A DNA stretch of 64,000 nt from Amycolatopsis tolypomycina (GTDB taxonomy: Bacteria; Actinomycetota; Actinomycetes; Mycobacteriales; Pseudonocardiaceae): NCBI RefSeq assembly GCF_900105945.1, contig NZ_FNSO01000003.1, positions 186,001-250,000 of the forward strand, in the 5' to 3' direction. Below, piece after piece: positions 1 to 64,000 of this stretch; within the stretch, counting starts at the first letter, position 1, and the number at the start of each line of letters is the position of its first letter. The position numbers and the translations under genes were made by a program. The notes beneath the pieces are model-generated. The model worked only from the letters and a program-made list of their open reading frames with translations. It searched no databases and was not told where the DNA came from.

Positions 1-29
1 GTGGCGTGGAGCGGTGCGGAGGTTTCGCT

Positions 30-872
30 GTGACGTGGCAGCTGCGCGTGGCGCACCGGACCGGGTACCGGTACGCGACACCGGCGACGCAGTCGTACAA
101 CGAGGCGCGGCTGACCCCGCGCTCGGACCGCCGCCAGACGACGGTGGCGACCCGCATCGAGACGACGCCGGCGACCCGCGCCTACCGGTACACGGACTAC
201 TGGGGCACGGTCGTGACGTCGTTCGACCTCCACGCGCCGCACACGGAGTTCACGGTGCTGGCGACGTCGGTGGTCGAGACGGCGGACGAGGCCGAGCCGA
301 TCCGCACGGCGTCGTGGAAGGACCTGCGGTCCGAGACGGTGATCGACCACCGCACCGAGTACCTGAGCCCGACCGACTACACCCCGCGGGACGTGACGTT
401 GGCGCGCGAAGCCCGCTCGCTGCGTCGCGGGCTGGACCCGGCGGAGGCGGTGCTGGCGGTGTGCGAGTGGGTGAACAAGCAGCTCAAGTACCAGCCGGGC
501 ACGACGGGCGTCCACTCGACGGCAACGGACGCGTGGCAGGCGCGCGAAGGCGTGTGCCAGGACTTCGCGCACGTGACGCTGGTGATGCTGCGGGCGATCG
601 GCGTGCCGGCGCGGTACGTGTCGGGGTACCTGCACACCAAGCCGGACGCGAAGCTCGGCGAGGTGGTCGAGGGCGAGTCCCACGCCTGGGTCGACGTCTG
701 GACCGGCGGCTGGTGGGCGTACGACCCGACGAACGCGATCCCGGTCGGCCCGCGGCACGTGTGGGTGGCGATGGGGCGGGACTACGCGGACGTGGCGCCG
801 TTGAAGGGCATCTTCACCGGGGGTGGGCAGTCCACTTTGGACGTCTCGGTCCACCTGACCCGGCTGGCCTAG
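30..872 (+). CDS. transglutaminase-like cysteine protease family protein
   Basis: Predicted 280-residue cytoplasmic protein with an N-terminal beta-rich transglutaminase-associated domain (about residues 1-130) and a C-terminal transglutaminase-like papain-fold core. The catalytic triad is visible: Cys176 in EGVCQDF, His218 in ESHAWVDV and Asp232 in YDPTN. Such proteins are thought to act as peptidases or amidases; the substrate is not known. I chose the GTG at 30 because GGAGG lies at 18-22 with a 7-nt gap; an upstream in-frame ATG at 6 has no such site. It ends 3 bases into the stop of the convergent antitoxin-like gene. The left neighbour is outside the window; this family is often encoded beside alpha-E and circularly-permuted ATP-grasp proteins, which could be checked there. 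Confidence 0.85.
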   Translation: MTWQLRVAHRTGYRYATPATQSYNEARLTPRSDRRQTTVATRIETTPATRAYRYTDYWGTVVTSFDLHAPHTEFTVLATSVVETADEAEPIRTASWKDLRSETVIDHRTEYLSPTDYTPRDVTLAREARSLRRGLDPAEAVLAVCEWVNKQLKYQPGTTGVHSTATDAWQAREGVCQDFAHVTLVMLRAIGVPARYVSGYLHTKPDAKLGEVVEGESHAWVDVWTGGWWAYDPTNAIPVGPRHVWVAMGRDYADVAPLKGIFTGGGQSTLDVSVHLTRLA

Positions 873-1198
873 GCCGTTCGCTCGTCGAGCAGGCTCCGCA
901 GGTGGTCGATGGTGGCGCGGACGTCGTTTTCCCACTTCCGCGCCTCCTCGTCCCCGCCCTTGGCGGCGTCGAGCTGGGCGAGCACCCAGGTCCGGATCAA
1001 CGCGGTGGGTTGAACGCCGCGGCCCGCGGCGAGCTGCCGCAGCTCCTCGATCCGATCAACCGGGATGCGCACGCTGTAGACGGCAGTGGGGTTCTTGGCC
1101 GGCCGCTGGTGTCGCACCCAGTCGACCTCGGCATCGGCGTCCGGATCGGCCTCAGCCGCCTCTGCCACGCGTGCGAGAAGTTCTTCGTTCGTGATCAC
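869..1198 (-). CDS. antitoxin-like protein with ribbon-helix-helix-type core
   Basis: About 109 residues. The middle carries YSVRIPVDRIEELRQLA followed by GVQPTALIRTWVLAQLD, which reads as a strand-helix-helix (CopG/RHH-like) DNA-binding segment; the C-terminus is a charged helix (EEARKWENDVRATIDHLRSLLDE) that could wrap a toxin. GTG at 1198 is preceded by GGAGG and overlaps the upstream gene by 4 bases (GTGA), so the two are almost certainly translationally coupled. Toxin-first, antitoxin-second order is typical of BrnT/BrnA- and HigBA-like modules. Function is inferred from order, size and the RHH pattern, not from a recognised family name. Confidence 0.6.
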   Translation of the reverse strand: MITNEELLARVAEAAEADPDADAEVDWVRHQRPAKNPTAVYSVRIPVDRIEELRQLAAGRGVQPTALIRTWVLAQLDAAKGGDEEARKWENDVRATIDHLRSLLDERTA

Positions 1199-1551
1199 GA
1201 AACCTCCCAAAGTCCTTGGTAAGCCTGCCGGACCCGCTTGTCCGTGGGCCAAGCCGTCGCGATCTGCCACACACCGTCCGGCGGATGCCGGTCCGGCAGC
1301 AGGACCACCGTCAGCAAGCGCCCCATTCCGGCCGAATAGCCGACCACCCGGATCGACTCACCGGTTCTCGACGAGGGGTCGCGACCGACCAACCGGCGGG
1401 GATCCAGCGCCGCCTCGACCGCGTGCTCCGGTTCGATGTCCAGAGCACCTCGATAGCGCAGCGACCGGCGCAGATGTGTCGGATCCGGTACTCGCACCTC
1501 CTCGAAGAGTAGGAGCTCCAGAGGGATTCCGTCGTAAAACTCGCCACTCAC
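1195..1551 (-). CDS. BrnT-like putative toxin
   Basis: 118-residue protein, first gene of a two-gene unit. The C-terminal part (GRLLTVVLLPD, then WQIATAWPTDKRVRQAYQ) follows the pattern of BrnT/RelE-type toxins: a beta strand with LTVV, a second strand, and a final alpha-helix of the form TAxPAxKxxRxxY. The N-terminal 60 residues do not obviously match BrnT, so it may be a divergent actinobacterial relative, and RNase activity is only inferred. The start is a GTG (1551), with GGAG directly before it; the transcript probably begins inside or next to the inverted repeat just upstream. It overlaps the antitoxin-like gene by 4 bases. Confidence 0.5.
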   Translation of the reverse strand: MSGEFYDGIPLELLLFEEVRVPDPTHLRRSLRYRGALDIEPEHAVEAALDPRRLVGRDPSSRTGESIRVVGYSAGMGRLLTVVLLPDRHPPDGVWQIATAWPTDKRVRQAYQGLWEVS

Positions 1552-1558
1552 TCCAGCA

Positions 1559-1579
1559 ACGTATTACACCGTAATACGT
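1559..1579. promoter_or_regulatory. inverted-repeat operator of the toxin-antitoxin-like unit
   Basis: Perfect 9-bp inverted repeat, ACGTATTAC-ACC-GTAATACGT, ending 7 bases before the GTG of the toxin-like gene. It is AT-rich in a GC-rich setting and contains TAATAC/TATTAC boxes that can serve as a -10 element. Position and symmetry fit autorepression by the RHH-type antitoxin. Confidence 0.65.
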
Positions 1580-1648
1580 CAACTCGATCGGGGCAACACC
1601 GAAGCCGGCGCGTCCCGAGGTCGGAACGCGCCGGCGTGAAAACCGGGG

Positions 1649-3079
1649 TCAGCCGCGGGCGTGGGCGTCCAGGATGTGCGCCACCGCCTCGGTGACCTGC
1701 TGCGCGTAGTCCAGGTGCAGCCACTCGTCCGGCACGTGGATGTTCGAGTCGGCCCCGCACGCGCCCGTGACCAGGAACTGCGCCTCCGGGAACTTCCGGG
1801 AGAGCAGGCCCATGAACGGGATCGAGCCGCCCATGCCGGTTGCGCGGTGGGGGCGGCCGAAGACCTCGTCGCTGACCGTGCGCAGGGCCGTTGTCAGCCA
1901 CGGCGACTCCGTCGGCGCGTTCCAGCCGTCCTCTGCCTGCGGGTTGTCGCCGAACGTGACCTTCGCGCCGTACGGGACGTCCGTGGTCAGGGTGCGCTTC
2001 ACCGCTTCGAGCGCCTTCTCGGCGTCGGCCGTCGGGGGAAGGCGGAAGCTCAGCGTCAGCGTTGTGCTCTCGCGCAGGACGTTGCCGGCGTCGGCGGGCT
2101 TCGGGAAGCCGTCGGCGCCGATGACCGACAGTGTCGGGCGCCACGCGTTGTTGAGCATCAGCTCCAGCGCGTCTTCGGTGATCACGCGGCCGCCTTCGAC
2201 CAGCGGGAACGCCTTCGACAGGGCCTCCGGGAAGTCCTGCGAGACGGCCTTGAGCTCGGCCAGCCGGTCGGCCGGGACCTCGACCTTGAGCTCGTCGAGC
2301 AGCAGCTCGCCGGTCGCGCTGTCCTCGAGGCGCTCGATCAGGTGACGCAGGATGCGGAACGAGCTCGCGACGACGCCGCTCGCCACGCCGGAGTGCTGCG
2401 CCGAGCCCAGCAGCTGCACCTTGACGTCGAGGTGCAGCATCCCGCGCAGGCTCGTGACCAGCCACAACCGCTCGTAGTCGCTGCCGCCGGCGTCGAGGCA
2501 GACCACCAGGGAGACGTCGCCGATGCGGTCGGCCAGGTGCTCGACGTAGGCGGGCAGGTCGGGGCTGCCGGACTCCTCGCCGGTCTCCAGCAGCAGCACG
2601 ATGCGGGCGTGCTCGCCGCCGGCCGCGTGGACCGCCTCGATCGCCGTGGTCGCCGCGTAGCCGGAGTAGCCGTCGTCGACCGAGCCGCGGCCGTACAGGC
2701 GGCCGTCGCGGATCACCGGGGTCCACGGGCCGAGGCCCTCGGACCAGCCGCCGACCGGGGGCTGCTTGTCGAGGTGGCCGTACATCAGGACGGTGCCCTC
2801 GGCCGCCGCGCCCGGGGTCGCCGGGACGTCGACGAGCAGGACGGGGGTCCGGTCTTCGAGCTGCACGACCTCGATGGTGGCGCCGGGCAGGTCGCGCCCG
2901 GCGATCCACGCGCGGACGTGCTCGACAGCGGCGGCGAGGTGGCCGCTCTTCGCCCACTCGGCGTCGAAGGCCGGGGACAGGGCGGGGATCGCCACCAGCC
3001 CGGACAGGCTCGGGATGACGTCGCCGGTCCACGACGTCACGACGGATTCACGAACGGATTTCTGCTCCACCCGGCCCAT
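1649..3079 (-). CDS. M20 family metallopeptidase (dipeptidase, CNDP-like)
   Basis: 476-residue zinc peptidase of the M20/carnosinase-like dipeptidase class, which hydrolyses di- and tripeptides in the cytoplasm. Metal ligands and catalytic residues can be followed in order: GHLDKQP (His102, Asp104), GRGSVDDG (Asp135/136), TGEESGS (Glu168/169), DAGGSDY, and near the C-terminus GADSNIHVPDEW with the last His. The lid/dimerisation domain lies around residues 215-400 (starts RGMLHLDVKV). Length is normal for the family. No partner gene is adjacent; the neighbouring toxin-antitoxin-like unit is about 100 bp downstream. The start could also be a few codons later. Confidence 0.9.
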   Translation of the reverse strand: MGRVEQKSVRESVVTSWTGDVIPSLSGLVAIPALSPAFDAEWAKSGHLAAAVEHVRAWIAGRDLPGATIEVVQLEDRTPVLLVDVPATPGAAAEGTVLMYGHLDKQPPVGGWSEGLGPWTPVIRDGRLYGRGSVDDGYSGYAATTAIEAVHAAGGEHARIVLLLETGEESGSPDLPAYVEHLADRIGDVSLVVCLDAGGSDYERLWLVTSLRGMLHLDVKVQLLGSAQHSGVASGVVASSFRILRHLIERLEDSATGELLLDELKVEVPADRLAELKAVSQDFPEALSKAFPLVEGGRVITEDALELMLNNAWRPTLSVIGADGFPKPADAGNVLRESTTLTLSFRLPPTADAEKALEAVKRTLTTDVPYGAKVTFGDNPQAEDGWNAPTESPWLTTALRTVSDEVFGRPHRATGMGGSIPFMGLLSRKFPEAQFLVTGACGADSNIHVPDEWLHLDYAQQVTEAVAHILDAHARG

Positions 3080-3430
3080 CGTGCCACGGGGGTCCGACAG
3101 TGCGGCACGTCACAACGTCGCGACCAACGCGCGTGATCACGTGATCACCCGAAGGCGCCACGCCTGGTGAGCGCGCGCGTCGATTCCCTACTCTCGTAGG
3201 TCCGATGCTCGGGCTTCCTAACGTTTTCCCTGTTCAGGGCCCCTTTCTCAGCAACAAATCAGTATCCGTGACTCACCAAAGCGCGGACCTTCGTGCCAGG
3301 ATGTCCGCGAGAACCGTCAACGCCGACGGTGACCGAGCGCTTCGGACCCGATGCGCTGGTCCCCGCCGGTGCAGTCGCTGTGGTCGCCACAAGCGGCCGC
3401 CAGAGGCACCGACACCAAGGAGTACAGCGC
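3080..3430. other. intergenic region upstream of the 2-oxo-acid dehydrogenase operon
   Basis: No convincing gene. It should hold the divergent promoters of the M20 peptidase and pdhA. It contains a perfect 16-bp palindrome, GTGATCACGTGATCAC (3133-3148), a small inverted repeat CCTAC-TCTC-GTAGG (3188-3201), and AAGGAG just before the pdhA ATG. The AT-richer stretch 3210-3280 is the most likely promoter area. Confidence 0.6.
3133..3148. promoter_or_regulatory. 16-bp perfect palindrome, candidate operator
   Basis: GTGATCACGTGATCAC is two direct copies of GTGATCAC and is itself perfectly self-complementary. It sits 54 bases upstream of the M20 peptidase start and about 280 bases upstream of pdhA. 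Regulator unknown. Confidence 0.45.
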
Positions 3431-4636
3431 ATGCCGTCCGAACAGTGGACGCACCCGGAGCCGGGAGACGGCCCCGCCGCGGTCGCGGCCCAGCCCTCCC
3501 CCGAACAGGTGATCGCCGGATTGCGGGCAACCAGCGAAGGTGGCGCTGAGCTGACTCAGCTGCTCACCCCCGAAGGCGAACGGGTCCCCTCGCCGCAGTT
3601 CGACAAGTACGTCGAGGACGTCGACGCCGAAGCCCTGCGCGGCCTGTACCGCGACATGGTGCTGGTCCGGCGGGCCGACCGCGAGGCGAACGCCATGCAG
3701 CGCCAGGGCCAGCTCGGCATCTGGGTCCCGCTGCTCGGCCAGGAAGCCGCGCAGATCGGCTCCGGCCGCGCGCTGAAGGCGCACGACATGGCGTTCCCCA
3801 GCTACCGCGAGCACGGCGTCGCATACGCGCGCGGGGTCGACATGAAGGACCTGCTGGGCATCTTCCGGTGCACGGACCACAGCGGCTGGGACTACCAGCG
3901 CCACGGGTTCCACCCGTACACCATCGTGATCGGCAACCAGGTGCTCAACGCCGCCGGCTACGCGATGGGCCAGAAGTTCGAGGGCAAGGTCGGTGACGAC
4001 GACGGCGAAGCGACGATCGTCTACTTCGGAGACGGCGCGACTTCGCAGGGTGACGTCCACGAAGGATTCGTCTGGGCCGCCGTCTACGACGCGCCGCTGG
4101 TGTTCTTCTGCCAGAACAACCAGTGGGCGATCTCCGAGCCGACCGAGCGCCAGTCGCGCCTGCCGCTGTACCAGCGCGCCCGCGGCTACGGCTTCCCCGG
4201 CATCCGCGTCGACGGCAACGACGTCCTCGCCTGCCTGGCGGTGTCGCGCTGGGCGCTCGACGAGTGCCGCCACGGCAACGGCCCAGTGCTGATCGAGGCG
4301 TTCACCTACCGGATGGACGCGCACACGACGACCGACGACCCCACCCGCTACCGGCTCTCCGACGAGCTGGAGGAGTGGAAGCTCAAGGACCCGATCGAGC
4401 GCGTCCGCGCGTACCTGGCCCGCGGCGGCTACGCCGACCAGGCGTTCTTCGACAGCGTCCAGGCCGACGCCGACGCCTTCGCCGCCGACCTGCGCGACTA
4501 CACGTTCAACATGCCGGAGCCACCGCCGGACCGGATCTTCAGCAACGTCTACGCCGAGGGCAACCCCCTGCTGGAGGCGCAGCGCGAAGAGTTCCTGTCC
4601 TACCTCGACGGCTTCGTCTCGGCGGGTGAGCACTGA
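3431..4636 (+). CDS. pdhA: 2-oxo-acid dehydrogenase E1 component, alpha subunit
   Basis: 401-residue thiamine-diphosphate-dependent E1 alpha. With the beta subunit it decarboxylates pyruvate or branched-chain 2-oxo acids and transfers the acyl group to E2 lipoyl. Visible features: GQEAAQIGSG around residue 100, FPSYREHGV around 120, and the TPP-binding motif from GDG (200-202) to NNQ (229-231). The ATG at 3431 follows AAGGAG; a longer reading frame extends upstream but has no ribosome site. It is the first gene of an E1alpha-E1beta-E2 operon without E3, as in Mycobacterium tuberculosis Rv2497c-2495c, where the enzyme is reported to act on branched-chain substrates; the same preference is possible here (bkdA), so the symbol is provisional. 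Confidence 0.92.
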   Translation: MPSEQWTHPEPGDGPAAVAAQPSPEQVIAGLRATSEGGAELTQLLTPEGERVPSPQFDKYVEDVDAEALRGLYRDMVLVRRADREANAMQRQGQLGIWVPLLGQEAAQIGSGRALKAHDMAFPSYREHGVAYARGVDMKDLLGIFRCTDHSGWDYQRHGFHPYTIVIGNQVLNAAGYAMGQKFEGKVGDDDGEATIVYFGDGATSQGDVHEGFVWAAVYDAPLVFFCQNNQWAISEPTERQSRLPLYQRARGYGFPGIRVDGNDVLACLAVSRWALDECRHGNGPVLIEAFTYRMDAHTTTDDPTRYRLSDELEEWKLKDPIERVRAYLARGGYADQAFFDSVQADADAFAADLRDYTFNMPEPPPDRIFSNVYAEGNPLLEAQREEFLSYLDGFVSAGEH

Positions 4637-5628
4637 TGACCGACCTCCAGAAACTCACCATCGGCAAGGCCCTCAACCTCGGCCTGCGCCGCGCCATGGA
4701 AGAAGACCCGAAGGTCCTGATCATGGGTGAGGACGTCGGCAAGCTCGGCGGCGTCTTCCGGATCACCGACGGCCTGCAGAAGGACTTCGGCGAGCAGCGC
4801 GTGCTCGACACGCCGCTGGCGGAGTCCGGCATCATCGGCACCGCGGTCGGCCTGGCCGTGCGCGGCTTCCGGCCGGTGTGCGAGATCCAGTTCGAGGGCT
4901 TCATCTTCCCCGGCTTCGACCAGATCTCCTCGCAGCTGGCGAAGCTGCACTACCGGACGCAGGGCAAGATCAAGATGCCGGTCGTGATCCGGGTGCCGTT
5001 CGGCGGCGGGATCGGCGCGGTCGAGCACCACTCGGAGTCGCCGGAGTCGCTGTTCGCGCACATTCCCGGCCTCAAGGTCGTGTCCATTTCGAACGCCGTC
5101 GACGCCTACTGGGGCATCCAGCAGGCGATCAAGTCGGACGACCCGGTGCTGTTCTTCGAGCCGAAGCGGCTGTACCACTCGGGTGCGCTGCGCGCGGAGA
5201 TCGACGTCACGGGCACGCCGGCGCAGGTGTTCTCGTCGCAGGTCGTCCGCGAAGGCACGACGGCGACGGTCGTCGCGTACGGCCCGTCGGTGAAGGTCGC
5301 CCTCGACGCGGCCGCCGCGGCCGAGGACGAAGGCAAGTCCCTCGAGGTCATCGACCTGCGCACGCTCTCGCCACTGGACCTCGGCCCGGTGTTCGAGTCG
5401 GTGCGCAAGACCGGACGGCTGATCGCGCTGTCGGAGGCGCCGTCGGAGTCGTCGCTGACGTCGGAGATCGCCGCGCGCGTCCAGCAGGAGTGCTTCTACT
5501 CGCTGGAAGCGCCCGTCCTCCGGGTGACCGGGTTCGACACGCCGTACCCGCCGGCCAAGCTCGAGGAGCACTACCTCCCCGACCTGGACCGGGTGCTGCA
5601 CGCCGTCGACCGCTCGCTCGCCTGGTAA
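4636..5628 (+). CDS. pdhB: 2-oxo-acid dehydrogenase E1 component, beta subunit
   Basis: 330-residue beta subunit of the E1 heterotetramer. It starts with TIGKALNLGLRRAMEEDPKVLIMGEDVG, the standard pyrimidine-binding region with the catalytic-site Glu, and continues with the swivel domain (VVAYGPSVKVALDAAAAAE and VIDLRTLSPLD). The stop of pdhA and this ATG share one base (TGATG), indicating translational coupling. Substrate could be pyruvate or branched-chain 2-oxo acids; alternative symbol bkdB. Confidence 0.93.
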   Translation: MTDLQKLTIGKALNLGLRRAMEEDPKVLIMGEDVGKLGGVFRITDGLQKDFGEQRVLDTPLAESGIIGTAVGLAVRGFRPVCEIQFEGFIFPGFDQISSQLAKLHYRTQGKIKMPVVIRVPFGGGIGAVEHHSESPESLFAHIPGLKVVSISNAVDAYWGIQQAIKSDDPVLFFEPKRLYHSGALRAEIDVTGTPAQVFSSQVVREGTTATVVAYGPSVKVALDAAAAAEDEGKSLEVIDLRTLSPLDLGPVFESVRKTGRLIALSEAPSESSLTSEIAARVQQECFYSLEAPVLRVTGFDTPYPPAKLEEHYLPDLDRVLHAVDRSLAW

Positions 5629-5644
5629 GGGGGATTTCCGCGCA

Positions 5645-7000
5645 ATGCCCACGTACAAGCAATTCCCCCTCGCCGACACGGCGGAGGGGCTGACCGAAGC
5701 CGACATCCTGTCCTGGCACGTGAAGCCGGGCGACACGGTGACGGTGAACCAGATCGTGGTCGAGATCGAGACCGCGAAGGCCGCCGTCGAGCTGCCGATC
5801 CCGTGGGCCGGGGTCGTCACGGAGCTGCACGTCGAGCCGGGCCAGACGGTGGAGGTCGGCACGCCGATCCTCACCATCGACGTCGACCCCGGCGGGGCGG
5901 CCGCGCCCGCGCCCGCCGCCGCTCCGGCTCCCGCTCCGGCCGAGGAAGAAGAGATGAAGCCGCTGGTCGGCTACGGCTCCAAGGCCGTGGTCACGCAGCG
6001 CCGGGCTCGCAAGAGCCCCAATGTGGCGTTGGTTGCGTCCAACGCACCGAACGCCACATTGGGTGCGTCCAACGCACCCAACGCCACATTGGGGCGCTCG
6101 CCCCAGCCGGCCCCGAAGCCGGTTGCGCCTCGCGGCGGGTACGTCCCGCTCGCGAAGCCGCCGGTGCGGAAGCTCGCGAAGGATCTCGGCGTCGATCTGC
6201 ACACGCTGACCGGAAGCGCCGAGGGTGGCGTGATCACCCGCGACGACGTCGAGCGCGCCGCCAACGGAACTCCGGTCGTCACGTCCACTGTGGACAGCGG
6301 CGCGCGTGAGCGGCGGGTGCCGATCAAGGGCGTCCGGAAGATGACCGCGGCCGCGATGGTGCAGAGCGCGTACACCGCTCCGCACGTCACGGAGTTCCTG
6401 ACCATCGACGTCACGCCGATGATGGAGTTCCGCGAGAAGCTGAAGAAGTCGCGGGAGTTCGCCGGGGTCAAGGTCACGCCGCTGACGTTTGCCGCGAAGG
6501 CCGTGTGCCTGGCGGCGAAGCGGACGCCGGACGTCAACGCGGTCTGGGACGAAGCGGCGCAGGAGATCGTCTACAAGGACTACGTGCACCTCGGGATCGC
6601 CGCGGCCACCCCGCGCGGCCTGATCGTGCCAAAGGTCCGCGACGCCGACTCGATGTCGCTGAAGGAGCTGGCGAACGCGCTGACCCAGCTCACCGAGACG
6701 GCCCGCGAGGGCAAGACGTCGCCGGCGGACATGGCGAACGGCACGATCACGATCACCAACGTGGGCGTGTTCGGCGTCGACACCGGCACGCCGATCATCA
6801 ACCCGGGCGAGTCCGCGATCCTGTGCCTCGGCGCGATCAAGGACCAGCCGTGGGTCGTGGACGGCGAGATCAAGGTCCGCAAGGTGCTCCAGCTGTCGCT
6901 GAGCTTCGACCACCGCGTGGTCGACGGCCAGCAGGGCTCGGAGTTCCTGGCCGACGTCGGCGCGTTGCTGGCCGACCCGGCGATGGCCATGACGTACTGA
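5645..7000 (+). CDS. pdhC: 2-oxo-acid dehydrogenase E2, dihydrolipoamide acyltransferase
   Basis: 451-residue E2 core of the complex. Domains: one N-terminal lipoyl domain (about 1-80) with the lipoyl-lysine Lys45 in ETAKA; a linker rich in Ala/Pro; a peripheral subunit-binding domain (about 165-205, VRKLAKDLGVDL...GVITRDDVE); and the trimeric catalytic domain (about 220-450) ending in FDHRVVDG with catalytic His423 and Asp427. Only one lipoyl domain is present, unlike the multi-lipoyl SucB-type E2 of many actinomycetes. The linker holds two nearly identical ten-residue units (ASNAPNATLG, 131-150) produced by an inserted palindromic repeat (separate entry). The gene lies 16 bp after pdhB. No lipoamide dehydrogenase follows, so E3 must be supplied from elsewhere. 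Alternative symbol bkdC. Confidence 0.92.
   Translation: MPTYKQFPLADTAEGLTEADILSWHVKPGDTVTVNQIVVEIETAKAAVELPIPWAGVVTELHVEPGQTVEVGTPILTIDVDPGGAAAPAPAAAPAPAPAEEEEMKPLVGYGSKAVVTQRRARKSPNVALVASNAPNATLGASNAPNATLGRSPQPAPKPVAPRGGYVPLAKPPVRKLAKDLGVDLHTLTGSAEGGVITRDDVERAANGTPVVTSTVDSGARERRVPIKGVRKMTAAAMVQSAYTAPHVTEFLTIDVTPMMEFREKLKKSREFAGVKVTPLTFAAKAVCLAAKRTPDVNAVWDEAAQEIVYKDYVHLGIAAATPRGLIVPKVRDADSMSLKELANALTQLTETAREGKTSPADMANGTITITNVGVFGVDTGTPIINPGESAILCLGAIKDQPWVVDGEIKVRKVLQLSLSFDHRVVDGQQGSEFLADVGALLADPAMAMTY
6016..6094. repeat. palindromic repeat inserted in-frame in the E2 linker
   Basis: 79-bp block. Outer arms are CCCCAATGTGGCGTT and its exact reverse complement at the right end. Inside are two 30-bp direct copies (6035-6064 and 6065-6094) differing at two positions, each with an inner hairpin of GTGCGT-CCA-ACGCAC type. 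It keeps the E2 reading frame and encodes ASNAPNATLG twice. It looks like a mobile intragenic palindromic element tolerated in a flexible linker. Confidence 0.75.
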
Positions 7001-7010
7001 GATTCCCCTG

Positions 7011-7038
7011 GTGAGGGCCGCCTTCGGGCGGCCCTCAC
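7011..7038. terminator. bidirectional hairpin between pdhC and the convergent gene
   Basis: Perfect 12-bp stem GTGAGGGCCGCC with a TTCG loop and exact complementary arm. It starts 10 bases after the pdhC stop and its right arm includes the stop of the convergent gene. No T-run, but hairpins without T-runs commonly end transcripts in high-GC actinomycetes. Confidence 0.6.
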
Positions 7039-7421
7039 TGCTTTCGGGCCCGGCGCAGGCCCTGGACGGCGTCGCGCAGGAACCGCCGCGGTCCCGAATC
7101 CCGCTCGGGCGCGGGCTCGGCAGGCTGCGCCGTGATCGGCGGCGGCGCGGGCTGCCGGGCGGCGATCTCCTGCAGCAACCTGGCCACTTCGCGTTCGTAG
7201 TCGGCGAGCAGGGCCTGAACCAGCTGCGAACGCACGTCGGGATCGAACCCGGCGTACTGCGCGAACGCCGCCTCCTTGTACCGCTGGGCCGAAGCGCGGA
7301 AGACCTCGCTGTCCGCTTCGGTGATCAGCCCCGCGGCCTGCATCTCGAGGAGCCGCCGCGCGGCCGGCTCCTCGATGTGGGTGCGCACCAGCGCTTCGAG
7401 GTCGTGCGGGTGGTCGGTCAC
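7035..7421 (-). CDS. uncharacterised protein, last gene of a four-gene set
   Basis: 128 residues, soluble, mostly helical by composition (LEALVRTHIEEPAARRLLEMQ, LVQALLADYEREVARLLQEIAARQ), with a Pro/Ala linker and a basic C-terminus ending RRARKQ. No family recognised. It overlaps the preceding 66-residue gene by 4 bases (ATGA). The shared operon with a membrane protein and two other small soluble proteins suggests one complex, but there is no direct functional hint. Confidence 0.65.
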   Translation of the reverse strand: MTDHPHDLEALVRTHIEEPAARRLLEMQAAGLITEADSEVFRASAQRYKEAAFAQYAGFDPDVRSQLVQALLADYEREVARLLQEIAARQPAPPPITAQPAEPAPERDSGPRRFLRDAVQGLRRARKQ

Positions 7422-7618
7422 CGGCGTCCCCGGTCCCGGCGGTCCTGCTCGATTTCGGCTTCCGCGCGCAGCTCGGCGATCGACAGGGCGACCCGCGCCC
7501 CCTGCTTCGCCGTGGCCACCTTGCGCTCGGCGTCTGCGACGAGGTCCGCGGCCTTCGCCGCGAGGCTCTTGCCGGTTCGGGCCGGGGGGTTCCCGGTCCT
7601 TCGGATGAGTTCGGACAT
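7418..7618 (-). CDS. uncharacterised 66-residue protein
   Basis: Small, charged, helical protein; residues 17-66 (KSLAAKAADLVADAERKV...) would form one long amphipathic helix, possibly a coiled coil. ATG start; the end overlaps the next gene by 4 bases. Not recognised. Operon position 3 of 4. Confidence 0.6.
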   Translation of the reverse strand: MSELIRRTGNPPARTGKSLAAKAADLVADAERKVATAKQGARVALSIAELRAEAEIEQDRRDRGRR

Positions 7619-7632
7619 GGTCTCCGTCCCGG

Positions 7633-8019
7633 TCAGTTCCGGCGCAGCTTGGCGATTTCCTTGCGCAGCTCTTCCCGCAGCGCCTGGTCCAGCAGCTGCT
7701 TCACCTCCGGGTCCCAGTGCGGATCCGCGGCGAGCTGCAGGAGGTGCTGGTTGAACCGCTGGGCGGTCACGGTGAACAGCTTGATGCGGGTGTCCGCCCG
7801 CGCGCCCTGCATTTCGATCCGAATCTCGGAATAGGCCCGGTTGACCGTCAGCACCACCGCGCGCGCCAACGCGATCGTGGGCTGCCCGAGCGCTTGGACC
7901 AGGGCGCCGACGACCACGTCACCCAGGTCGGAACCGCCGTTCGCGGCCAGCTCACCGCTGGTGTCGCGCACTTCGAACGGCAACCGCATGCCGCTTTGTT
8001 CGACCTCGAAAGCCACCAC
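7633..8019 (-). CDS. uncharacterised 128-residue protein
   Basis: Soluble protein with a beta-strand-like N-terminus (VAFEVEQSGMRLPFEVRDTSG), a central alpha segment (LGDVVVGALVQALGQPTIALARAVVLTVNRAYSEIRIEM) and a C-terminal helical part LDQALREELRKEIAKLRRN. The C-terminal theme of long E/R/K helices recurs in the two genes downstream, so these proteins may interact. No family recognised. Located 12 bp after the membrane-protein gene and 14 bp before the 66-residue gene. Confidence 0.6.
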   Translation of the reverse strand: MVAFEVEQSGMRLPFEVRDTSGELAANGGSDLGDVVVGALVQALGQPTIALARAVVLTVNRAYSEIRIEMQGARADTRIKLFTVTAQRFNQHLLQLAADPHWDPEVKQLLDQALREELRKEIAKLRRN

Positions 8020-8031
8020 GCACTCACCTGT

Positions 8032-8394
8032 TCAGTCGATCCACCACAAACCGATCGCCGCCAGGACGCCGACGACGAACACCGTCAAGATCGTGGTTCC
8101 GAGCCCCTGCACCACCGAACTGACCACGATGCTCAGCAGCACCTCGACGACGAAGATGTCGAATTTGCTGTCCGCGTCGCCGCGCCGGGCCTTCCGCTGC
8201 CTGCTGAGCAGGGCGGCCACCGGAAAACCGAGTCCCTGCCGAATTGTTTTCTGGTAACCGGATGCGCCCTCCAACGCGGAAAAAGCCGACAGCAGGAGCC
8301 ACTTCACCAGCGGCAACAGCACGAATTTGGCGATACCGAAAGAAAACAACAGCCACATGAACGCCAGCAGGCACGCACCAAGGAAAGACCACAC
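8032..8394 (-). CDS. uncharacterised small membrane protein
   Basis: 120 residues. Two hydrophobic N-terminal segments (SFLGACLLAFMWLLFSFGIAKF; LLPLVKWLLLSAFSAL) and two C-terminal ones (FVVEVLLSIVVSSVV; TTILTVFVVGVLAAIGLWW) flank a basic loop SRQRKARRGD. GTG at 8394 has GAGAGGGG upstream; the longer open frame beyond it has no ribosome site and overlaps the LuxR gene in another frame. Probably the first gene of the four-gene operon 8394-7035. No family recognised. Confidence 0.6.
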   Translation of the reverse strand: MWSFLGACLLAFMWLLFSFGIAKFVLLPLVKWLLLSAFSALEGASGYQKTIRQGLGFPVAALLSRQRKARRGDADSKFDIFVVEVLLSIVVSSVVQGLGTTILTVFVVGVLAAIGLWWID

Positions 8395-8501
8395 AGTGCA
8401 CCCCTCTCGCGCTCCCGGAACAAGTTTAACCGCGCCACTGGCGCAAGTCCGTCCTAAATGGTCTGAAAAAGAACCGGCCGGGCCGTCATACTTGGTATCA
8501 G

Positions 8502-9482
8502 TCACCCCGGCGGGCGGACGCTGCCGAGATAGGCGGAGATTTCCGCGGCGGCCGCCGAACGCTGCCGCACGCCGTACTTGCGCAGGATCTTGCCGACGTG
8601 GGTCTTGACCGTGGGCAGCTCGATGTGCAGCCGTTCCCGGATCTCGTCGTTCGTGAGGCCCTCGGCGAGCAGGGCCGCGACCTCGCGCTCGCGGGCGCTC
8701 AGGGACTCGAACCGCTCGGCGGCCTGCCGGTAGGAGTCGAACTCCATTTCGGCGGTGTCGACCTGGAGCCGTTCGCACTCCCGCACCAGCTCGCGCGCGG
8801 ACTCCAGCAGGGGGTGACCGTCCCGCTCGAGCGCGTCCCGCAGTTCGGCGGCCGCCGCCCGCACGACGGAGACCCGCTCGACCACGAGGTCGGCCATCGA
8901 CCGCGAGAGCACGCGCGTCACCGCCGGCCGCTCGCCGTCGTCGAGCGTCTCCAGGAACCGGCGGTTCTCCTCCTCGGTGGACAGCATCCGGGCCAGCACC
9001 TCGGCGAGCCATTCCAGCGCGGCCAGCTCGGCGTCCCCGTAGCAGTCCGACGTGTAGGCCTGGGCGGAGACGACGCCGATGACCTCGTCGGTCCCCGTCC
9101 GGCGCATCGGCACGACGAGCGCGTCCGCCGACCGGCGGCCCCGGTCACCCCACGGGATGCCGCGGTCGAGCACCGCGCCGCCGTCGTCGCGGTAGCGGTA
9201 GGACCGGCGGTTGCGGAACACCCAGCCGGTCGGCCCGTCCGGGTTCAGTTCGCGCAGGCCGGGCAGGGCGTAGACCGAGCCGTCGTACTGGTAGGCGTAG
9301 AGGACGTGCCCGGGGTCGCGGAACAGCGCCACGTAGAAGGCGTCGACCTTCATCGCCGAGGCCACGACCTCGCGGAGGTGGTCGTAGAGGGCGTGGTGCC
9401 CGCGGACGGCGAGCGCGGAGAGCGACCGCTGCCCGTCCCGCAGGAGCCGGACCAGGCGTTCGTCGAACAGCGTCACCGGCAC
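8502..9482 (-). CDS. GAF-domain LuxR-type transcriptional regulator
   Basis: 326 residues. GAF-like sensory domain at about 30-175 (VDAFYVALFRDPGHVLYAYQYDG... GPTGWVFRNRRSYRYRDD), a helical connector, then a C-terminal NarL/LuxR helix-turn-helix at about 255-320 (LSAREREVAALLAEGLTNDEIRERLHIELPTVKTHVGKILRKYGV). No receiver domain, so it probably responds to a ligand or redox cue bound by the GAF domain. It is divergent from the TetR/ABC exporter pair and upstream of the four-gene unit; the target is unknown. TCACGG-A-CCGTGA (9541-9553) in the divergent region is a possible binding site. Confidence 0.85.
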   Translation of the reverse strand: MPVTLFDERLVRLLRDGQRSLSALAVRGHHALYDHLREVVASAMKVDAFYVALFRDPGHVLYAYQYDGSVYALPGLRELNPDGPTGWVFRNRRSYRYRDDGGAVLDRGIPWGDRGRRSADALVVPMRRTGTDEVIGVVSAQAYTSDCYGDAELAALEWLAEVLARMLSTEEENRRFLETLDDGERPAVTRVLSRSMADLVVERVSVVRAAAAELRDALERDGHPLLESARELVRECERLQVDTAEMEFDSYRQAAERFESLSAREREVAALLAEGLTNDEIRERLHIELPTVKTHVGKILRKYGVRQRSAAAAEISAYLGSVRPPG

Positions 9483-9572
9483 TCTCCTCGGTCGCTTGCC
9501 ACCCCTAAGTCGAGGGGATGACCAGGTCCGTTACGACTTCTCACGGACCGTGACCACGAGCAATCCAGTTGA

Positions 9573-9592
9573 CGGAGTGAGCACTCACTCCG
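9573..9592. promoter_or_regulatory. TetR-type operator upstream of the TetR/ABC exporter operon
   Basis: Perfect 20-bp inverted repeat CGGAGTGAG-CA-CTCACTCCG, 12 bases before the tetR ATG. A TTGACG box (9569-9574) overlaps its left end and could be the -35 element, so bound repressor would block polymerase. Typical autoregulation layout. Confidence 0.7.
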
Positions 9593-9604
9593 CACACTGG
9601 TGGC

Positions 9605-10234
9605 ATGACACCAGCACCCGAAACCCGGCGGCGAGCGCCGGGCATGAGCGTCGAAGCCCGGCGCGCCATGATCGTGCACGCGGTGCTGCCGCTCCTGGTG
9701 GAGCACGGCGCGAACGTCACGACCAGCCAGATCGCCCGCGCGGCCGGCATCGGCGAAGGCACGATCTTCCGCGCGTTCAAGGACAAGGACGAGCTCTTCG
9801 ACGCCTGCACCGCGGAGGCGCTGCGGCCCGACCACGCGCTCGACGCGATCGCCGACATCCCCCTGGACCAGCCCCTGGCCGACCGGCTCGTCGAGGCCGC
9901 CGAAGCACTCGGCGCCCACCTCGAGCGGATGGGGGCGCTGATGGGCGCCCTGCACGCGTCCGGGCGGCACAAGCTGCGCGACCCCGAACAGCGCCTCAAG
10001 GACCGGCGCGCCAGCTGGAAGGGCAACCGGCGCGAGTCGATGGTCGCCATGCGCGGCGCGATCGTCGAGCTGTTCACGCCCGAGAAGGACCGGCTGCGGC
10101 TGCCGCCCGAGCAGCTGGCCACGCTCTACCTGGCCCTGCTGTTCGGCGGCCGCCCGATGGCCGCGGACGGCGACGCGCCCACCACGCGCCAGGTGGTCGA
10201 CGTCTTCCTGCACGGCGCCGTGGGGGCCGAGTGA
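9605..10234 (+). CDS. TetR family transcriptional regulator
   Basis: 209 residues. N-terminal DNA-binding domain with the TetR helix-turn-helix (TTSQIARAAGIGEGTIFRAFKDKDELFDAC, about residues 39-68) and a helical ligand-binding C-terminus. ATG at 9605 is just downstream of a perfect inverted repeat. Its stop overlaps or nearly abuts the ABC exporter gene, so it most likely represses its own operon and is released by a substrate of the exporter. Confidence 0.9.
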   Translation: MTPAPETRRRAPGMSVEARRAMIVHAVLPLLVEHGANVTTSQIARAAGIGEGTIFRAFKDKDELFDACTAEALRPDHALDAIADIPLDQPLADRLVEAAEALGAHLERMGALMGALHASGRHKLRDPEQRLKDRRASWKGNRRESMVAMRGAIVELFTPEKDRLRLPPEQLATLYLALLFGGRPMAADGDAPTTRQVVDVFLHGAVGAE

Positions 10235-10254
10235 TCCCGGGCGGTGGGGGTGGC

Positions 10255-12201
10255 ATGGAGTTCATGCTGGCCCGGCGCGGCCGGCGGCGGCACGCCGTGA
10301 CGGTGCCGGAAAGCGGGCTCACCGGGCCCGTCGACATTCCCGAACCGAAGCAGGACGACCAGCCGAAGGACCTGCGCTCCCGGCTCAAGCGCGCGAAGAC
10401 GTCCGTGGCGGGCACGGTGCGCGGCCTGCCCAAGGTCGTCAAGCTGACCTGGCAGGCCAGCCCGGTCCTGACCATCCTCCTGGCGCTGATCACGCTGCTG
10501 TCGGGCCTGCTGCCGACCGTGACCGCGTACGTCGCGAAGCTGCTGCTCGACGCCGTCGTCGCGGCGATCCAGGGCAAGGGCACCACCGGCGACATCGTCA
10601 ACGTCGCGCTGTTCCAGTTCGGCGTGCTCGCCGCGACCGCGATCAGCAGCGCGCTGACGTCGATCGCGCAGTCGCTGCTGCAGGAACGGATGACGCTGAC
10701 CATCCGCCACCAGGTCATGGCCCACGCGAGCGAGCTGCACCTGGCGTACTTCGAGGGATCGGCGTCCTACGACATGCTGCGCCAGGCCGCGCAGGAGGCG
10801 CCGACGCGGCCGCTGTCGATGATGAACTCGGCGCTGGGGCTGGTGCGGACGCTGATCACGTTCGGCAGCATGATCGCGCTGCTCGTCGCGATCAGCCCGC
10901 TGCTGGCCCTGGTCGCGCTGGTGGCGCCGATCCCGGCGTTCATCTCGCAGTCCAAGTACGGCTCGCGCGCGTTCTGGCTGACGTTCCTGATGTCGCCGAT
11001 CAAGCGGCGGATGGACTACCTGTCGTCGCTGGTCACCACGGACACGTACGCGAAGGAGACGAAGCTGTTCGGGCTCGGCCCGTACTTCGTCGACCGCTTC
11101 CGCCGGCTGGGCCTGGTTTCGTACGAGCGGCAGCGGAAGCTGACGATCAACCGCAACATCAGCTCGACGGCCTGGGGACTCCTGAGCACGCTCGCGGGCT
11201 CGGCGATCGCGTTGTACATCGCGCTGGAGGCGGTCGGCGGCCGGCTCACGCTCGGCGACCTGGCGCTGTACACGGCCGCGGCGACGTCCGTGCAGACGTC
11301 GGTGTCCGGGCTGTTCACGGCGTTTTCGGGGATGTACGAGAACAACCTGTACCTCGACACGCTGTACCGGTTCCTGGACACGAAGCCGGAGATCACGGCG
11401 CCCCCGGCGCCCCGGCCGTTTCCGTCCGTTGTGGACGGTCACATCGAGTTCGACTCGGTGACGTTCGCGTACCCGGGCTCGGACGAGCCGGCGCTGGAGA
11501 ACGTCAGCTTCGAGATCCGGCCGGGCGAGACGGTGGCGGTGGTGGGCCGCAACGGCGCGGGCAAGTCGACGCTGTTCAAGCTGCTCTGCCGGCTGTACGA
11601 CCCGACTGGCGGGGTTATTCGCCTCGACGGCGTGGACATCCGCGAGTACGACCCGGTCGAGCTGCGCACCCGGATCAGCGCGATGTTCCAGGACTACGTG
11701 ACGTACCAGGGCACGGCGGCGGAGAACATCGGCTTGGGGGACCTCGCGCGGCTGGAGGACCGGCCGCACATCGAGGAGTCGGCCCGCAGGGCGGGCGCGG
11801 ACGAGCGCATCGAGCGGCTGCCGTCGGGCTACGACAGCCCGTTGGGCCGCTGGTTCGACCAGGGTGTCTCGCTGTCCGGCGGCGAGTGGCAGAAGATCGC
11901 GTTGGCCCGGGCTTTCCAGCGCGAGGCACCGCTGTTGATCCTCGACGAGCCGACGTCGGCGCTGGACGCGCAGGCCGAGCACGACCTGTTCTCGCGGCTG
12001 CGGTCGTTGTCCGAGGGCCGGACGACGTTGTACATCTCGCACCGGTTCTCGACGGTCCGGCAGGCTGAGCGGATCCTGCTGCTGGACCACGGGAAGGTGG
12101 CGGAGTACGGGACGCACGAGGAGCTGATGGCGGCGAAGGCGGGGTACGCGGAGCTGTTCACGCTGCAGGCGCGGGCGTACCTGGACGAGGTGCCGAGCTA
12201 G
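10255..12201 (+). CDS. ABC exporter, fused permease and ATPase
   Basis: About 648 residues. A cytoplasmic N-terminal extension (about 65 residues) is followed by six transmembrane segments of an ABC type-1 exporter and a C-terminal ATPase with Walker A GRNGAGKST, Q-loop MFQDY, signature LSGGEWQ, Walker B LLILDEPTSALD and H-loop ISHRF. All catalytic motifs are intact, so it can work as a homodimeric exporter of a drug, lipid or peptide. Two starts fit: GTG at 10231, which overlaps the tetR stop (GTGA), and ATG at 10255 behind GGTGGGGG; I list the latter. Regulation by the adjacent TetR is inferred. Confidence 0.88.
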   Translation: MEFMLARRGRRRHAVTVPESGLTGPVDIPEPKQDDQPKDLRSRLKRAKTSVAGTVRGLPKVVKLTWQASPVLTILLALITLLSGLLPTVTAYVAKLLLDAVVAAIQGKGTTGDIVNVALFQFGVLAATAISSALTSIAQSLLQERMTLTIRHQVMAHASELHLAYFEGSASYDMLRQAAQEAPTRPLSMMNSALGLVRTLITFGSMIALLVAISPLLALVALVAPIPAFISQSKYGSRAFWLTFLMSPIKRRMDYLSSLVTTDTYAKETKLFGLGPYFVDRFRRLGLVSYERQRKLTINRNISSTAWGLLSTLAGSAIALYIALEAVGGRLTLGDLALYTAAATSVQTSVSGLFTAFSGMYENNLYLDTLYRFLDTKPEITAPPAPRPFPSVVDGHIEFDSVTFAYPGSDEPALENVSFEIRPGETVAVVGRNGAGKSTLFKLLCRLYDPTGGVIRLDGVDIREYDPVELRTRISAMFQDYVTYQGTAAENIGLGDLARLEDRPHIEESARRAGADERIERLPSGYDSPLGRWFDQGVSLSGGEWQKIALARAFQREAPLLILDEPTSALDAQAEHDLFSRLRSLSEGRTTLYISHRFSTVRQAERILLLDHGKVAEYGTHEELMAAKAGYAELFTLQARAYLDEVPS

Positions 12202-12246
12202 CGTGTTTTGCCTCCGCGGCGGGCCCCACGGGGCTAGGGTCCGGCC

Positions 12247-12822
12247 ATGGGGGAGTTCGAACCGGCACCACCGGTGGTGCTGCCGCCGCTGCGTCCGAGG
12301 TTCTGGACGCGGCGGCGGCTGCTGGTCGCCGCACTCGTGGTCGTGGCACTCGCGGCCACCGTCGTCGTATTGACGTGGGAGCCGGGGCCGGGTGAGCCGG
12401 GCTGGCAGCCGCTGACCGGGGAGACCGAGAACCATTCGAGCACCGGCAAGGCCGGGCTGCAGTTCGCGCAAGTCCTTTCGAACGACGAGGACGCCGACGT
12501 GGTGATCGAGTCGGTGCGGGCGGAGGTGCCGGCCGGGCTGAGCGTCAAGGAGTCCGGCCAGCTGCCGCTGGGGTGGCTGACGGAGTTCTACTGGCTGACG
12601 CCGCCGAAGCTGATCCCGCTGCCGGTCACCGCCCCGGCCGGCCACAAGATCAAGTTCGTGGTCCGGTTCCACGTGAGCTGCCCACCCGCGAAGCCGGCCA
12701 CCCGCATCCCGTGGCGGCTGTTCCTGACGGTCCGCTCCGGCCCGGTGCGACAGGAGGTCGAGGTGGGCTCGCTTCGCGCGATCGAGCTGGCGGACAGCGC
12801 GCTGCCGGAGTTCTGCGGCTAG
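12247..12822 (+). CDS. uncharacterised membrane-anchored protein
   Basis: 191 residues. A short cytoplasmic Pro-rich N-terminus and RRR stop-transfer signal precede one transmembrane helix (LLVAALVVVALAATVVVLTW, about 26-45); the remaining 145 residues would be outside the cell and look beta-rich (ADVVIESVRAEVPAGLSVKE..., IKFVVRFHVSCPPAKP), with two cysteines (SCPP and the C-terminal EFCG) that could form a disulfide. The fold may be Ig-like. Convergent with the pentapeptide-repeat gene, with ends overlapping by 4 bases. Not recognised. Confidence 0.65.
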   Translation: MGEFEPAPPVVLPPLRPRFWTRRRLLVAALVVVALAATVVVLTWEPGPGEPGWQPLTGETENHSSTGKAGLQFAQVLSNDEDADVVIESVRAEVPAGLSVKESGQLPLGWLTEFYWLTPPKLIPLPVTAPAGHKIKFVVRFHVSCPPAKPATRIPWRLFLTVRSGPVRQEVEVGSLRAIELADSALPEFCG

Positions 12823-14156
12823 GTGCGCACGCGGTGCGGCGGCAGTGTGGTGCCGCCGCGGAGCTCGAGCTTTTCGGTGATCAGCCGCTGCGGGCCGGCG
12901 TCCTCGGAGGTGTCGACGGCGATCGCGACGGTGTCGAGGACCGCGTTCTGGATGGTGATCACCCGGTGCCGGTCGCCCGACCAGCTCAGGTCCAGGCGGC
13001 AGCGCACCATTCGCACGTCGGAGAGGGCCACTCTCGACCACCCGCCGCCACCGCCGGACCATTCGTAGCTCCGGCCCGAGAGGTCGAGTTCGAGATCGGC
13101 GAAATCGCACCGTTCGAACCGCAGGGTGCCCGCGGCGATCGAGAAGTCGCCGAAGTTGATCCGCTGCACCCGGAAGCGGCAGGCGTAGAAGCCGACGGGC
13201 CGCCCGGACAGCTCGCCGTCGCCGAAGTCCAGCACCTCGCCGTCGAACTCGGCCCCGACGAAGTGCACGGCGGCCCGTTCGAACACGACGTTGGTGAAGA
13301 CGGTGGTCTTGGCGGTGAACCGGGTGTCCAGGCAGCTCAGGCGGCCGCGGAACGTCGTCCGGGCGAAGGACGTCAGGAGGCCGCGGAACTCGGCGTTGTC
13401 GAAGACGACCGCGCCTTCGAAGCTCAACCCGGCGAAGTCCGCGTTGTCGAAGACGAGGCCGGTGAAGTCGAAGTCGAGGGCCCGCCAGGAGGGTTCCGCG
13501 GTCTCCACGACCCGGTCGCGGATGGCGCGCAGCACGGCGTTCCGGATCTCGGTCTCGCCGGGTTTGTCCGAGTTGCGGCCCAGCCGGAGGTAGCCGCACA
13601 GGACGTCGACACAGACCTGGCGCTTGTCCGCCCAGTCGTCAGCCAGCCCGGCCAGCGCGTAGACGCCGGTGAGCCGGACCGCGGGACTTTCGTGCGCAAG
13701 CTGTTCGGCGGCGGACGAGAGCCGCTCGTTGAACCGCTGTTCGACCTCCCGCTGAGCCCGATCGACGTCGAGATCGTGCTCGTCCTCGGCCACCCGCTGC
13801 CGCCGGTAGTTGACGGCAAGCAGCACGACACCCCCGAAGCCGGCGACGACCGAGAGCGCGATCTTGAGCAGGTCCAGCATTTGCGGGACGCCGAAGGAGC
13901 CGGCCTTCGGGAACCGCGGCCACCCGAGGAACCACAGCAGCCCGACGGCGGCGGTGCTGACGACCACCATGGCCAGGACGAGCCAGCCGAGCACCGAGGC
14001 GGCCATCCGCCGCCGCCGCCGCGTCACGTCTTCCGCCTCGACGACGTCGTCGCGGGTCCGGGCGGCGCCGCTCTTCCGGCTTCGGCCGTATGCGACGACG
14101 ATCACCGCCATGAGCAGCAGGATCGCTATCAGGAGATAGCGCAGCCAGTCGGACAC
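12819..14156 (-). CDS. membrane-anchored pentapeptide-repeat protein
   Basis: 445 residues. Three hydrophobic segments near the N-terminus (about 4-22, 52-74, 88-110) are followed by a charged helix (YRRQRVAEDEHDLDVDRAQREVEQRFNERL) and, after about residue 210, pentapeptide-like repeats of the A(D/N)LxF type (LDFDFTGLVFDNADFAGLSFEGAVVF). Such repeats fold into a right-handed quadrilateral beta helix. The region 120-200, with VRLTGVYALAGLADDW and CVDVLCGYLRL, is typical of actinobacterial membrane-linked pentapeptide proteins. Molecular role unknown. GTG start. Confidence 0.8.
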   Translation of the reverse strand: MSDWLRYLLIAILLLMAVIVVAYGRSRKSGAARTRDDVVEAEDVTRRRRRMAASVLGWLVLAMVVVSTAAVGLLWFLGWPRFPKAGSFGVPQMLDLLKIALSVVAGFGGVVLLAVNYRRQRVAEDEHDLDVDRAQREVEQRFNERLSSAAEQLAHESPAVRLTGVYALAGLADDWADKRQVCVDVLCGYLRLGRNSDKPGETEIRNAVLRAIRDRVVETAEPSWRALDFDFTGLVFDNADFAGLSFEGAVVFDNAEFRGLLTSFARTTFRGRLSCLDTRFTAKTTVFTNVVFERAAVHFVGAEFDGEVLDFGDGELSGRPVGFYACRFRVQRINFGDFSIAAGTLRFERCDFADLELDLSGRSYEWSGGGGGWSRVALSDVRMVRCRLDLSWSGDRHRVITIQNAVLDTVAIAVDTSEDAGPQRLITEKLELRGGTTLPPHRVRT

Positions 14157-14224
14157 GAGGGGTGACCCTAGTCGCCGTCACGGGGGCCCGGGAGCAAAAC
14201 GGACAGGTCGTTCGTTGACCGGGT

Positions 14225-14701
14225 ATGGCTGTCGCGTTCCTGCTTTACGTCTTCGCCGAGATCGCCGCGATCTGGGCGGTGGGCTCGGCCGTGGGTGTGT
14301 TCGGCACGCTGGGCCTCCTCCTGGCGGGAGCGATCCTGGGCTCGTGGCTGGCCCGCCGCGAGGGAGCCAAGGCGATGCGGGCGTTCACGTCAGCGGCCCG
14401 CTCGGGCCGGCCGGCGGAGAAGGAACTGACGGACGGAATGCTGGTCGGGCTCGGCGGTGTGCTGATCCTGGTGCCCGGGTTCGTTTCGGACGTCTTGGGG
14501 TTGCTGTTGATCCTGCCGCCTTCGCGCGCGGTGGCTCGGCGGCTGTGGTTGCGGCGGATGGAGAAGCGGGCGGTGCGGTTCGCCAACCAGCGGCGGGGGC
14601 CGGTGATGGTGGTGGACAGCGAGGTGGTGCCACCGTCGGAGGAGCGCCGGCGCGAAGGAACCCAGCCGACGGTGATCGAGGGACGGGTCATCGAGGGCTG
14701 A
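14225..14701 (+). CDS. fxsA: FxsA family membrane protein
   Basis: 158 residues. Hydrophobic segments at about 3-25 and 27-45 with GTLGLLLAGAILGSWLARREG, then DGMLVGLGGVLILVPGFVSDVLGLLLILPPSR, which is the FxsA signature region, and a cytoplasmic basic C-terminus. In E. coli FxsA is an inner-membrane protein that relieves phage T7 exclusion by the F plasmid; no such role should be assumed here. It marks the left border of the accessory island. Confidence 0.85.
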   Translation: MAVAFLLYVFAEIAAIWAVGSAVGVFGTLGLLLAGAILGSWLARREGAKAMRAFTSAARSGRPAEKELTDGMLVGLGGVLILVPGFVSDVLGLLLILPPSRAVARRLWLRRMEKRAVRFANQRRGPVMVVDSEVVPPSEERRREGTQPTVIEGRVIEG

Positions 14702-14780
14702 CCTGCAGCAGCGACGACACGCAAGCTGATGTTGCTAGGCGTTTGCACGTGCAGTCTCTAAGATCGAACGCGTGTTCGTG

Positions 14781-15239
14781 CTACGAGATCGCGGCCTCGA
14801 CAGCCGAGACGGCATCACGCAGCGGCACGTGTTCCCAGATGCGGACCACTCGCCAGCCCGCTTCCACGAGCGCTTCCGTAACCAGCTGATCACGGCTCAT
14901 GTTGCGCCGGAGCTTCGGCGTCCAGTACCACTCGTTGCTGGTCGGGTGGCGCCCGTGTTCCGGGCAGACGTGCCAGAAGCAACCGTCGACGAAGATCGCG
15001 ACCTTTCGCTTCGTGAAGACGATGTCCGGACGAACACGCACCCCTTCGAGCACTATCGGCAGGTCCTTGCGGTACCGATAACCAAGGCGATGCAGCTCCT
15101 TGCGAAGAGTCACCTCTGGCTTGGTGTCCGTGCGCCTATTGGCTCGCATGTTGCGGGAACGCCCCTCGCTGGCAGCGGCAGGGTAGGGCTTCGGCTTGGC
15201 TTCTTGATCAGTTGGCGGGTGTCTCTCGCGGCGCGCCAT
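14781..15239 (-). CDS. vsr: very short patch repair (Vsr) endonuclease
   Basis: 152 residues. The core reads NRRTDTKPEVTLRKELHRLG, then RPDIVFTKRKVAIFVDGCFWHVCPEHGRHPTSN and YWTPKLRRNMSRD, matching Vsr in order: catalytic Asp in RPDIVF, the VDGCFWHxCPxH zinc/catalytic block with both His, and the NxxRD end. Vsr nicks next to T:G mismatches that arise by deamination of 5-methylcytosine, which fits the divergently encoded cytosine methyltransferase. The start (ATG, 15239) gives an N-terminal tail of about 33 residues; a shorter start at MRANRRTD is possible. Only 53 bp separate the two divergent genes, which must share a promoter region. Confidence 0.88.
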   Translation of the reverse strand: MARRERHPPTDQEAKPKPYPAAASEGRSRNMRANRRTDTKPEVTLRKELHRLGYRYRKDLPIVLEGVRVRPDIVFTKRKVAIFVDGCFWHVCPEHGRHPTSNEWYWTPKLRRNMSRDQLVTEALVEAGWRVVRIWEHVPLRDAVSAVEAAIS

Positions 15240-15292
15240 GCGCCAGATAGTCTCAGGCGCTACCTCGCCACGCCACCCTGGAAAGGAACCCG

Positions 15293-16599
15293 ATGACCGG
15301 CGCACCCGACGACAGCTCCTTCGAGGTCGTTGAACTCTGCGCTGGCGCAGTGGCCAGGCCCTTGGCCTCGAGCGAGCCGGGTTCAAGCACCGGCTTGCCG
15401 TCGAGCTGGACTCCAATGCCTTCGAGACCCTGCGGACCAATATCCCGGGATCAATCGAGATTGACGACGAAAAGCGCGACATCGTCCAGCAGGGCGATGT
15501 CGCCAATCCGGCCATCTTCAACCCCGAAGATCACCGTGAGGTCGCGTTGCTCGCCGGCGGGGTCCCGTGCCCGCCCTTCACGATCGCCGGGAAGCAGCTC
15601 GGCGCAAACGACGAACGTGATCTCTTCGCTTGGGCCGTGGAGCAGGTGGACAAGGTGCGGCCGCGTGCCCTGATGCTGGAGAACGTCCGAGGGCTCAGCC
15701 TGCCTCGGTTCTCGGGTTACCGGCAGTACGTCTTGGACAGGCTTGCCGAGTTCAAGTACGTCGCTGAATGGCGATTGCTCAACGCATGTGACTTCGGAGT
15801 GCCGCAGCTCCGGCCCCGGTTCGTGCTGGTCGCCATGCAGGAGGACGACGCCAAGTACTTCAAGTGGCCCGAACCTGTCGCCGAGCAGCTCACCGTCAGT
15901 GCCGCCATTCACGACCTCATGGGCGCCAACGGCTGGGAGGGGCTCGACCAATGGATCGAGGACGCTGACAAGATCGGGCCCACGATCGTCGGTGGTTCCA
16001 AGAAGCACGGCGGCGCAGACCTGGGGCCGACCAGGGCCAAGCGCGCATGGGCTGAGCTGAGCGTCGATGCGATGGGCGTGGCGGACGCCCCGCCCGCGCG
16101 GGATGCCAAGTTCAAGACCGAGACGAACCAAGCTCCTGGCCCGAAGCTGACCACCGAAATGGTCGCCCGTATCCAAGGCTGGCTCCCTGGATATGAGTGG
16201 ACCTTCACCGGGCGGAAGACGACTCGCTACCGGCAGATTGGCAATGCATTCCCGCCTCCAGTTGCTGAAGCAGTGGGCTCTGCGATCTTAAAGGCACTCA
16301 AGCACGAAGGCGCGGTCGTCTCACGTGAGACCTCGAACCATGACCCCGTTTACAAAGTTCTCCGGGAACTCGGCGGGCTCGTACCCGCCAGTGAGATTCT
16401 GAAACGCGCTGACCTTCGCAACGGGCTCGCCGAGATCGAGGAACGCATCACTCAGCTCGATCGCGACTTCATCATCGAACGCGAGCTCACGTCTGACGGG
16501 AGCCTTGCCTACCGGCTTGGCGAGTTCAAAGCATTCATCGGTCAGGCCAACCACGAACGCCACGAAAAGTTCAGCCAGAACCGGTCCAAGATCAGCTAG
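15293..16599 (+). pseudogene. C5-cytosine DNA methyltransferase, frameshifted in motif I
   Basis: Reading from ATG 15293 (GGAAAGG upstream) gives FEVVELCAGA, the start of SAM-binding motif I, and then leaves frame. Adding one G after 15350 restores GGQALGLERAGFKHRLAVEL and all of the rest: GGVPCPPF (motif IV, catalytic Cys), LMLENVRGL (VI), QLRPRF (VIII), and YRQIGNAFPPPVAEAVG (X). A C-terminal addition of about 90 residues (from SRETSNHD) looks like a winged-helix segment. The full length would be about 435 residues. As it stands the gene cannot make motif I; restart at the TTG/15547 frame would lack SAM binding. Either a true inactivating deletion or a base-call error. It ends overlapping the convergent helicase by 8 bases. 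Confidence 0.85.
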
Positions 16600-18418
16600 A
16601 ACCTGGTTTCCTGACGTGGGCGAGCAGGGCCTTCACGTCCGCGGCGTCCATGCCGGCGATCACGGATGGCTCTTCGAACGGATCGCCTAGCTGCTGAACA
16701 GACGCGTCATCGAGGAGCTTGCCCATGAATTCGAGCTTCTCGTTGAGCCGCATCGCCACGATCTCATCGACCGTGTGACGAGTCGTCAGGACAGTCACCC
16801 GGGTCTCCGTGTCGGGCGCGAGGCCGAGCCGGTGGATCCGATCGAGGCTCTGCAGGAACCGGCCCGCCTGGAAGTCGCGATCGACGTATACCGCGTCATG
16901 GCATACCTGATGCAAACTGATTCCCTCACCCAAGGTAGCCGGGTTGGAGATGAGCACCAAGCAGTCTGGATCACTGCGGAAGAAATCGATCTGCTCTTCG
17001 CGATCCGCGGTCCCTCCGTGCACAACAGCGGGGCGGAAGTCAGCTAGGAGCGTTTCCAGAGTGCTGATACTGCGGACGAAGCTCGCCCACACCAGAGTTT
17101 TCCGCCCCTGCGCAGCGTTGTCCTTCACGATCGCGAGTACCTCTTGGTATTTCGGCGGCATCTCGTATTCCGAGAGTGAACCGAGCAGGCTGTAAAGCGG
17201 ATCGCTAGGCGGAATCTCCAGTGGTGGCACCTGGAGGGACAGGGGCTCATACCTCGTGGCGCCTTGCGCGAGAAGCGCGGGGCTGGTCGCCGCCATGATC
17301 AACCGGAGGACGGTCCTGCCGAGCGAGTCGAAGTCCGACCTGCTTCGCTCGGCACGCTGTGTGTACCGCCCGATAATGGCGTCGTAGATTTCCCGGTGCA
17401 AGGGCGGAAGGTCGACCGTGCGCGTCTTCAGCGAGACTGGCGGCAGGCCGAGCTCCTGCTTGGTAGTCCTCGTGTAAAGAGGCTTGAGGACCCGGCTGGC
17501 ATGGATCAGGTTTCCGCCGTCTATCGCCTCGTTGACCACACGCTTCCCGCGTCCCGGCCAGACGAAGGCGAACAGGCTCTCCAGGTCTTTGGGGCCGTTC
17601 GGAGCAGGAGTCCCGGTCAGGATCATCCTGATGGTGCTCAGTGGTCCGAGAGCCATGCAGGCAGCTCCGTAGACTCCGGCACTCCCGAGCTTCATACGAT
17701 GCGCTTCGTCAAGGATCATCATCGTCGGCGCAGAGCCGACCCATTCGGTTATCACGCCGAGCGATCGATCGAGCCGTTCGTAGTTCACCAGCAATACGTC
17801 TGCCGAGAGCGTGCTCCGGCCATCGAAGACCTGGACATCCAACCCGCCAGCGAAGCACTTTTGGCTCTCTTCCCGCCAGGCTTCATAGGCGGATTTTGGA
17901 CAGACGACCAGCATGCGCGTCACATGGCCGCGCCTGCGCATGATCGAAAATCCCGCAAGAGCCACCCGTGTCTTGCCAGCACCAGGAACCGAGAAGTTCG
18001 CTCCGTGACCGAGCGAGACGAGCTTCGCCACGTCTCGGCGCTGGAACGACGTGAGGTCTCCGGACCACGCTGGTTCCAGAACGTCTGCGAGCTCGCTGTC
18101 GTGGACGACCAGCTCGTCTTCTTCACCAGAGAGGAGCCGCTCGGAGCGTTCGGCGTCTCTGATCATATCCATGGCAAGCGCCTGGAAAGAATCTTCCCAG
18201 ACAACCGAGTCCGGCTCGGGCCATGCGGCCAAGGCTTCAATGTTCCCGAGGAACTCGTCAATGGGAACGGCGGCCGCGAGCCGTTCCGTCATCTGGCCAC
18301 CGGGAAAACCCGCCAGAAGACTAGCGAGGTTTTCCCGGTGCCGGCCTGTCGTCTGCAGCCGCGCCTGAGTCCTTGTCAGGTCGAAGCCGATAACCAGGCT
18401 CGGCCCGTTTCGATCCAC
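16592..18418 (-). CDS. SNF2/DEAH-type helicase
   Basis: 608 residues. After a 120-residue N-terminal part of unknown fold come LTSFQRRDV (Q-motif-like), Walker A VPGAGKTR (144-151), motif Ia VVCPKSAYEAW, Walker B ILDEAH (235-240), motif III LTGTPAPN, and the second RecA domain with ISNPATLGEGISLH (V) and QSLDRIHRLG (VI, arginine fingers in RIHR). This is the SNF2/RapA-like superfamily 2 pattern; such enzymes translocate on duplex DNA. No nuclease domain is visible. The GTG start directly follows the TAA of the ParB-like gene, so the two are one operon. Its location beside a methyltransferase suggests a restriction-type role. Confidence 0.87.
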   Translation of the reverse strand: MDRNGPSLVIGFDLTRTQARLQTTGRHRENLASLLAGFPGGQMTERLAAAVPIDEFLGNIEALAAWPEPDSVVWEDSFQALAMDMIRDAERSERLLSGEEDELVVHDSELADVLEPAWSGDLTSFQRRDVAKLVSLGHGANFSVPGAGKTRVALAGFSIMRRRGHVTRMLVVCPKSAYEAWREESQKCFAGGLDVQVFDGRSTLSADVLLVNYERLDRSLGVITEWVGSAPTMMILDEAHRMKLGSAGVYGAACMALGPLSTIRMILTGTPAPNGPKDLESLFAFVWPGRGKRVVNEAIDGGNLIHASRVLKPLYTRTTKQELGLPPVSLKTRTVDLPPLHREIYDAIIGRYTQRAERSRSDFDSLGRTVLRLIMAATSPALLAQGATRYEPLSLQVPPLEIPPSDPLYSLLGSLSEYEMPPKYQEVLAIVKDNAAQGRKTLVWASFVRSISTLETLLADFRPAVVHGGTADREEQIDFFRSDPDCLVLISNPATLGEGISLHQVCHDAVYVDRDFQAGRFLQSLDRIHRLGLAPDTETRVTVLTTRHTVDEIVAMRLNEKLEFMGKLLDDASVQQLGDPFEEPSVIAGMDAADVKALLAHVRKPGSS

Positions 18419-19828
18419 TTACGTCTCCAGTTCGAGAACTCGACGCAGCCAGTCGACACCTTCGCTCTGCTCTTCAACGGTACGGGCTGCTTCAACAGCC
18501 AAGCTACGCAAGCTACGGCGGAAGCTCAGTACTGAGTCATTGAAGGCCTCTTCGTCTAGCGCGCGAGACGCCCGTGACATGACCAGCTCCGTCACACACT
18601 GATCGATCTCGGCCTTTGCGGTGTTCAGGCGATCCGGGGCCGCCTGCTTCCGCTTCTGGAGCTGCGCCTGACGGCCGGCCAGCCGGATCGCATCGCTCAC
18701 TGCGTTCTTCAGCTCGTTGATCGGTTCGGTCTGCCCGTTTGCCTCCACTCCGACCGAGTTGATCTCCACAGCGCGCGCCTTGAGCACCGTGTTGGTCAGC
18801 TCCTGGGCCTTCGCAACATCGTTCGAAGAACCCTTCACGGAAACACCTAGTCCCGGAATCGTGACCTTCTGCGAAGAGGGCAGCTCCGGCTTGAGCTTGC
18901 CGGGCAAAGTGTCCTTCAGGTAGCGGGACTGGAAGTCTGCCTCGATGAACCTGACATCGGTTTTCGAGAAGCCGAGCATGATCGCAGCCAGCCGCGACTC
19001 CTTGGTCAGCTCGGCACGTTCGCCGCTAGTCGCTCGATCCTTCTGGTAGCGGCGGTGCAGCTCCTTGAGCTTCTCCTGATGATCTTCGAACGCGATCAGC
19101 GGGATGCGGCGGCCGTCCACCTCGCTGCGGTCGATCATCGACTTGATACACGAGAAGACCCACTGATCCTGCTTGCAAGCCGCGACAGTGCTCCGGAAGA
19201 TCGCAGCGATCTTCGCCAACGGCAGTCCCTGGCTCACTAGTTCATCGATCGCCAGCAGGCGGTTGATGTACGAGTAGTCGCGGCGATGTTCCTTTCTGAG
19301 CTGCAGAGACAGCTCGACATCCCGGATGTCGGACCAGTCGCACGAGTCTGGCAGCACCGCGACACGGATCGGCTGCTGCGGACCTCCTAGCTTCAGCAGG
19401 GCAGCCCGCCGGGTGTTGCCGTTCACCAGGATGCCTTCGCGGGTGATCAGGCCCGGCTCGGTCTGCTCATAGTCGGAGAGGCTCTCAAGAAGCTCGGTGA
19501 ACGCCGGGTCGATCCTGCTGGGGTCCGACGGCAGTGCCTGCAGCAGGTAGCCGAGGTACTCCTGGCTCTCGGTGCTCCAGGGGTCATCGTCGATGAGCTG
19601 GTCACGTTGTGGGTCATGACTGCGCTGAGCACGAACCCGATGAGTGGCTGGGTTGTAGTAGAGGTCCCCGACCGGCATCTGGATCACGTCCAGGTGCACC
19701 TGGTTTCCGCGCCATTCGATGCTCTGCGTTTCCCGGGCGCCGCCCCGGGCACTGATCTCCTCGAGGCGGCGCTGGACAACAGCGCGGTTCTCATCGGCCC
19801 GAGGCGGTCGGCCGTAGTCCTTGATCAT
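18419..19828 (-). CDS. ParB/Srx-type nuclease-fold protein
   Basis: 469 residues. The N-terminal half has DVIQMPVGDLYYNPATHRVR and, further on, REGILVNGNTRRAALLKLG: the second is the GNxRRxAL/DGxHR-like box of the ParB/sulfiredoxin N-terminal domain. A helical middle region with a likely HTH (LPLAKIAAIFRSTVAACKQD) follows, then a long C-terminal coiled region rich in Q/K/R (AGRQAQLQKRKQAAPDRLN). ATG at 19828 is behind AGGAGAGCAG. Related ParB-like proteins occur in phage, plasmid and restriction loci where they can bind CTP or cut DNA; which applies here is unknown. Second gene of the operon, abutting the helicase. Confidence 0.75.
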   Translation of the reverse strand: MIKDYGRPPRADENRAVVQRRLEEISARGGARETQSIEWRGNQVHLDVIQMPVGDLYYNPATHRVRAQRSHDPQRDQLIDDDPWSTESQEYLGYLLQALPSDPSRIDPAFTELLESLSDYEQTEPGLITREGILVNGNTRRAALLKLGGPQQPIRVAVLPDSCDWSDIRDVELSLQLRKEHRRDYSYINRLLAIDELVSQGLPLAKIAAIFRSTVAACKQDQWVFSCIKSMIDRSEVDGRRIPLIAFEDHQEKLKELHRRYQKDRATSGERAELTKESRLAAIMLGFSKTDVRFIEADFQSRYLKDTLPGKLKPELPSSQKVTIPGLGVSVKGSSNDVAKAQELTNTVLKARAVEINSVGVEANGQTEPINELKNAVSDAIRLAGRQAQLQKRKQAAPDRLNTAKAEIDQCVTELVMSRASRALDEEAFNDSVLSFRRSLRSLAVEAARTVEEQSEGVDWLRRVLELET

Positions 19829-19890
19829 CTGCTCTCCTGTACCACCAACGCGCCACCGACGAAGAACGATAGCCGGAGCCGGCACACCGC

Positions 19891-20571
19891 TCAGGCCAAG
19901 CCCAGAAACTCACGCAAGGAGGCACGGGCGTCCGCAGGCAGAGCCCGGTATTCGGCCCACACCCGCTCGGCCGCGCTGAACGGCCGCTCGTCCGCGTCCA
20001 CCCAGCCGGCAAGGAGCTCCCGATCGTCCGGGCTCAGTGCGCCGGCTCGATCGATGACAGCGGACAAGTCAGCGGTGAGTTCCTTCGCGCCAACCCGGCA
20101 ACGATTACATTCAGTAACCAGCTGCTTTTCGGTGACGCCGCCGGGGAGCACGACTTCGCGGCGGGCAATATCAAGCTGCGCTCCCTCAAAAGTGCCGGCG
20201 TAGAACTGGCCGGGCGTAATGCCACACGACCGGCACATATTGCTGTCTCCGGAGATCACTTCACGCCGGCGCACCGCACCAATAGCCGGGGCCGACTTCG
20301 ACCTCGAAGGCATTCCCTTCTCCCAGACAGGCTGGCCGCGCGTCACGAAACGCTGCTGCGCCGAGGTGAGCAGCGGATCCTCCCGATTCGTGTCAATGCG
20401 CCAGCCAAAACTCCGGAGGTCTCGCATACGGCGATCGATCTGCGAAACCCCGGGGAACGCGGCGCGCATCTGCTCCTTGGTGAACTCGTTTCCTTCACCA
20501 ACCTCGGCGATGAGCCACAAAGCGACACGCTTCATGGTTCCCAGGTTCGGGTCCTCCCATGACGGCAACAT
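19891..20571 (-). CDS. zinc-finger, HNH-like putative restriction protein
   Basis: 226 residues. N-terminal 80 residues look like a winged-helix (KRVALWLIAEVGEGNEFTKEQM... IDRRMRDLRSFGWRIDTNR), followed by a metal-binding region with CRSCG around 110 and CNRCRVG around 150; CxxC...CxxC spacing with a conserved-looking REV/R-rich part between recalls HNH nucleases, but the HNH catalytic His is not evident. ATG at 20571 follows GAGGTCCAGTAA. First gene of the HNH-like/ParB-like/helicase operon. A homing- or restriction-type specificity factor is a reasonable but unproven guess. Confidence 0.65.
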   Translation of the reverse strand: MLPSWEDPNLGTMKRVALWLIAEVGEGNEFTKEQMRAAFPGVSQIDRRMRDLRSFGWRIDTNREDPLLTSAQQRFVTRGQPVWEKGMPSRSKSAPAIGAVRRREVISGDSNMCRSCGITPGQFYAGTFEGAQLDIARREVVLPGGVTEKQLVTECNRCRVGAKELTADLSAVIDRAGALSPDDRELLAGWVDADERPFSAAERVWAEYRALPADARASLREFLGLA

Positions 20572-20734
20572 TTACTGGACCTCACTTTCAGTGCGCACAC
20601 GATCGCCGGGAGCCTGCTCACCCCCGACGGTGTACACGCAGCGGGACACGGTTAATCCTTTGTAGCACGAGAACAGGCTCATGCCACCCCATCGGTGTTT
20701 ACAGAACAGCACCCCGCGAGACAGCCTGACCACT

Positions 20735-20750
20735 ACTTGCTTTGGCAAGT
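20735..20750. promoter_or_regulatory. inverted-repeat operator upstream of the HNH-like operon
   Basis: ACTTGC-TTTG-GCAAGT, 6-bp perfect arms, in an AT-rich stretch. On the minus strand it lies just after a TTGCTTATGTAAAT promoter-like sequence that could drive the HNH-like operon about 165 bp downstream. Regulator unknown; a C-protein or HTH product of the island is a candidate. Confidence 0.4.
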
Positions 20751-20904
20751 TATTTACATAAGCAAACACAAGCGACCAGTTCTGATGCCACTTGGCGCCT
20801 TTATTAGATTGATTGAAAGCTCAACAAATCATCTGTCCCTTCAGGTGACACGCGCCGCCACCTGCGCATATTCGACTTCTGACTCGACTTCCTGAAGTCC
20901 GCAT

Positions 20905-20938
20905 CTTAATTGTAGATTGTTGACAATCTACAATTAAG
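20905..20938. repeat. 34-bp AT-rich perfect inverted repeat
   Basis: Arms CTTAATTGTAGATTGT and exact complement around a 2-nt centre. Nested inside is ATTGTTGACAAT, resembling GntR/FadR-type operators (TTGTnnACAA), and a TTGACA box. No gene starts within 300 bp on either side, so it may be an orphan operator, a plasmid or integrative-element site, or a control site for the small genes to the right. Confidence 0.7.
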
Positions 20939-21249
20939 CCCACTGATCCGGCAGGACGCCTCGCCGGAGCACCCCTTCGCGCCTCGAAGAGGCAACACGC
21001 CGCGAAGGACTCGAAGGCGCGAAGCGCGGACTCCTGCGGTAGGCTGCCTCAGTCTCAGCCGTTCTAGAAGTTAAGCGCTGACACGAAAGGATCACCCACG
21101 AGGACACGCACCCCTTCCCGTAGGCGGGCGAACACCAGGCGAGCAGAGCACGCTCCTCGCCTCTGTTTAAACGCGCCAGAAACGCGCCAGAAACCCAAAT
21201 CTAGAAATAAGCCACGCTCGATCTATCGCAGAGGAAGAGGTGACGCACG

Positions 21250-21645
21250 ATGAAGGCAAGTCACGTCGGAGAGCGAATCCCTTCGAGTGCAACGGCAGCG
21301 CAGCGCCAATTAGCGAAGACGCTTCTCTCGCTGTGCCGGTGCATGGAAGCACGTACACAGGCGGAGAGGGCTGCGAGGATCTGGATCTCCACGCCAGCCC
21401 TCTCCCTTTACGTCAACGCACACAGGATCCCGTCCATTTCGATCTTGCAGTCGATGCACGCACTGGCAAAGGAAGGAGGACGGGAACGGCTTCCTTGCAC
21501 ATTGAAGGAACTCATCGCGCTGCGCGCGCTCGCCAAGTCAAGTTCGCGCAACGCACGTCTGCGGGGCGAGCAGGTTCACGTCAACCGAGGCCACGCCGCC
21601 GGGAGTAGCGCGGACAGCATGTGCCGCGAGGAGGTGAGCTCGTGA
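21250..21645 (+). CDS. helix-turn-helix protein
   Basis: 131 residues. Residues 25-70 (LLSLCRCMEARTQAERAARIWISTPALSLYVNAHRIPSISILQSMHAL) follow the actinomycete XRE-like pattern in which a helix-turn-helix ends with SxLSxYxxxxRIPS. The C-terminus is Ser/Arg-rich with no domain. ATG behind AGGAAGAGG. Genes of this sort are common in conjugative or integrative elements and next to DUF397-type genes. It overlaps the next small ORF by 4 bases. Function as DNA-binding regulator is inferred. Confidence 0.6.
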   Translation: MKASHVGERIPSSATAAQRQLAKTLLSLCRCMEARTQAERAARIWISTPALSLYVNAHRIPSISILQSMHALAKEGGRERLPCTLKELIALRALAKSSSRNARLRGEQVHVNRGHAAGSSADSMCREEVSS

Positions 21646-21818
21646 CTGTTTTATCCAGGCTGCATCAGATGACGTACAAGAAGGCGATGCAGCGGAAGAC
21701 GGCACCTGCAGGCTGGTATCTGCCGTGGATCTCCTCGGCCTTCCTTCCCTTGCCCTTCGTCCGGTCGGGGACCGGCGCAACGCGATGCGGCAACTCCAGG
21801 TGGACCGGCGCAACGTAA
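21642..21818 (+). CDS. small putative protein, possibly a gene remnant
   Basis: 58 codons from GTG 21642, with AGGAGG immediately upstream and a GTGA overlap with the HTH gene stop. The N-terminal LHQMTYKKAMQRKTAPAGWYLPWISSAFLPLPFVRSG looks like an amphipathic segment plus one hydrophobic stretch. A different frame (21725-21988) continues with charged sequence, so the gene may be broken by a frameshift. Not recognised. Confidence 0.35.
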   Translation: MTVLSRLHQMTYKKAMQRKTAPAGWYLPWISSAFLPLPFVRSGTGATRCGNSRWTGAT

Positions 21819-21999
21819 AAGGCACATTGCCGTCTCCGTCGCCGCGAACTACTCGAAGAAGGCGTGCCGACTTCTCGCCGCAGCCCACCATCGCCACAGG
21901 TGACGCGATCGCGGCTAGAACACTAGGAGTCTCCACGAGAAGTGGCGCACCACTACCTATCTGCACACAGAGGCAACGACAGAGGTAATGGAGGTACTG

Positions 22000-22080
22000 A
22001 TGCGACCAACGGCACGTTCGCTGGGCGCACTCGCCACCGAAGAATTTGGCAGGAGCCTCAGCCTCTGTCACACAAAGTAA
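22000..22080 (+). CDS. candidate 26-residue peptide
   Basis: ATG at 22000 preceded by GGAGGTACTG, an almost ideal ribosome site; an in-frame ATG at 21988 is also usable. The product ends SLSLCHTK. Between two other tiny ORFs on the same strand. No family known; real translation is uncertain. Confidence 0.25.
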   Translation: MRPTARSLGALATEEFGRSLSLCHTK

Positions 22081-22089
22081 CCGCGTTCG

Positions 22090-22137
22090 GTGACCATACG
22101 GTGACCCCACACACATAGTGACCCGACACATAGTGAC
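22090..22137. repeat. iterated GTGAC motif, iteron-like
   Basis: Four GTGAC motifs at 22090, 22101, 22118 and 22133. The first pair belongs to a direct repeat GGTGACC-ATAC-GGTGACC, the second to a 12-bp direct repeat ACACATAGTGAC (22111-22122 and 22126-22137). They end 10 bases before the next small ORF, so they could be a repressor array or a replication/transfer iteron. Confidence 0.5.
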
Positions 22138-22146
22138 GAGGTGAGC

Positions 22147-22299
22147 ATGCGCAAAGCCAGGCGAGCTGGTTCTCATCGTGCTAGTTCGCGGAAGCTGTCC
22201 CCCCGGGACGCACTCAGGGAAAGCCAGCCGGTATGCCGGCCAGCAGTCACCGGCAGGCCTTCCCCTTCCAGAAACCCCTCCACCTGCGGAAACAAGTAA
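22147..22299 (+). CDS. small basic protein, uncharacterised
   Basis: 50 residues from ATG 22147 with GAGGTG upstream. Very basic N-terminus (MRKARRAGSHRASSRK), two cysteines, many Ser/Pro; no predicted fold. Lies directly behind the GTGAC repeats and 9 bp before a second small ORF with its own AAGGAG site. Not recognised; could be spurious. Confidence 0.35.
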   Translation: MRKARRAGSHRASSRKLSPRDALRESQPVCRPAVTGRPSPSRNPSTCGNK

Positions 22300-22308
22300 G
22301 GAGTCCTG

Positions 22309-22509
22309 TTGGCTAAGTCTACGGGGCGAGAGCGGAGCCTGCGTCTCCATGCGGCGAGCTTCACGCGTTCTGGTAAGCGGACACGCCTCACCGGAACAGT
22401 GCCCCAGGAGCAGAGCTGGCCGAAGACCCTCCTGCGCGGCGCCCTCTTCGGACTGGGGAAGGTCGCGGTCGAACGGTTGATCGAGGTACTGACGTCCCTC
22501 GGGAGCTGA
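22309..22509 (+). CDS. small basic protein, uncharacterised
   Basis: 66 residues from a TTG start behind TAAGGAGTCC, the ribosome site overlapping the stop of the preceding small ORF. Basic first 40 residues, then a possibly amphipathic or membrane-peripheral helix (LLRGALFGLGKVAVERLIEVLTSLG). Followed by a strong hairpin. The coupling, ribosome site and terminator argue for a real two-gene unit. Confidence 0.4.
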   Translation: MAKSTGRERSLRLHAASFTRSGKRTRLTGTVPQEQSWPKTLLRGALFGLGKVAVERLIEVLTSLGS

Positions 22510-22513
22510 CCAG

Positions 22514-22557
22514 GGACAGGTAGGGGTTTGCGGCAGCCAGCAAACCCCTACCTGTCC
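22514..22557. terminator. bidirectional terminator hairpin
   Basis: Perfect 18-bp stem beginning GGACAGGTAGGGG with an 8-nt loop, between the small ORF stop (22509) and the convergent SCP2 gene stop (22548-22550, inside the right arm). Marks the right end of the accessory island. Confidence 0.7.
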
Positions 22558-23105
22558 ACAGACGGCTTGGGGATGTCGAAGTAGCTGGAGAACCGCACAG
22601 CCGGCGCGTACTCGCCCTTCACCTTCACCCGGCCGGTCACGAACATCGCTGCCACCGCCGCGTTGCCTGTAGCCATCCGAATGAAGTCGTCCACCGACAA
22701 GGTGATCGTCGTGTCCGGCGTTCGCGAAAGGTCCGTCGACGAGACGCACACCCCGTCCTCGATCACCGTCTGGAAACGGTCGTAACCGTCCTCGCCCGCG
22801 CCCTCTGAAAACCGCCAAGAAACCACGAAATCCACGTGACGGGCCCGGGCCGGCGAGAAATGCTCCGACATTCGACGAAAGATCTCGTCCAAAAACACCG
22901 ATCGCAGCTCCGGATGGGACGCGATCGCCTTCAGCTGGTCGCGGGAGGCTCTGCGGACCACGTCCACCAGGACGTCCGTCGACAGCGAACTCAGCTCGAT
23001 GCCGGCTCCCGTCGAGCCCAGCATGTGCAGGGTTTCCAGCACCTGGACGAACTGCGCAGGCGTCAGGCGGCCGATGACCAGCTTCTCCGCGAACGCGTTC
23101 ACCAC
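22548..23105 (-). CDS. SCP2 sterol-binding-domain protein
   Basis: About 185 residues. An N-terminal helical part (LTPAQFVQVLETLHMLGS... LSTDVLVDVVRRASRDQLKAI) and a C-terminal SCP2-like lipid-binding fold from about residue 90 (HVDFVVSWRFSEG... ITLSVDDFIRMATGNAAVAAMFVTGRVKVKGE). The signature MxTGxxxxxxxFxxGRVKxxGD is visible. Start taken as GTG with GGGGG upstream; the exact start is uncertain. Second of two tandem paralogues in the same operon, which may bind acyl-CoA or sterols for the lipid enzymes to the right. Confidence 0.8.
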   Translation of the reverse strand: MVNAFAEKLVIGRLTPAQFVQVLETLHMLGSTGAGIELSSLSTDVLVDVVRRASRDQLKAIASHPELRSVFLDEIFRRMSEHFSPARARHVDFVVSWRFSEGAGEDGYDRFQTVIEDGVCVSSTDLSRTPDTTITLSVDDFIRMATGNAAVAAMFVTGRVKVKGEYAPAVRFSSYFDIPKPSVDR

Positions 23106-23163
23106 GTGGCCCCCGCGATGCGTGCGGGGGCGGCGCCATCTTGCGTTTCGGGGCACGGGCGGA

Positions 23164-23820
23164 CTATACGGGGTGCGGTAAGTCGAAGAAACCGATCAAG
23201 CCCGCCGCGAAGGCCAGGTCGCCTTTTACCTTTATCCGCCCCGTGACGAACAACACCGCCGGGGTTGCCTGGTGGGTTATCAGCCTGAAGAAGTCGGTCG
23301 GGGCGATCGTGATCGTCACTCGGGGAGGGGCGTGCATCTCGCGGCTCACCGTGCACGATCCGTGGGCGATCGCCGTCTCGTAGCGGTCGTAGCCGCCTTC
23401 TCCCACCCCTCCTGACAGGCGCCAGTGGACCACCGCCTGCAGGTCGCGGGCTCGGTCCGGCCTGATGTGCGCGCCCATGCGGGCGAAGATCTCGTCCAAG
23501 ACGCGCTCGCGCAGCGCGGGATCGGCGACGACGCTCTCCAGCTGGGCGCGCGACGCCGAGGCCACCAAGGACGCGAAGCGGGCCGGCTCGAGCTTGCTCA
23601 GGTCGAACGCCGGAGCACGCGAAGCCAGGGTGAGCAGGGCCTTCAGGAAACGGCGGAAGTCGTCCTTGCGGAGCTCGCCGGGGTCGAGAGCCAGCGTGTT
23701 GACGTCGAGGGTGCCGGCCTCCGGGCCCAGCGGGTCGAGGCGTTCCAGCGCATCGAGCAGCGCCGCGCCGCGGAGGTCCGCGATCCGATCGGCGCTGGTC
23801 ATCCCGGCGTTTTCGGCCAT
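23164..23820 (-). CDS. SCP2 sterol-binding-domain protein, paralogue
   Basis: 218 residues. Same architecture as its downstream neighbour: helical N-terminus with LSKLEPARFASLVASASRAQLESVV and C-terminal SCP2 core (LQAVVHWRLSGGVGEGGYDRYETAI... ITIAPTDFFRLITHQATPAVLFVTGRIKVKGDLAFA). The shared GxGYDR(F/Y)xT and FVTGR(V/I)KVKG strings show a tandem duplication. ATG behind GAGAGGGG. Divergent from a TetR gene with a candidate operator between them. Confidence 0.82.
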   Translation of the reverse strand: MAENAGMTSADRIADLRGAALLDALERLDPLGPEAGTLDVNTLALDPGELRKDDFRRFLKALLTLASRAPAFDLSKLEPARFASLVASASRAQLESVVADPALRERVLDEIFARMGAHIRPDRARDLQAVVHWRLSGGVGEGGYDRYETAIAHGSCTVSREMHAPPRVTITIAPTDFFRLITHQATPAVLFVTGRIKVKGDLAFAAGLIGFFDLPHPV

Positions 23821-23853
23821 GGTCACCCCTCTCCCGGTTACTCATGCGTAAGG

Positions 23854-23871
23854 CTACCCGCCAGTAGGTAG
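23854..23871. promoter_or_regulatory. candidate operator, degenerate copy of the fadA2/fabG4 site
   Basis: Sequence CTACCCGCC-AGTAGGTAG. The right half AGTAGGT is identical to, and the left CTAC matches, the perfect operator at 26812-26833. It lies in the 127-bp divergent region between the SCP2 pair and tetR, a place where the TetR product could repress both. Confidence 0.5.
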
Positions 23872-23947
23872 GCGGGCAAGCGTGCCGAAATCACCCTGAC
23901 GGGTCCGCTGCCGGTACCGTCTCCGGGCAGCAACAAGGAGGTCCAGC

Positions 23948-24604
23948 GTGTCAGAGGAAGATCAGCGTCCGCCCGAACGGGCCAGGCGGCTGCCGCGTGC
24001 GGTGCGCGAGCGGCAGATCCTGGACGCGGCCGTCCAGGTCTTCTCGCGCCACGGCTACCACGCCGCGTCGATGGACGAGATCTCCGACGTCGCCGGCGTC
24101 TCGAAGCCGATGATCTACACCTACCTCGGCTCCAAGGAGGACCTCTTCGGCGCGTGCATCCGCCGCGAGGCGACGCGCCTGCTCGAGGCCATCCAGGCCG
24201 GCGTCCAGCCCGACCTGCCGCCGGACATGCAGCTCTGGCACGGCCTGCGGTCCTTCTACCGCTTCGTCGCCGAGTACCGCGAGTCCTGGACCGTCCTGCA
24301 CCGCCAGGCCCTCACCGTCGGCGGGGCCTTCGCCGCCGAGATCACCGACATGCGGGCGCGCGCGATCCAGCTCGTCGCCGCGCTCGTCGTCTCGGCCGGC
24401 ACCCGCAAGGGCGTCGGCGAGCAGGCCGAGTTCTCCGGCGAAGGGCTGGCCGCGTCGCTGGTCGGCGGGGCCGAGTCGCTGGCCGACTGGGCCCTCGACC
24501 ACCCCGACATCTCGGACGGCGTGCTGGCTTCCTGGCTGATGAACCTCGTCTGGCTCGGCTTCAACGACCTCATCGAGGGCGCCGTCTGGAAGCCGTCAGA
24601 GTGA
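23948..24604 (+). CDS. TetR family regulator
   Basis: 218 residues. DNA-binding domain at about 15-70 (RQILDAAVQVFSRHGYHAASMDEISDVAGVSKPMIYTYLGSKEDLF), C-terminal helical domain with many aromatic residues for a hydrophobic ligand. GTG start behind AAGGAGGTCCAGC. Overlaps the convergent htdX-like gene by 9 bases. Its position inside a lipid-metabolism block suggests it senses an acyl-CoA and controls the SCP2, htdX-fabG4 and fadA2 promoters; inferred from the shared operator. Confidence 0.9.
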   Translation: MSEEDQRPPERARRLPRAVRERQILDAAVQVFSRHGYHAASMDEISDVAGVSKPMIYTYLGSKEDLFGACIRREATRLLEAIQAGVQPDLPPDMQLWHGLRSFYRFVAEYRESWTVLHRQALTVGGAFAAEITDMRARAIQLVAALVVSAGTRKGVGEQAEFSGEGLAASLVGGAESLADWALDHPDISDGVLASWLMNLVWLGFNDLIEGAVWKPSE

Positions 24605-25438
24605 GCTGATCGTGCCCTCCAGGTGCGGCTTCGACTTACTCCACAGCTCGAACGCCCACCCGTCGCCGACGGCCCACGACGTGAAGCCCGCCTTGGCCGG
24701 CAGCAGCACCGGCTGCTTGAACCGGACGTCCACCGTGAACGCCTCCGGCAGCCGGCCTTCGAACGCCGCCAGCGCGTGGGCCTTCGTCCACATGCCGTGG
24801 GCGATCGCGCGGGGGAAGCCGAACAGGCGCGCGGTCAGCGGGTGCAGGTGGATCGGGTTGCGGTCGCCCGACACCTCCGCGTAGCGCCGGCCGATGTCGC
24901 CAGGGACGCGCCAGAGCGCGTCGGGCGTCGGCGGGGCCAGCTGGTCCCGGCGGCCGGCGGGGCCCGACGAAGAGCCGCGGCGCAGGTACGTGCTGACGTC
25001 GGACCACACGAGGTGATCACCGACCCAGGCCTCGCTGATGACGTCGAACTGGCGGCCCTTCTCGTGCGGGCGCAGGTTCTCCGCCCGGACGCGCACGGTC
25101 AGCGGCTCGCCCACGCGCAGCGGGCGGTGCTGGGTGATCCGGTTCGCCACGTGCACCATGCCGAGCAGCGGGAACGGGAAGCCCGGTTCGGTCATCAACG
25201 CCATCTGCAGCGGGAACGCCAGCATGTGCGGGTACGTCGCCGGCAGCTCGTCGCTCAGCCGGAAGCCGCACACCGTGTTGTACGCCGCCAGGTGCGCCGG
25301 GTCGACGACCACGCCTGTCCGGACCAGCTCGGTGTCGGGTAACGAGGAGCCGGACGGCTTGCGCAGGACACCGCCGAGCAGCGCTTTCGGGTACAGCGTG
25401 GAGAGGCTGGGCGTGCTGTCGAGTTCGCGGATCGCCAC
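24596..25438 (-). CDS. htdX: MaoC-like 3-hydroxyacyl-thioester dehydratase
   Basis: 280 residues with a double hot-dog fold. The N-terminal half has PHMLAFPLQMALM and the C-terminal half contains the hydratase-2 motif: YAEVSGDRNPIHLHPLTARLFGFPRAIAHGMW, with Asp and His of the catalytic DxxxxH (D in GDRNPIH). It hydrates or dehydrates enoyl/3-hydroxyacyl thioesters. Directly followed upstream by fabG4 with 1 bp between genes. The set htdX-fabG4 divergent from fadA2 matches M. tuberculosis Rv0241c-Rv0242c-Rv0243, which supports the symbol; chain-length preference cannot be read from sequence. Confidence 0.87.
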   Translation of the reverse strand: MAIRELDSTPSLSTLYPKALLGGVLRKPSGSSLPDTELVRTGVVVDPAHLAAYNTVCGFRLSDELPATYPHMLAFPLQMALMTEPGFPFPLLGMVHVANRITQHRPLRVGEPLTVRVRAENLRPHEKGRQFDVISEAWVGDHLVWSDVSTYLRRGSSSGPAGRRDQLAPPTPDALWRVPGDIGRRYAEVSGDRNPIHLHPLTARLFGFPRAIAHGMWTKAHALAAFEGRLPEAFTVDVRFKQPVLLPAKAGFTSWAVGDGWAFELWSKSKPHLEGTISSL

Positions 25439-25439
25439 G

Positions 25440-26774
25440 TCACGCCCCCAGCAGGGCCTGGCCGCAGACGCGGACCACGTTGCCGTTCACCGCGGCCGAC
25501 GCCGGGTTCGCGTACCAGGCGATCGTCTCGGCGACGTCGACCGGCAGCCCGCCCTGGCCGAGGCTGGACAGCCGCCGCCCGGCTTCGCGGATGAACAGCG
25601 GGACCGCGGCCGTCATCTCGGTCTCGATGAACCCGGGCGCGACGGCGTTGATCGTGCCGCCGTACGCCGCCAGCTGCGGCGCGCCGACGTTCACCATGCC
25701 GATCACGCCGGCCTTCGACGTCGCGTAGTTCGTCTGGCCGACGTTGCCGGCGATGCCCGCGATCGACGAGACGCCGATGATGCGGCCGTTCTCGTTCAGG
25801 ACGCGATCGCCGAGGAGCTTGTCGTTCACCGCCAGCTGCGAGGCCAGGTTCACCGCGATCACCGAGTCCCACGCGCTTTCGCTCATGTTGCCCAGCGTCT
25901 TGTCGCGCGTGATGCCCGCGTTGTGCACGACGATGTCGACGCCGCCGTGCCGCTCCTTCAGGTACTCCGCGAGCTTCGCGGGCGCGCTCGGCGAGGTGAT
26001 GTCGAGCTGCAGCGACGACCCGCCGACCTTGTTGGCCACCTTCGAGAGGTCGCCGCCCTGGGCGGGGATGTCGAGCGCGACGACGTGCGCGCCGTCGCGG
26101 GCCAGTACTTCGGCGATCGCCGCGCCGATGCCGCGGGACGCGCCGGTGACCAGCGCGACCTTGCCGGCCAGGGGCTTCTCCCAGTCGGCCGGCGCGGTGG
26201 CCGTCTTGGTCTCGGTGCCGATCCGGATCACCTGCGCGTCGACGAACGCCGACTTCGCCGAGAGCAGGAAGCGCAGCGTCGAGTCCGTGGCCTCTTCGGC
26301 GCCGTCGGCGACGTACACGAGCTGGGCGGTCGCGCCGCGCTTCAGCTCCTTGCCCACCGAACGGATGAACCCTTCGAGCGCGCGCTGGGCGATCCGCTCG
26401 CGGCCCTCGACCTGCTCCGGCGGCGTGCCGAGGACGACGACCCGGCCGGACGGCCCGACGCTGCGGATCACCGGGTGGAAGAAGTCGTAGACCTCGCGCA
26501 GGCGCGCGGGGTCGGTGACGCCGGTGGCGTCGAAGACCAGCGCCGCGTGCCTGTCGGCGGCCGTGGTGACGACCTCGATGCCGGCGTCGGCCAGCTGGTC
26601 GCGGACGGCCTTCTCGAGCCGTCCGCCGGGCGCGGCGCCGAGGAGTGCGGGACCCTCGAGGGCGGGCTGGCCGGGCTTGTACCGGCGCAGCGTCGCGGGG
26701 TTCGGCAGGCCGAGCTTCGGCACCACGAACTTCCCCAGCGGGGTTTTCGTGAACTGCTGGTACCTGTCAGCCAT
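25440..26774 (-). CDS. fabG4: high-molecular-weight 3-oxoacyl-(ACP/CoA) reductase
   Basis: 444 residues, about 200 more than ordinary FabG. The N-terminal half is a degenerate flavodoxin-like/Rossmann domain; the C-terminal half is a complete SDR with VTGASRGIGAAIAE (cofactor motif), HNAGITRDKTL, catalytic Ser (GVSSIAG), Tyr and Lys in YATSK, and PGFIETEMT. This two-domain form is known as HMwFabG/FabG4 of mycobacteria, an NADH-dependent reductase of 3-oxoacyl-CoA. First gene of the htdX operon and divergent from fadA2, with a perfect operator between. Confidence 0.9.
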   Translation of the reverse strand: MADRYQQFTKTPLGKFVVPKLGLPNPATLRRYKPGQPALEGPALLGAAPGGRLEKAVRDQLADAGIEVVTTAADRHAALVFDATGVTDPARLREVYDFFHPVIRSVGPSGRVVVLGTPPEQVEGRERIAQRALEGFIRSVGKELKRGATAQLVYVADGAEEATDSTLRFLLSAKSAFVDAQVIRIGTETKTATAPADWEKPLAGKVALVTGASRGIGAAIAEVLARDGAHVVALDIPAQGGDLSKVANKVGGSSLQLDITSPSAPAKLAEYLKERHGGVDIVVHNAGITRDKTLGNMSESAWDSVIAVNLASQLAVNDKLLGDRVLNENGRIIGVSSIAGIAGNVGQTNYATSKAGVIGMVNVGAPQLAAYGGTINAVAPGFIETEMTAAVPLFIREAGRRLSSLGQGGLPVDVAETIAWYANPASAAVNGNVVRVCGQALLGA

Positions 26775-26811
26775 CGGTTGCCTCCCGTGCCGGTTGCGTC
26801 ACGCCGCAGTC

Positions 26812-26833
26812 TAACCTACTCCTCAGTAGGTTA
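26812..26833. promoter_or_regulatory. perfect TetR-type operator between fabG4 and fadA2
   Basis: TAACCTACT-N4-AGTAGGTTA, 9-bp perfect arms, AT-rich relative to surroundings. It lies 37 bases from the fabG4 ATG and 34 bases from the fadA2 ATG, so a bound dimer could control both divergent promoters. A weaker copy lies next to the TetR gene 2.9 kb to the left. Confidence 0.75.
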
Positions 26834-26867
26834 CAGTGTGCAAGAGCCGACCAGAGAGGTGAAGTTC

Positions 26868-28157
26868 ATGCCACCGAAGAAGACGCCCGCCGTGCGCAAG
26901 GTCGCGATCATCGGGGGCAACCGGATCCCCTTCGCGCGGTCCAACGGGCCGTACGCGAAGGCGTCGAACCAGGACATGTTCACCGCCGCGCTCGACGGCC
27001 TGGTCAGCCGCTTCTCGCTGCAGGGCGAGGTGATCGGCGAGGTCGCCGCCGGCGCGGTGCTCAAGCACTCGAAGGACTTCAACCTGGCCCGCGAGAGCGT
27101 ACTGGGCAGCAAGCTCTCGCCCGCGACGCCCGCGTCCGACGTCCAGATGGCGTGCGGCACCGGCCTGCAGGCGATCGTCAACGTCGCCAACAAGATCGCG
27201 CTCGGCCAGCTCGACTCGGCCATCGCCGGCGGCGTCGACACCACCAGCGACGCGCCGCTCGCCGTCAACGAGGACCTGCGCCAGATCCTCATCCAGCTCA
27301 ACGCCGCGAAAACGCTCGGCGACCGCCTCAAGCTCGTCGCGAAGATCCGGCCCGGCCACATCGTGCCGGCGATTCCGCGCAACGAGGAGCCGCGCACCGG
27401 CCTGTCGATGGGCGAGCACGCGGCGCTGACGGCGAAGGTCTGGGAGATCACCCGCGAGGCGCAGGACGAGCTGGCCGCGAGCAGCCACCAGAAGCTCGCC
27501 GCCGCCTACGACCGCGGGTTCTTCGACGACCTCGTGACGCCGTTCCTCAAGCTCACGCGCGACCAGAACCTGCGCCCGGACTCGACGGCGGAGAAGCTCG
27601 CCAAGCTCAAGCCGGCCTTCGGCGGTCCCCAGGGCACGATGACGGCGGGCAACTCGACGCCGCTGACCGACGGCGCGTCGACGGTCCTGCTCGCCACCGA
27701 CGAGTGGGCGAAGGCGCACAAGCTGCCGGTGCTGGCGTACCTGACGTTCTCGCAGACCGCGGCCGTCGACTACGTCCACGGGGACGAAGGCTTGCTCATG
27801 GCGCCCGCGTACGCCGTGCCGCGGATGCTCGCGCGCGCCGGGCTTTCCCTGCAGGACTTCGACTTCTACGAGATCCACGAGGCGTTCGCGTCGCAGGTGC
27901 TGGCCACGCTCAAGGCGTGGGAGGACCCGGCGTTCGCCAAGGAGAAGCTGGACCTGGACGCGCCGCTGGGCGCGATCGACCGGGCGAAGCTGAACGTCAA
28001 CGGCTCGTCGCTGGCGGCCGGGCACCCGTTCGCCGCGACCGGCGGCCGGATCGTCGCGACGCTGGCGAAGCTGCTGCATGAGAAGGGGTCCGGCCGCGGC
28101 CTGATCTCGATCTGCGCGGCCGGCGGCCAGGGCGTCACAGCGATCCTGGAGAAGTAG
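26868..28157 (+). CDS. fadA2: acetyl-CoA C-acyltransferase (thiolase)
   Basis: 429 residues. Nucleophilic Cys96 in VQMACGTG, FYEIHEAFA with active-site His, NVNGSSLAAGHPFAATGGR with the GHP motif and the final general-acid Cys in ICAAGGQG. All thiolase catalytic residues are present. It cleaves 3-oxoacyl-CoA in beta-oxidation or condenses acetyl-CoA. ATG at 26868 follows AGAGAGGTGAAGTTC. Divergent from fabG4-htdX, an arrangement conserved in mycobacteria (Rv0243). Confidence 0.92.
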   Translation: MPPKKTPAVRKVAIIGGNRIPFARSNGPYAKASNQDMFTAALDGLVSRFSLQGEVIGEVAAGAVLKHSKDFNLARESVLGSKLSPATPASDVQMACGTGLQAIVNVANKIALGQLDSAIAGGVDTTSDAPLAVNEDLRQILIQLNAAKTLGDRLKLVAKIRPGHIVPAIPRNEEPRTGLSMGEHAALTAKVWEITREAQDELAASSHQKLAAAYDRGFFDDLVTPFLKLTRDQNLRPDSTAEKLAKLKPAFGGPQGTMTAGNSTPLTDGASTVLLATDEWAKAHKLPVLAYLTFSQTAAVDYVHGDEGLLMAPAYAVPRMLARAGLSLQDFDFYEIHEAFASQVLATLKAWEDPAFAKEKLDLDAPLGAIDRAKLNVNGSSLAAGHPFAATGGRIVATLAKLLHEKGSGRGLISICAAGGQGVTAILEK

Positions 28158-28168
28158 TTCGTAGCTCC

Positions 28169-28208
28169 CTATGCGTAAGTGCCACCCGAGGGTGGCACTT
28201 ACGCATAG
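28169..28208. terminator. long perfect hairpin between fadA2 and doxX
   Basis: 19-bp perfect arms (CTATGCGTAAGTGCCACCC and complement) with a 2-nt centre, starting 11 bases after the fadA2 stop and ending 2 bases before the doxX stop. Acts as a bidirectional terminator by position. It is longer than needed and may be a member of a repeat family; ATGCGTAAG also occurs at 23844. Confidence 0.65.
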
Positions 28209-28210
28209 GC

Positions 28211-28756
28211 TCAGTTGGGGAGCGCCTTCTGGGCCCGCTTCGCGAGCTTGTTCGCGCGCTTCTCGGCCTTGCGGCTCAGCTTCCCGGCCGCGGCGCCGAC
28301 GTCTTTCGCGGCGTGCTTCGCGCGCCAAGCCGCCGACGGCTTCCCGTGCGTGTCGGCGACCGCGAGCAGCAGGCCACCGGCCAGGCTCGCGTTCTTGAAG
28401 AACTGGATCTGCTGCTGCTGACGCTCGCCCGGGTCCTTGATGGCCCAGAAGCTGTGCGTCGCCAGCGTCGTCGGCACCAGGCTGCCGAGCAGCAGCCCGG
28501 CCGCGAGCCGCGGCGCCTTGCCGGAGGCGAGCGCGAGACCGGCGCCGACCTTCACCGCGGCGTCGATCCGGACGAGCGTCACCGGGTCCCGCGGGATCTG
28601 CTCCGGGAGTTTGTCGCCGAACTTGTCGAGCGCGTTGTTGAGGAACGGTTCCGCCGCCTTGGCGTGGCCCTCGGCCTGCCTCAGCGCATTGATCCCGCCC
28701 GTCACGAAGATCGTGGCGAGCAGGGGACGTGCCACTCGACGGAGTATCACGGTCAT
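28211..28756 (-). CDS. DoxX family membrane protein
   Basis: 181 residues. Hydrophobic segments around 6-22, 75-95, 96-112 and 125-140 and the DoxX-type pattern PLLATIFVTGGINAL... VRIDAAVKVGAGLALASG...ATHSFWAIKDPGERQQQQIQFFKNASLAGGLLL. The C-terminal 40 residues are a Lys/Arg/Ala-rich cytoplasmic tail. DoxX proteins are linked to thiosulfate:quinone oxidoreductase and to redox stress in mycobacteria. Divergent from the MerR gene. Confidence 0.87.
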   Translation of the reverse strand: MTVILRRVARPLLATIFVTGGINALRQAEGHAKAAEPFLNNALDKFGDKLPEQIPRDPVTLVRIDAAVKVGAGLALASGKAPRLAAGLLLGSLVPTTLATHSFWAIKDPGERQQQQIQFFKNASLAGGLLLAVADTHGKPSAAWRAKHAAKDVGAAAGKLSRKAEKRANKLAKRAQKALPN

Positions 28757-28889
28757 AGCCTTCCTCGTACGGGCCGCTGCCTGGTCGAACCTACTCCGTG
28801 GATGCCCGCTCGGCCCGTGCTCGAATCCTCATCGGGCTTTCTGGCTCTTTATAGCGCTCTTCCTATATAGGGTTATAAAGACTTAGCGG

Positions 28890-28920
28890 TTGACCTTGAC
28901 GTCGCGTCAACTTCTATCGT
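28890..28920 (+). promoter_or_regulatory. MerR-type autoregulated promoter
   Basis: -35 TTGACC (28890-28895), 19-bp spacer, -10 TATCGT (28915-28920). The overlong spacer holds TTGACG-TCG-CGTCAA, an inverted repeat. MerR proteins are known to twist exactly such 19-bp spacers, and the MerR gene starts 8 bases later, so its transcript would be nearly leaderless. Confidence 0.75.
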
Positions 28921-28927
28921 CGTCGGC

Positions 28928-29662
28928 ATGGAGTGGTCGATCCAGGACATCGCCCGCTCGGCGGGGACCACGAGCCGGACGTTGCGCCACTACGGCGCGG
29001 TCGGCCTGCTCGAGCCCAGCCGGATCGGCAGCAACGGCTACCGCTACTACGACGAGCAGGCGCTCGTCCGGCTGCAGCGGATCCTGCTGCTGCGCGAGCT
29101 CGGCCTCGGGCTGCCGGCGATCGCCGAGGTCCTCGACGGGCAGCGCGACAGCGCCGCGGCGCTGGAGACGCACCTGGAGCTGCTCGAAGGCGAGCAGCGG
29201 CGGATCGGACGGCAGATCGAGTCGGTCCGCACGACCCTCCGGAAACTGAAGGGAGGTGAACGACTGATGGCAGAAGAGGTGTTCGACGGCTTCGACCACA
29301 CGCAGTACGAGGAGGAGGTCACACGCCGCTGGGGCGCCGACGCGTACCAGCGCGGCGACCAGTGGTGGTCGTCGTTGTCGGCTTCCGAACGGGAGGCCCA
29401 CCAGCAGGAACAGCGCGACATCGCGGCCGCGTTCGGCGCGGCTCTCGCTTCGGGCCTGGCTGCGGGTTCGGACGAGGTCCAGGCGATCACGCGACGGCTG
29501 CACGAGTGGCTGCGCCCGGCGGTCTCGTCGGTGTCGGCGGGGTACTTCGCGGGCCTCGGGCAGCTGTACGTCGACGACTCGCGCTACGGGCTCGAGGGTG
29601 CGACCGCGGAATTCGTCCGGGACGCGATGAAGATCTACGCGGAACGGAACCTGACCGACTAG
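28928..29662 (+). CDS. MerR/TipA-like regulator
   Basis: 244 residues. N-terminal MerR domain (1-70: WSIQDIARSAGTTSRTLRHYGAVGLLEPSRIGSNGYRYYDEQAL), a dimerisation coiled coil (about 75-110), and a TipAS-type drug-binding domain (about 120-240: FDHTQYEEEVTRRWGADAYQRGDQWW... YFAGLGQLYVDD). TipA proteins bind thiopeptides or other antibiotics and activate their own promoter. There is also an internal ATG behind GGAGGTG at about 29260 that could yield a short TipAS-only product, as in Streptomyces. Confidence 0.88.
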   Translation: MEWSIQDIARSAGTTSRTLRHYGAVGLLEPSRIGSNGYRYYDEQALVRLQRILLLRELGLGLPAIAEVLDGQRDSAAALETHLELLEGEQRRIGRQIESVRTTLRKLKGGERLMAEEVFDGFDHTQYEEEVTRRWGADAYQRGDQWWSSLSASEREAHQQEQRDIAAAFGAALASGLAAGSDEVQAITRRLHEWLRPAVSSVSAGYFAGLGQLYVDDSRYGLEGATAEFVRDAMKIYAERNLTD

Positions 29663-29818
29663 TGGTGCGTCGTAAGGGCGCACTGGGGGTAGGGACGAGC
29701 AGGGCTGCAGACCTGTTCGTCTCTATGTACGGCCATCCGGTCGAACTAGCGCGACACGCCGCTAGCCGTCTATGGCGGAATATCGGGCTCACCCTAGAAA
29801 CGCCGATAGCTTGGCAGA

Positions 29819-31009
29819 GTGGACCCCATCCGCAACCCCTTCGCGCCGGGCGCCGGGCAACGGCCGCCCGAGCTTGCTGGGCGGGAGCGTGAGCTCAAGG
29901 CCTTCGAAGTTGTTCTCGAACGCGTTGCGCGGGGGAGACCCGAACGCAGTCTCGTCCTCACCGGACTCCGAGGTGTCGGGAAGACCGTGCTGCTCGGGGA
30001 ACTGCGGGCGATGGCCGTCCGGCACAAGTGGGGGGCCGGGAAGATCGAAGCGCGGCCGGACGCCGAACTGCGGCGGCCGCTCTCCGCCGCGCTGCACCGG
30101 GCCATCCGGGACCTCGCCGTGCGGCACCGGGCGCCGGATCGGGTCGAAGAGGTACTCGGCGTCCTCAAGGCTTTTGCGCTGCGGGCCAACAAGCCGGACG
30201 CCAAGCTGCGGGACCGGTGGCAGCCGGGCATCGACGTGCCCGCCGCGCAGGGGCGCGCCGACTCCGGGGACATCGAAATCGACCTCGTCGAGCTGTTCAC
30301 CGACGTCGCCGAGCTGGCCGCGGACGTCGGGACCGGGGTTGCGCTGCTCATCGACGAGATCCAGGACCTGCAGCCGGACGACGTCTCGGCGTTGTGCGCC
30401 GCCTGTCACGAACTCTCGCAGTCCGGGGCGCCACTCGTCGTCGTCGGGGCCGGGCTGCCGCACGTGCCCGCCGTGCTTTCCGCGTCGAAGTCCTACTCCG
30501 AACGCCTCTTCCGGTACGCGCGGATCGACCGGCTCAGCCGCGAGGACGCCGACTTCGCCGTGATGGCGCCGATCGAACGCGAGGACGCCGGCATCGAGCC
30601 GGAAGCGCTCGACGCGCTCTTCGACGCCTCCGGCGGCTACCCCTACTTCATCCAGGCCTACGGCAAGGCGGCCTGGGACGCGGCGCCGTCCGACCCGATC
30701 ACCGTCAAGGACGTCCAGGTCGCCGCGCCCGAGGCCGAGTCGGAGCTCGCCGTCGGCTTCTTCGGCTCGCGCTACGAGCGCGCGACGCCGGCCGAACGGG
30801 AGTACCTGCAGGCGATGGCCTCGCTCACCCAGGGCCGCGACGAGCCCGCCGGCACCGCCGACGTCGCCGTGTTCCTCGGGCGGAAGCCGTCGTCGCTCTC
30901 ACCCGCGCGCGACAGCCTGATGAAGAAGGGCCTCGTGTACTCCGCCGAGCGGGGGCAGATCGCCTTCACCGTGCCGCACTTCGGCCACTACCTGCTCGGC
31001 CGCGACTGA
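29819..31009 (+). CDS. AAA-type ATPase (ORC/CDC6- or archaeal ATPase-like)
   Basis: 396 residues. NPFAPGAGQRPPELAGRERELKAFE is the usual entry to STAND/ORC-like ATPases; Walker A is TGLRGVGKT (about 47-55), Walker B LLIDEIQDLQPDD (about 165), sensor-like VVVGAGLPHVP, and a winged-helix C-terminus (about 310-390, EREYLQAMASL ... LMKKGLVYSAERGQIAFTVPHFGHYL). GTG start without a clear ribosome site, so possibly leaderless. No effector domain and no obvious partner gene. Function unknown; related stand-alone ATPases occur in defence or toxin-antitoxin-like settings. Confidence 0.75.
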   Translation: MDPIRNPFAPGAGQRPPELAGRERELKAFEVVLERVARGRPERSLVLTGLRGVGKTVLLGELRAMAVRHKWGAGKIEARPDAELRRPLSAALHRAIRDLAVRHRAPDRVEEVLGVLKAFALRANKPDAKLRDRWQPGIDVPAAQGRADSGDIEIDLVELFTDVAELAADVGTGVALLIDEIQDLQPDDVSALCAACHELSQSGAPLVVVGAGLPHVPAVLSASKSYSERLFRYARIDRLSREDADFAVMAPIEREDAGIEPEALDALFDASGGYPYFIQAYGKAAWDAAPSDPITVKDVQVAAPEAESELAVGFFGSRYERATPAEREYLQAMASLTQGRDEPAGTADVAVFLGRKPSSLSPARDSLMKKGLVYSAERGQIAFTVPHFGHYLLGRD

Positions 31010-31150
31010 CCTGGGCTTTTCCGGCTCTCTCGCCGTCTATGCGCGTCGCTACCGTTGTATTGCGTATTTGCTATATGGAGCTATAGGACAGTAGCCGGTT
31101 GCTTCATCGTGACCGCCGCCACCCCGAATCTCTCCGGCCTCTACCCAAGT

Positions 31151-31225
31151 TTGCCGATGATTCATCGGCAAGTGCGCCAAGTCACCGGATATTCGTTGGC
31201 ATCCTTGTGAAAAAAGGCGCATACT
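31151..31225 (+). promoter_or_regulatory. promoter and inverted-repeat operator of the 49-residue gene
   Basis: Inverted repeat TTGCCGATG-ATT-CATCGGCAA (31151-31171) followed by a promoter-like -35 TTGGCA (31196-31201), 18-bp spacer and -10 CATACT (31220-31225), giving a leader of about 40 nt. Confidence 0.45.
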
Positions 31226-31269
31226 AGACCTACAAGCCACCAAGACCCTCGAAGGGGATGCAGAAACCG

Positions 31270-31419
31270 ATGAACAACATCGCCGCCAAGCTCCGTGCCC
31301 GTCGCGCCGAGGCTCGCACTCGCCGGGCGCTGAACCGGGCGATCGACACCGCCGCCACCGCGACGGTCCGTCAGGAACTCATCGCGATCGCGCAGGCTCG
31401 CTCGGGCTACATGCGCTGA
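31270..31419 (+). CDS. 49-residue basic helical protein
   Basis: ATG 31270 behind GAAGGGGATGCAG; ends YMR. Composition is Ala/Arg-rich (NNIAAKLRARRAEARTRRALNR), predicted as one or two amphipathic helices. Similar short Arg-rich reading frames that start M-x-x-IAAxLRARR occur in other actinomycetes from memory, but no function is known. It has its own promoter-like elements and a hairpin about 100 bp downstream, arguing for a genuine monocistronic gene. Confidence 0.55.
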   Translation: MNNIAAKLRARRAEARTRRALNRAIDTAATATVRQELIAIAQARSGYMR

Positions 31420-31515
31420 CCTCTCACCCCGTGGCCGGTCGCCCATTCGAGTGACGTAGGCCACAATGTGCTCATGGTGTAACGCCGCCCGGAGGGGCGT
31501 CGATACCCAGTACGA

Positions 31516-31558
31516 CCCCGTGATGCTGGCGGACCCCCGACCTGGCAGCATCGCGGGG
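31516..31558 (+). terminator. hairpin with T-tract
   Basis: CCCCGTGATGCTG pairs with CAGCATCGCGGGG (one G-T wobble) across a 17-nt loop, followed by TTTCCCATTT. Likely terminator of the 49-residue gene. Confidence 0.5.
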
Positions 31559-31643
31559 TTTCCCATTTCCCCGGAAACCCGCTTGCCGTCGGCGCATTCC
31601 GCAGTAATCTTTGACTTCGTCAACGAACTTGTTGAGGTGGTCA

Positions 31644-32561
31644 ATGAACGACGATCGCGTGGCCGCGGTCCGCTCCTTCAACCGGCTCTACACCGCGGTC
31701 ATCGGCGTGCTCGACGAAGGGCCGGCGGACGCCGAGTACTCGCTGCCGGAAGCCCGGGTGCTCTTCGAGCTCGCCCACCAGGACCCGCTCCCCGTCACGG
31801 ACCTGCGGAAACGCCTCGACCTCGACGCCGGTTACGCCAGCAGGCTGCTCGCGCGCCTCGAGTCACGCGGGCTGATCGTGCGTGAACGGTCCGAGGAGGA
31901 CGCCCGCCGCCAGTTCGTGCGGCCGACCGACGCGGGCCGGGACGCCTTCGCGGTGCTGAACCGCCGGTCCGCCGACCGGATCGGCGGACTGCTGCGCCGC
32001 TTCGCCGACGAGGATCAGCAGCGGCTGCTCGCCGCGATGCGCACGATCGGCGACCTGGTCGGCGGCCGCCGTCGCGACCCGGCCCTCGTGCTCCGGCCGC
32101 CACGACCGGGTGACCTCGGTTGGGTGGTGGAACGGCACGGCGCGCTCTACGCCCGCGAGTACGGCTTCGACGCCCGGTTCGAGGCGCTCGTCGCCCGGAT
32201 CGCCGCCGACTTCCTGGCCGCCCACGACGACCCGCGGCAGGCGTTCTGGATCGCCGAGCTCGACGGCGAACGGGTGGGCGGTATCGGCTGCGGCCGCGGG
32301 CCGGACGCGGACACGGCGAAAATCCGGCTGCTGCTGCTCGAGCCGTCGGCGCGGGGGCACGGCGTGGGCAGGCGGCTGGTCACCGAATGCGTCGAGTTCG
32401 CCAGGGCGCACGGCTACCGCGCGATGGAGCTGTCGACGATCTCCATCCTCACCGCGGCGCGCTCGATCTACCGCGCGGCCGGCTTCGAGCTCGTCGCCGA
32501 GCACGACTTCGACGACTGGGGGCCGGAGCTGACCGACGAGACCTGGCGCCTGGAGTTCTAG
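31644..32561 (+). CDS. MarR regulator fused to GNAT acetyltransferase
   Basis: 305 residues. MarR winged-helix domain at about 1-135 (PEARVLFELAHQDPLPVTDLRKRLDLDAGYASRLLARLESRGLIVRERSEEDARRQFVRPTDAG) and a GNAT domain at about 145-305 with the acetyl-CoA loop LLEPSARGHGVGRRLV and the helix YRAAGFELVAEHD. This fusion is a known bacterial family with an unclear substrate. ATG behind GAGGTGGTCA. TTGAC-TTC-GTCAA at 31610-31622 is a plausible self-operator. It ends overlapping the convergent AhpD-like gene by 4 bases. Confidence 0.88.
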   Translation: MNDDRVAAVRSFNRLYTAVIGVLDEGPADAEYSLPEARVLFELAHQDPLPVTDLRKRLDLDAGYASRLLARLESRGLIVRERSEEDARRQFVRPTDAGRDAFAVLNRRSADRIGGLLRRFADEDQQRLLAAMRTIGDLVGGRRRDPALVLRPPRPGDLGWVVERHGALYAREYGFDARFEALVARIAADFLAAHDDPRQAFWIAELDGERVGGIGCGRGPDADTAKIRLLLLEPSARGHGVGRRLVTECVEFARAHGYRAMELSTISILTAARSIYRAAGFELVAEHDFDDWGPELTDETWRLEF

Positions 32562-33133
32562 CGGGGCGTCCGGCCGAGCAGGAAGAACTCCGGGTTGGGG
32601 CGGAGCGCCGTCAGGTGGGCGAGCCGGTTCGACATCGCGAACAGCGCCGTGATCGCGCCGATGTCCCAGATCTCGTCCTCGGTCAGGCCCGCGTCGCGTG
32701 CGGCTTCGAGGTCGCCCTCGCCGAACAGAGCCGAGTCCCGGGCGAGGGCCAGCGCCAGGTCGACGATCGCGCGGCCGCGCTCGTCCAGCTCGACCTGCCA
32801 CGGATTGCTCGACACGCGGTCGGCCAGCTCGGGGTCCTTGGCGCGGATGCGCAGGATCGCGCCGTGGGCGACGACGCAGTAGGTGCAGTGGTTGGCGCCG
32901 GACGTCGCGACGACGACCAGCTCGCGCTCGGCCTTGGTGAGTCCGTCGGCGCGTTCCATCAGGGCGTCGTGGTAGTCGAGGAAGGCGCGAAGCTCGGCGG
33001 GGCGGTGGCCGAGCGCGCGGAAGATGTTCGGCACGAACCCGGACTTCTCCGCGATCGCGCCGATCCGCTCGCGCAGGTCTTCGGGCAGGTCTTCGAGTTC
33101 CGTGACGGGGAACCGGCTCACTGCATCGCTCAT
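32558..33133 (-). CDS. AhpD-like peroxidase-related enzyme (CMD domain)
   Basis: 191 residues of carboxymuconolactone-decarboxylase/AhpD fold. Redox motif CTYCVVAH (CxxC...H) at about 86-93, preceded by TKAERELVVVATSGANH, and an uncharacterised C-terminal half (IWDIGAITALFAMSNRLAHLTALRPNPEFFLLGR) typical of peroxidase-related enzymes. Probable cytoplasmic thiol-dependent peroxidase or reductase. ATG at 33133 chosen over an upstream ATG because of MSDAVSRF start and shorter overlap with the divergent gene. Confidence 0.85.
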   Translation of the reverse strand: MSDAVSRFPVTELEDLPEDLRERIGAIAEKSGFVPNIFRALGHRPAELRAFLDYHDALMERADGLTKAERELVVVATSGANHCTYCVVAHGAILRIRAKDPELADRVSSNPWQVELDERGRAIVDLALALARDSALFGEGDLEAARDAGLTEDEIWDIGAITALFAMSNRLAHLTALRPNPEFFLLGRTPR

Positions 33134-33165
33134 GGGCTTCACGCTAGACGTGGTTGGCTGGTCCC

Positions 33166-33747
33166 GTGACGGACTACGTCGACGGGTACTGCGAACGCGT
33201 CGCGCCCGGGCTCTGGGGTGAGCCGTTCAACGATCTCGGCAATCTCGCCTTCCTCGTTGCCGCGGTGCTCGTGTGGCGGCTGGCCAACGGGGACCGGACC
33301 GGGCGGGTGCTCGCCGGGCTGATCGGGCTCGTCTTCGTCGCGAGCACCGTTTTCCACCTGCTTGCGACGCGGTGGGCGGCCGTCGCGGATTCGGTGGCGA
33401 TCCTCGGGTTCATGGTGGTGTGCGCCGTGGTGTTCGCGCGCGGGCGCTGGAAGTGGGTTGCCGCGCCGGCTTTTCTCGCGCTCACCGCCGGCGCCGCGTT
33501 GCTGGGTGGCGGGCTCTACTTCGGCACCCTCATCACCCTGGGGGTCTTCGCCGCCGTGGCGGCCGCAAAGCGCGACGGCTCCTGGACGCACTTCGCCGTG
33601 GCGGGCGCCATTTTCGCGCTCTCGCTGAGCCTGCGTGCGCTCGACCGGGACGTGTGTGACTACGTCCCGGTCGGCACGCACTTCCTCTGGCACCTGCTCA
33701 CCGGACTGGTGCTCTACCTCGTTTCCCGTGCCCTGCTACGTCCTTAG
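33166..33747 (+). CDS. ceramidase-like (CREST superfamily) membrane protein
   Basis: 193 residues, six or seven transmembrane segments. Diagnostic strings of the alkaline-ceramidase/CREST family: YCER.xPGLWGEPFNDLGNLAF at the N-terminus, STVFHLLATRWAAVADS in the middle (His and Asp ligands), and VGTHFLWHLLTG near the C-terminus with two more His. These residues hold zinc in eukaryotic relatives. Bacterial members are membrane hydrolases of unknown lipid substrate. GTG start, no strong ribosome site. Convergent with mctP, overlapping by 4 bases. Confidence 0.8.
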   Translation: MTDYVDGYCERVAPGLWGEPFNDLGNLAFLVAAVLVWRLANGDRTGRVLAGLIGLVFVASTVFHLLATRWAAVADSVAILGFMVVCAVVFARGRWKWVAAPAFLALTAGAALLGGGLYFGTLITLGVFAAVAAAKRDGSWTHFAVAGAIFALSLSLRALDRDVCDYVPVGTHFLWHLLTGLVLYLVSRALLRP

Positions 33748-35387
33748 TGGACGCCGATCGGGCGCAGGTTCTTGTCGTGCTCGTCGGCGTGGTAGTCCTC
33801 GGGCTCGGTGTCGTCGGTGCCGTTGAACACCTTCAGCTGCCGGGCGATCACCGTGACGATGGCCGCGATCACCAGGTTGCCGATCAGGGCCACGAAACCG
33901 ACGTAGATCTGGACCTGCGAACCGGCGAACGGGTGCCAGCCGAACAGGGACAGGTTGCCCAGCGGGAGTGCCGAGCCACCGAAGTGGAGCTTGCCGTTGG
34001 CCGGGTTGGGGATGCCGTACAGCATGATCATGCCCCAGCCGATGCCGACGACCCAGCCCGCGATCAGGCCCCAGCGGTGGAACCAGCGCGTGTACAGCGC
34101 CAGCGCCACGGCCGGCAGCGTCTGCAGGATCAGCACGCCGCCGATGAGCTGGAGGTCGATCGAGAACTGCGGGTCGATCAGGATGATCACCGCGACCGCA
34201 CCGAGCTTCACGACCAGCGAGGCGAGCTTCGCCTGCTTCGCCTCTTCCTGCGGTGTCGCGTTCTTGCGGATGTACTCCTTGTAAATGTTCCTGGTCCACA
34301 GGTTGGCCGCGGCGATCGACATGATCGCGGCCGGCACCAGGGCGCCGATGCCGATCGCGGCGAACGCGATGCCCGCGAACCAGGACGCGAACGTGCTGTC
34401 GAACAGCACCGGGACGATCGTGTTGCCGTCCGGCTTGCCGGTCGCCGCGTTCGTCAGCGGCTTGACGCCCGCCGTGATCGCGACGTAGCCGAGCAGGGCC
34501 AGCAGGCCGAGCACCAGGGAGTACGCCGGCAGGGCGACCATGTTCCGCTTGATGACGCTGCGGCCGCGCGAGGCCAGCACGCTGGTCAGCGAGTGCGGGT
34601 ACAGGAACAGCGCGAGCGCCGAACCCAGGGCCAGCGTGGCGTACTGCAGCTGGTTGTTGGCGTTCAGCAGGACACCGTCGGCCTTCGACGGCGTCTTGTC
34701 GAACTTCGCCACCGCGGTGTCGAAGATGTGCGACCAGCCGCCCAGCTTCGAGGGCAGGTAGATGATCGCGACCAGGATGACCAGGTAGATCAGGATGTCC
34801 TTGACGAACGCGATCAGCGCGGGCGCCCGCAGACCGGACTGGTAGGTGTAGAAGGCCAGGATGACGAAGGCGACCAGCAGCGGCAGGTGCCCGACGATGC
34901 CCGAGCCGTTGATGCCCATCGTCCGCAGCACGGCTTCGAGGCCGACCAGCTGCAGCGCGATGTACGGCATGGTCGCGACGATGCCGGTGATCGCGACCAG
35001 CAGCGCGAGGATCGGCGAGCCGAAGCGGCCGCGCACGAAGTCGGCCGGGGTGACGTAGCCGCGCACCCGCGAAACCGACCACATCCGCAGCGCCGGGAGC
35101 AGCACGATCGGGTAGACCACGATCGTGTAGGGGAGCGCGTAGAGGCCGAGCGCGCCGGCGCTGAACACCAGCGCGGGCACCGCCACGAACGTGTAAGCCG
35201 TGTAGAGGTCGCCGCCGAGCAGGAACCAGGTGATCCACGAGCCGAACTTGCGGCCGCCGAGGCCCCACTCGTCCAGGTGGTCGAGCGTGCTGCCGCGCTG
35301 CCAGCGCGACGCCATGAAGCCGAGCACGGTGACCAGGGCGAACAGGAGCGTGAAGATGATCAGCTCGGGCCACTGCAGGTTGCTCAT
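33744..35387 (-). CDS. mctP: sodium:solute symporter, MctP-type monocarboxylate transporter
   Basis: 547 residues with 13 predicted transmembrane helices of the LeuT fold. DEWGLGGRKFGSWITWFLLGGDLYTAYTFVAVPAL and RVRGYVTPADFVRGRFGSP are typical of the SSS monocarboxylate subgroup that takes up lactate, pyruvate or acetate. Upstream gene is DUF3311 with a 4-base overlap, the standard accessory partner of MctP. The C-terminus is a short acidic cytoplasmic tail ending with DEHDKNLRPIGVH. Confidence 0.88.
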   Translation of the reverse strand: MSNLQWPELIIFTLLFALVTVLGFMASRWQRGSTLDHLDEWGLGGRKFGSWITWFLLGGDLYTAYTFVAVPALVFSAGALGLYALPYTIVVYPIVLLPALRMWSVSRVRGYVTPADFVRGRFGSPILALLVAITGIVATMPYIALQLVGLEAVLRTMGINGSGIVGHLPLLVAFVILAFYTYQSGLRAPALIAFVKDILIYLVILVAIIYLPSKLGGWSHIFDTAVAKFDKTPSKADGVLLNANNQLQYATLALGSALALFLYPHSLTSVLASRGRSVIKRNMVALPAYSLVLGLLALLGYVAITAGVKPLTNAATGKPDGNTIVPVLFDSTFASWFAGIAFAAIGIGALVPAAIMSIAAANLWTRNIYKEYIRKNATPQEEAKQAKLASLVVKLGAVAVIILIDPQFSIDLQLIGGVLILQTLPAVALALYTRWFHRWGLIAGWVVGIGWGMIMLYGIPNPANGKLHFGGSALPLGNLSLFGWHPFAGSQVQIYVGFVALIGNLVIAAIVTVIARQLKVFNGTDDTEPEDYHADEHDKNLRPIGVH

Positions 35388-35662
35388 CGAGCGTCCCCCT
35401 CGTCCAGGTCCTCGACGCTCAGCTTGTCCGGCGCGTCAACGGTCGGCTTGTCCCGCGTCATCAGGTAGACGATCCAGGTGCTCAGCACCCCGACGCCGAC
35501 CATGAGGAACTGGAACCAGTAGAAGAACGGCATCCCGAACAACCGTGGACCGTCCATGTTGAACAATGGCGTGACCAGGACCAGCAGCGGAACGATCAGG
35601 AGCAGGTTCCACGGGCTGAACTGAAACCCGCGCACCTTTCCGTCGTGCTTCGCAGTCGACAT
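35384..35662 (-). CDS. DUF3311 small membrane subunit of the MctP transporter
   Basis: 92 residues with two transmembrane helices (SPWNLLLIVPLLVLVTPLFNM; PFFYWFQFLMVGVGVLSTWIVYLMTRD). DUF3311 proteins are always encoded in front of MctP-type symporters. ATG behind GAGGTCCG. Its stop overlaps mctP by 4 bases. Confidence 0.88.
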   Translation of the reverse strand: MSTAKHDGKVRGFQFSPWNLLLIVPLLVLVTPLFNMDGPRLFGMPFFYWFQFLMVGVGVLSTWIVYLMTRDKPTVDAPDKLSVEDLDEGDAR

Positions 35663-35779
35663 CGGACCTCACCTAACACTCCCGTAACCGACTGCCTGAC
35701 CTTAAGACCTCAGTGACAGCGAGTCACGCTTGTCCGGTATCGATTTGATCGCCCCGCGGACAGCTCTCCGACGAACGTG

Positions 35780-35850
35780 GGTTGCCCCACCCGTACGGGC
35801 CCTATATCAATAGCCCGACTCCGCACGCGCAAAACCCAAAAGGGGCAACC
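35780..35850 (+). promoter_or_regulatory. complementary arms that could hide the ribosome site of the S33 peptidase gene
   Basis: GGTTGCCCC (35780-35788) is exactly complementary to GGGGCAACC (35842-35850), which contains the AGGGG ribosome site of the gene starting at 35853. A promoter-like TATATCAAT lies between them (35803-35811). If transcription starts upstream of 35780, the leader could block translation; if at TATATC, the arms may be an operator instead. Confidence 0.3.
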
Positions 35851-35852
35851 GT

Positions 35853-37472
35853 ATGACACGACTCCGCTACGCGGTGGTGATCCCGGCCATTGCCGGCACC
35901 CTGCTGGCCGGGTTCACGCCTGCGTTCGCAGGCCAGGAGGTCGCGGCCGGTAAGCAGCCGCTGAACTCCACGAACATCCCGGCGCAGTACGCGAACCAGA
36001 AGCTCGACTGGCACAAGTGCGCTGTCCCCTCCGAGCTGCCGACGGCCCCGCCCGCGGGCGCCGAGGACATGGAGTGCGCGACCTACAAGACCCCGCGCAA
36101 CTGGTACCAGGCCGGCGCCCAGATCGACCTGACCATCGCGGTCAGCCGGCTGAAGGCCAAGTCGGACGCCACCGCCAGCGTCGTCACCAACCCCGGTGGC
36201 CCGGGCGCGCCCGGCCGCAACTTCCCGGCCCGCCTGCGCAACCAGACCAAGCTGCGCGAGCACCAGGAGATCGTCGGCTTCGACCCGCGCGGCACCGGCA
36301 AGAGCACCAACATCACCTGCGGCGGCGCGATCGGGACCGGCTCGGACCTGGACCCGCGTGACCGCGACCGCGGCAACCTCAACCTGATCCTGCAGGCGAC
36401 GAAGTACGCGGCGCTGTCCTGCCAGCAGAAGTCCGGCGAGCTGGGCCCGCTGATCAACACCGACCAGACGGTCAAGGACATCGACCTGCTGCGCGTGCTG
36501 CTCGGCCGCGACAAGATCAACTGGGTCGGCTACTCGGCGGGCACCTGGATGGGCGCGCACTACGCGCAGGCCTACCCGACGCGCACCGGCAAGTTCGTCC
36601 TCGACTCGGCCACCGAGTTCACCACGACCTGGCAGAAGTCGTTCGACTGGCAGCCGCTCGGCTTCGAGCGCCGCTGGCGCTCGGACTTCCTCCCGTGGAT
36701 GGCGAAGTACGACAAGCTCTACCACTTCGGCACCACCGGCGAGGCGGCCCGCCAGACCTACGAACAGGTCCGCTACGCCCTGACCCAGGGCGCGGTCACC
36801 CTGCCCGACGGTTCGACCGTCTCGGCCAACGGCCTCGACTCGTTCATCGCGTCGCAGATCTACTCGAAGCGCGCCTTCCCCGGCCTGGCCGACTACCTGG
36901 TCAGCGTCCGCACGCTGACCCAGGGCACCGCTTCGGCGGCGGCCAAGTCCTCGGCCGCGCAGAAGGTCAAGGCCGGCGACAAGAGCACCGTCACCTACGG
37001 CCCGCAGCCGCTGATGGTGCCGGCCGACGGCGACTCCTACGACGCCAGCTTCTGGACCATCCCGTGCAACGAGGGTCCGTGGACCGGCTCGCCCAACAGC
37101 GCCATCAAGGACTCGCAGAAGCTGATCGACAAGCAGCTGCCGCTCCTGGGTGCCGGCTGGTTCATCCAGCCGTGCCTGTTCTGGAAGAAGCCGCCGTCCT
37201 CGCTGCCCGTGCTGGACGGCAAGGGTGTCCCGCCGGTGCTGATCGTCGAGTCGGAGCACGACCCGGCGACGCCGCTCGAGGGCGCGAAGCGTGCGCACAA
37301 GGCGTTCGCGGGTTCGCGGATGCTGACGATCACCGGCGAGGGTGACCACGGCATCTACGCCGGCGGCAACGCGGGTGTGGACAAGGTCGTGGAGGCCTAC
37401 CTGGTCGACGGCGTCGTGCCGAACGACCAGAACCTGCCCGGCATGCCACTTCCGGTGCCCGCGGGCGCCTGA
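35853..37472 (+). CDS. secreted alpha/beta-hydrolase, S33 tripeptidyl aminopeptidase-like
   Basis: 539 residues. Signal peptide residues 1-26 (MTRLRYAVVIPAIAGTLLAGF, cleavage near AFAG). Mature enzyme has VTNPGGPGAPG and EIVGFDPRGTGKS typical of Streptomyces Tap/SlpD-E proteins, catalytic Ser228 in GYSAG, Asp470 in EHDPATP and His499 in GEGDHG. Six Cys suggest disulfides. It removes tripeptides or di-/oligopeptides outside the cell. ATG behind AAGGGG. Followed by a strong rho-independent terminator. Confidence 0.92.
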   Translation: MTRLRYAVVIPAIAGTLLAGFTPAFAGQEVAAGKQPLNSTNIPAQYANQKLDWHKCAVPSELPTAPPAGAEDMECATYKTPRNWYQAGAQIDLTIAVSRLKAKSDATASVVTNPGGPGAPGRNFPARLRNQTKLREHQEIVGFDPRGTGKSTNITCGGAIGTGSDLDPRDRDRGNLNLILQATKYAALSCQQKSGELGPLINTDQTVKDIDLLRVLLGRDKINWVGYSAGTWMGAHYAQAYPTRTGKFVLDSATEFTTTWQKSFDWQPLGFERRWRSDFLPWMAKYDKLYHFGTTGEAARQTYEQVRYALTQGAVTLPDGSTVSANGLDSFIASQIYSKRAFPGLADYLVSVRTLTQGTASAAAKSSAAQKVKAGDKSTVTYGPQPLMVPADGDSYDASFWTIPCNEGPWTGSPNSAIKDSQKLIDKQLPLLGAGWFIQPCLFWKKPPSSLPVLDGKGVPPVLIVESEHDPATPLEGAKRAHKAFAGSRMLTITGEGDHGIYAGGNAGVDKVVEAYLVDGVVPNDQNLPGMPLPVPAGA

Positions 37473-37490
37473 AGGCACTAGATGTGGTGG

Positions 37491-37524
37491 GGCCCCGCCG
37501 AACTCCGGTTCGGCGGGGCCTTTT
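37491..37524 (+). terminator. rho-independent terminator of the S33 peptidase gene
   Basis: 13-bp perfect stem GGCCCCGCCGAAC with a 4-nt loop, followed by TTTT, 18 bases after the stop codon. Confidence 0.88.
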
Positions 37525-37575
37525 CCACACCTGTGCACAGAGTTGTCCACAGGCGGTGGACAACTCCAGTGGTAT

Positions 37576-37621
37576 TCCATCCATGCCCCCGCCACCGCCC
37601 TCAACGGAGGCGCTTCGCGCC
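37576..37621. repeat. 46-bp dispersed repeat, copy 1
   Basis: Begins TCCATCCATGCCCCC and ends GGAGGCGCTTCGCGCC. 44 of 46 bases match a second copy at 59912-59957. It contains ATG followed by CCC/CCG/CCA codons and lies 23 bases upstream of the XRE gene. Confidence 0.8.
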
Positions 37622-37644
37622 GCGGTGGTATTAAAATCACGCCC

Positions 37645-37917
37645 ATGGTGCGCGTACCGCTTACGGATGAAGAGCGCGAACGGGGCGAACGGCTCGGCCA
37701 GGCGCTGCGCGAGGCCCGCGCCGACCGGAGCATGGTCGACGTCGCCGCGGAGGCCGGGATCTCGGTCGAGACGCTCCGGAAGATCGAAACCGGCCGTATC
37801 CCGACGCCGGCGTTCTTCACGGTCACGGCCATCGCCGACGCCGTCGGCCTGCCGCTGGAGGAACTGCGCGCGGCCGTCGCGCCCGCCGCGTCGCCACCGC
37901 TTTCCCAGGCCAGTTGA
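37645..37917 (+). CDS. XRE family helix-turn-helix regulator
   Basis: 90 residues. HTH at about 17-65 (LGQALREARADRSMVDVAAEAGISVETLRKIETGRIPTPAFFTVTAIADAVGLPLEEL). The ATG lies 9 bases after TATTAAAAT, so it may be a leaderless transcript. Small XRE proteins of this type usually bind DNA as dimers; target unknown. No ribosome site is seen. Confidence 0.8.
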   Translation: MVRVPLTDEERERGERLGQALREARADRSMVDVAAEAGISVETLRKIETGRIPTPAFFTVTAIADAVGLPLEELRAAVAPAASPPLSQAS

Positions 37918-38080
37918 CCGCCCCGGGCCTGCGCTGGCACCTCACCGCTGACCCGGCTCGAGAAGCTGCGGACCCACGAGGACCGGCCCGGAGTCACCCA
38001 GGCCGAGAGCGGCAAGGTGCGCGGTGGAGGCGGTGAAGGGTCCTTCCTCGCGGCCACCGGACGACTTCGATCCAGGCCAG

Positions 38081-38659
38081 TCAGACCGGGCGCAGCTGCT
38101 TGAGGATGTACTCGCGGTCGTTGAGGAACGCGCAGCCCGGGACAGGCAGGTCGTAGCTGTTGAGCAGCTTCTCGAAGTCCGAGAACTCGTCGGCGGAAAA
38201 GCCGAAGCCGACGCGGTAGGCGTGCGCGGCCAACACGTCGGCCAGCTCCTCCCACTCGCCGGCCCACAGCAGGGTGCGGTAGTGCGTGTAGTCCTCCGGC
38301 GAAAGCCGGTTGCCGATCGTCGTCAGGACGCTGTCGGCGAAGAAGCTGATGCGGTTGCCCTTGAGGTCGGCGACCGTCGGGTTCGCCGGGTCGCGTGCCG
38401 TGTCGGGGTTGCGGATCACGCCCGGGCCGGCCACCGGGTACGCGGTGTGGACGTGCCCGTTGTCCTCGACCAGCACGATCAGGTGCACGTTGAACCGTTC
38501 GCCGGCGCAGCGCCAGCGGCCGTTGCGCTGCTGCCGGCGGGCCTCGCTGGGGTCGTTCGCGACGTCCTTGACCACGGAGATGATCTGCTCGTCGGTCCAC
38601 CCGGCCGGGAACTCGCTGGTCGCCCTGCGCCCGACGCCCGGTGCGTGCCCGCCGCCCAC
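38081..38659 (-). CDS. EndoU-type RNase domain with C-terminal extra domain
   Basis: 192 residues. The N-terminal 90 residues match bacterial EndoU nucleases: GGGH (His5), SEFPAGWTDEQIISVVKDVANDP, RRQQRNGRWRCAGE, VHLIVLVEDNGHVHTAYPV. EndoU domains are usually the toxic tip of polymorphic or contact-dependent toxins. Here the frame starts directly at GGGH (GTG, AAGGGAG upstream), lacking the N-terminal carrier. The last 95 residues (DLKGNRISFFADSVLTTIG... EEFSDFEKLL type) form a separate helical domain that I do not recognise. Could be a stand-alone RNase, or a toxin fused to an immunity-like domain. Confidence 0.7.
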   Translation of the reverse strand: MGGGHAPGVGRRATSEFPAGWTDEQIISVVKDVANDPSEARRQQRNGRWRCAGERFNVHLIVLVEDNGHVHTAYPVAGPGVIRNPDTARDPANPTVADLKGNRISFFADSVLTTIGNRLSPEDYTHYRTLLWAGEWEELADVLAAHAYRVGFGFSADEFSDFEKLLNSYDLPVPGCAFLNDREYILKQLRPV

Positions 38660-38690
38660 TCGCTGCTCCCTTCGTCGCAACGAGCGTAGG

Positions 38691-39977
38691 TCAAACGGCG
38701 GCAGCGAGCACCACGATGCCGACCAGCTGCAGATCGAGCCCGCGGAACAGCTGGCGGGTGAGGTTGGCGGGCATCGGGCCCATCGGGGTGTCGACGAACC
38801 CGGGATTCGCGTAGTCAACGGCGGTCCGGGTGACCGTGCGCAGGATCGACAGGACCGACAGCGGCACGGCGAGCCAGGCCGTCGCGGCGAACGACGTCCC
38901 ACCCGCGAGGGTGACCGCCACGAGCACTGTCCACCAAAGCAGACCCACGCCGCCGAGCACCAGGCCGTGGGCCAGCACCAGTTCGCGGTCCGTCGAGCCC
39001 AGCCACCGGCGCCGCCCCGGGTTGCGCCAGAGCTCGCCGAGGCCGCCGCCGAACGGCAGCAGCGCCACGTACCCGCCGACGCCGATCAGGACCGCGCCCG
39101 GCACCGTCGGCACCGCGATGTGCGCGACGACGACCGCGAGGCCGACCAGCAGCGCCGCGCCCGCGTACCGCACCCGGCCGAGCGTGCCCGCCCAGGCCAG
39201 CCGCAACGACGTCGGGCGGCGCAGCGAAAGCCCGCCGGTGGGCGCGGACGGCGGCAGCAGCATCATCGGGTCGAGGAAGGTGACGGCGACCGAGCGCAGC
39301 ACCCGGCCGTCCCACCCGGCGAGCAGCGCCGCCCGGCCCGCCCGCGACACCGGCTCGCCGCCGAAGGCCAGCGGCAGCGCCGCCACCAGTACCCCGGCCG
39401 CGACGAGCTGGACGGTCGCCGGGCCGAGGCCGAGCGCCGCGATGCCCAGGCCGACGACCGCGAGCACCAGCGGGCCGAGCGCGTCGAGGCGTACCGACAT
39501 CCGCCGCGCCGTCGCGAAGGCCGCCACCCCGGTCGCGGCGACCACCGCGACCGCCGCCCGCCACTGCTCCAGCCCGGCGCCGCCGACGGCGAGCAGCAAC
39601 GCGGCCAGGTAGCCCGTCACCGCGACCACGCCGGTCCACGCGCCGAGCAGCCGCAGCGTGACGACCCGGCCGCGGTCCACCGGGGCGAAGTCGAGCCAGG
39701 TCAGCTCGGCCGGTTCGACCCACGCGAAGCCCCGCCGGAGCAGGCCGCGCCAGCCCACCGCGCAGCAGAGCGTCAGCAGCCCGAGCACGGCCGGGAAGTC
39801 CACAATGGACGAGCCGTAGAGCGCGGGCCGCCAGCCGTCGACGTGGAAGAACGCGGTGAACAGGAACCCGAAGCCGAACAGGAAGACGAAGGTGGCGGTG
39901 TCGCCGCTGAAGATCCCGCCGAACCGCTTGCGCCCGGGGATCCGCATCCGCCGCGGGGTCGGCGTCACCACAGTCAC
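38691..39977 (-). CDS. ABC transporter permease
   Basis: About 428 residues, roughly 12 hydrophobic segments, no soluble domain. Gly/Ala/Val-rich helices with arginine-rich loops (TARRMSVRLD; GRVRYAGAALLVGLAVVVAH) are like large actinomycete ABC-2-type permeases. GTG at 39977 overlaps the ATPase stop by 4 bases (GTGA). Partner of the ATPase just upstream. Confidence 0.75.
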   Translation of the reverse strand: MTVVTPTPRRMRIPGRKRFGGIFSGDTATFVFLFGFGFLFTAFFHVDGWRPALYGSSIVDFPAVLGLLTLCCAVGWRGLLRRGFAWVEPAELTWLDFAPVDRGRVVTLRLLGAWTGVVAVTGYLAALLLAVGGAGLEQWRAAVAVVAATGVAAFATARRMSVRLDALGPLVLAVVGLGIAALGLGPATVQLVAAGVLVAALPLAFGGEPVSRAGRAALLAGWDGRVLRSVAVTFLDPMMLLPPSAPTGGLSLRRPTSLRLAWAGTLGRVRYAGAALLVGLAVVVAHIAVPTVPGAVLIGVGGYVALLPFGGGLGELWRNPGRRRWLGSTDRELVLAHGLVLGGVGLLWWTVLVAVTLAGGTSFAATAWLAVPLSVLSILRTVTRTAVDYANPGFVDTPMGPMPANLTRQLFRGLDLQLVGIVVLAAAV

Positions 39978-40579
39978 CACAGCTCGAGCACGCTGTCCGC
40001 GGCTTCGAGCAGCGGCGGGTGGTGGGTGGCCACCACGACCGCCGCGCCGGCCGCCGTCGACCGGGCGATCACCTCGACCAGCCACTCCTTGCCCGCGGTG
40101 TCCAGCGCGCGTTCCGGCTCGTCGAGCAGGAGCACCCGGTGCGGCCGCGCGGTGACGCCGAGCAGGAGCAGGCGACGGCGCTGGCCCGCGGAGAAGTGGC
40201 CGGACGTCACCCGCATGCGTTCGCCGAGGCCCGCGTCCCGCAGCAGCTCCTCGTGGTTGCCGAGGTCGGCGCCGAACGAGCCGGACAGCAGCTCGAGGTG
40301 CTGCAGCGGCGTGAGCTCGGCGAAGAAGTCGGAGTCGTCGAACAGCACCGACACCTTGCGGCGGAACTCGACGTCCCGCTCGTCCGGCACCTTGCCGTCG
40401 ATCAGCACGCGGCCGCGCTGCGGCTTCTGCATGCCGTAGAAGCAGCGCATCAGTGTCGACTTGCCGACCCCGTTGGGCCCGACGATCGCCGCGCACTCGC
40501 CGGGGTCGACGGAGAAGTCCAGGTCGTCGAACAGCCACAGCTCGCCGGCCCGGACGCCGAGCGCCTTCGCGTCGATCAT
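39974..40579 (-). CDS. ABC transporter ATP-binding protein
   Basis: 201 residues. Walker A GPNGVGKST, signature FSAGQRRRL (variant of LSGGQ), Walker B RVLLLDEPERALD, H-loop THHPPLLE. Slightly short with a Ser-Ala in the signature, but all nucleotide contacts are there. ATG overlaps the stop of the LLM oxidoreductase gene by 4 bases, so it belongs to one transcript with it and the permease. Confidence 0.87.
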   Translation of the reverse strand: MIDAKALGVRAGELWLFDDLDFSVDPGECAAIVGPNGVGKSTLMRCFYGMQKPQRGRVLIDGKVPDERDVEFRRKVSVLFDDSDFFAELTPLQHLELLSGSFGADLGNHEELLRDAGLGERMRVTSGHFSAGQRRRLLLLGVTARPHRVLLLDEPERALDTAGKEWLVEVIARSTAAGAAVVVATHHPPLLEAADSVLELW

Positions 40580-41457
40580 CGGAGGTGTTCGAGGACCGGC
40601 GCGAACTCGTCGAGGAACGGTTCGAGGATGGTGAAGTAGCTGAAGCCGAACCGCTCCCGGTGCCCGCGGAGCTGGTCGGCGATCTGCGCCGGCGTGCCGA
40701 CGAGGACGACCGGCAGCTCGCTGAGCGCTTCGGCGTCCAACCGGCCTTCCACGATCAGTTCGACCTCGGCCAGGCCGGCCGCGCGGTCGTTCGTGACCTT
40801 CACGAACTGGCAGAGGAGGTTGAACTCCACGTGCGCCTCGCGGTCGCCGAGCTTCGCGCGGACGAACGCCACGCGCTCGTCGATCTCCTCGGGTGTGGCC
40901 GCGGCCAGGGGAGCGCCGTCGGGGGTCTTCGTGGTCCCGGTGAAGCCGATGATGTCGGCGTGCTCGGCGGCGAGGGTCAGCACCCGGTCGCCGCGGCCGC
41001 CGAGCAGCAGCGGCGGCCCCTCGGGACGCGTCGGCGTGGGCTTGTGCTCCGGGTCGGCGTACAGCCGCTTGAGCTCGGTGATCGTCCGCTCGAGGTGGTC
41101 GACGCGCTCGCGGGCGGACGGGAACGGCAGCCCGGCGGCCTCGAACTCCTCCTTGACGTACCCGGCGCCGAGCCCGAGCTCCAGGCGCCCGTCGGTGAAC
41201 TGGTCGGTGCCGGTGACTTCCCGGGCGAGCAGCACGGGGTTGTAGAACGGCGCGTTGAGCACGAACGTGTTCAGCTTGACCCGCGAGGTGACCTCGCCGG
41301 CCAGGACGAGCGCCGGGAACGGCGGCGCCATGCCCAGGTGGTCGGCCGCCGACAGGACGTCGTAGCCGAGGTCCTCGACCTTGCGGCACTTCTCGACCCA
41401 GGCCGCGCGGCTGTCCGGCACGACCATGTTGACACCGAAGCGGAAATCCCCAGTCAT
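40576..41457 (-). CDS. LLM class F420-dependent oxidoreductase
   Basis: 293 residues, TIM-barrel bacterial luciferase-like. FRFGVNMVVPDSRAAWVEKCRKVEDLGYDVLSAADHLG, then GRLELGLGAGYVKEEFEAAGLPFPS and PPLLLGGRGDRVLTLAAEHADIIGFTG are hallmark stretches of the TIGR03621-type mycobacterial F420 family. It would use F420 or FMN to oxidise or reduce an unknown small molecule. A close paralogue is directly upstream. Confidence 0.87.
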   Translation of the reverse strand: MTGDFRFGVNMVVPDSRAAWVEKCRKVEDLGYDVLSAADHLGMAPPFPALVLAGEVTSRVKLNTFVLNAPFYNPVLLAREVTGTDQFTDGRLELGLGAGYVKEEFEAAGLPFPSARERVDHLERTITELKRLYADPEHKPTPTRPEGPPLLLGGRGDRVLTLAAEHADIIGFTGTTKTPDGAPLAAATPEEIDERVAFVRAKLGDREAHVEFNLLCQFVKVTNDRAAGLAEVELIVEGRLDAEALSELPVVLVGTPAQIADQLRGHRERFGFSYFTILEPFLDEFAPVLEHLR

Positions 41458-41471
41458 GATGACCAAGGTAC

Positions 41472-42314
41472 TCAGCGGAGCTTTTCGATCACCGGGGCCA
41501 GCCTGGTGAGATCGTCTTCGAGCACGGTGAAGTAGCTGACGCCGAGGGTTTCGCGGGTGCGCAGCAGCTGCTCGGCGACCGCTTCGGCCGAACCGGCGAG
41601 GACCGTCGCCAGCTCGCCGAGTTCGTCGACGCCGAGGTGCGGCACGAGCTGGTGGGCCTCCGCCAGTGCCGCCCGCCGGTCGCCGGTGATCCGGACGAAG
41701 TGGACCATCAGGTTCAGCTCGGTGTCCCGGCCGTCGAGCACGTTCCTGACGAAGTCCGCGCGCTCGGCCAGCGCGGCGGGACCGGCCAGGGCCAGCCGGC
41801 CCTCGGGCGCGCCGGGCGCGGTACCGGTGAGGGCGATGGTGTCGGCGTGCGCGGCGGCGAAGGTCAGCATCCGGTCGCCGCGGCCGCCGAGCAGCAGCGG
41901 CGGGCGCGGGCGGCCGTCGAACGCGCGCTCGACCTCGGTGACCGCGGCGGCGACCCGCCGGAACCGGTCGCCGGGCGTGCCCCACTCGATCCCGGCGGCT
42001 TCGAACTCCGCGCGGACGTACCCGGCGCCGAGCCCGATCTCCACCCGGCCGCCGGTGAACTCGTCGAGCGCGGCGAGGTCGCGGGCCAGGACCACCGGGT
42101 TGTGGAAGCTCGCGTTGAGGACGTAGGTGTTCAGCCGGATCCGCTCGGTGGCCTCGGCGGCGAGCAGCAGGGCGGGCACCGGCGCGACCCGGCCGAGGTG
42201 GTCGACCACGCCGGCGACGTCGTAGCCGAGGTCCTCGGCCTGCCGGCACTTCGCCACCCACTCGGCCCGTGAGCCGGGCACGTACAACGCCACGCCGAAG
42301 CGGAACGGTCTCAT
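41472..42314 (-). CDS. LLM class F420-dependent oxidoreductase, tandem paralogue
   Basis: 280 residues, clearly homologous along its length to the next gene (same PFRFGVALYVPGSRAEWVAKCRQAEDLGYDVAGVVDHLG start, ELGLGAGYVRAEFEAAG and PPLLLGGRGDRMLTFAAAHAD). ATG start. 14 bp separate the two copies, a tandem duplication with diverged substrate loops (shorter region near residue 125-145). Confidence 0.87.
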   Translation of the reverse strand: MRPFRFGVALYVPGSRAEWVAKCRQAEDLGYDVAGVVDHLGRVAPVPALLLAAEATERIRLNTYVLNASFHNPVVLARDLAALDEFTGGRVEIGLGAGYVRAEFEAAGIEWGTPGDRFRRVAAAVTEVERAFDGRPRPPLLLGGRGDRMLTFAAAHADTIALTGTAPGAPEGRLALAGPAALAERADFVRNVLDGRDTELNLMVHFVRITGDRRAALAEAHQLVPHLGVDELGELATVLAGSAEAVAEQLLRTRETLGVSYFTVLEDDLTRLAPVIEKLR

Positions 42315-42384
42315 GGCCGCGAAACTACCGGGAAACGGTGGAAGGGGACGCCCCGACGGGACGTCCCCTTCCGCCTCAGAACGT

Positions 42385-44205
42385 TCAGCTCAGGCGCTGG
42401 GCCAGCGCGTCGAGCTCGTCGCGCAGCGAGGTCGGGACCTCGCCGATCTTCTCGAACCACTCCTCGATCAGCGGCAGCTCCTCGCGCCACTCCTCGGGCT
42501 TGACCTCGAGCGCGGCCTGGATGTCCTCGATCGGCTCGGTCAGGCCCTCGGTGTCGAGGTCCTCCGCGCGCGGCACGAAGCCGACCGGCGTCTCGACGGC
42601 GTTGCCCTTGCCCTCGACGCGCTCGATGACCCACTTGAGGATCCGCGAGTTCTCGCCGAAGCCCGGCCACAGGAAGCGGCCGTCGTCGCCGCGGCGGAAC
42701 CAGTTGACGTAGAAGATCTTCGGCAGCTTGTTCGCGTCGGCGTTCTTGCCGAGGTTCAGCCAGTGCTTGAAGTAGTCACCGGCGTGGTAGCCGAGGAACG
42801 GCAGCATCGCCATCGGGTCGCGGCGGACGTTGCCGACCGCGCCGGCCGCGGCCGCGGTGGTTTCCGACGACATGGTGGCGCCCATGAACACGCCGTGCTG
42901 CCAGTCGCGGGCCTCGTTCACCAGCGGCACCGTGGTCTTGCGGCGGCCGCCGAACAGGATCGCCGAGATCGGCACGCCCTTCGGGTCGTCCCACTCCGGC
43001 GCGAGGATCGGGCACTGCGACATCGGCGTGCAGTAGCGCGAGTTCGGGTGGGCGGCCTTCTCGTCGGAGTCCGGCGTCCAGTCCTGCTTCTTCCACGACG
43101 TCGCGTGCTCGGGCCGGTTCTCCATGCCCTCCCACCAGATGTCGCCGTCGTCGGTCAGGGCGACGTTCGTGAAGACCGTGTTGCCCTTCTCGATCGTGCG
43201 CATCGCGTTCGGGTTGGTGTGCCAGTCGGTGCCCGGCGCGACGCCGAAGAAGCCGAACTCGGGGTTGACCGCGTACAGGCGGCCGTCTTCGCCGAAGCGC
43301 ATCCAGGCGATGTCGTCGCCCAGGGTCTCGGCGCGCCAGCCCGGGATGGTCGGCTGCAGCATGGCGAGGTTGGTCTTGCCGCAGGCGCTGGGGAACGCCG
43401 CCGCGACGTAGTGGACCTTGTCCTCGGGCGAGATCAGCTTGAGGATCAGCATGTGCTCGGCGAGCCAGCCCTCGTCACGCGCCATCACCGACGCGATGCG
43501 CAGCGAGTAGCACTTCTTGCCCAGCAAGGAGTTGCCGCCGTAGCCCGAGCCGTAGCTCCAGATCGCGCGCTCTTCGGGGAAGTGCGAAATGTACTTCGTT
43601 TCGTTGCAGGGCCAGGAAACGTCCTTCTCGCCCGGTTCGAGCGGGTGACCCACGGAGTGCAGCGCGGGCACGAATTCGCGCTCGGACCCGTCCGGGGCAA
43701 TGAACTTCTCGAGGGCGGCCTTGCCGGCGCGGGTCATCACGCGCATCGAAGCGACGACGTACGCGAAATCCGTGATTTCGATACCCAGCTTGGGATTGTC
43801 GTCACCGAGCGGGCCCATGCAGAACGGGATGACGTACATCGTGCGGCCACGCATCGAGCCGCGGAACAGCTCGGTCATGGTGGCCTTCATCTCGGCCGGG
43901 TCCATCCAGTTGTTGGTCGGACCGGCGTCCTCGGGACGCTCCGAACAGATGAAGGTGCGGTCTTCCACGCGGGCGACGTCGTTCGGGTCGGAAGTGGCCC
44001 AGAAGGAGTTCGGCTTCGACTTGAGCTGCACGAACGTGCCCGCCTCGACCAGCTCCTGGTTGATGCGGGCGGCTTCTTCGTCAGACCCGTCGACCCACAC
44101 CACGCGGTCCGGGGTGGTCAGTTCGGCGACCTCCCGGACGAAGGACAGCACGCCGGTGTGCGTCGTCGGCGCGGTGTCCAGTCCGGGGATGGCGACTGCG
44201 GTCAT
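42385..44205 (-). CDS. pckG: phosphoenolpyruvate carboxykinase (GTP)
   Basis: 606 residues, normal length for GTP-type PEPCK. P-loop with catalytic Cys in [15 protein letters not shown] (about 275-290), Mn-site and substrate residues in the region [16 protein letters not shown], guanine pocket region [25 protein letters not shown]. Converts oxaloacetate and GTP to PEP, CO2 and GDP: gluconeogenesis. ATG 44205 follows AGGAGTAGAG; the upstream frame has no ribosome site. The leader (next entry) has hairpins that could regulate it. Confidence 0.95.
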
Positions 44206-44554
44206 CTCTACTCCTGACTTCCGACGACAAATGAGCCCGCCTCGGAACGTCAGTGTTCCGACGCGGGCCTCGTTGCCGGCGACCGAATGGCTTCGCACAC
44301 CGGCTGGCGAACCGGTGTGTGCGATTTGGGATTCCCCGAGAGTAGCCGCATGACCGGCGAGTAACCGAGAGCTGACGTGTAGGTTCTCTCACAAGAACGA
44401 TAAGGGAATCGATTCAGATGTCACTTGATCGGTGTATTCGCTGAAAATCTTCCGGTGGCCCGGGACACACCTGTGACCTTGTCGTTTTCATTGAAGACAT
44501 GAAGAAAGCCCGAGGCCGGAGCCTCGGGCCTTCAAACTATGACCTGGGTCACTT
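44206..44554. other. intergenic region upstream of pckG
   Basis: 349 bp with no gene. On the minus strand it should contain the pckG promoter and a long leader: inverted repeat GGAAC-GTCA-GTGTTCC type at 44238-44258 and a 10-bp GC-rich hairpin ACACACCGG...CCGGTGTGC at 44296-44322. AT-rich 44380-44490 is the likely promoter area (TATCGTTCTT, TTGAAGACAT). The hairpin at 44508-44529 ends the next gene. Confidence 0.5.
44508..44529 (-). terminator. terminator of the DxDxDG-repeat gene
   Basis: GCCCGAGGC stem with a 4-nt loop; on the minus strand it is followed by TTTCTTC, 25 bases after the stop of the 44555-45259 gene. Confidence 0.7.
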
Positions 44555-45259
44555 TCAGTTCGGCGAAATCCACTGCCCGGTGCCGGAGTCGATGCGCGCG
44601 ACGCCTTCCAGGGTCTGCGTGCCGGCCTCGCCCCAGGCGGCGTCGGCGGCCGGGTCGCCCTCGGTCCCCGAGTTCATCAGTCCACTGGAGACTTCGGTCC
44701 ACTGGCCGGGGCCGGAGTGCTCGAACGTCGTGGTGGTGCCGTCGGCCTCGGTCTGCACGGCGATGTCCGCTTCGCCGTCGCCGTCCTTGTCGGTGAAGGC
44801 GATGGTGCCGCCGCTCTTCGTCTCGACGATGGCGGTGTCGTTGTGGCCGTCGTGGTCGGTGTCGATGGTCGCGACCCCCGCGTCGACCTCGCCGTCCGGC
44901 AGGTCGGCGTGGATGTGGCCGCCGGAGCTGTCGTCACGGCCGCCCGTGTCGGAGTCGTCGTGGCCGCCGCCGGAGCCGTCCTGGACCCACTGGCCGCTGG
45001 CCTCGTCGTAGACCGCCTGCTCGACGACCTTCCCGTTTTCGTCCAGCACGGCGTAGTGGTCGGCCTCGCCGTCGTGGTTCGTGTCGATGAAGGCCTGGCC
45101 CGAGCCGTCTTCGTGCTCGATGATCGCGGTGTCGTTCACCCCGTCTTCGTTCACGTCGTAGTTGACCTCGGCCTGGTACTCCTGGCCGTCGACGTGGACG
45201 GTCATCGCGTCCGCGCTGCTCGCGTCGGTGTCGCTGCCGCCGCTCTCGTCGACCCACAT
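44555..45259 (-). CDS. acidic DxDxDG-repeat protein (DUF6802-like)
   Basis: 234 residues, strongly acidic. Repeated DxDxDG calcium-binding-like loops: DVNEDGVND, DTNHDGEAD, DTDHDGHND, DKDGDGEAD. Each is followed by hydrophobic beta strands (YAVLDENGKVVE), reminiscent of dockerin/thrombospondin-3-like or VCBS loops. No signal peptide, no membrane segment, so location is unclear. Gly/Asp/Ser-rich linker in the middle (DGSGGGHDDSDTGGRDDSSGG). ATG behind GGGGGAAG. Function unknown; a calcium-binding structural role is inferred. Confidence 0.7.
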   Translation of the reverse strand: MWVDESGGSDTDASSADAMTVHVDGQEYQAEVNYDVNEDGVNDTAIIEHEDGSGQAFIDTNHDGEADHYAVLDENGKVVEQAVYDEASGQWVQDGSGGGHDDSDTGGRDDSSGGHIHADLPDGEVDAGVATIDTDHDGHNDTAIVETKSGGTIAFTDKDGDGEADIAVQTEADGTTTTFEHSGPGQWTEVSSGLMNSGTEGDPAADAAWGEAGTQTLEGVARIDSGTGQWISPN

Positions 45260-45351
45260 GGCACTTCCCCCTTCGAAACGCTCCGACCTGCTGTCTGAGG
45301 GTATGACTCACCGTAGGCCCGTTCGGTTCCGCTCCACAACCGGACCGGCGC

Positions 45352-47190
45352 TCAGGCCGTTTTGTCCCGCAGCGCCCGGATCCGGGTAAGGAAGGCTTCG
45401 GCGCGCTCACGGCCGTCGCTGACCTCCTTGAGCCGCTTCGACACGACCGAGATCTTCTTGGCGCGTTCCTGGGCGCCCATCTTGATCGTCTTGTCGACTT
45501 CCTTCATCTCCGCCTCGATGGCGTCGATGCGCCGGCCCAGCGCCTCGTCCAGTGCCATCGACAGCTGCTGCTCGGCCTCGATGAGCTGTTCGGCGACGAG
45601 CTGGTCGAGCGTCGAACGGGCGTCCGCGATGGCCTCCACCAGCCACTGCTTCATGTGCTGCTTGTCGGCCGCGTGCTTGCGCGTGCGGGCCATCCACCAG
45701 CCTGCCCCCAGGCCGATGATGATCGTCGCGGGCAGCACGACCGGGTTGAGGATCGCGACACCGGCCAGCGGGAGCGCGGCGACCTTGCCGGCGCCGACGC
45801 CGCCGGAGATGCCCATGAAGACGAGCAGCTTGTCCTCGGCCGTCGGCGGCTTCTTGTCCGGCGGGCGCAGCACCACCGGCGGGCCGCCCGCCCTGGCGAA
45901 CTGCGCGCGGATGACGTCGAGCTCTTCGGGCGAGAACAGCTCCGACAGCGAGACGTTGGTGACCTGGTTCAGTCGTTGCGAGAGCAGCATGGAGATCCGC
46001 TGCGACGTCGTCTGCAGCGCGATGTCGACCTGCTGCGGCAGCGCGGCCAGCTCGTCGCGCTTGGCCGCGTCGATCAGCTGGCGGAAGTGGGTCTGCGCGT
46101 CCCGCATCTGGCGGCTGGACTCGTGGCCGACCTCGACGCGGGTGCGCTGCACCTCGCCGCGCAGCTTCAGCTGCCAGCCGCGGGTGGAGCTGCGGCGTTC
46201 GGCCTGCAGCTGGTCACGGCGTTCGCGCAGCTGCTCGGCCTCGGCCTCGCCCGCCGACAGCGCCCGGCTCTCGGCCTGCAGCTTGGCCTTCAGCTCGCCC
46301 AGCGCGCTGGACAGCGCGCGCAGCGTGTTCGCCTCGCCGAGCATCGCCGACCGGCCGACCAGCAGCTCCTGCAACGCCGTCTGGATCGCCGCGACCCCGG
46401 ACTTCTCGCGCAGCATCGCGGCCATCTGCTCGTTGGGCGCCTTCGCCGCTGTCTCGAACATCCGCGCCGACACCGGGTGGAACACCGCGTCGGCGAAGCG
46501 GGGCGCATGCTCGCGCAGCAGCTGCTTGTCGGCCTCCATGACCTCGCGCCAGCCGCGGAACATGTCCACCTTGGTCAGCGCGAACACCACTGTCTCGACG
46601 CGCTCGCCGACGTCACGCAGGAACTGCAGCTCGGTCGCGGTGAACGGCGCCGAGGCGTCGACGACGAACAGCAGCGCGGTGGCGCCCGCGGCGGCTTCCT
46701 TGGCGAGCTCGCCGTGCATCGAATCGAGCCCGCCGACCCCCGGCGTGTCGACCAGCGAAAGCCGTTCAAGCAGCGGCACCGGGCCGGTGACCTCGACGTA
46801 CCGCGGCGGGAGCTGGCCCGGCGGCAGCTCGTGGGCGGCGGAGACCCAGTTGATCAGCTGGCCGAGGTCGATCGGCACCGGGGCGAGCTGGCCGGGGTAG
46901 CAGGCGTGCGCGCCCCAGGTGTCCGCGTGGTCGAACACCAGATAGGTCGCGGTGGCGACGTCGGCGTCCACCGGGGACAGCCCCGGCCGCGCGATGAGCG
47001 CGTTGACCAGCGAACTCTTGCCGCGGTTGGTCTCGCCGACGACCACGACGGCCGGCTTTTTCGGCCGGGCCTTGCGGATGTCCTCGACCCACTTGGCGGC
47101 GTCCGGATCGGCGTCGCGGACGACGGTCAGCAGCTGGTCTCGGGTCGCGGCGACCTGCGCGGGCAGGCTCGGCGCGGTGGGTGCGCTCAC
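45352..47190 (-). CDS. dynamin-like GTPase, membrane-inserting
   Basis: 612 residues. G1 GETNRGKSS (52-60), G2/G3 LSLVDTPGVGGLDSMHG (about 150), G4 FALTKVDM (about 210). Long coiled helical domain (about 260-420; EAEQLRERRDQLQAERR) and a hydrophobic hairpin (about 455-500: GVAILNPVVLPATIIIGLGAGWW) followed by another coiled coil. This is the bacterial dynamin-like/IniA-type layout: membrane-binding GTPase. GTG overlaps the GrpE-like gene stop by 4 bases. A second dynamin-like GTPase is 2.2 kb upstream on the same strand; they may form a heteromeric pair like IniA/IniC or DynA/DynB. Confidence 0.85.
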   Translation of the reverse strand: MSAPTAPSLPAQVAATRDQLLTVVRDADPDAAKWVEDIRKARPKKPAVVVVGETNRGKSSLVNALIARPGLSPVDADVATATYLVFDHADTWGAHACYPGQLAPVPIDLGQLINWVSAAHELPPGQLPPRYVEVTGPVPLLERLSLVDTPGVGGLDSMHGELAKEAAAGATALLFVVDASAPFTATELQFLRDVGERVETVVFALTKVDMFRGWREVMEADKQLLREHAPRFADAVFHPVSARMFETAAKAPNEQMAAMLREKSGVAAIQTALQELLVGRSAMLGEANTLRALSSALGELKAKLQAESRALSAGEAEAEQLRERRDQLQAERRSSTRGWQLKLRGEVQRTRVEVGHESSRQMRDAQTHFRQLIDAAKRDELAALPQQVDIALQTTSQRISMLLSQRLNQVTNVSLSELFSPEELDVIRAQFARAGGPPVVLRPPDKKPPTAEDKLLVFMGISGGVGAGKVAALPLAGVAILNPVVLPATIIIGLGAGWWMARTRKHAADKQHMKQWLVEAIADARSTLDQLVAEQLIEAEQQLSMALDEALGRRIDAIEAEMKEVDKTIKMGAQERAKKISVVSKRLKEVSDGRERAEAFLTRIRALRDKTA

Positions 47191-47573
47191 GGGTTCTTCT
47201 TCGCGTAGACGGTGACGATCGGGGCGCGCAGCAGGCGGTCGTGGTCGGCGAAGCCGGTGACCTCGGTTTCGGCGACGATGCCGTCGAGCGCCGGGTCCTC
47301 GGTCGGGACCGCGCCGCCGGCTTCGTGGCGGGCCGGGTCGAACCGCTCGCCGTCGGGCCGCAGGGCGTGGACGCCGACCGCGGCGAGACCCTCCTCCAGG
47401 CGTTCGACGACGCCGCCGCTGCGGGCGCGGTCCAGGGCGTACAGGCACATCTGGATCAGCGCCTGGCGATCCGCGAGGGCACGCTCAAGGTCGCTCACCT
47501 GCTGCAAGGGGTGCACATCGGTGTCCGACGCGACGGAGCCGCTGTCGGTTCCCTCCTTGCGAAACCACGCCAT
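47187..47573 (-). CDS. GrpE-like nucleotide exchange factor domain protein
   Basis: 128 residues. The C-terminal half (GERFDPARHEAGGAVPTEDPALDGIVAETEVTGFADHDRLLRAPIVTVY) matches the beta-domain of GrpE, which opens Hsp70 nucleotide pockets; the N-terminal helix is shorter than in real GrpE (one heptad-like region DLERALADRQALIQMCLYALDRARS). ATG start; translationally coupled to the dynamin-like gene. A dedicated Hsp70 is not in the window. Such GrpE-like genes next to dynamins in actinomycetes are a recurrent context. Confidence 0.75.
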   Translation of the reverse strand: MAWFRKEGTDSGSVASDTDVHPLQQVSDLERALADRQALIQMCLYALDRARSGGVVERLEEGLAAVGVHALRPDGERFDPARHEAGGAVPTEDPALDGIVAETEVTGFADHDRLLRAPIVTVYAKKNP

Positions 47574-47591
47574 GCGTCCAGTTTGGCGGAC

Positions 47592-48206
47592 TCAGCCGCC
47601 GTCCGGGGGCGAAACCGGGCGAAGGAACCTGATCAGGATCGTCCGGAGGATCGCCTGCTCGGCCGCCAGATCGAGGTCCGGGTCGATGCTGGCCCGCGAG
47701 ATCATCGCGTCGATCAGGCCGGCGAGCCAGCCGGCGACCGCGCGCGGGGCGACACCGGGGTCGATCTGCCCGGCCGCGGCGGCGCGGGCGACCAGGACGG
47801 CGAGGCCGTCCCGCAACGCGCGGTCGTTGCGCTGGATCAGCTCGGCGAACTCGTCGTCACGGGCGGCCTGCGCGGCGGCTTCCAGGACGATCCGGACGAC
47901 CCCCGGGTGGGCGACCTGACCGGCCAGGTCGGTGACGACGTCGAGCAGGGCGGCCAGCGGGTCGTCCGTCCTCGCCGCCGCTTCGAGGCGTTCGGCCGTC
48001 TCGGCGGCGTCGTCGGTGAAGATCGCCGTGAAGACCGCGCGCTTGCTGGGGAAGTAGTGGAAGAGGCTGCCGGAGCTGATGCCCGCGGCCCGGCAGATGT
48101 CCGCCGTCGTCGTCCGCTCGAAGCCCTTTTCGGCGAAGCAGCCGGCGGCGGCGTCGACGATCGCGCGGCGCTTGGCCGCGTGCTTCGCCGGGTCGACGGT
48201 CCTCAT
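47592..48206 (-). CDS. TetR family regulator
   Basis: 204 residues. HTH at about 10-60 (KRRAIVDAAAGCFAEKGFERTTTADICRAAGISSGSLFHYFPSKRAVF). ATG overlaps the stop of the YqeB-like gene by 4 bases, hence the same transcript. Target likely the YqeB-TetR unit itself: ACCG-AGCACG-CGGT in front of the first gene is a candidate operator. Confidence 0.88.
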   Translation of the reverse strand: MRTVDPAKHAAKRRAIVDAAAGCFAEKGFERTTTADICRAAGISSGSLFHYFPSKRAVFTAIFTDDAAETAERLEAAARTDDPLAALLDVVTDLAGQVAHPGVVRIVLEAAAQAARDDEFAELIQRNDRALRDGLAVLVARAAAAGQIDPGVAPRAVAGWLAGLIDAMISRASIDPDLDLAAEQAILRTILIRFLRPVSPPDGG

Positions 48207-48682
48207 CGCTCGACCGGCGGCTCGTCGCGCCAGGGGTAGCCGTGCTCGGCGAAGGCGGGCGCCAGCTCGTGGTTCTTGAGGTCGGTCTTCTCGCGGGCGA
48301 TCTCGCGGCCGTCGGTCGTGCGCAGGACGAGTTCCTTGCCGTCGAGGTAGACGGCCTCGAGGTCGGCCTCGATGCGCCGGGTCTTGTCGCCGCGGACCAG
48401 CGTGACGCGGGTCGGCGACACCGTGACGACGAGCCGTTCGTGGGCCCAGATCGCGGCGAAGACCAGCCCGAGCACGAGCCCGCCGGCGACCGCGGCCAGC
48501 GTCGCCCACGGCTGGGGCAGCTTCGTGAGCACCTTGAAGACGCCCTGGAACGGGAAGGCGGGCAGCTCGGTGACCCAGGCGGCGATGGCCCAGACCCCCA
48601 CGCCGAGCGCGCCGCCGATGAGCGGGCAGCCGACCCAGGACCCGGTGCGCAGCCACGACGGCTCGTCGACGGTCGTCTCCAT
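48203..48682 (-). CDS. YqeB-like membrane protein with PH-type C-terminus
   Basis: 159 residues. Two transmembrane helices (about 17-37 GCPLIGGALGVGVWAIAAWV; about 60-83 ATLAAVAGGLVLGLVFAAIW) followed by a beta-rich domain (LVVTVSPTRVTLVRGDKTRRIEADLEAVYLDGKELVLRTTDGREIA) of the PH-like kind. The YqeB family is annotated only by homology to Bacillus YqeB. TetR gene follows with overlapping ends. The leader contains TCTAATAATAGG, a possible -10, 13 bases before the ATG. Confidence 0.72.
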   Translation of the reverse strand: METTVDEPSWLRTGSWVGCPLIGGALGVGVWAIAAWVTELPAFPFQGVFKVLTKLPQPWATLAAVAGGLVLGLVFAAIWAHERLVVTVSPTRVTLVRGDKTRRIEADLEAVYLDGKELVLRTTDGREIAREKTDLKNHELAPAFAEHGYPWRDEPPVER

Positions 48683-48725
48683 GCCGCCTATTATTAGACC
48701 GCGTGCTCGGTTTATGAAAGCCGGG

Positions 48726-49373
48726 TCAGACGAGCTCGTCGATCACCTCACGCAGCACCGCTTCCAGGCCGGGGCCGTCTTCGGCGAGGCGGGAGGAGAC
48801 GAGCACCTGGTCTTCGGCCGTGCGCAGCCAGATCGAGCCGGCGACGGAGATCTCGATGACGTTCAGCCGGAAGGGGTACGCGCGGCGGCCCTGGCGGACC
48901 TCGGCCTCGCGGACCAGCTGGCCGAGCCGCTCGCCGGCGACGATCTGGCGGCGGTAGAAGCCGGGCGCCCACGGCGTGCCACCCGGCGGCTCGTGCGCGC
49001 CGCGCAGGGCGGGCCCGCGGGCGTTGGCGAAGTGGCGGGCCGCGGCCGGGGCGAAGAAGTCGACGGCCTGGCGCATCGCCGAGCCCGGGGCGAGCGCCGT
49101 CCGGCCGTAGCGGGTGCGGGTGCTGCGCGGATCGGGGTCTTCGCGGTTGCGGAGGAAGGCCAGCAGGTCGACCCACCAGTCGGCCCACTGGGCCTGGACG
49201 GCGGCCCGGTCGAGCCCGGCCGGGACGTGCACCGGGACCTGCGGCTCCACCGGCGGCAGCACCTGTCCTTCGGAAACGGACAGTGCCAGGGCGTCACGGA
49301 TGTACAGCGCGACGTCGACCTCGGTCTCGCTGCTCCAGCCCGCTCGCCAGGATGTCGTGTTTTCTAGGCGCAC
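48726..49373 (-). CDS. uncharacterised 215-residue protein
   Basis: Soluble protein without recognised domain. Conserved-looking aromatic stretches: AQWADWWVDLLAFLRNRE, TPWAPGFYRRQIVAGERLGQLVREAE, YPFRLNVIEISVAGSIWLRTAEDQVLVSSRLAED. The C-terminus is a short acidic helix. ATG start at 49373 directly follows the promoter-like region upstream. Lies between the dynamin pair and the YqeB unit, on the same strand. Function unknown. Confidence 0.6.
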   Translation of the reverse strand: MRLENTTSWRAGWSSETEVDVALYIRDALALSVSEGQVLPPVEPQVPVHVPAGLDRAAVQAQWADWWVDLLAFLRNREDPDPRSTRTRYGRTALAPGSAMRQAVDFFAPAAARHFANARGPALRGAHEPPGGTPWAPGFYRRQIVAGERLGQLVREAEVRQGRRAYPFRLNVIEISVAGSIWLRTAEDQVLVSSRLAEDGPGLEAVLREVIDELV

Positions 49374-49432
49374 GTCTCAACAGTACGCGGGAACCGGCGC
49401 CCACCAGCGAAAGTCGGCAATCAGAAACAAGC

Positions 49433-50992
49433 TCACGCTTCGCGGACCTGTTGCCAGATCAAGAAGTACGCCCGGTGGACGACGTGCGCGACGCGGCTCT
49501 GCGCCGGCGTCGCCCCGAACGACGCGAAGGACCGCCACCAGCCCGCGCGCTCGAGGGCGTGCGCGGCCAGCTCCGGCCGCGGCGCGCCGGGCTTGCCGAG
49601 CTGGGCGCCGATGTCGGCGTTGCTGCCGACCCGCAGCACCTCTTCGGAGAGGTCTTCGGGCATGTCGACCGCGCCGGACGCGACCAGCGTCAGCGCTTCG
49701 AGCAGCCTCAGCTGGTGGGCCTCGGGCTTGGCGAGGAGCACCTCGATGGCGTCGTGGACGCGCTGGCGCTCCGCCGGGTCGGCCGACGCGTGCGCGAGCG
49801 CGGTCACCGAGGCCAGTGCCGCGGCCGCCTTGATGCCGTCGGCGCGGGCGGCGAACACGATCGACAGCCGCTGCCGCACCGCTTCGAGCCCGGACGCGTC
49901 GAGCAGCGCCCGCCGCAGCGCGCCCGCGGTGATCTCCGGCTCCTTGCGGATGGCCTCGACGGCGTGCGAGATGCCGAACAGGTCGAGCTTCTCCAGCAGC
50001 CGCAGCCGGGTGCCCGCCGGGACGTCGCACTCCCAGCTGGTGAAGATGTCGGCCGAGATCAGCATGGTCTGCAGGACGTCGTCGTCGAGCTCGGCGAGCT
50101 GGCGCAGGGCCTCGGCGTCGGCGGAGGTGAACCCGCCGGACTCGGCGGACTCGGCGATCAGGCCGATCACCGGCAGCACGTCGGCGACGCGCGGCTTCAG
50201 CGTGCTCGCCTGTTTCTCGGCGAGCAGCGTCGCGGCCTTCCAGACGTCGCCGCCGGAGCCCTCGACCGACTCCGGCGCGATGGTGTCGGCCTTGTTGAGG
50301 ACGGCGATCGCGTTGACCGGGCCGGCCTCGCGGCTCGCCGTCGCCGCGGTGAAGGCGGCGAGGGCCTGCTGGTCGTCGGCGCGGACGCCCTGGGTGACGA
50401 CGTAGAGGACGGCTTCGGCGCCGGCGACGGCGTTGCGCGAGGTGTCGTCGAGCTCGTCCGAGCCCTCTTCGTCGTCTTCTTCCTTGCGGTGTTTCGCCGC
50501 GCCCAGCAGCTGCTCGGTGCGGGACACCGAAGCGGCGTCAAGCGAGCCGAGGCCCGGGGTGTCGATCACCGTCATGCCCTGGAGGACGGCGTTGGTCAGG
50601 TACGCCTCGATGTGCGACACCTGCTCGATGTCGACGCCCAGCTCGGCGGGGATCATGCCGTCGGCGGCGAAGGGGAGCACCTGCTTGCGGCCGTCCGTGA
50701 AGACGATCTCGACGCGGTCGACCGTGCCGTACTGGAACCGGGTCACCAGCCGGGTGCACTCGCCGATGTCGGTCGGCGCGACCCGGCGCCCGATCAGCGC
50801 GTTGACCAGCGTGGACTTGCCCGACTTGATCCGGCCGGCCACGGCGACCTGCAGGGGCGCGCCGAGCCGGCGCAGCACTTCGGCGAACCCGGCGGCGGTG
50901 CGCGCCGAGACCTGCGGCTGCAGGCGGTGACACAGGTTGGCCACCGACATCGACAGCGGGCCCGCGAGCCGGCCCTGCTCCGGTGACGTCAC
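49433..50992 (-). CDS. dynamin-like GTPase
   Basis: 519 residues. P-loop GRIKSGKST (53-61), G2 Thr in ECTRLVTRF, G3 VIDTPGLGSLD (about 142-152), G4 LNKAD (about 232). A long helical stalk follows, ending ...HVVHRAYFLIWQQVREA. It has no hydrophobic hairpin, unlike the first dynamin-like gene, so it may be the soluble partner. ATG start. Divergent from the histidine kinase gene. Confidence 0.85.
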   Translation of the reverse strand: MTSPEQGRLAGPLSMSVANLCHRLQPQVSARTAAGFAEVLRRLGAPLQVAVAGRIKSGKSTLVNALIGRRVAPTDIGECTRLVTRFQYGTVDRVEIVFTDGRKQVLPFAADGMIPAELGVDIEQVSHIEAYLTNAVLQGMTVIDTPGLGSLDAASVSRTEQLLGAAKHRKEEDDEEGSDELDDTSRNAVAGAEAVLYVVTQGVRADDQQALAAFTAATASREAGPVNAIAVLNKADTIAPESVEGSGGDVWKAATLLAEKQASTLKPRVADVLPVIGLIAESAESGGFTSADAEALRQLAELDDDVLQTMLISADIFTSWECDVPAGTRLRLLEKLDLFGISHAVEAIRKEPEITAGALRRALLDASGLEAVRQRLSIVFAARADGIKAAAALASVTALAHASADPAERQRVHDAIEVLLAKPEAHQLRLLEALTLVASGAVDMPEDLSEEVLRVGSNADIGAQLGKPGAPRPELAAHALERAGWWRSFASFGATPAQSRVAHVVHRAYFLIWQQVREA

Positions 50993-51116
50993 GGCCCCCA
51001 GTCCTCCCCGGTCTCACGGACAACCCCTGAATCGTGCCATGCGCCTCATCCCGTGGTCGCACCGAAGGTGGTACCGGCGACCGACGCGCGATCCCGAGCG
51101 CGCGACCTAGTGTTGT

Positions 51117-52313
51117 GTGGTGCGACGGCTGAGCCTCTGGATGCGTGCCCACCCCATGGCGGGCGACTCGGTGCTGGCCGTCCTGCTCGGCTTGTTCGAC
51201 CTGCTCCTGTTCGCCGCCGGCGGCCTGGACGAGGTCGTCGGCCTGCCGCCCTGGTACGTCACCGTGCCGGTGGAGCTCGCGATGGTCCTGCCGCTGGTGT
51301 TCCGGCGGAAGTCGCCGCTGTGGTCGGCCTACGTCGTGCTGGTGATCGGCGTCGTGCACGCAACGCTGGAGCTGGGCATCGCGAGCATCGCCGGCCTCGC
51401 GATGAGCATCTACTCGGTCGTCGTCTACGCCGGGCGGCGGCAGGGCCTGGTGTACGTCGGCGCGGTCGTGGCCGGGTCGGCCCTGATGCTGGCGCTGGGG
51501 CCGTCCGAAGAGCTCGTCATCTCGGCGCTGTTCCTCGCGTTCGGGATCGCCCTGTGCTGGACCCTCGGCGAGTTCGTCGGGGCCCGGCGCGCCTACGACG
51601 TGGAAGTGGAGGCCAGGTTGCACCTGCTCGAGACCGAACGGGACCAGGCCACCCGGATCGCGGTGGCCGAGGAGCGCGGGCGGATCGCGCGCGAGCTGCA
51701 CGACGTCGTCGCGCACGCGGTGAGCGTCATGGTCGTGCAGGCCGACGGCGCTTCGTACGCACTGGCGAGCAACCCCGAGCTCGCGCAGCGGGCCCTGCAG
51801 ACGATTTCCGAGACCGGCCGCGGCGCCCTCGGCGAGCTGCGGCGCCTGCTCGACGTGCTCCGCAGCGACGACGCCGACGGCGAGCCGCGGGTCCCGCAGC
51901 CGGACGCGCACGCGCTCGCCGAGCTGGCCGACCGGATGCGCACCGCCGGGGTGCCGGTGGACCTGGAGCTCGGCGAACTCGGCGACCTGCCGGCCGGCGT
52001 CTCGCTGGGCATCTACCGGATCGTGCAGGAATCGCTGACCAACACGCTCAAGCACGCCGGGCGCGGCGCGACGGCTTCGGTGCGGGTGCACCGCACCGGC
52101 GACCTGGTGGAGGTGCTGGTGTCCGACGACGGCGCCGGCCACATCCCCCAGCTGGTCCCGGCCGGCCGCCGCGACCCCCGCCTGCCGGGCGGCAACGGCC
52201 TGATCGGCATGCGCGAACGCGCGCACGTGTACGGCGGGACATTGGACGTGGGCCCGGCTCCGGGCGGAGGGTGGCAGGTCCGCGCGGCCCTGCCGGTTAG
52301 GTTGGACAAGTGA
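51117..52313 (+). CDS. sensor histidine kinase (HisKA_3/NarX-type)
   Basis: 398 residues. Four or five transmembrane helices (about 20-155), a signalling helix, then the dimerisation box GRIARELHDVVAHAVSVMVVQADG with phospho-acceptor His195, and the HATPase_c domain with the N box (LTNTLKHAG), G1 DDGAGH and G2 GNGLIGMRERA. Typical citrate/redox-unrelated actinomycete membrane kinase of NarL-type systems. GTG start; TAGTGT (51109-51114) sits about -10 from it, so it is likely leaderless. Overlaps its response regulator by 4 bases. Confidence 0.9.
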   Translation: MVRRLSLWMRAHPMAGDSVLAVLLGLFDLLLFAAGGLDEVVGLPPWYVTVPVELAMVLPLVFRRKSPLWSAYVVLVIGVVHATLELGIASIAGLAMSIYSVVVYAGRRQGLVYVGAVVAGSALMLALGPSEELVISALFLAFGIALCWTLGEFVGARRAYDVEVEARLHLLETERDQATRIAVAEERGRIARELHDVVAHAVSVMVVQADGASYALASNPELAQRALQTISETGRGALGELRRLLDVLRSDDADGEPRVPQPDAHALAELADRMRTAGVPVDLELGELGDLPAGVSLGIYRIVQESLTNTLKHAGRGATASVRVHRTGDLVEVLVSDDGAGHIPQLVPAGRRDPRLPGGNGLIGMRERAHVYGGTLDVGPAPGGGWQVRAALPVRLDK

Positions 52314-52966
52314 TCAAGGTGGTGGTCGTCGACGACCAGGAGCTGATGCGCGTCGGGTTCCGCATGGTGCTGGGCGCCCAGGCGGACATCGACGTGGTCG
52401 GCGAGGCGGGCGACGGCGCACAGGCGATCGAGCTGGCGTCACGGCTGCGGCCGGACGTGGTGCTGATGGACGTCCGGATGCCGGTGCTCGACGGCGTCGA
52501 GGCGACGAAGCGGATCGTCGCCGCCGGCACCGCCCGAGTGCTGGTGATGACGACGTTCGACCTCGACGAGTACGTGTACGCGGCCCTGCAGGGCGGGGCG
52601 AGCGGGTTCCTGCTCAAGGACACCCAGCCCGACCACCTGGTGTCGGCGTTGCGGGCGGTGGCTTCGGGCGACGCGGTGGTGTCGCCGTCGGTGACCCGCC
52701 GGCTGCTGGACCGGTTTGTGGGCACGGGCGGCGCTCCGATGCGGGACACGGGCGAGCTGGACGTGCTCACCGATCGCGAGCGCGAAGTGCTGGTGCTGAT
52801 CGCGAAGGGCATGTCGAACCTCGAGATCGCGGAGGCACTGTTCCTGTCGGAGGCAACGGTGAAGACGCACGTCGGGCGGATCTTGGCGAAGCTGGAGCTG
52901 CGGGACCGGGTGCAGGCCGTGGTGCTGGCCTACGAAACGGGTCTCGCACGCCCTGGCCTGGGCTGA
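52310..52966 (+). CDS. NarL/FixJ-type response regulator
   Basis: 218 residues. Receiver domain 1-120 with acidic pocket Asp8, Asp9, phospho-acceptor Asp54 (VLMDVRMP), Thr and Lys (LLKDT). C-terminal LuxR-type HTH at about 150-210 (LTDREREVLVLIAKGMSNLEIAEALFLSEATVKTHVGRILAKLEL). GTG overlaps the kinase stop by 4 bases. Its last 37 bases overlap the convergent DUF559-like gene, apparently caused by a palindromic insertion behind the stop. Confidence 0.92.
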   Translation: MIKVVVVDDQELMRVGFRMVLGAQADIDVVGEAGDGAQAIELASRLRPDVVLMDVRMPVLDGVEATKRIVAAGTARVLVMTTFDLDEYVYAALQGGASGFLLKDTQPDHLVSALRAVASGDAVVSPSVTRRLLDRFVGTGGAPMRDTGELDVLTDREREVLVLIAKGMSNLEIAEALFLSEATVKTHVGRILAKLELRDRVQAVVLAYETGLARPGLG

Positions 52967-53862
52967 CCTCGAGGGGCACTTTCACGTGAAAGTGCCCCAC
53001 GGACGGTCGCGACCACGGCCTTCGGTGCGCTGTACAGCTCAGCCTTGGTGACGATCACGAAGCGCCAGCCCAGCGCTTGAATCGCCGCTCGGCGCGCTTC
53101 GTCGTGCCGCGGCTGGTCACCCTCCCCGTGCCATTCGCCGTCGTACTCCACGGCGAGCTTCTGCTCCGGGAAGGCCAGGTCCAACCTGCCCGCGAACACG
53201 CCTTGCGCGTCGAAGACCTCAAGCTGGACGTCGGGCTCGAGGCCGGCGACGGCCAGCCAGACCCGCAGCTCGGACTCCGGAATGCTCTCCGAACGAGGAT
53301 CCGCAAGCCGGAAGGCCTTCTTCGCGCGGACGATCCCGCTGTCGCGCCGGCCCTTCAGGTACACCTCCAGCTCCGCTGCGTCGACCTCCCCTGCTCGGAG
53401 CAGTGCGTCGAGGTAGCCGACGACCCGCGGCAGGGAAATGTGCAGCCTGGTGTTGGTCAGGATGTCGAGGGCAAGGCGCGGCGAAGTGGCCAGCCGGATC
53501 TCGTGCCACGGCTCGCTGTCGATCGATCCCCGGCTCGTCCGCCGGACGTGCACGCCGTCCCGCAAGCCGAACAACGGGTTTCCCGGCAGGATGAGTTCGA
53601 CCGGGGCGTGCGAGCCGACCAGTTCCAGGCCGCGGACAGCGGCGGCCGAACACCCGGTGATCACCGCGTCCGATGGCGCGAGCAGAGCCGCGGCCCTGCA
53701 CCGGAGCACGTGCGTGACCGGGACCGTCGAGGCCACATAGACGTTGCGAAGGAGCCTGGTGAAGAGGGGAGACCGTAGCGTTTTCTTGGTCAACGCACCC
53801 TCGGCGATGGCATGGCTCCCGAGGAACGGTTCGGCGAAGTCTGCGGAGGCGGAGAACGACAC
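52930..53862 (-). CDS. DUF559-type endonuclease-like protein
   Basis: About 311 residues. N-terminal half resembles abortive-infection/HTH-AbiEi-like actinobacterial proteins (PFLGSHAIAEGALTKKTLRSPLFTRLLRNVYVAS... GCSAAAVRGLELVG); the C-terminal third is a Vsr/PD-(D/E)XK nuclease-like fold: LAVWLAVAGLEPDVQLEVFD... GRLDLAFPEQKLAVEYDGEWHGEGDQPRHDEARRAAIQALGWRFVIVTKAEL, with Asp, Glu, and Lys of the (D/E)xK pattern. The start is uncertain (GTG at 53862 or an upstream TTG/GTG). The last residues (ALSRESAP...) are encoded by palindrome copy 1, so the original C-terminus has been replaced. Confidence 0.7.
   Translation of the reverse strand: MSFSASADFAEPFLGSHAIAEGALTKKTLRSPLFTRLLRNVYVASTVPVTHVLRCRAAALLAPSDAVITGCSAAAVRGLELVGSHAPVELILPGNPLFGLRDGVHVRRTSRGSIDSEPWHEIRLATSPRLALDILTNTRLHISLPRVVGYLDALLRAGEVDAAELEVYLKGRRDSGIVRAKKAFRLADPRSESIPESELRVWLAVAGLEPDVQLEVFDAQGVFAGRLDLAFPEQKLAVEYDGEWHGEGDQPRHDEARRAAIQALGWRFVIVTKAELYSAPKAVVATVRGALSRESAPRGQPRPGRARPVS
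52973..52998. repeat. 26-bp perfect palindrome, copy 1
   Basis: Arm GGGGCACTTTCAC and its exact complement; centre CACGTG. It lies 6 bases after the response regulator stop and inside the reading frame of the convergent DUF559-like gene, where it is read as ALSRESAP. No T-run. Confidence 0.85.
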
Positions 53863-53952
53863 GACCCGAGCGTGCCGCACGCCCCGGCAGAACAAGCCGG
53901 TTCAAGATCAACTAACGCCCACTTGTCCACATCCCCCAGAAGTTGTCCCAAG

Positions 53953-53978
53953 GGGGCACTTTCACGTGAAAGTGCCCC
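53953..53978. repeat. 26-bp perfect palindrome, copy 2
   Basis: Identical arms to copy 1. It sits between the divergent-end regions of the DUF559-like gene start (53862) and the SDR gene stop (53988), so it is 10 bases downstream of the SDR stop on the minus strand. Confidence 0.85.
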
Positions 53979-53987
53979 ATTCTAGGG

Positions 53988-54899
53988 TCAGCGGAAGTTG
54001 TCCGGTGGGGTGGTTGCCTCGTCCTTGTCCGTGTGGCGGACCTCTGTGATCCAGCGGCCGAAGTCGGGGCGGTCGCCGTCGATGTCCGTGTAGTCGTACT
54101 CCTTCATCAGCGTCCAGGACGCCAGCGTCTGGCCGGCGAAGCGGGACACCGAGGGGTCCTGCGCCAGGGCCGCGACGCCGCGGGCCAGCAGGTATGGCGT
54201 CTCCGAAATCTTGAAGTCGACCGGGGCCAGCTTGCCCACCGCGTCGCGCCAGTTCTCTTCTGTCACCTCGAAGTGGTCGAGCATCGACTCCGAGCGGAGG
54301 AAGCCCGGGGTCACCGCGAGGCCGACGCAGTCGTACGCCTTCAGTTCCGCGCCCAGTGCGCGGCCGAGGGCGCGGATGCCGCACTTCGCCAGGTAGTACG
54401 GGAAGCCCGCGCCGACGTAGTCGTCGTTGTCGCCGTCGGTCACCTCCAGGACCAGGCCGCGGCGGGCGATCACCAGGGGGAGCAGCCGGTGCAGGGCGAT
54501 CAGGTGCGTGTCCAGCGCGTTGTGCGTCAGCTTGAGCGCGTCCTCCAGCGGCGTCTCCCAGTACGGCGCGTCGAAGTGGAAGTACATGTCGCCGCCCCAG
54601 ACGTCGTCGACCAGGATGTCGATTCCGTCCACTTCGGACTCGATCTGCGCTCGTAGCGCGTCCACATCGGACACCGACGTGAAGTCGCAGCGGACGACCA
54701 CCGCGCGGCCGCCCGCCGCCTCGACCAGCTCGCCCGTCTCCTCGATCGTTTCCGGGCGTTGCATCGGCGAGCGCGTCTCGCGCGTCGTGCGGCCGGTGAC
54801 GTACACCGTCGCGCCCGCTCGGCCCAGCTCCACCGCGATCGCCCGGCCGCAGCCCCGGGTCGCCCCCGTGACCACCGCCACCTTGCCTTCGAGACTCAT
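53988..54899 (-). CDS. SDR family oxidoreductase
   Basis: 303 residues. NAD(P) motif TGATRGCGRAIA (about 11-22), NAG-like motif replaced by DDVWGGD, catalytic-like Tyr in YYLAKCG (Tyr and Lys at YxxxK spacing). Long insertion around residues 185-250. Reaction unknown. Translationally coupled to the TetR gene by a 4-base overlap (ATG in the TetR stop). Ends with a short acidic tail. Confidence 0.85.
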   Translation of the reverse strand: MSLEGKVAVVTGATRGCGRAIAVELGRAGATVYVTGRTTRETRSPMQRPETIEETGELVEAAGGRAVVVRCDFTSVSDVDALRAQIESEVDGIDILVDDVWGGDMYFHFDAPYWETPLEDALKLTHNALDTHLIALHRLLPLVIARRGLVLEVTDGDNDDYVGAGFPYYLAKCGIRALGRALGAELKAYDCVGLAVTPGFLRSESMLDHFEVTEENWRDAVGKLAPVDFKISETPYLLARGVAALAQDPSVSRFAGQTLASWTLMKEYDYTDIDGDRPDFGRWITEVRHTDKDEATTPPDNFR

Positions 54900-55483
54900 G
54901 GTTCCTCCCGTCCGCGCCACGCGGCCAAGACCGCGTCGACGTCCTCTGCCAGCCGGTCGGCCAGCCGCCCGTGCGGCCGGATCGACCAGTCGATCGACAC
55001 CCCGTTGATCACGCCGAGCACCGCACGCGCGGCCCGCGGCACGCTCGGTGCGTGCGGCAACGACCCGGCCGCCGCCCGCACCAGCCGCCGCAGCTCCTCC
55101 TCGACCGCCGTGAAGTGCTCGCCCAGCAGCGACCGCAGCACCGGGTCGCCGATGTCCACGCCGAGCTGGCCCAGGTGGTTCGCCGCCTCTTCGGCGTCGC
55201 CGAGCACCGCGTAGACCGACACCGCCGCCGCGCGCAGGCCGTCGACCGGGTCGTCCGCCCGCGCGGCGCACTCCCGCATCTCCTCGACCGCCCGCCGCGT
55301 GGCCCGGCGGCTCATCGCCTGCAGCAGACCGCTCTTGGAGCCGAACCGCTGCGCGACCGTGCCGACCGAAACCCCGGCCTCCGCCGCCACCTGCGCCAGC
55401 GTGAAACCCGGGCCGCAGCGGCCGATCACGGTCTCCGCCGCACCCAGCAGCCGCTCGTCGGTGATGCTCCTCGGCCGGGCCAC
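54896..55483 (-). CDS. TetR family regulator
   Basis: 195 residues. HTH about 10-60 (RLLGAAETVIGRCGPGFTLAQVAAEAGVSVGTVAQRFGSKSGLL). GTG start, no ribosome site visible; it may be leaderless. The SDR gene is its likely target; an inverted repeat directly upstream (next entry) is a candidate operator. Confidence 0.87.
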   Translation of the reverse strand: MARPRSITDERLLGAAETVIGRCGPGFTLAQVAAEAGVSVGTVAQRFGSKSGLLQAMSRRATRRAVEEMRECAARADDPVDGLRAAAVSVYAVLGDAEEAANHLGQLGVDIGDPVLRSLLGEHFTAVEEELRRLVRAAAGSLPHAPSVPRAARAVLGVINGVSIDWSIRPHGRLADRLAEDVDAVLAAWRGREEP

Positions 55484-55491
55484 CCAATTAT

Positions 55492-55505
55492 TGAACCACA
55501 GTTCA
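55492..55505. promoter_or_regulatory. candidate operator of the TetR/SDR operon
   Basis: TGAAC-CACA-GTTCA, perfect 5-bp arms, 8 bases before the TetR GTG, flanked by AT-rich TTAAT and CAATAAT that could be the promoter core. Confidence 0.55.
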
Positions 55506-55680
55506 TTAACTACCGCGAATCAGGGTCGCCTCAGGGTCATCACGGATCGCGCATCGGCCGGAAAGCCAGCAAGGTACTACTCAGGTAGGGGGACCGGTTC
55601 GGCCTCCAGGGTGACGCGCGAACCACCCCCGACCCGCGACGATGAACGCGTCGTAAGCGAGGGGCGGAAGAGGAGCAGCC

Positions 55681-56619
55681 ATGATCGAGGCAACGGGCCT
55701 CACCAAACGGTACGGAAAGACGCTGGCGGTGAACAACCTGTCGTTCTCCGTGTCCGCGGGCCAGGTCACCGGCTTCCTCGGTCCGAACGGGGCGGGCAAG
55801 TCCACCACCATGCGGATGATCCTGGGCCTGGACAACCCGACGGGCGGCCAGGTCACCATCGGGGGCAAGAAGTACCACGACCTCAAGGAACCGCTGCGCA
55901 CCGTCGGCGCGCTGCTCGACGCGAAGTGGGTGCACCCCAACCGCTCGGCGCGCGCCCACCTGCTGTGGATGGCGAAGTCCAACCGCATCCCGGCGAGCCG
56001 CGTCGACGAGGTCCTCGAGACGGTCGGCCTGACCAGCGTCGCGAACAAGCGCGCCGGCGGGTTCTCGCTCGGCATGTCGCAGCGGCTCGGCATCGCGGCC
56101 GCCCTGCTCGGCGACCCCGAGGTGCTGCTGTTCGACGAACCGGTGAACGGCCTGGACCCCGAGGGCATCCTCTGGATCCGGAAGTTCATGCACCGGCTGG
56201 CCGACGAAGGCCGCACCGTTTTCGTGTCCAGCCACCTGCTTTCGGAGATGGCGCTGACCGCCAGCAACCTCGTGGTGATCGGCCGGGGACAGCTGATTTC
56301 GCAGTCGTCCACCGAAGACTTCGTCGCCCGCGCCGCCGAGAACACGGTCAAGGTGCGTTCTCCGCAGCTGGCCGAGCTCCGTGACGCCCTGCAGCGCGCC
56401 AGCGCCGGGGTCGTCGAGGACACGAACTCGCTCGTGGTGTCCGGGATGGACAGCGACAAGATCGGCGAGATCGCCGCCGCCAACCGGATCGTGCTGCACG
56501 AGCTGAGCCCGCAGACCGGCTCGCTCGAGCAGGCCTTCATGCAGATCACCGGCGACTCCGTCGAGTACCACACCGGCCTCGACGCCGAGGCGCAGCACGT
56601 GCTCGAGTCCGCCAAGTAA
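55681..56619 (+). CDS. ABC transporter ATP-binding protein (DrrA-like)
   Basis: 312 residues. Walker A GPNGAGKST, variant signature FSLGMSQRLGIA, Walker B VLLFDEPVNGLD, H-loop SSHLL. The C-terminal 80 residues form the DrrA/CcmA-type regulatory segment (SPQTGSLEQAFMQIT). ATG behind AGAGGAGCAGCC. Forms an exporter with the next gene. This pair is duplicated just downstream. Confidence 0.9.
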   Translation: MIEATGLTKRYGKTLAVNNLSFSVSAGQVTGFLGPNGAGKSTTMRMILGLDNPTGGQVTIGGKKYHDLKEPLRTVGALLDAKWVHPNRSARAHLLWMAKSNRIPASRVDEVLETVGLTSVANKRAGGFSLGMSQRLGIAAALLGDPEVLLFDEPVNGLDPEGILWIRKFMHRLADEGRTVFVSSHLLSEMALTASNLVVIGRGQLISQSSTEDFVARAAENTVKVRSPQLAELRDALQRASAGVVEDTNSLVVSGMDSDKIGEIAAANRIVLHELSPQTGSLEQAFMQITGDSVEYHTGLDAEAQHVLESAK

Positions 56620-56636
56620 CCGGGGAAACCAAGACC

Positions 56637-57389
56637 ATGAACCTGCTCGCCGTGGAACGCATCAAGCTGTTCTCGACCCGCTCGCCGTGGTGGTGCGCGC
56701 TCATCACCCTGGCACTGGCCATCGGCTTCGCCGCCATCTTCTCCGGCGCGTCGCCCGCCGACGAACCGGTCAGCGTGGCCGCCACCCAGTTCGGCGGCTC
56801 CCAGTTCGGCATCGCCGTCGTCATGGTGCTCGCCGCGCTCGCGGTGACCACCGAATACCGCTTCAACACCATCCGGACGACCTTCCAGGCGGTGCCGCAC
56901 CGCTCGCCGGCGCTGGTCGCCAAGGCGATCGTCGTCGCGCTGGTCGCGCTCGTCATCGGGGAGATCGCCGCGTTCGGCGCCCTCGGCCTCAGCATGCTGA
57001 TGCGGCCGAACGACGGCATCGGCCTGCACACCACGCAGGACTGGATGAACGTCGCCGGGCTCGGGCCGGTGTTCGCGGTCGCCGCCGTGCTCGCCGTCGC
57101 GCTCGGAATCCTCGTCCGGCACAGCGCCGGCGCCATCGCCCTGCTGCTCATCTACTACTTGGCCGTCGAAGAGCTGGTGCAGCTCATCCCGAAGATCGGG
57201 CACCACATCCACGAGTGGCTGCCGTTCAACGTGGCGAACAAGTTCCTGCGCGGCGCCGCCGCCGGGGGCGACGGCCCGCCGCCGTCGGACTCGCCGCTGA
57301 GCCCCGGCTGGGCGCTGGCGTACTTCGCCGGCATCGCGATCGTGTTCCTGCTCGTCGCGCTCGGGGTCGCGAAGAAGCGGGACGCCTGA
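56637..57389 (+). CDS. ABC transporter permease
   Basis: 250 residues, six transmembrane segments (MNLLAVERIKLFSTRSPWWCALITLALAIGFAAIF ...). ABC-2-type permease fold, partner of the preceding ATPase; 17 bp apart. Ends with VLVTARRDA-like KKRDA. Terminator-like hairpin follows. Confidence 0.88.
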   Translation: MNLLAVERIKLFSTRSPWWCALITLALAIGFAAIFSGASPADEPVSVAATQFGGSQFGIAVVMVLAALAVTTEYRFNTIRTTFQAVPHRSPALVAKAIVVALVALVIGEIAAFGALGLSMLMRPNDGIGLHTTQDWMNVAGLGPVFAVAAVLAVALGILVRHSAGAIALLLIYYLAVEELVQLIPKIGHHIHEWLPFNVANKFLRGAAAGGDGPPPSDSPLSPGWALAYFAGIAIVFLLVALGVAKKRDA

Positions 57390-57413
57390 GGGGAAACAGG
57401 GGAAAAGGGGAGA

Positions 57414-57460
57414 ACACCGGATCCGGGTCGCGCTGTCGGGGGGCGACCCGGATCCGGTGT
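57414..57460 (+). terminator. hairpin between the two ABC modules
   Basis: 18-bp perfect stem (ACACCGGATCCGGGTCGC with its complement) around a 12-nt loop, followed by TTTCG. Would stop readthrough from module 1 into module 2. Confidence 0.75.
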
Positions 57461-57497
57461 TTCGCAGTAGGCTCCCCATGGACGGACGGGGGGACCC

Positions 57498-58430
57498 ATG
57501 ATCGAAGCGACAGCACTGACCAAGCGGTACGGCGCCACCACCGCGGTCAACGAACTGACGTTCACCGCGCGGTCGGGGCGCGTCACCGGCTTCCTCGGTC
57601 CGAACGGCGCCGGCAAGTCCACGACCATGCGGCTGATCCTCGGCCTGGACACCCCGGACGCGGGCCACGTGCTCGTCGACGGCGTCCCGTACCGGGAGCT
57701 GAAGGATCCACTGAGGACGGTCGGCGCGATGCTGGACGCCACCTGGCGCCACCCCGGCCGCAGCGGGCGCGACCACCTGCGCTGGCTGGCCGCGACCAAC
57801 GGCATCCCGGACAAGCGCGTCGAAGAGGTGCTCGCGCTGGTCGGCCTGACGAGCGTCGGCAAGACGCGCGTCCTGCAGTACTCGCTCGGCATGCAGCAGC
57901 GGCTGGGGATCGCCGCCGCCATGCTCGGCGACCCGCGCGTGCTGCTGTTCGACGAGCCGGTGAACGGCCTCGACCCCGAGGGCATGGCCTGGATCCGGCA
58001 GCTGCTGCACCTGCTGGCCGACCAGGGCCGGACCGTGTTCGTGTCCAGCCACCTGCTGCCCGAGATGGCGCAGACCGCGCAGGACCTCGTCGTGATCGGC
58101 CGCGGCAGGCTGATCTACCAGGGCACGATGGACGACTTCATCGCGCAGACGAGCGAGCACGGCGTCCGCGTGCGCACCCCGCACGCCGACCAGCTGCGCG
58201 CGGCACTGGCCGGGCAGGCCGAGTTCACCGAAGCCGACGGCGCCTTCCTGGTGTCCGGCTTGGACAGTGACCGGATCGGGCAGCTCGCCTTCGACGCCGG
58301 CGCGACCCTGCACGAGCTGAGCCCGATCACCGGGTCGCTCGAGCAGGCCTACCTCGACCTCACCCGCGACGCCGTCGAGTTCGCGGTGCCGTCTGTGTCG
58401 CCTGCGTCGTCTTCGGAGGCCGCCCGATGA
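57498..58430 (+). CDS. ABC transporter ATP-binding protein, second module
   Basis: 310 residues, homologous to the ATPase at 55681 over its whole length (same IEATxLTKRYG start, GPNGAGKST, YSLGMQQRLGIAA, LFDEPVNGLDPEG, SSHLL, and the C-terminal SPITGSLEQAYLDLT). ATG behind GGGGGGACCC. Overlaps its permease by 4 bases (ATGA). Independent promoter likely after the terminator at 57414-57460. Confidence 0.9.
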   Translation: MIEATALTKRYGATTAVNELTFTARSGRVTGFLGPNGAGKSTTMRLILGLDTPDAGHVLVDGVPYRELKDPLRTVGAMLDATWRHPGRSGRDHLRWLAATNGIPDKRVEEVLALVGLTSVGKTRVLQYSLGMQQRLGIAAAMLGDPRVLLFDEPVNGLDPEGMAWIRQLLHLLADQGRTVFVSSHLLPEMAQTAQDLVVIGRGRLIYQGTMDDFIAQTSEHGVRVRTPHADQLRAALAGQAEFTEADGAFLVSGLDSDRIGQLAFDAGATLHELSPITGSLEQAYLDLTRDAVEFAVPSVSPASSSEAAR

Positions 58431-59182
58431 TCACCAACCTCCTCCGCGCCGAGCGCATCAAGCTCTTCAGCACGCGGGCGCCCTGGTGGTGCCTGGCCAT
58501 CGCGCTCGTCGCGCCGCTCGGGTTCACCGTGCTGTTCTTCGCGCTGGCCGGCCCGGAGATCCCGCCGACCGTCGGCAACACCCAGCTCGCGAGCGGCAAC
58601 GGCCGGACCGTGCTGCTCGTCCTCGCGGTGCTCGCGACCGCGTCGGAGTTCAACTGGGGCACCATGCGGCTGACGTTCCAGGCCGTGCCGAGCCGGGCGC
58701 CCGCACTGCTGGCCAAGGTCGTGGTCGTCGGCGCCTTGGGTGCGGTCCTCGGGCTGGTCATCGGCTTCGGCTCCTGGGGAGTCGCGACGCTGGTGCAGCC
58801 GGACGCCGACCTCGCGCTCGACTCGGGTGCCGCGCTGCGCTCGGTGCTCGGCCAGAGCCTGGTCTTCCTGTTCACCGCCGTCGCCGGCGTCGGCGTCGCG
58901 CTCCTGCTGCGCAGCGTCGCCTTCGCGCTGACGGTGGTCCTCGTGTGGACGCAGGTGCTGGAGGGCGTCATCGTCCTCATCCCGGGCGTCGGCAAGCACA
59001 TCTACCAGTGGATGCCGTTCCACGCCGCCGACGAGTTCGTCGGGGCGGGCGGGTTCGCCGCGGGGCCGCTGGGGCTGCCGTCCGCGCCGCTCGGCCCGTG
59101 GGGCTACCTCGGTTACTTCGCGGCGATCACCGTTGCCCTGTTCGTGGCCGGCGTACTCGTCACGGCACGACGCGACGCCTGA
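58427..59182 (+). CDS. ABC transporter permease, second module
   Basis: 251 residues, six transmembrane segments, same start pattern (LRAERIKLFSTRAPWWCLAIALVAPLGFTVLFF) as the permease of module 1. Ends VTARRDA. ABC-2-type exporter subunit for an unknown substrate. Confidence 0.88.
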   Translation: MITNLLRAERIKLFSTRAPWWCLAIALVAPLGFTVLFFALAGPEIPPTVGNTQLASGNGRTVLLVLAVLATASEFNWGTMRLTFQAVPSRAPALLAKVVVVGALGAVLGLVIGFGSWGVATLVQPDADLALDSGAALRSVLGQSLVFLFTAVAGVGVALLLRSVAFALTVVLVWTQVLEGVIVLIPGVGKHIYQWMPFHAADEFVGAGGFAAGPLGLPSAPLGPWGYLGYFAAITVALFVAGVLVTARRDA

Positions 59183-59238
59183 GCGTGACCGCGGTCTCAA
59201 TACCGCACAAAACCTTGTTAACAAAAGGTGAAACAACT

Positions 59239-59292
59239 GTGGCTTCTCTCACAGCCACCGGACATACTGCTACGACCAGGCAAGATTCATAA
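59239..59292 (+). CDS. candidate 17-residue peptide
   Basis: GTG at 59239 behind AAAAGGTG; encodes VASLTATGHTATTRQDS then TAA. It lies between the second ABC module and the following gene, just after a TTGTTAACAA palindrome (59215-59224). Could be an upstream leader peptide or noise. Confidence 0.25.
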   Translation: MASLTATGHTATTRQDS

Positions 59293-59335
59293 GTGAGAGC
59301 ACCGGACCCGTCTGAACTCCCCCTGGAGGTGAATC

Positions 59336-59911
59336 TTGACGGTGGACACCGGGCAAGAATTGGGCGGCACGATTCCCCGAGCCCGCGTCGAAGACGACGC
59401 TCCCCGGCTCGAACCCATGCTGGACCTCGAATGGTCGCGGGCGATCGAACTCCCGCAGGCCGCCATGACGGCGGCGACCCCGGCCGAACTCCGCCGCGCG
59501 TGGGTGCACCGCGCGCCCGAAGACAGCGTCCTGGCCCTGTTCCGCGCTTCGGCCGGGATGGCGGGCCCGATCCCCGCGCCGTGGTGGCTGCGCGCGGTCG
59601 CGGACGGCAAGCTCGATTCGCGGGAACAGGGTTTCCGCGTCGAGGACCGGATCGCGCAACTGCTCGGCAGGCGCCCAGGGTGGGAATTCGTCCCGTGGGC
59701 CGCGGACGGCGAATCCGGCTACTGGGAGTTCATGCCGTCCGAACGCGGCAAATCGGGACACGCGATTCCGACGACGGTGATGAACACCGACCGGCACCCG
59801 GGCTGGATCGACGTCCTGCCCGCGCACACCGGGCGGACCCCGGACCCGATCCCGATCGCCGGCCTGGCCGGACTGCGGTCGCGTCTCGGGGTGATCGAGG
59901 CGGTTCGTTAA
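59336..59911 (+). CDS. uncharacterised 191-residue protein
   Basis: TTG start with a near-perfect GGAGGTG at 59325-59331; a GTG at 59342 is also possible. Soluble, with WSRAIELPQAAMTAATPAELRRAWVHRAPEDSVLALFRASAGMAGPI near the N-terminus and aromatic-rich GRRPGWEFVPWAADGESGYWEFMPSE later. No known domain. It may belong to the ABC operon or be an independent gene; a 46-bp repeat copy begins immediately after its stop. Confidence 0.6.
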   Translation: MTVDTGQELGGTIPRARVEDDAPRLEPMLDLEWSRAIELPQAAMTAATPAELRRAWVHRAPEDSVLALFRASAGMAGPIPAPWWLRAVADGKLDSREQGFRVEDRIAQLLGRRPGWEFVPWAADGESGYWEFMPSERGKSGHAIPTTVMNTDRHPGWIDVLPAHTGRTPDPIPIAGLAGLRSRLGVIEAVR

Positions 59912-59957
59912 TCCATCCATGCCCCCGCCACCACCCTCAACGGAGGCGCTGCGCGCC
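59912..59957. repeat. 46-bp dispersed repeat, copy 2
   Basis: 44 of 46 bases identical to the copy at 37576-37621 (two substitutions). Starts one base after the stop of the preceding gene and ends 16 bases before the trmB GTG. Confidence 0.8.
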
Positions 59958-59973
59958 CAGCTACATTCCATCC

Positions 59974-60669
59974 GTGGAGAAACAGGACGGACGTCGGCTG
60001 CGCAGCGTGGTCAGTTACGTCAAGCGCGGTGGCCGGATGACCGTCGGGCAGCAGCGGGCGTGGGACGACCACTGGCCGCGGCTGGGCCGCACGGTGAGCG
60101 AGCTGCCCGAAGGGCCGCTCGACTTCACCGCGTGGTTCGGCCGCGAGGCGCCGGTGATGCTGGAGATCGGCTCCGGCATGGGCGAGACGACGTCGCAGCT
60201 GGCCGCCGCGGCGCCGGAGCTGAACTACGTCGCGGCCGAGGTCTACGACCCGGGCCTCGGCCAGCTGATGCTGCGCGCCGAAAAGCTCGGCGTCGAGAAC
60301 CTGCGGCTGCTGCACGGTGACGCCGTCGTGCTGCTGACCGAGCACGTCGAGCCGGACACGCTGCACGGCGTGCGGCTGTTCTTCCCGGACCCGTGGCCGA
60401 AGAAGAAGCACCACAAGCGGCGGATCGTGTCGCCGTCGTTCGCCGCGCTCGTGGCGTCGCGGCTCGCGCCGGGCGGCACCTTCCACATGGCGACCGACTG
60501 GGAGAACTACGCCGAGCAGATGCTCGAGGTCTGCTCCGCCGAACCGGCGTTGAAGAACCGGTACGACGGCTGGGCGCCGCGCCCCGAGTGGCGGCCGGTG
60601 ACCAAGTTCGAGCAGCGCGCCGACGTCGAAGGCCGCGTCTCCCACGACCTCATCTTCGAGAAGCAATAG
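59974..60669 (+). CDS. trmB: tRNA (guanine-N7-)-methyltransferase
   Basis: 231 residues. SAM motif EIGSGMGETT (64-73), LRLLHGDAV, catalytic region RLFFPDPWPKKKHHKRR (135-150) and TDWENYAEQML, all diagnostic of TrmB, which methylates G46 in the tRNA variable loop. GTG start; TACATT (59962-59967) is at -10 distance, so a leaderless mRNA is likely. The upstream in-frame extension has no ribosome site. Copy 3 of the CACGTG palindrome overlaps its stop. Confidence 0.9.
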   Translation: MEKQDGRRLRSVVSYVKRGGRMTVGQQRAWDDHWPRLGRTVSELPEGPLDFTAWFGREAPVMLEIGSGMGETTSQLAAAAPELNYVAAEVYDPGLGQLMLRAEKLGVENLRLLHGDAVVLLTEHVEPDTLHGVRLFFPDPWPKKKHHKRRIVSPSFAALVASRLAPGGTFHMATDWENYAEQMLEVCSAEPALKNRYDGWAPRPEWRPVTKFEQRADVEGRVSHDLIFEKQ

Positions 60670-60694
60670 GGGCACTTTCACGTGAAAGTGCCCC
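60669..60694. repeat. 26-bp perfect palindrome, copy 3
   Basis: Identical to copies 1 and 2, beginning with the last base of the trmB stop codon. Together with copy 4, 8 bases further, it forms a tandem pair in the trmB/FtsX-gene interval. Confidence 0.85.
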
Positions 60695-60702
60695 TCCCTG
60701 GT

Positions 60703-60723
60703 GGGCACTTTCACGTGAAAGTG
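60703..60723. repeat. degenerate palindrome, copy 4
   Basis: GGGCACTTTCAC followed by GTGAAAGTG, then TC instead of CC. The central 18 bp remain fully self-complementary. It starts 8 bases after copy 3. Confidence 0.7.
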
Positions 60724-60760
60724 TCGGGTTCGCCCCTCCCCCGACAGAGGGGCGAACGCC

Positions 60761-63010
60761 TTATTCGTCGGCCAGCGGCTCGGCCTGGACCCGCTTGAGC
60801 GCGGGTGTGCAGACCGACGCGCCGAGCAGGGCCACGCCGACCCCGAGCACGACCGGCGCCAGCAGCCACGGGCTGAGCACGATGCCCCGCGGGTCGACCA
60901 TGCTGTAGAGCCCAACGCCGACGCCCACCCCGACGATTCCCGCGCCGATGGTGGCGACCAGAGCCGGCAGCGCGGCTTCCATCCGCAGCGCCCGCGACAG
61001 CACCCGCACCGGCGTGCCCGCGGCCATCAGCGCACCGAACGTGCGGCGGCGGTCCATCACCGAGCCCGCGGTCGCGACCGCGGCACTGCAGCCGGCCAGG
61101 ACGCCCGCCGCGATCAGCCCGATCACGGTGACCCGGCGCAGGTCGCCGAGCTCGGTCTGCTGGTTGTACAGGTACTGGTCGCGGCTGCCGATCTCCGCGC
61201 CGCCCGCCGGCCCGGCCAGTGCGGTCCGGACGATCTCGCGGTTCGCGTCGGTGGTCGGCGCGACCACGGTGTAGTCCTTCGGTGCCAGGCCGTCCGGCAG
61301 CGCGGCCGGGTCGACGATCAGCGTGTCCGACAGGTCCGGGTCACGGGGCCGCACGGCTTCCACCCGCGTCCCCGACTTCGCGGCGACCGCCGGCCCGTCC
61401 CACGCGGTGGCGAACCGGTACTGCGCGAGGTCGATCGCCGAGCCGCCGATGACGGCCGGGCCGCCCGTGCAGTTCTCCGGCGTGAGCCCGTAGCGGGTCA
61501 GCTTGACGGCGTCGGCGCAGGTCATCACCAGCGCGCGGTGGCCGTAGCGGTTGTCGCCCGTGCCCTTGACGAGGTAGACCTCGCCGACCGCGACCGCCTT
61601 CTCCTGCTGGCCGTACTTCTGCAGTGACGCGTTGGCCTGCTCGACGATCGGGCCCGCGTGCTGGTCGTCGGTGTCGACGTAGAGCACGGAGTCGACGTAG
61701 GAGCGCCCGCCGCCGGCCATCGACTCGAACGTCGGCAGCAGCGTCAGCGCCATCGACCCGGCGAACACCGCCAGCACGATCCCGGCGGACGCGCGGTAGG
61801 CGCCCTTCGGGTCGTCACGCAGGCGGCGGCCGGCGAGCAGCGCCGACGGGCGCCGCCAGATCCGGACGAACGTGCCGCCCACCGCCGACGTCACCCACGG
61901 CCCGACGATCGCGGCCGAGCCGACCAGCAGGAACAGGCCCGCCATGACGAAACCGATGCCGCCGTAGTCCTTCGCCGTCGCCACCGCGACCAGGAAGAAC
62001 AGGCCCGCCGCGGGCAGGGCCAGCAGCCGCCACCAGCGCAACGGCTTCTTCGTGTGGCCGCCGGTGGCGAACAGCGGGTTCTTGAGGACGCGGCGCAGGC
62101 CGAGCACGCCGGCCAGGACGACGAGCACCGGGATGGCCACGACGATGAACACCGTCAGCCCGACCGGCAGCGCGAAGTCGGACGCCAGCCAGGTGCCGCC
62201 GGCCCACGGCACGAACGACGCGAGGCCGTGCAGCGCCGGGCTGAGGAACAGGCCGAGCAGGGCGCCGATGCCTGCCGACAACGTCGTCTCGGCGGCCACC
62301 ATGTTCGTGACCTGCCCCGGCGTCGCCCCGGCCAGCCGGATCGCGGCGAGCCGCCGTTCGCGCCGGGCCGCGGTCAGCCGCGCCGAAGACGCGACCAGCA
62401 CCAGGCTCGGCACCAGCAGCACGATGATCCCGACCCAGGACAGCAGCATGAGCAGGGCGTCCGGGCTCGCCTTCCCGCTCGGGAAGCCCGCGATCCGGTC
62501 GGCGTTCTGCGGCATCGCGTCCGGCGTGTGCCCGGTCAGCGCGACGAGCTGCTCGGGGAACCGGAGGCCGTCCTCGCCGAGCGCGCCGACGGGCTTGCCG
62601 AACCGGTCGCCGAGCTGCGCGGCCGGGTTGGCCTGCAGGAGCCGGCCGAGCGCGGGCGACACGACGGTCTCGCCGGGGCCGGGCAGCTGCGGCACGCCCG
62701 GCGGCAGCTGGATCGAGCCGGGGGTCACGCCCGGAGCCAGCGCGACGTCGACGCGGACGATCTGCTTGCCGTCGAAGTAGTCCCTCGACGCGTTGTAGAG
62801 CAGGTTGACCGGGCCGTCGGAGCTCCGGCTGTAGAACTGCTCGCCCTGCCAGAGGGCACGTTGTTCGCGGTTCTGGGTGGCGAACGGCAGCGTCGCCAGC
62901 AGCAGCACCAGCCCGGTCGCGACGGCCACCCCGATCGCGGTGAGGATCGCCGACGTCCGGGTCCGCCGGTCGACCTTCAGCACCCGCAGGGCGATCTGGA
63001 GGGAGTTCAC
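60761..63010 (-). CDS. FtsX-type ABC transporter permease
   Basis: 749 residues, about ten transmembrane segments in two FtsX-like halves separated by large extracytoplasmic domains (about 55-190 and 430-610). Permease of MacB/LolE-like family, often exporting antibiotics, lipoproteins or cell-wall factors. ATG overlaps the ATPase stop by 4 bases (ATGA). The N-terminus SLQIALRVLKVDRRTRTSAILTAIGVAVATGLVLLL is typical. Confidence 0.87.
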   Translation of the reverse strand: MNSLQIALRVLKVDRRTRTSAILTAIGVAVATGLVLLLATLPFATQNREQRALWQGEQFYSRSSDGPVNLLYNASRDYFDGKQIVRVDVALAPGVTPGSIQLPPGVPQLPGPGETVVSPALGRLLQANPAAQLGDRFGKPVGALGEDGLRFPEQLVALTGHTPDAMPQNADRIAGFPSGKASPDALLMLLSWVGIIVLLVPSLVLVASSARLTAARRERRLAAIRLAGATPGQVTNMVAAETTLSAGIGALLGLFLSPALHGLASFVPWAGGTWLASDFALPVGLTVFIVVAIPVLVVLAGVLGLRRVLKNPLFATGGHTKKPLRWWRLLALPAAGLFFLVAVATAKDYGGIGFVMAGLFLLVGSAAIVGPWVTSAVGGTFVRIWRRPSALLAGRRLRDDPKGAYRASAGIVLAVFAGSMALTLLPTFESMAGGGRSYVDSVLYVDTDDQHAGPIVEQANASLQKYGQQEKAVAVGEVYLVKGTGDNRYGHRALVMTCADAVKLTRYGLTPENCTGGPAVIGGSAIDLAQYRFATAWDGPAVAAKSGTRVEAVRPRDPDLSDTLIVDPAALPDGLAPKDYTVVAPTTDANREIVRTALAGPAGGAEIGSRDQYLYNQQTELGDLRRVTVIGLIAAGVLAGCSAAVATAGSVMDRRRTFGALMAAGTPVRVLSRALRMEAALPALVATIGAGIVGVGVGVGLYSMVDPRGIVLSPWLLAPVVLGVGVALLGASVCTPALKRVQAEPLADE

Positions 63011-63708
63011 GCCGCGAGCCTCGTCGCGATCAGGCCGTCGCGGATGGCGACGGTCTTGGGCATCGACTCGGCCAGCTCGCGGTCGTGCGTCACCACGATC
63101 ACCGCGGCCCCGGTCTCGTGGGCGGCGCCGAGCAGGGCGTCCATCGTCTCGCGGCCGGTACGCGTGTCGAGCGCGCCGGTCGGCTCGTCGGCGAAGATGA
63201 CCTTCGGCCGGTGGGTCAGCGCCCGCGCGATCGCGACGCGCTGCGCCTCGCCGCCGGACAGCTCGCCGGGACGGCGCTTTTCCTTGCCCGCCAAGCCGAG
63301 CCGGGACAGCCAGACGCGGCCGGCGTCGATGGCCTCCTTGCGGCCGAGCCCGGCCAGCAGGGACGGCAGCGCGACGTTCTCTTCGGCCGACAGCTCGGCG
63401 ACCAGCATCCCCGACTGGAAGACGAACCCGAACTCGGTGCGGCGCAGCTCGCTGCGCTTCTTCTCGCCGAGGTGGTCGATCCGCTGCCCGCCCAGGAAGA
63501 TCTGCCCGTCGTCGGCGCGCAGGATGCCGGCCAGGACGTGCAGCAGCGACGTCTTGCCCGAGCCGGACGGCCCGACGATGGCGACGGCGTCCCGCGGCTG
63601 GATGTCGATGTCGATGCCGGCCAGGGCGTGCTGGGTGCCGTAGCGCTTCACCAGCCCGCGGCCGGACAGCACGGGGCCGTTCGTCACGTGTGGCGTGTTC
63701 GGGTCCAC
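63007..63708 (-). CDS. ABC transporter ATP-binding protein (LolD/MacB-like)
   Basis: 233 residues. Walker A GPSGSGKTS, Q-loop FVFQSG, signature LSGGEAQRV, Walker B VIFADEPTGALD, H-loop VTHDRELAE. Standard LolD-type ATPase; partner of the overlapping FtsX permease. GTG start behind GACAGGGAGAAC. Divergent from the partial gene at the right edge. Confidence 0.9.
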   Translation of the reverse strand: MDPNTPHVTNGPVLSGRGLVKRYGTQHALAGIDIDIQPRDAVAIVGPSGSGKTSLLHVLAGILRADDGQIFLGGQRIDHLGEKKRSELRRTEFGFVFQSGMLVAELSAEENVALPSLLAGLGRKEAIDAGRVWLSRLGLAGKEKRRPGELSGGEAQRVAIARALTHRPKVIFADEPTGALDTRTGRETMDALLGAAHETGAAVIVVTHDRELAESMPKTVAIRDGLIATRLAA

Positions 63709-63807
63709 GAGGTTCTCCCTGTCGGTGAGGATCTTGATGCCGACGAGCCTCGCCGAGACCGGGGCGTGTCCACTTCGGGCAGACGGCTAGTCACGCCCGG
63801 GCCCGCA

Positions 63808-63823
63808 TCGGCCGATCGGCCGA
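63808..63823. promoter_or_regulatory. 16-bp perfect palindrome, candidate operator
   Basis: TCGGCCGATCGGCCGA is fully self-complementary, located between the divergent LolD-like ATPase gene and the partial gene at 63882. No regulator gene is adjacent inside the window. Confidence 0.4.
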
Positions 63824-63881
63824 GGGTGCGCGGGCCAGTCGGCCAAGGTGCGGGTGCCGGGGAATCACGTAACGTCACGTT

Positions 63882-64000
63882 GTGCCCGCCGCGCCCCTGC
63901 CGAAAACGCTCTACAACCGCGCCGCCGCCCTGGTGCGGCGCATCGGCGTGCCCTCCGCCATCCTGTACGCCGCGCTGCTGTTCGACGTCATCTACACGAC
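63882..64000 (+). CDS. partial gene, N-terminus of a probable membrane protein
   Basis: Frame from GTG 63882 to the window edge encodes 39 residues, including a basic N-terminus (LPKTLYNRAAALVRR) and the beginning of a hydrophobic segment (PSAILYAALLFDVIYT). TAACGT (63870-63875) is close to the start, so it may be leaderless. The family cannot be named from this fragment. Confidence 0.45.
   Translation, partial: MPAAPLPKTLYNRAAALVRRIGVPSAILYAALLFDVIYT

Follow-up and report, generated by a model that had tools for sequence, protein, structure and literature searches.

Several described systems combine some of the genes treated here. Group 2 of the MORC/paraMORC restriction-modification (R-M) systems brings together a SWI2/SNF2 ATPase, an HNH or EcoRII-like nuclease, a cytosine methylase and Vsr (Iyer et al. 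2008, PMC2292703, accessible sections); the word ParB is absent from that paper. R-M operons with a SNF2–DUF3883 fusion, accompanied by a HEPN/AAA+ protein, are described in the accessible part of PMC3710099. The type IV system GmrSD is modification-dependent, consists of one or two proteins and combines the ParB-fold GmrS with HNH (accessible parts of PMC12839542 and PMC5512222). The ParB-CTPase fold also occurs outside chromosome segregation, in fusions, e.g., to HNH and methyltransferase domains, according to the accessible part of PMC12704722, from which the word SNF2 is absent. As one system, ParB, SNF2, a C5 methyltransferase and Vsr are undescribed in the accessible text of the literature searched.

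We analyzed a stretch of 64,000 nucleotides from the soil bacterium Amycolatopsis tolypomycina (the window). Positions 14781-22540 form a low-GC island (62.0% GC vs 70.0% in the left and 70.5% in the right flank) with the genes listed in Table 1. Three adjacent genes on the same strand (HNHL1, ParB-like and SNF2) are referred to as the triad; their reading frames are unbroken. A preliminary description had reported five of the six genes, all of which are present and real. It had overlooked the HTH gene, the methyltransferase frameshift, the interchangeable nucleases and the recurrence of the ParB–SNF2 pair across phyla (see below), and had placed the Vsr start at 15521, which makes the protein too long; a start near 15239 is adopted instead (152 aa). 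For the ParB-like gene, the ATG at 19828 is most likely the start codon, because in a relative with 95% identity a stop codon immediately precedes that ATG. The HTH gene is attributed to the locus because it resembles HTH genes next to the triad in relatives (tblastn, best E 6.4e-9). It probably codes for a regulator. Its frame stops earlier than that of one relative (L132).

Table 1. Genes of the locus in the window.
Feature	Position	Strand	Characteristics
Vsr mismatch endonuclease	14781..15239	-	152 aa; TIGR00632 E 3.8e-46; PDB 1cw0 E 7.6e-13
C5 cytosine methyltransferase	15293..16599	+	frame broken near 15350, then open to end; PF00145 E 1.2e-43 (open part)
SNF2-family helicase/translocase	16592..18418	-	608 aa; PF00176 E 5.8e-17, PF00271 E 5.4e-6
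ParB-like protein	18419..19828	-	469 aa; ParB/KorB/Noc-type fold, HTH region and helical C-terminus
HNHL1	19891..20571	-	226 aa; winged helix and degenerate HNH-like zinc domain
HTH protein	21250..21645	+	divergent from triad; HTH_3 E 9.2e-4, under Pfam's cut-off

Related loci were found in actinobacteria (179, of which 80 were examined). The HNH-like, ParB-like and SNF2 genes are contiguous and in the same order in all 80, and 73 also contain, within up to about 9 kb to each side, a C5 methyltransferase and Vsr. This linkage is not due to chance, because whole-genome searches in six such genomes returned only about 1 to 4 C5 methyltransferases per genome. In the other seven loci, the pair is either encoded elsewhere in the genome (4) or the locus is truncated by contig ends (3). 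The joint conservation of the five genes, on which the preliminary description depended, is thus borne out. The HTH gene is found in 56 plus 14 of the 80 loci. Three nuclease families are linked to the loci: NaeI (37), DUF3883/NOV_C (19) and NgoMIV (3; overlaps counted). At least one of them is present in 56 of the 80 loci, and the NOV_C gene directly follows the SNF2 gene in 19. By sequence, the linked NaeI (PF09126 E 2.8e-124, one member scanned; PDB 1ev7 E 7.9e-91) and NgoMIV (PDB 1fiu E 2.5e-40) are true relatives of those enzymes. Strict motif patterns fit 23/39 and 13/39 NaeI, 19/19 and 18/19 NOV_C and 15/73, 31/73 and 72/73 Vsr proteins; because they are incomplete, conservation of the active site over all loci is not claimed for Vsr and NaeI. 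In 19 five-gene loci, none of the three families is present, and neither NaeI nor NgoMIV was found elsewhere in those genomes.

The window locus belongs to the loci devoid of a linked nuclease. No cognate restriction endonuclease was recognised inside or adjoining it. A tblastn search of the window for NaeI and NOV_C returned just two matches, one with E 0.004 and one within the SNF2 gene, the latter from a query ORF that overlaps a helicase. NgoMIV was not found in the genome of this organism. Vsr itself (156.2 bits against TIGR00632, cut-off 97.85) was considered as the restriction nuclease; this is a weak idea, as NaeI systems also carry Vsr.

How the locus compares with the described systems can now be stated. 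Related loci resemble NaeI/NgoMIV type II R-M systems in uniting relatives of these nucleases with a C5 methyltransferase and Vsr. NaeI systems exist without the triad, however, whereas in the studied loci the triad is constant and the nuclease optional. With the MORC-type operon, the locus shares the combination of SNF2 ATPase, C5 methylase and Vsr, but a GHKL/MORC ATPase is absent from its core and from the 10 window proteins scanned. A GHKL gene cluster lies near 12 of the 80 loci. The operons covered by the accessible part of PMC3710099 likewise have a SNF2 helicase and a DUF3883 nuclease domain in an R-M context; there the two are fused, while in the studied loci each has its own gene and a ParB-like gene precedes them. 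As far as GmrSD is characterized in the accessible sources, it also uses ParB-fold and HNH-type domains jointly in restriction. The studied locus differs in having separate genes, a SNF2 protein, a methyltransferase and an HNH-like domain without the histidine. By structure comparison, the ParB-like protein shares its fold with the ParB-CTPase proteins presented in the accessible part of PMC12704722.

The window methyltransferase matches the Druantia type II protein DruM (PADLOC, positions 73-424 of 424, E 1.4e-164), and a general type II methyltransferase model does nearly as well (E 5.1e-151). DruE, DruF and DruG are not among the PADLOC matches listed for the five genes and the HTH gene (best 25 of 55 for the methyltransferase, best 25 of 31 for SNF2). 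Similarity to DISARM is distant. The SNF2 protein scores 43 bits against DrmD, for which the cut-off is 610 (PADLOC: DrmD E 4.3e-13, DrmA E 2.9e-5), the methyltransferase resembles DrmMII (PADLOC E 3.4e-21), and DrmB/DUF1998 and DrmC/PLD are not among the matches listed. DISARM, Druantia, Zorya and Dpd were rejected, as the SNF2 protein is far under the curated cut-offs where such exist and partner proteins are missing from the matches listed. We agree with the preliminary description that the locus is not DISARM, and we found no exact match to it among named systems.

5-Methylcytosine yields T:G mismatches, and Vsr repairs them. GCCGGC is the cleavage site of both NaeI and NgoMIV. A single pattern for the presumed recognition core fits 82/82 methyltransferases of the loci. 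Because this core is nearly invariant and the GCCGGC cutters NaeI and NgoMIV are found beside it, we infer that the methyltransferase likely marks GCCGGC. The earlier proposal of an R-M-like locus, with 5-methylcytosine as likely self-mark, is supported. The window contains 148 GCCGGC sites (168 expected), a difference too small to be decisive. Among the best 120 methyltransferase homologues listed, none is named as a characterized enzyme. The window copy (G000:C3:201352-202290 in the whole-genome search) is frame-broken, while three relatives (L132, L133 and L134) have intact copies; a sequencing error could account for the frameshift. L085 is a second methyltransferase with an unbroken frame and the same core. 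Co-variation over 64 loci between the distances of the methyltransferase and those of the triad proteins, each corrected for the other two, is weak (partial r 0.23 for HNHL, 0.10 for SNF2 and 0.09 for ParB).

The ParB-like and CxxC (HNHL1) proteins of the window have no significant family match. Upon structure comparison, the ParB-like protein has the ParB N-terminal fold, and its top matches are partition, nucleoid-occlusion and repressor proteins (ParB, Noc, KorB). The NPxTHR motif is present in 80/80 homologues, with stricter patterns fitting 75/80 (ELxLQLR-type) and 44/80 (GNxRR-type). Pfam gave only weak matches for 30 ParB relatives (CdvA coiled coil in 7/30, best E 5e-4; RepB in 1/30, E 0.0035), and the ParB profile retrieved unrelated helical proteins from the PDB sequences (best E 0.0023). 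The Walker A motif is found in 80/80 SNF2 homologues, the DEAH-type pattern in 72/80 and LTGTP in 63/80. The HNHL1 model has a winged helix and an HNH-like domain. The HNHL profile had a best E of 0.41 against PDB sequences, and Foldseek with HNHL returned nothing at E 0.001. All 81 HNHL1 proteins next to ParB (80 loci and the window) have arginine at the position aligned with the catalytic histidine of their relatives. Among the 10 HNHL2-like copies that the 80 loci contain, 8 retain this histidine. As judged from the alignment, HNHL1 is related to HNH endonucleases but has lost the catalytic histidine. The earlier suggestion that the HNH-like protein is the effector is therefore not supported; the protein is probably a target reader.

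The locus is present in 9/80 genomes of the genus and in 3/396 genomes sampled from the phylum (own included). At one chromosomal site (the FxsA/SCP2 site), the triad occurs with methyltransferase and Vsr in this genome (G000) and in G035, G047 and G068. The latter three have the gene set of the window with an intact methyltransferase, and their triad proteins are 75-95% identical. At the same site, G069 contains triad, NaeI, methyltransferase and Vsr, G048 contains NaeI, methyltransferase and Vsr, G071 contains Vsr alone, and G063 and G036 have none of the genes sought. The locus is an accessory DNA-modification island that is patchily inherited. NaeI without the triad and the triad without NaeI both occur, so neither needs the other.

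The ParB–SNF2 pair also recurs on alphaproteobacterial plasmids and Lactobacillaceae plasmids, giving three bacterial phyla in all. On a Rhizobium plasmid, the SNF2 protein has 39% identity over 529 aligned positions; for ParB, profile comparison gives a probability of 99.7 over 392 columns. A DUF3883/NOV_C gene follows the pair on 4/4 alphaproteobacterial plasmids, once behind an insertion sequence, and the first gene there is related to another type II endonuclease. On Lactobacillaceae plasmids, the pair neighbours R-M genes, both type II-like and type III, and it is located after type III mod and res genes. A search of phages gave no match; five pattern matches in viral contigs included no relative.

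With moderate confidence, we propose that the locus is an R-M-type island in which the triad is an NTP-driven restriction module that hands DNA to an exchangeable nuclease. The methyltransferase would mark host DNA, most likely at GCCGGC, with Vsr repairing the resulting mismatches. HNHL1 would read unmodified target sites, the ParB-like protein, for which NTP use is predicted, would be loaded onto these sites to act as a clamp or spreading factor that depends on NTP, and the SNF2 protein would translocate along DNA. The complex would then pass DNA to NOV_C, NaeI or NgoMIV, depending on the relative, and may act against phages. In the minimal version of the window, cutting may fall to a host nuclease or to the ParB-like protein. 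Against this proposal stand the 19 five-gene loci without the three nuclease families, the separate occurrence of NaeI and triad, and the window frameshift, which speaks against an active module unless protection comes from the L085 methyltransferase or the shift arose in sequencing. It is tempting to speculate further that R-M systems in at least three phyla recruit the ParB–SNF2 pair as a general plug-in restriction engine, in which an NTP-gated DNA clamp is combined with a duplex translocase. We regard this as a tentative extension. Its partners would be NaeI, NgoMIV, NOV_C, Sau3AI-like and type III systems, and its first gene would supply target recognition, by a dead HNH endonuclease here and by a type II endonuclease relative in alphaproteobacteria.

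The same 19 loci would be explained if the ParB-like protein were itself the effector, by non-specific, NTP-coupled nicking, which would make the triad a complete restriction enzyme with HNHL1 as reader and SNF2 as motor. According to the accessible part of PMC5512222, nuclease activity is reported for GmrS, Osa and Bce_0392, which have the ParB fold. We nevertheless consider this unlikely, given that the best structural matches are the partition, nucleoid-occlusion and repressor proteins and that a dedicated nuclease family is present in 56/80 loci, as is DUF3883 on the four alphaproteobacterial plasmids. It is similarly doubtful that the triad is non-restricting, and silences, remodels or regulates around methylated sites or aids the methyltransferase, with the linked nucleases belonging to a classical type II system of their own that uses the same mark. 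G048 without the triad, the many genomes with the triad and no NaeI, and the occurrence of both with same-core methyltransferases fit such a separation; the position of NOV_C directly after SNF2, of DUF3883 after the plasmid pair and of the pair after mod and res genes argues against it. That the window system is a decaying remnant is improbable: the methyltransferase is frameshifted yet intact in three relatives, the linked nucleases are absent and the HTH frame is short, but the triad frames are intact, G035, G047 and G068 retain the gene set, and the frameshift could stem from faulty sequencing.

The FxsA/SCP2 site offers a clean natural comparison, as it carries the triad, NaeI, both or neither. 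If the proposed restriction module is real, restriction has co-opted a clamp of the partition type in portable form, and R-M systems could act beyond their recognition site. The plug-in engine would serve restriction as MORC- or MutS-type clamps serve elsewhere. Methyltransferase–Vsr pairs without an obvious nuclease would gain a role, and the module might account in part for the poor transformability of some actinomycetes with DNA that lacks their methylation.

A profile search with the ParB-like protein in a collection with one genome per species gave 200 pattern matches, of which 179 are relatives. The best 80 relatives, all actinobacterial, were retained for locus study; as only the best-scoring ones were kept, these 80 loci represent the nearer relatives. 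In all of them, the genes for HNHL1 (an HNH-like protein with the catalytic histidine replaced by arginine), the ParB-like protein and SNF2 are contiguous, on the same strand and in the same order (the triad). A C5 methyltransferase and Vsr are present in 73 of the 80 loci. Three loci in which the pair was not found are interrupted by contig ends (L037, L056, L072). In the genomes of L007, L013 and L039 the pair occurs at another place, together with NaeI; the genome of L018 has a further triad locus, which contains the pair. An upstream HTH gene is found in 56 of the 80 loci, and 14 have a gene of a second HTH family.

HNHL2, a related HNH-type protein, is encoded between two methyltransferase genes adjoining the triad in L020, L022, L027, L030, L031, L035, L036 and L048. 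Its histidine is intact in seven of these eight copies, the exception being L020. HNHL2 flanked in this way is perhaps a separate HNH-type restriction-modification system.

The linked nuclease is variable. Sequence clustering, with a Pfam check on one member per cluster, places NaeI in 37 of the 80 loci and NOV_C/DUF3883 proteins in 19; two loci hold both. A single-query search detected NgoMIV in L056, L060 and L075, the last of which also holds NaeI. At least one of the three nucleases is present in 56 of the 80 loci, and 19 loci with methyltransferase and Vsr hold none. For these 19, genome-wide searches for NaeI and NgoMIV, many of them in draft assemblies, found neither. NaeI is encoded elsewhere in 5 of the 42 genomes that cover all 43 loci devoid of a nearby NaeI. 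Placing the labels NaeI, NOV_C, minimal (five genes without these nucleases) and no-methyltransferase on the ParB tree takes at least 15 changes, against a theoretical minimum of 3 and a mean of 39.3 after shuffling; two-nuclease loci were scored as NOV_C, and NgoMIV was not treated separately (L060 as minimal, L056 as no-methyltransferase). Well-supported branches alone force nine changes for NaeI, four for NOV_C and five for minimal.

The presumed recognition core of the methyltransferase, between motifs VIII and IX, is shared. One pattern, allowing two to three letters at seven positions, fits the presumed core in all 82 locus methyltransferases, irrespective of the nearby nuclease (NaeI, NOV_C, NgoMIV or none). 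The window methyltransferase and eight more copies have the same core, five of the eight being from loci that hold NaeI or Vsr and have no triad close by. NaeI cuts at GCCGGC. The NaeI-like protein of L029 matches PDB 1ev7 (E 7.9e-91), and the NgoMIV-like protein of L139 matches PDB 1fiu (E 2.5e-40). An excerpt of PMC4081073 gives GCCGGC as the cut site of NgoMIV and prints a string for NaeI that differs from it. Because two unrelated enzymes with the same specificity accompany one methyltransferase core, GCCGGC is, judging from sequence, the likely mark of the locus methyltransferases.

The island in the window has a GC content of 62.0% against a background of 70%. It is located on contig C3 of the 10.36 Mb genome (G000), whose homologues point to Amycolatopsis; the nearest one with a name is AMES_9090 of A. 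mediterranei S699 (95%).

Features of the island and its flanks
Feature	Position	Strand	Remark
FxsA gene	14225-14701		island flank
Vsr	14781-15239	minus	
C5 methyltransferase	15293-16599	plus	frame broken near 15350
SNF2	16592-18418	minus	
ParB-like gene	18419-19828	minus	
HNHL1 (HNH-like gene)	19891-20571	minus	
HTH gene, divergent	21250-21645	plus	
SCP2-like genes	from 22548		other island flank

A short open frame between the HTH and SCP2 genes (about 22300-22508) is conserved with the related stretch L132. Elsewhere in the window, 39001-40000 has an extreme AT skew (0.470) at a GC content of 0.770.

G000 has a single ParB-like gene of this family. About 500 kb from the window (C3:707320-711070; L085 7320-11070), it codes for a second restriction-modification system consisting of HNHL2, NaeI, methyltransferase and Vsr, near which there is no ParB or SNF2. 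This methyltransferase is intact and has the same core as the window copy; if the latter is truly dead, it could protect the chromosome.

The ParB-like gene occurs in 9 of 80 genomes of the genus, all 80 of which have FxsA, and in 3 of 396 sampled genomes of the phylum, G000 included. Stretches were taken from 16 genomes (14 within the genus). At the FxsA/SCP2 site, four genomes (G000, G035, G047, G068) have the triad, methyltransferase and Vsr. G069 has the triad and NaeI there; G048 has NaeI, methyltransferase and Vsr but lacks the triad; G071 has Vsr alone; and G063 and G036 have none of the sought genes. In G057 and G058, Vsr adjoins FxsA, and the opposite flank was not found in the stretch examined. 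The triad is located away from this site in G030, G059, G060 and G070. NaeI exceeds the curated cut-off in six of the nine triad genomes (five strong), compared to 8 of the 71 other genus genomes (seven strong). Neither NaeI nor NgoMIV was found in the triad-containing genomes G035 and G047; NgoMIV is present in G060. The FxsA site appears to be a hotspot for islands with Vsr. Further Vsr genes, 41-45% identical to that of the window, adjoin the same FxsA gene in three other stretches (L143 7356-8264; L144 4567-5478; L145 4990-6302).

Plasmid searches revealed the ParB-SNF2 pair across phyla. A Streptomyces albidoflavus plasmid has the pair and NOV_C; HNHL and methyltransferase matches were sought in this stretch, and none were found. 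On plasmids of Azospirillum, Rhizobium, Kozakia and Mesorhizobium, the order is a first gene (about 280 to 320 aa), ParB, SNF2 and DUF3883, an insertion sequence intervening before DUF3883 in Mesorhizobium. All except Kozakia have an annotated C5 methyltransferase within the stretch. Profile comparison shows no relation of the first gene to HNHL1 (probability 0.2), and a Pfam scan of it gave no hit; the one copy scanned fits a PADLOC type II endonuclease model (E 2.8e-19). The window methyltransferase as query did not match the methyltransferases of these plasmids at E 1e-3; therefore, the target is probably different, with the first gene changing along with it. Similarity to ParB and SNF2 is also seen in a Paracoccus stretch that carries no annotation.

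In Lactiplantibacillus plantarum E2, ParB and SNF2 (28% identity to the window SNF2, E 6e-50) are followed by a MutH/Sau3AI-like endonuclease; a C5 methyltransferase and Vsr lie nearby. The match of the endonuclease to the Sau3AI model (E 1.1e-56) is below its cut-off and covers its second half. Two further species, Lacticaseibacillus paracasei and Limosilactobacillus reuteri, have a methyltransferase gene and a type III restriction gene ahead of genes for a 430-aa ParB-similar protein and SNF2. The 430-aa protein has 31% identity to the plantarum E2 ParB and is 92% identical between the two species. ParB-like and SNF2 genes directly follow type III restriction-modification genes on Lactobacillaceae plasmids (L174 157-8297; L175 1-7455).

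The weakest point in reading these loci as a restriction engine is which protein would do the cutting in the minimal form. ParB and SNF2 are the steady elements, and the reader, nuclease and methyltransferase vary; we infer a portable, NTP-driven restriction engine.
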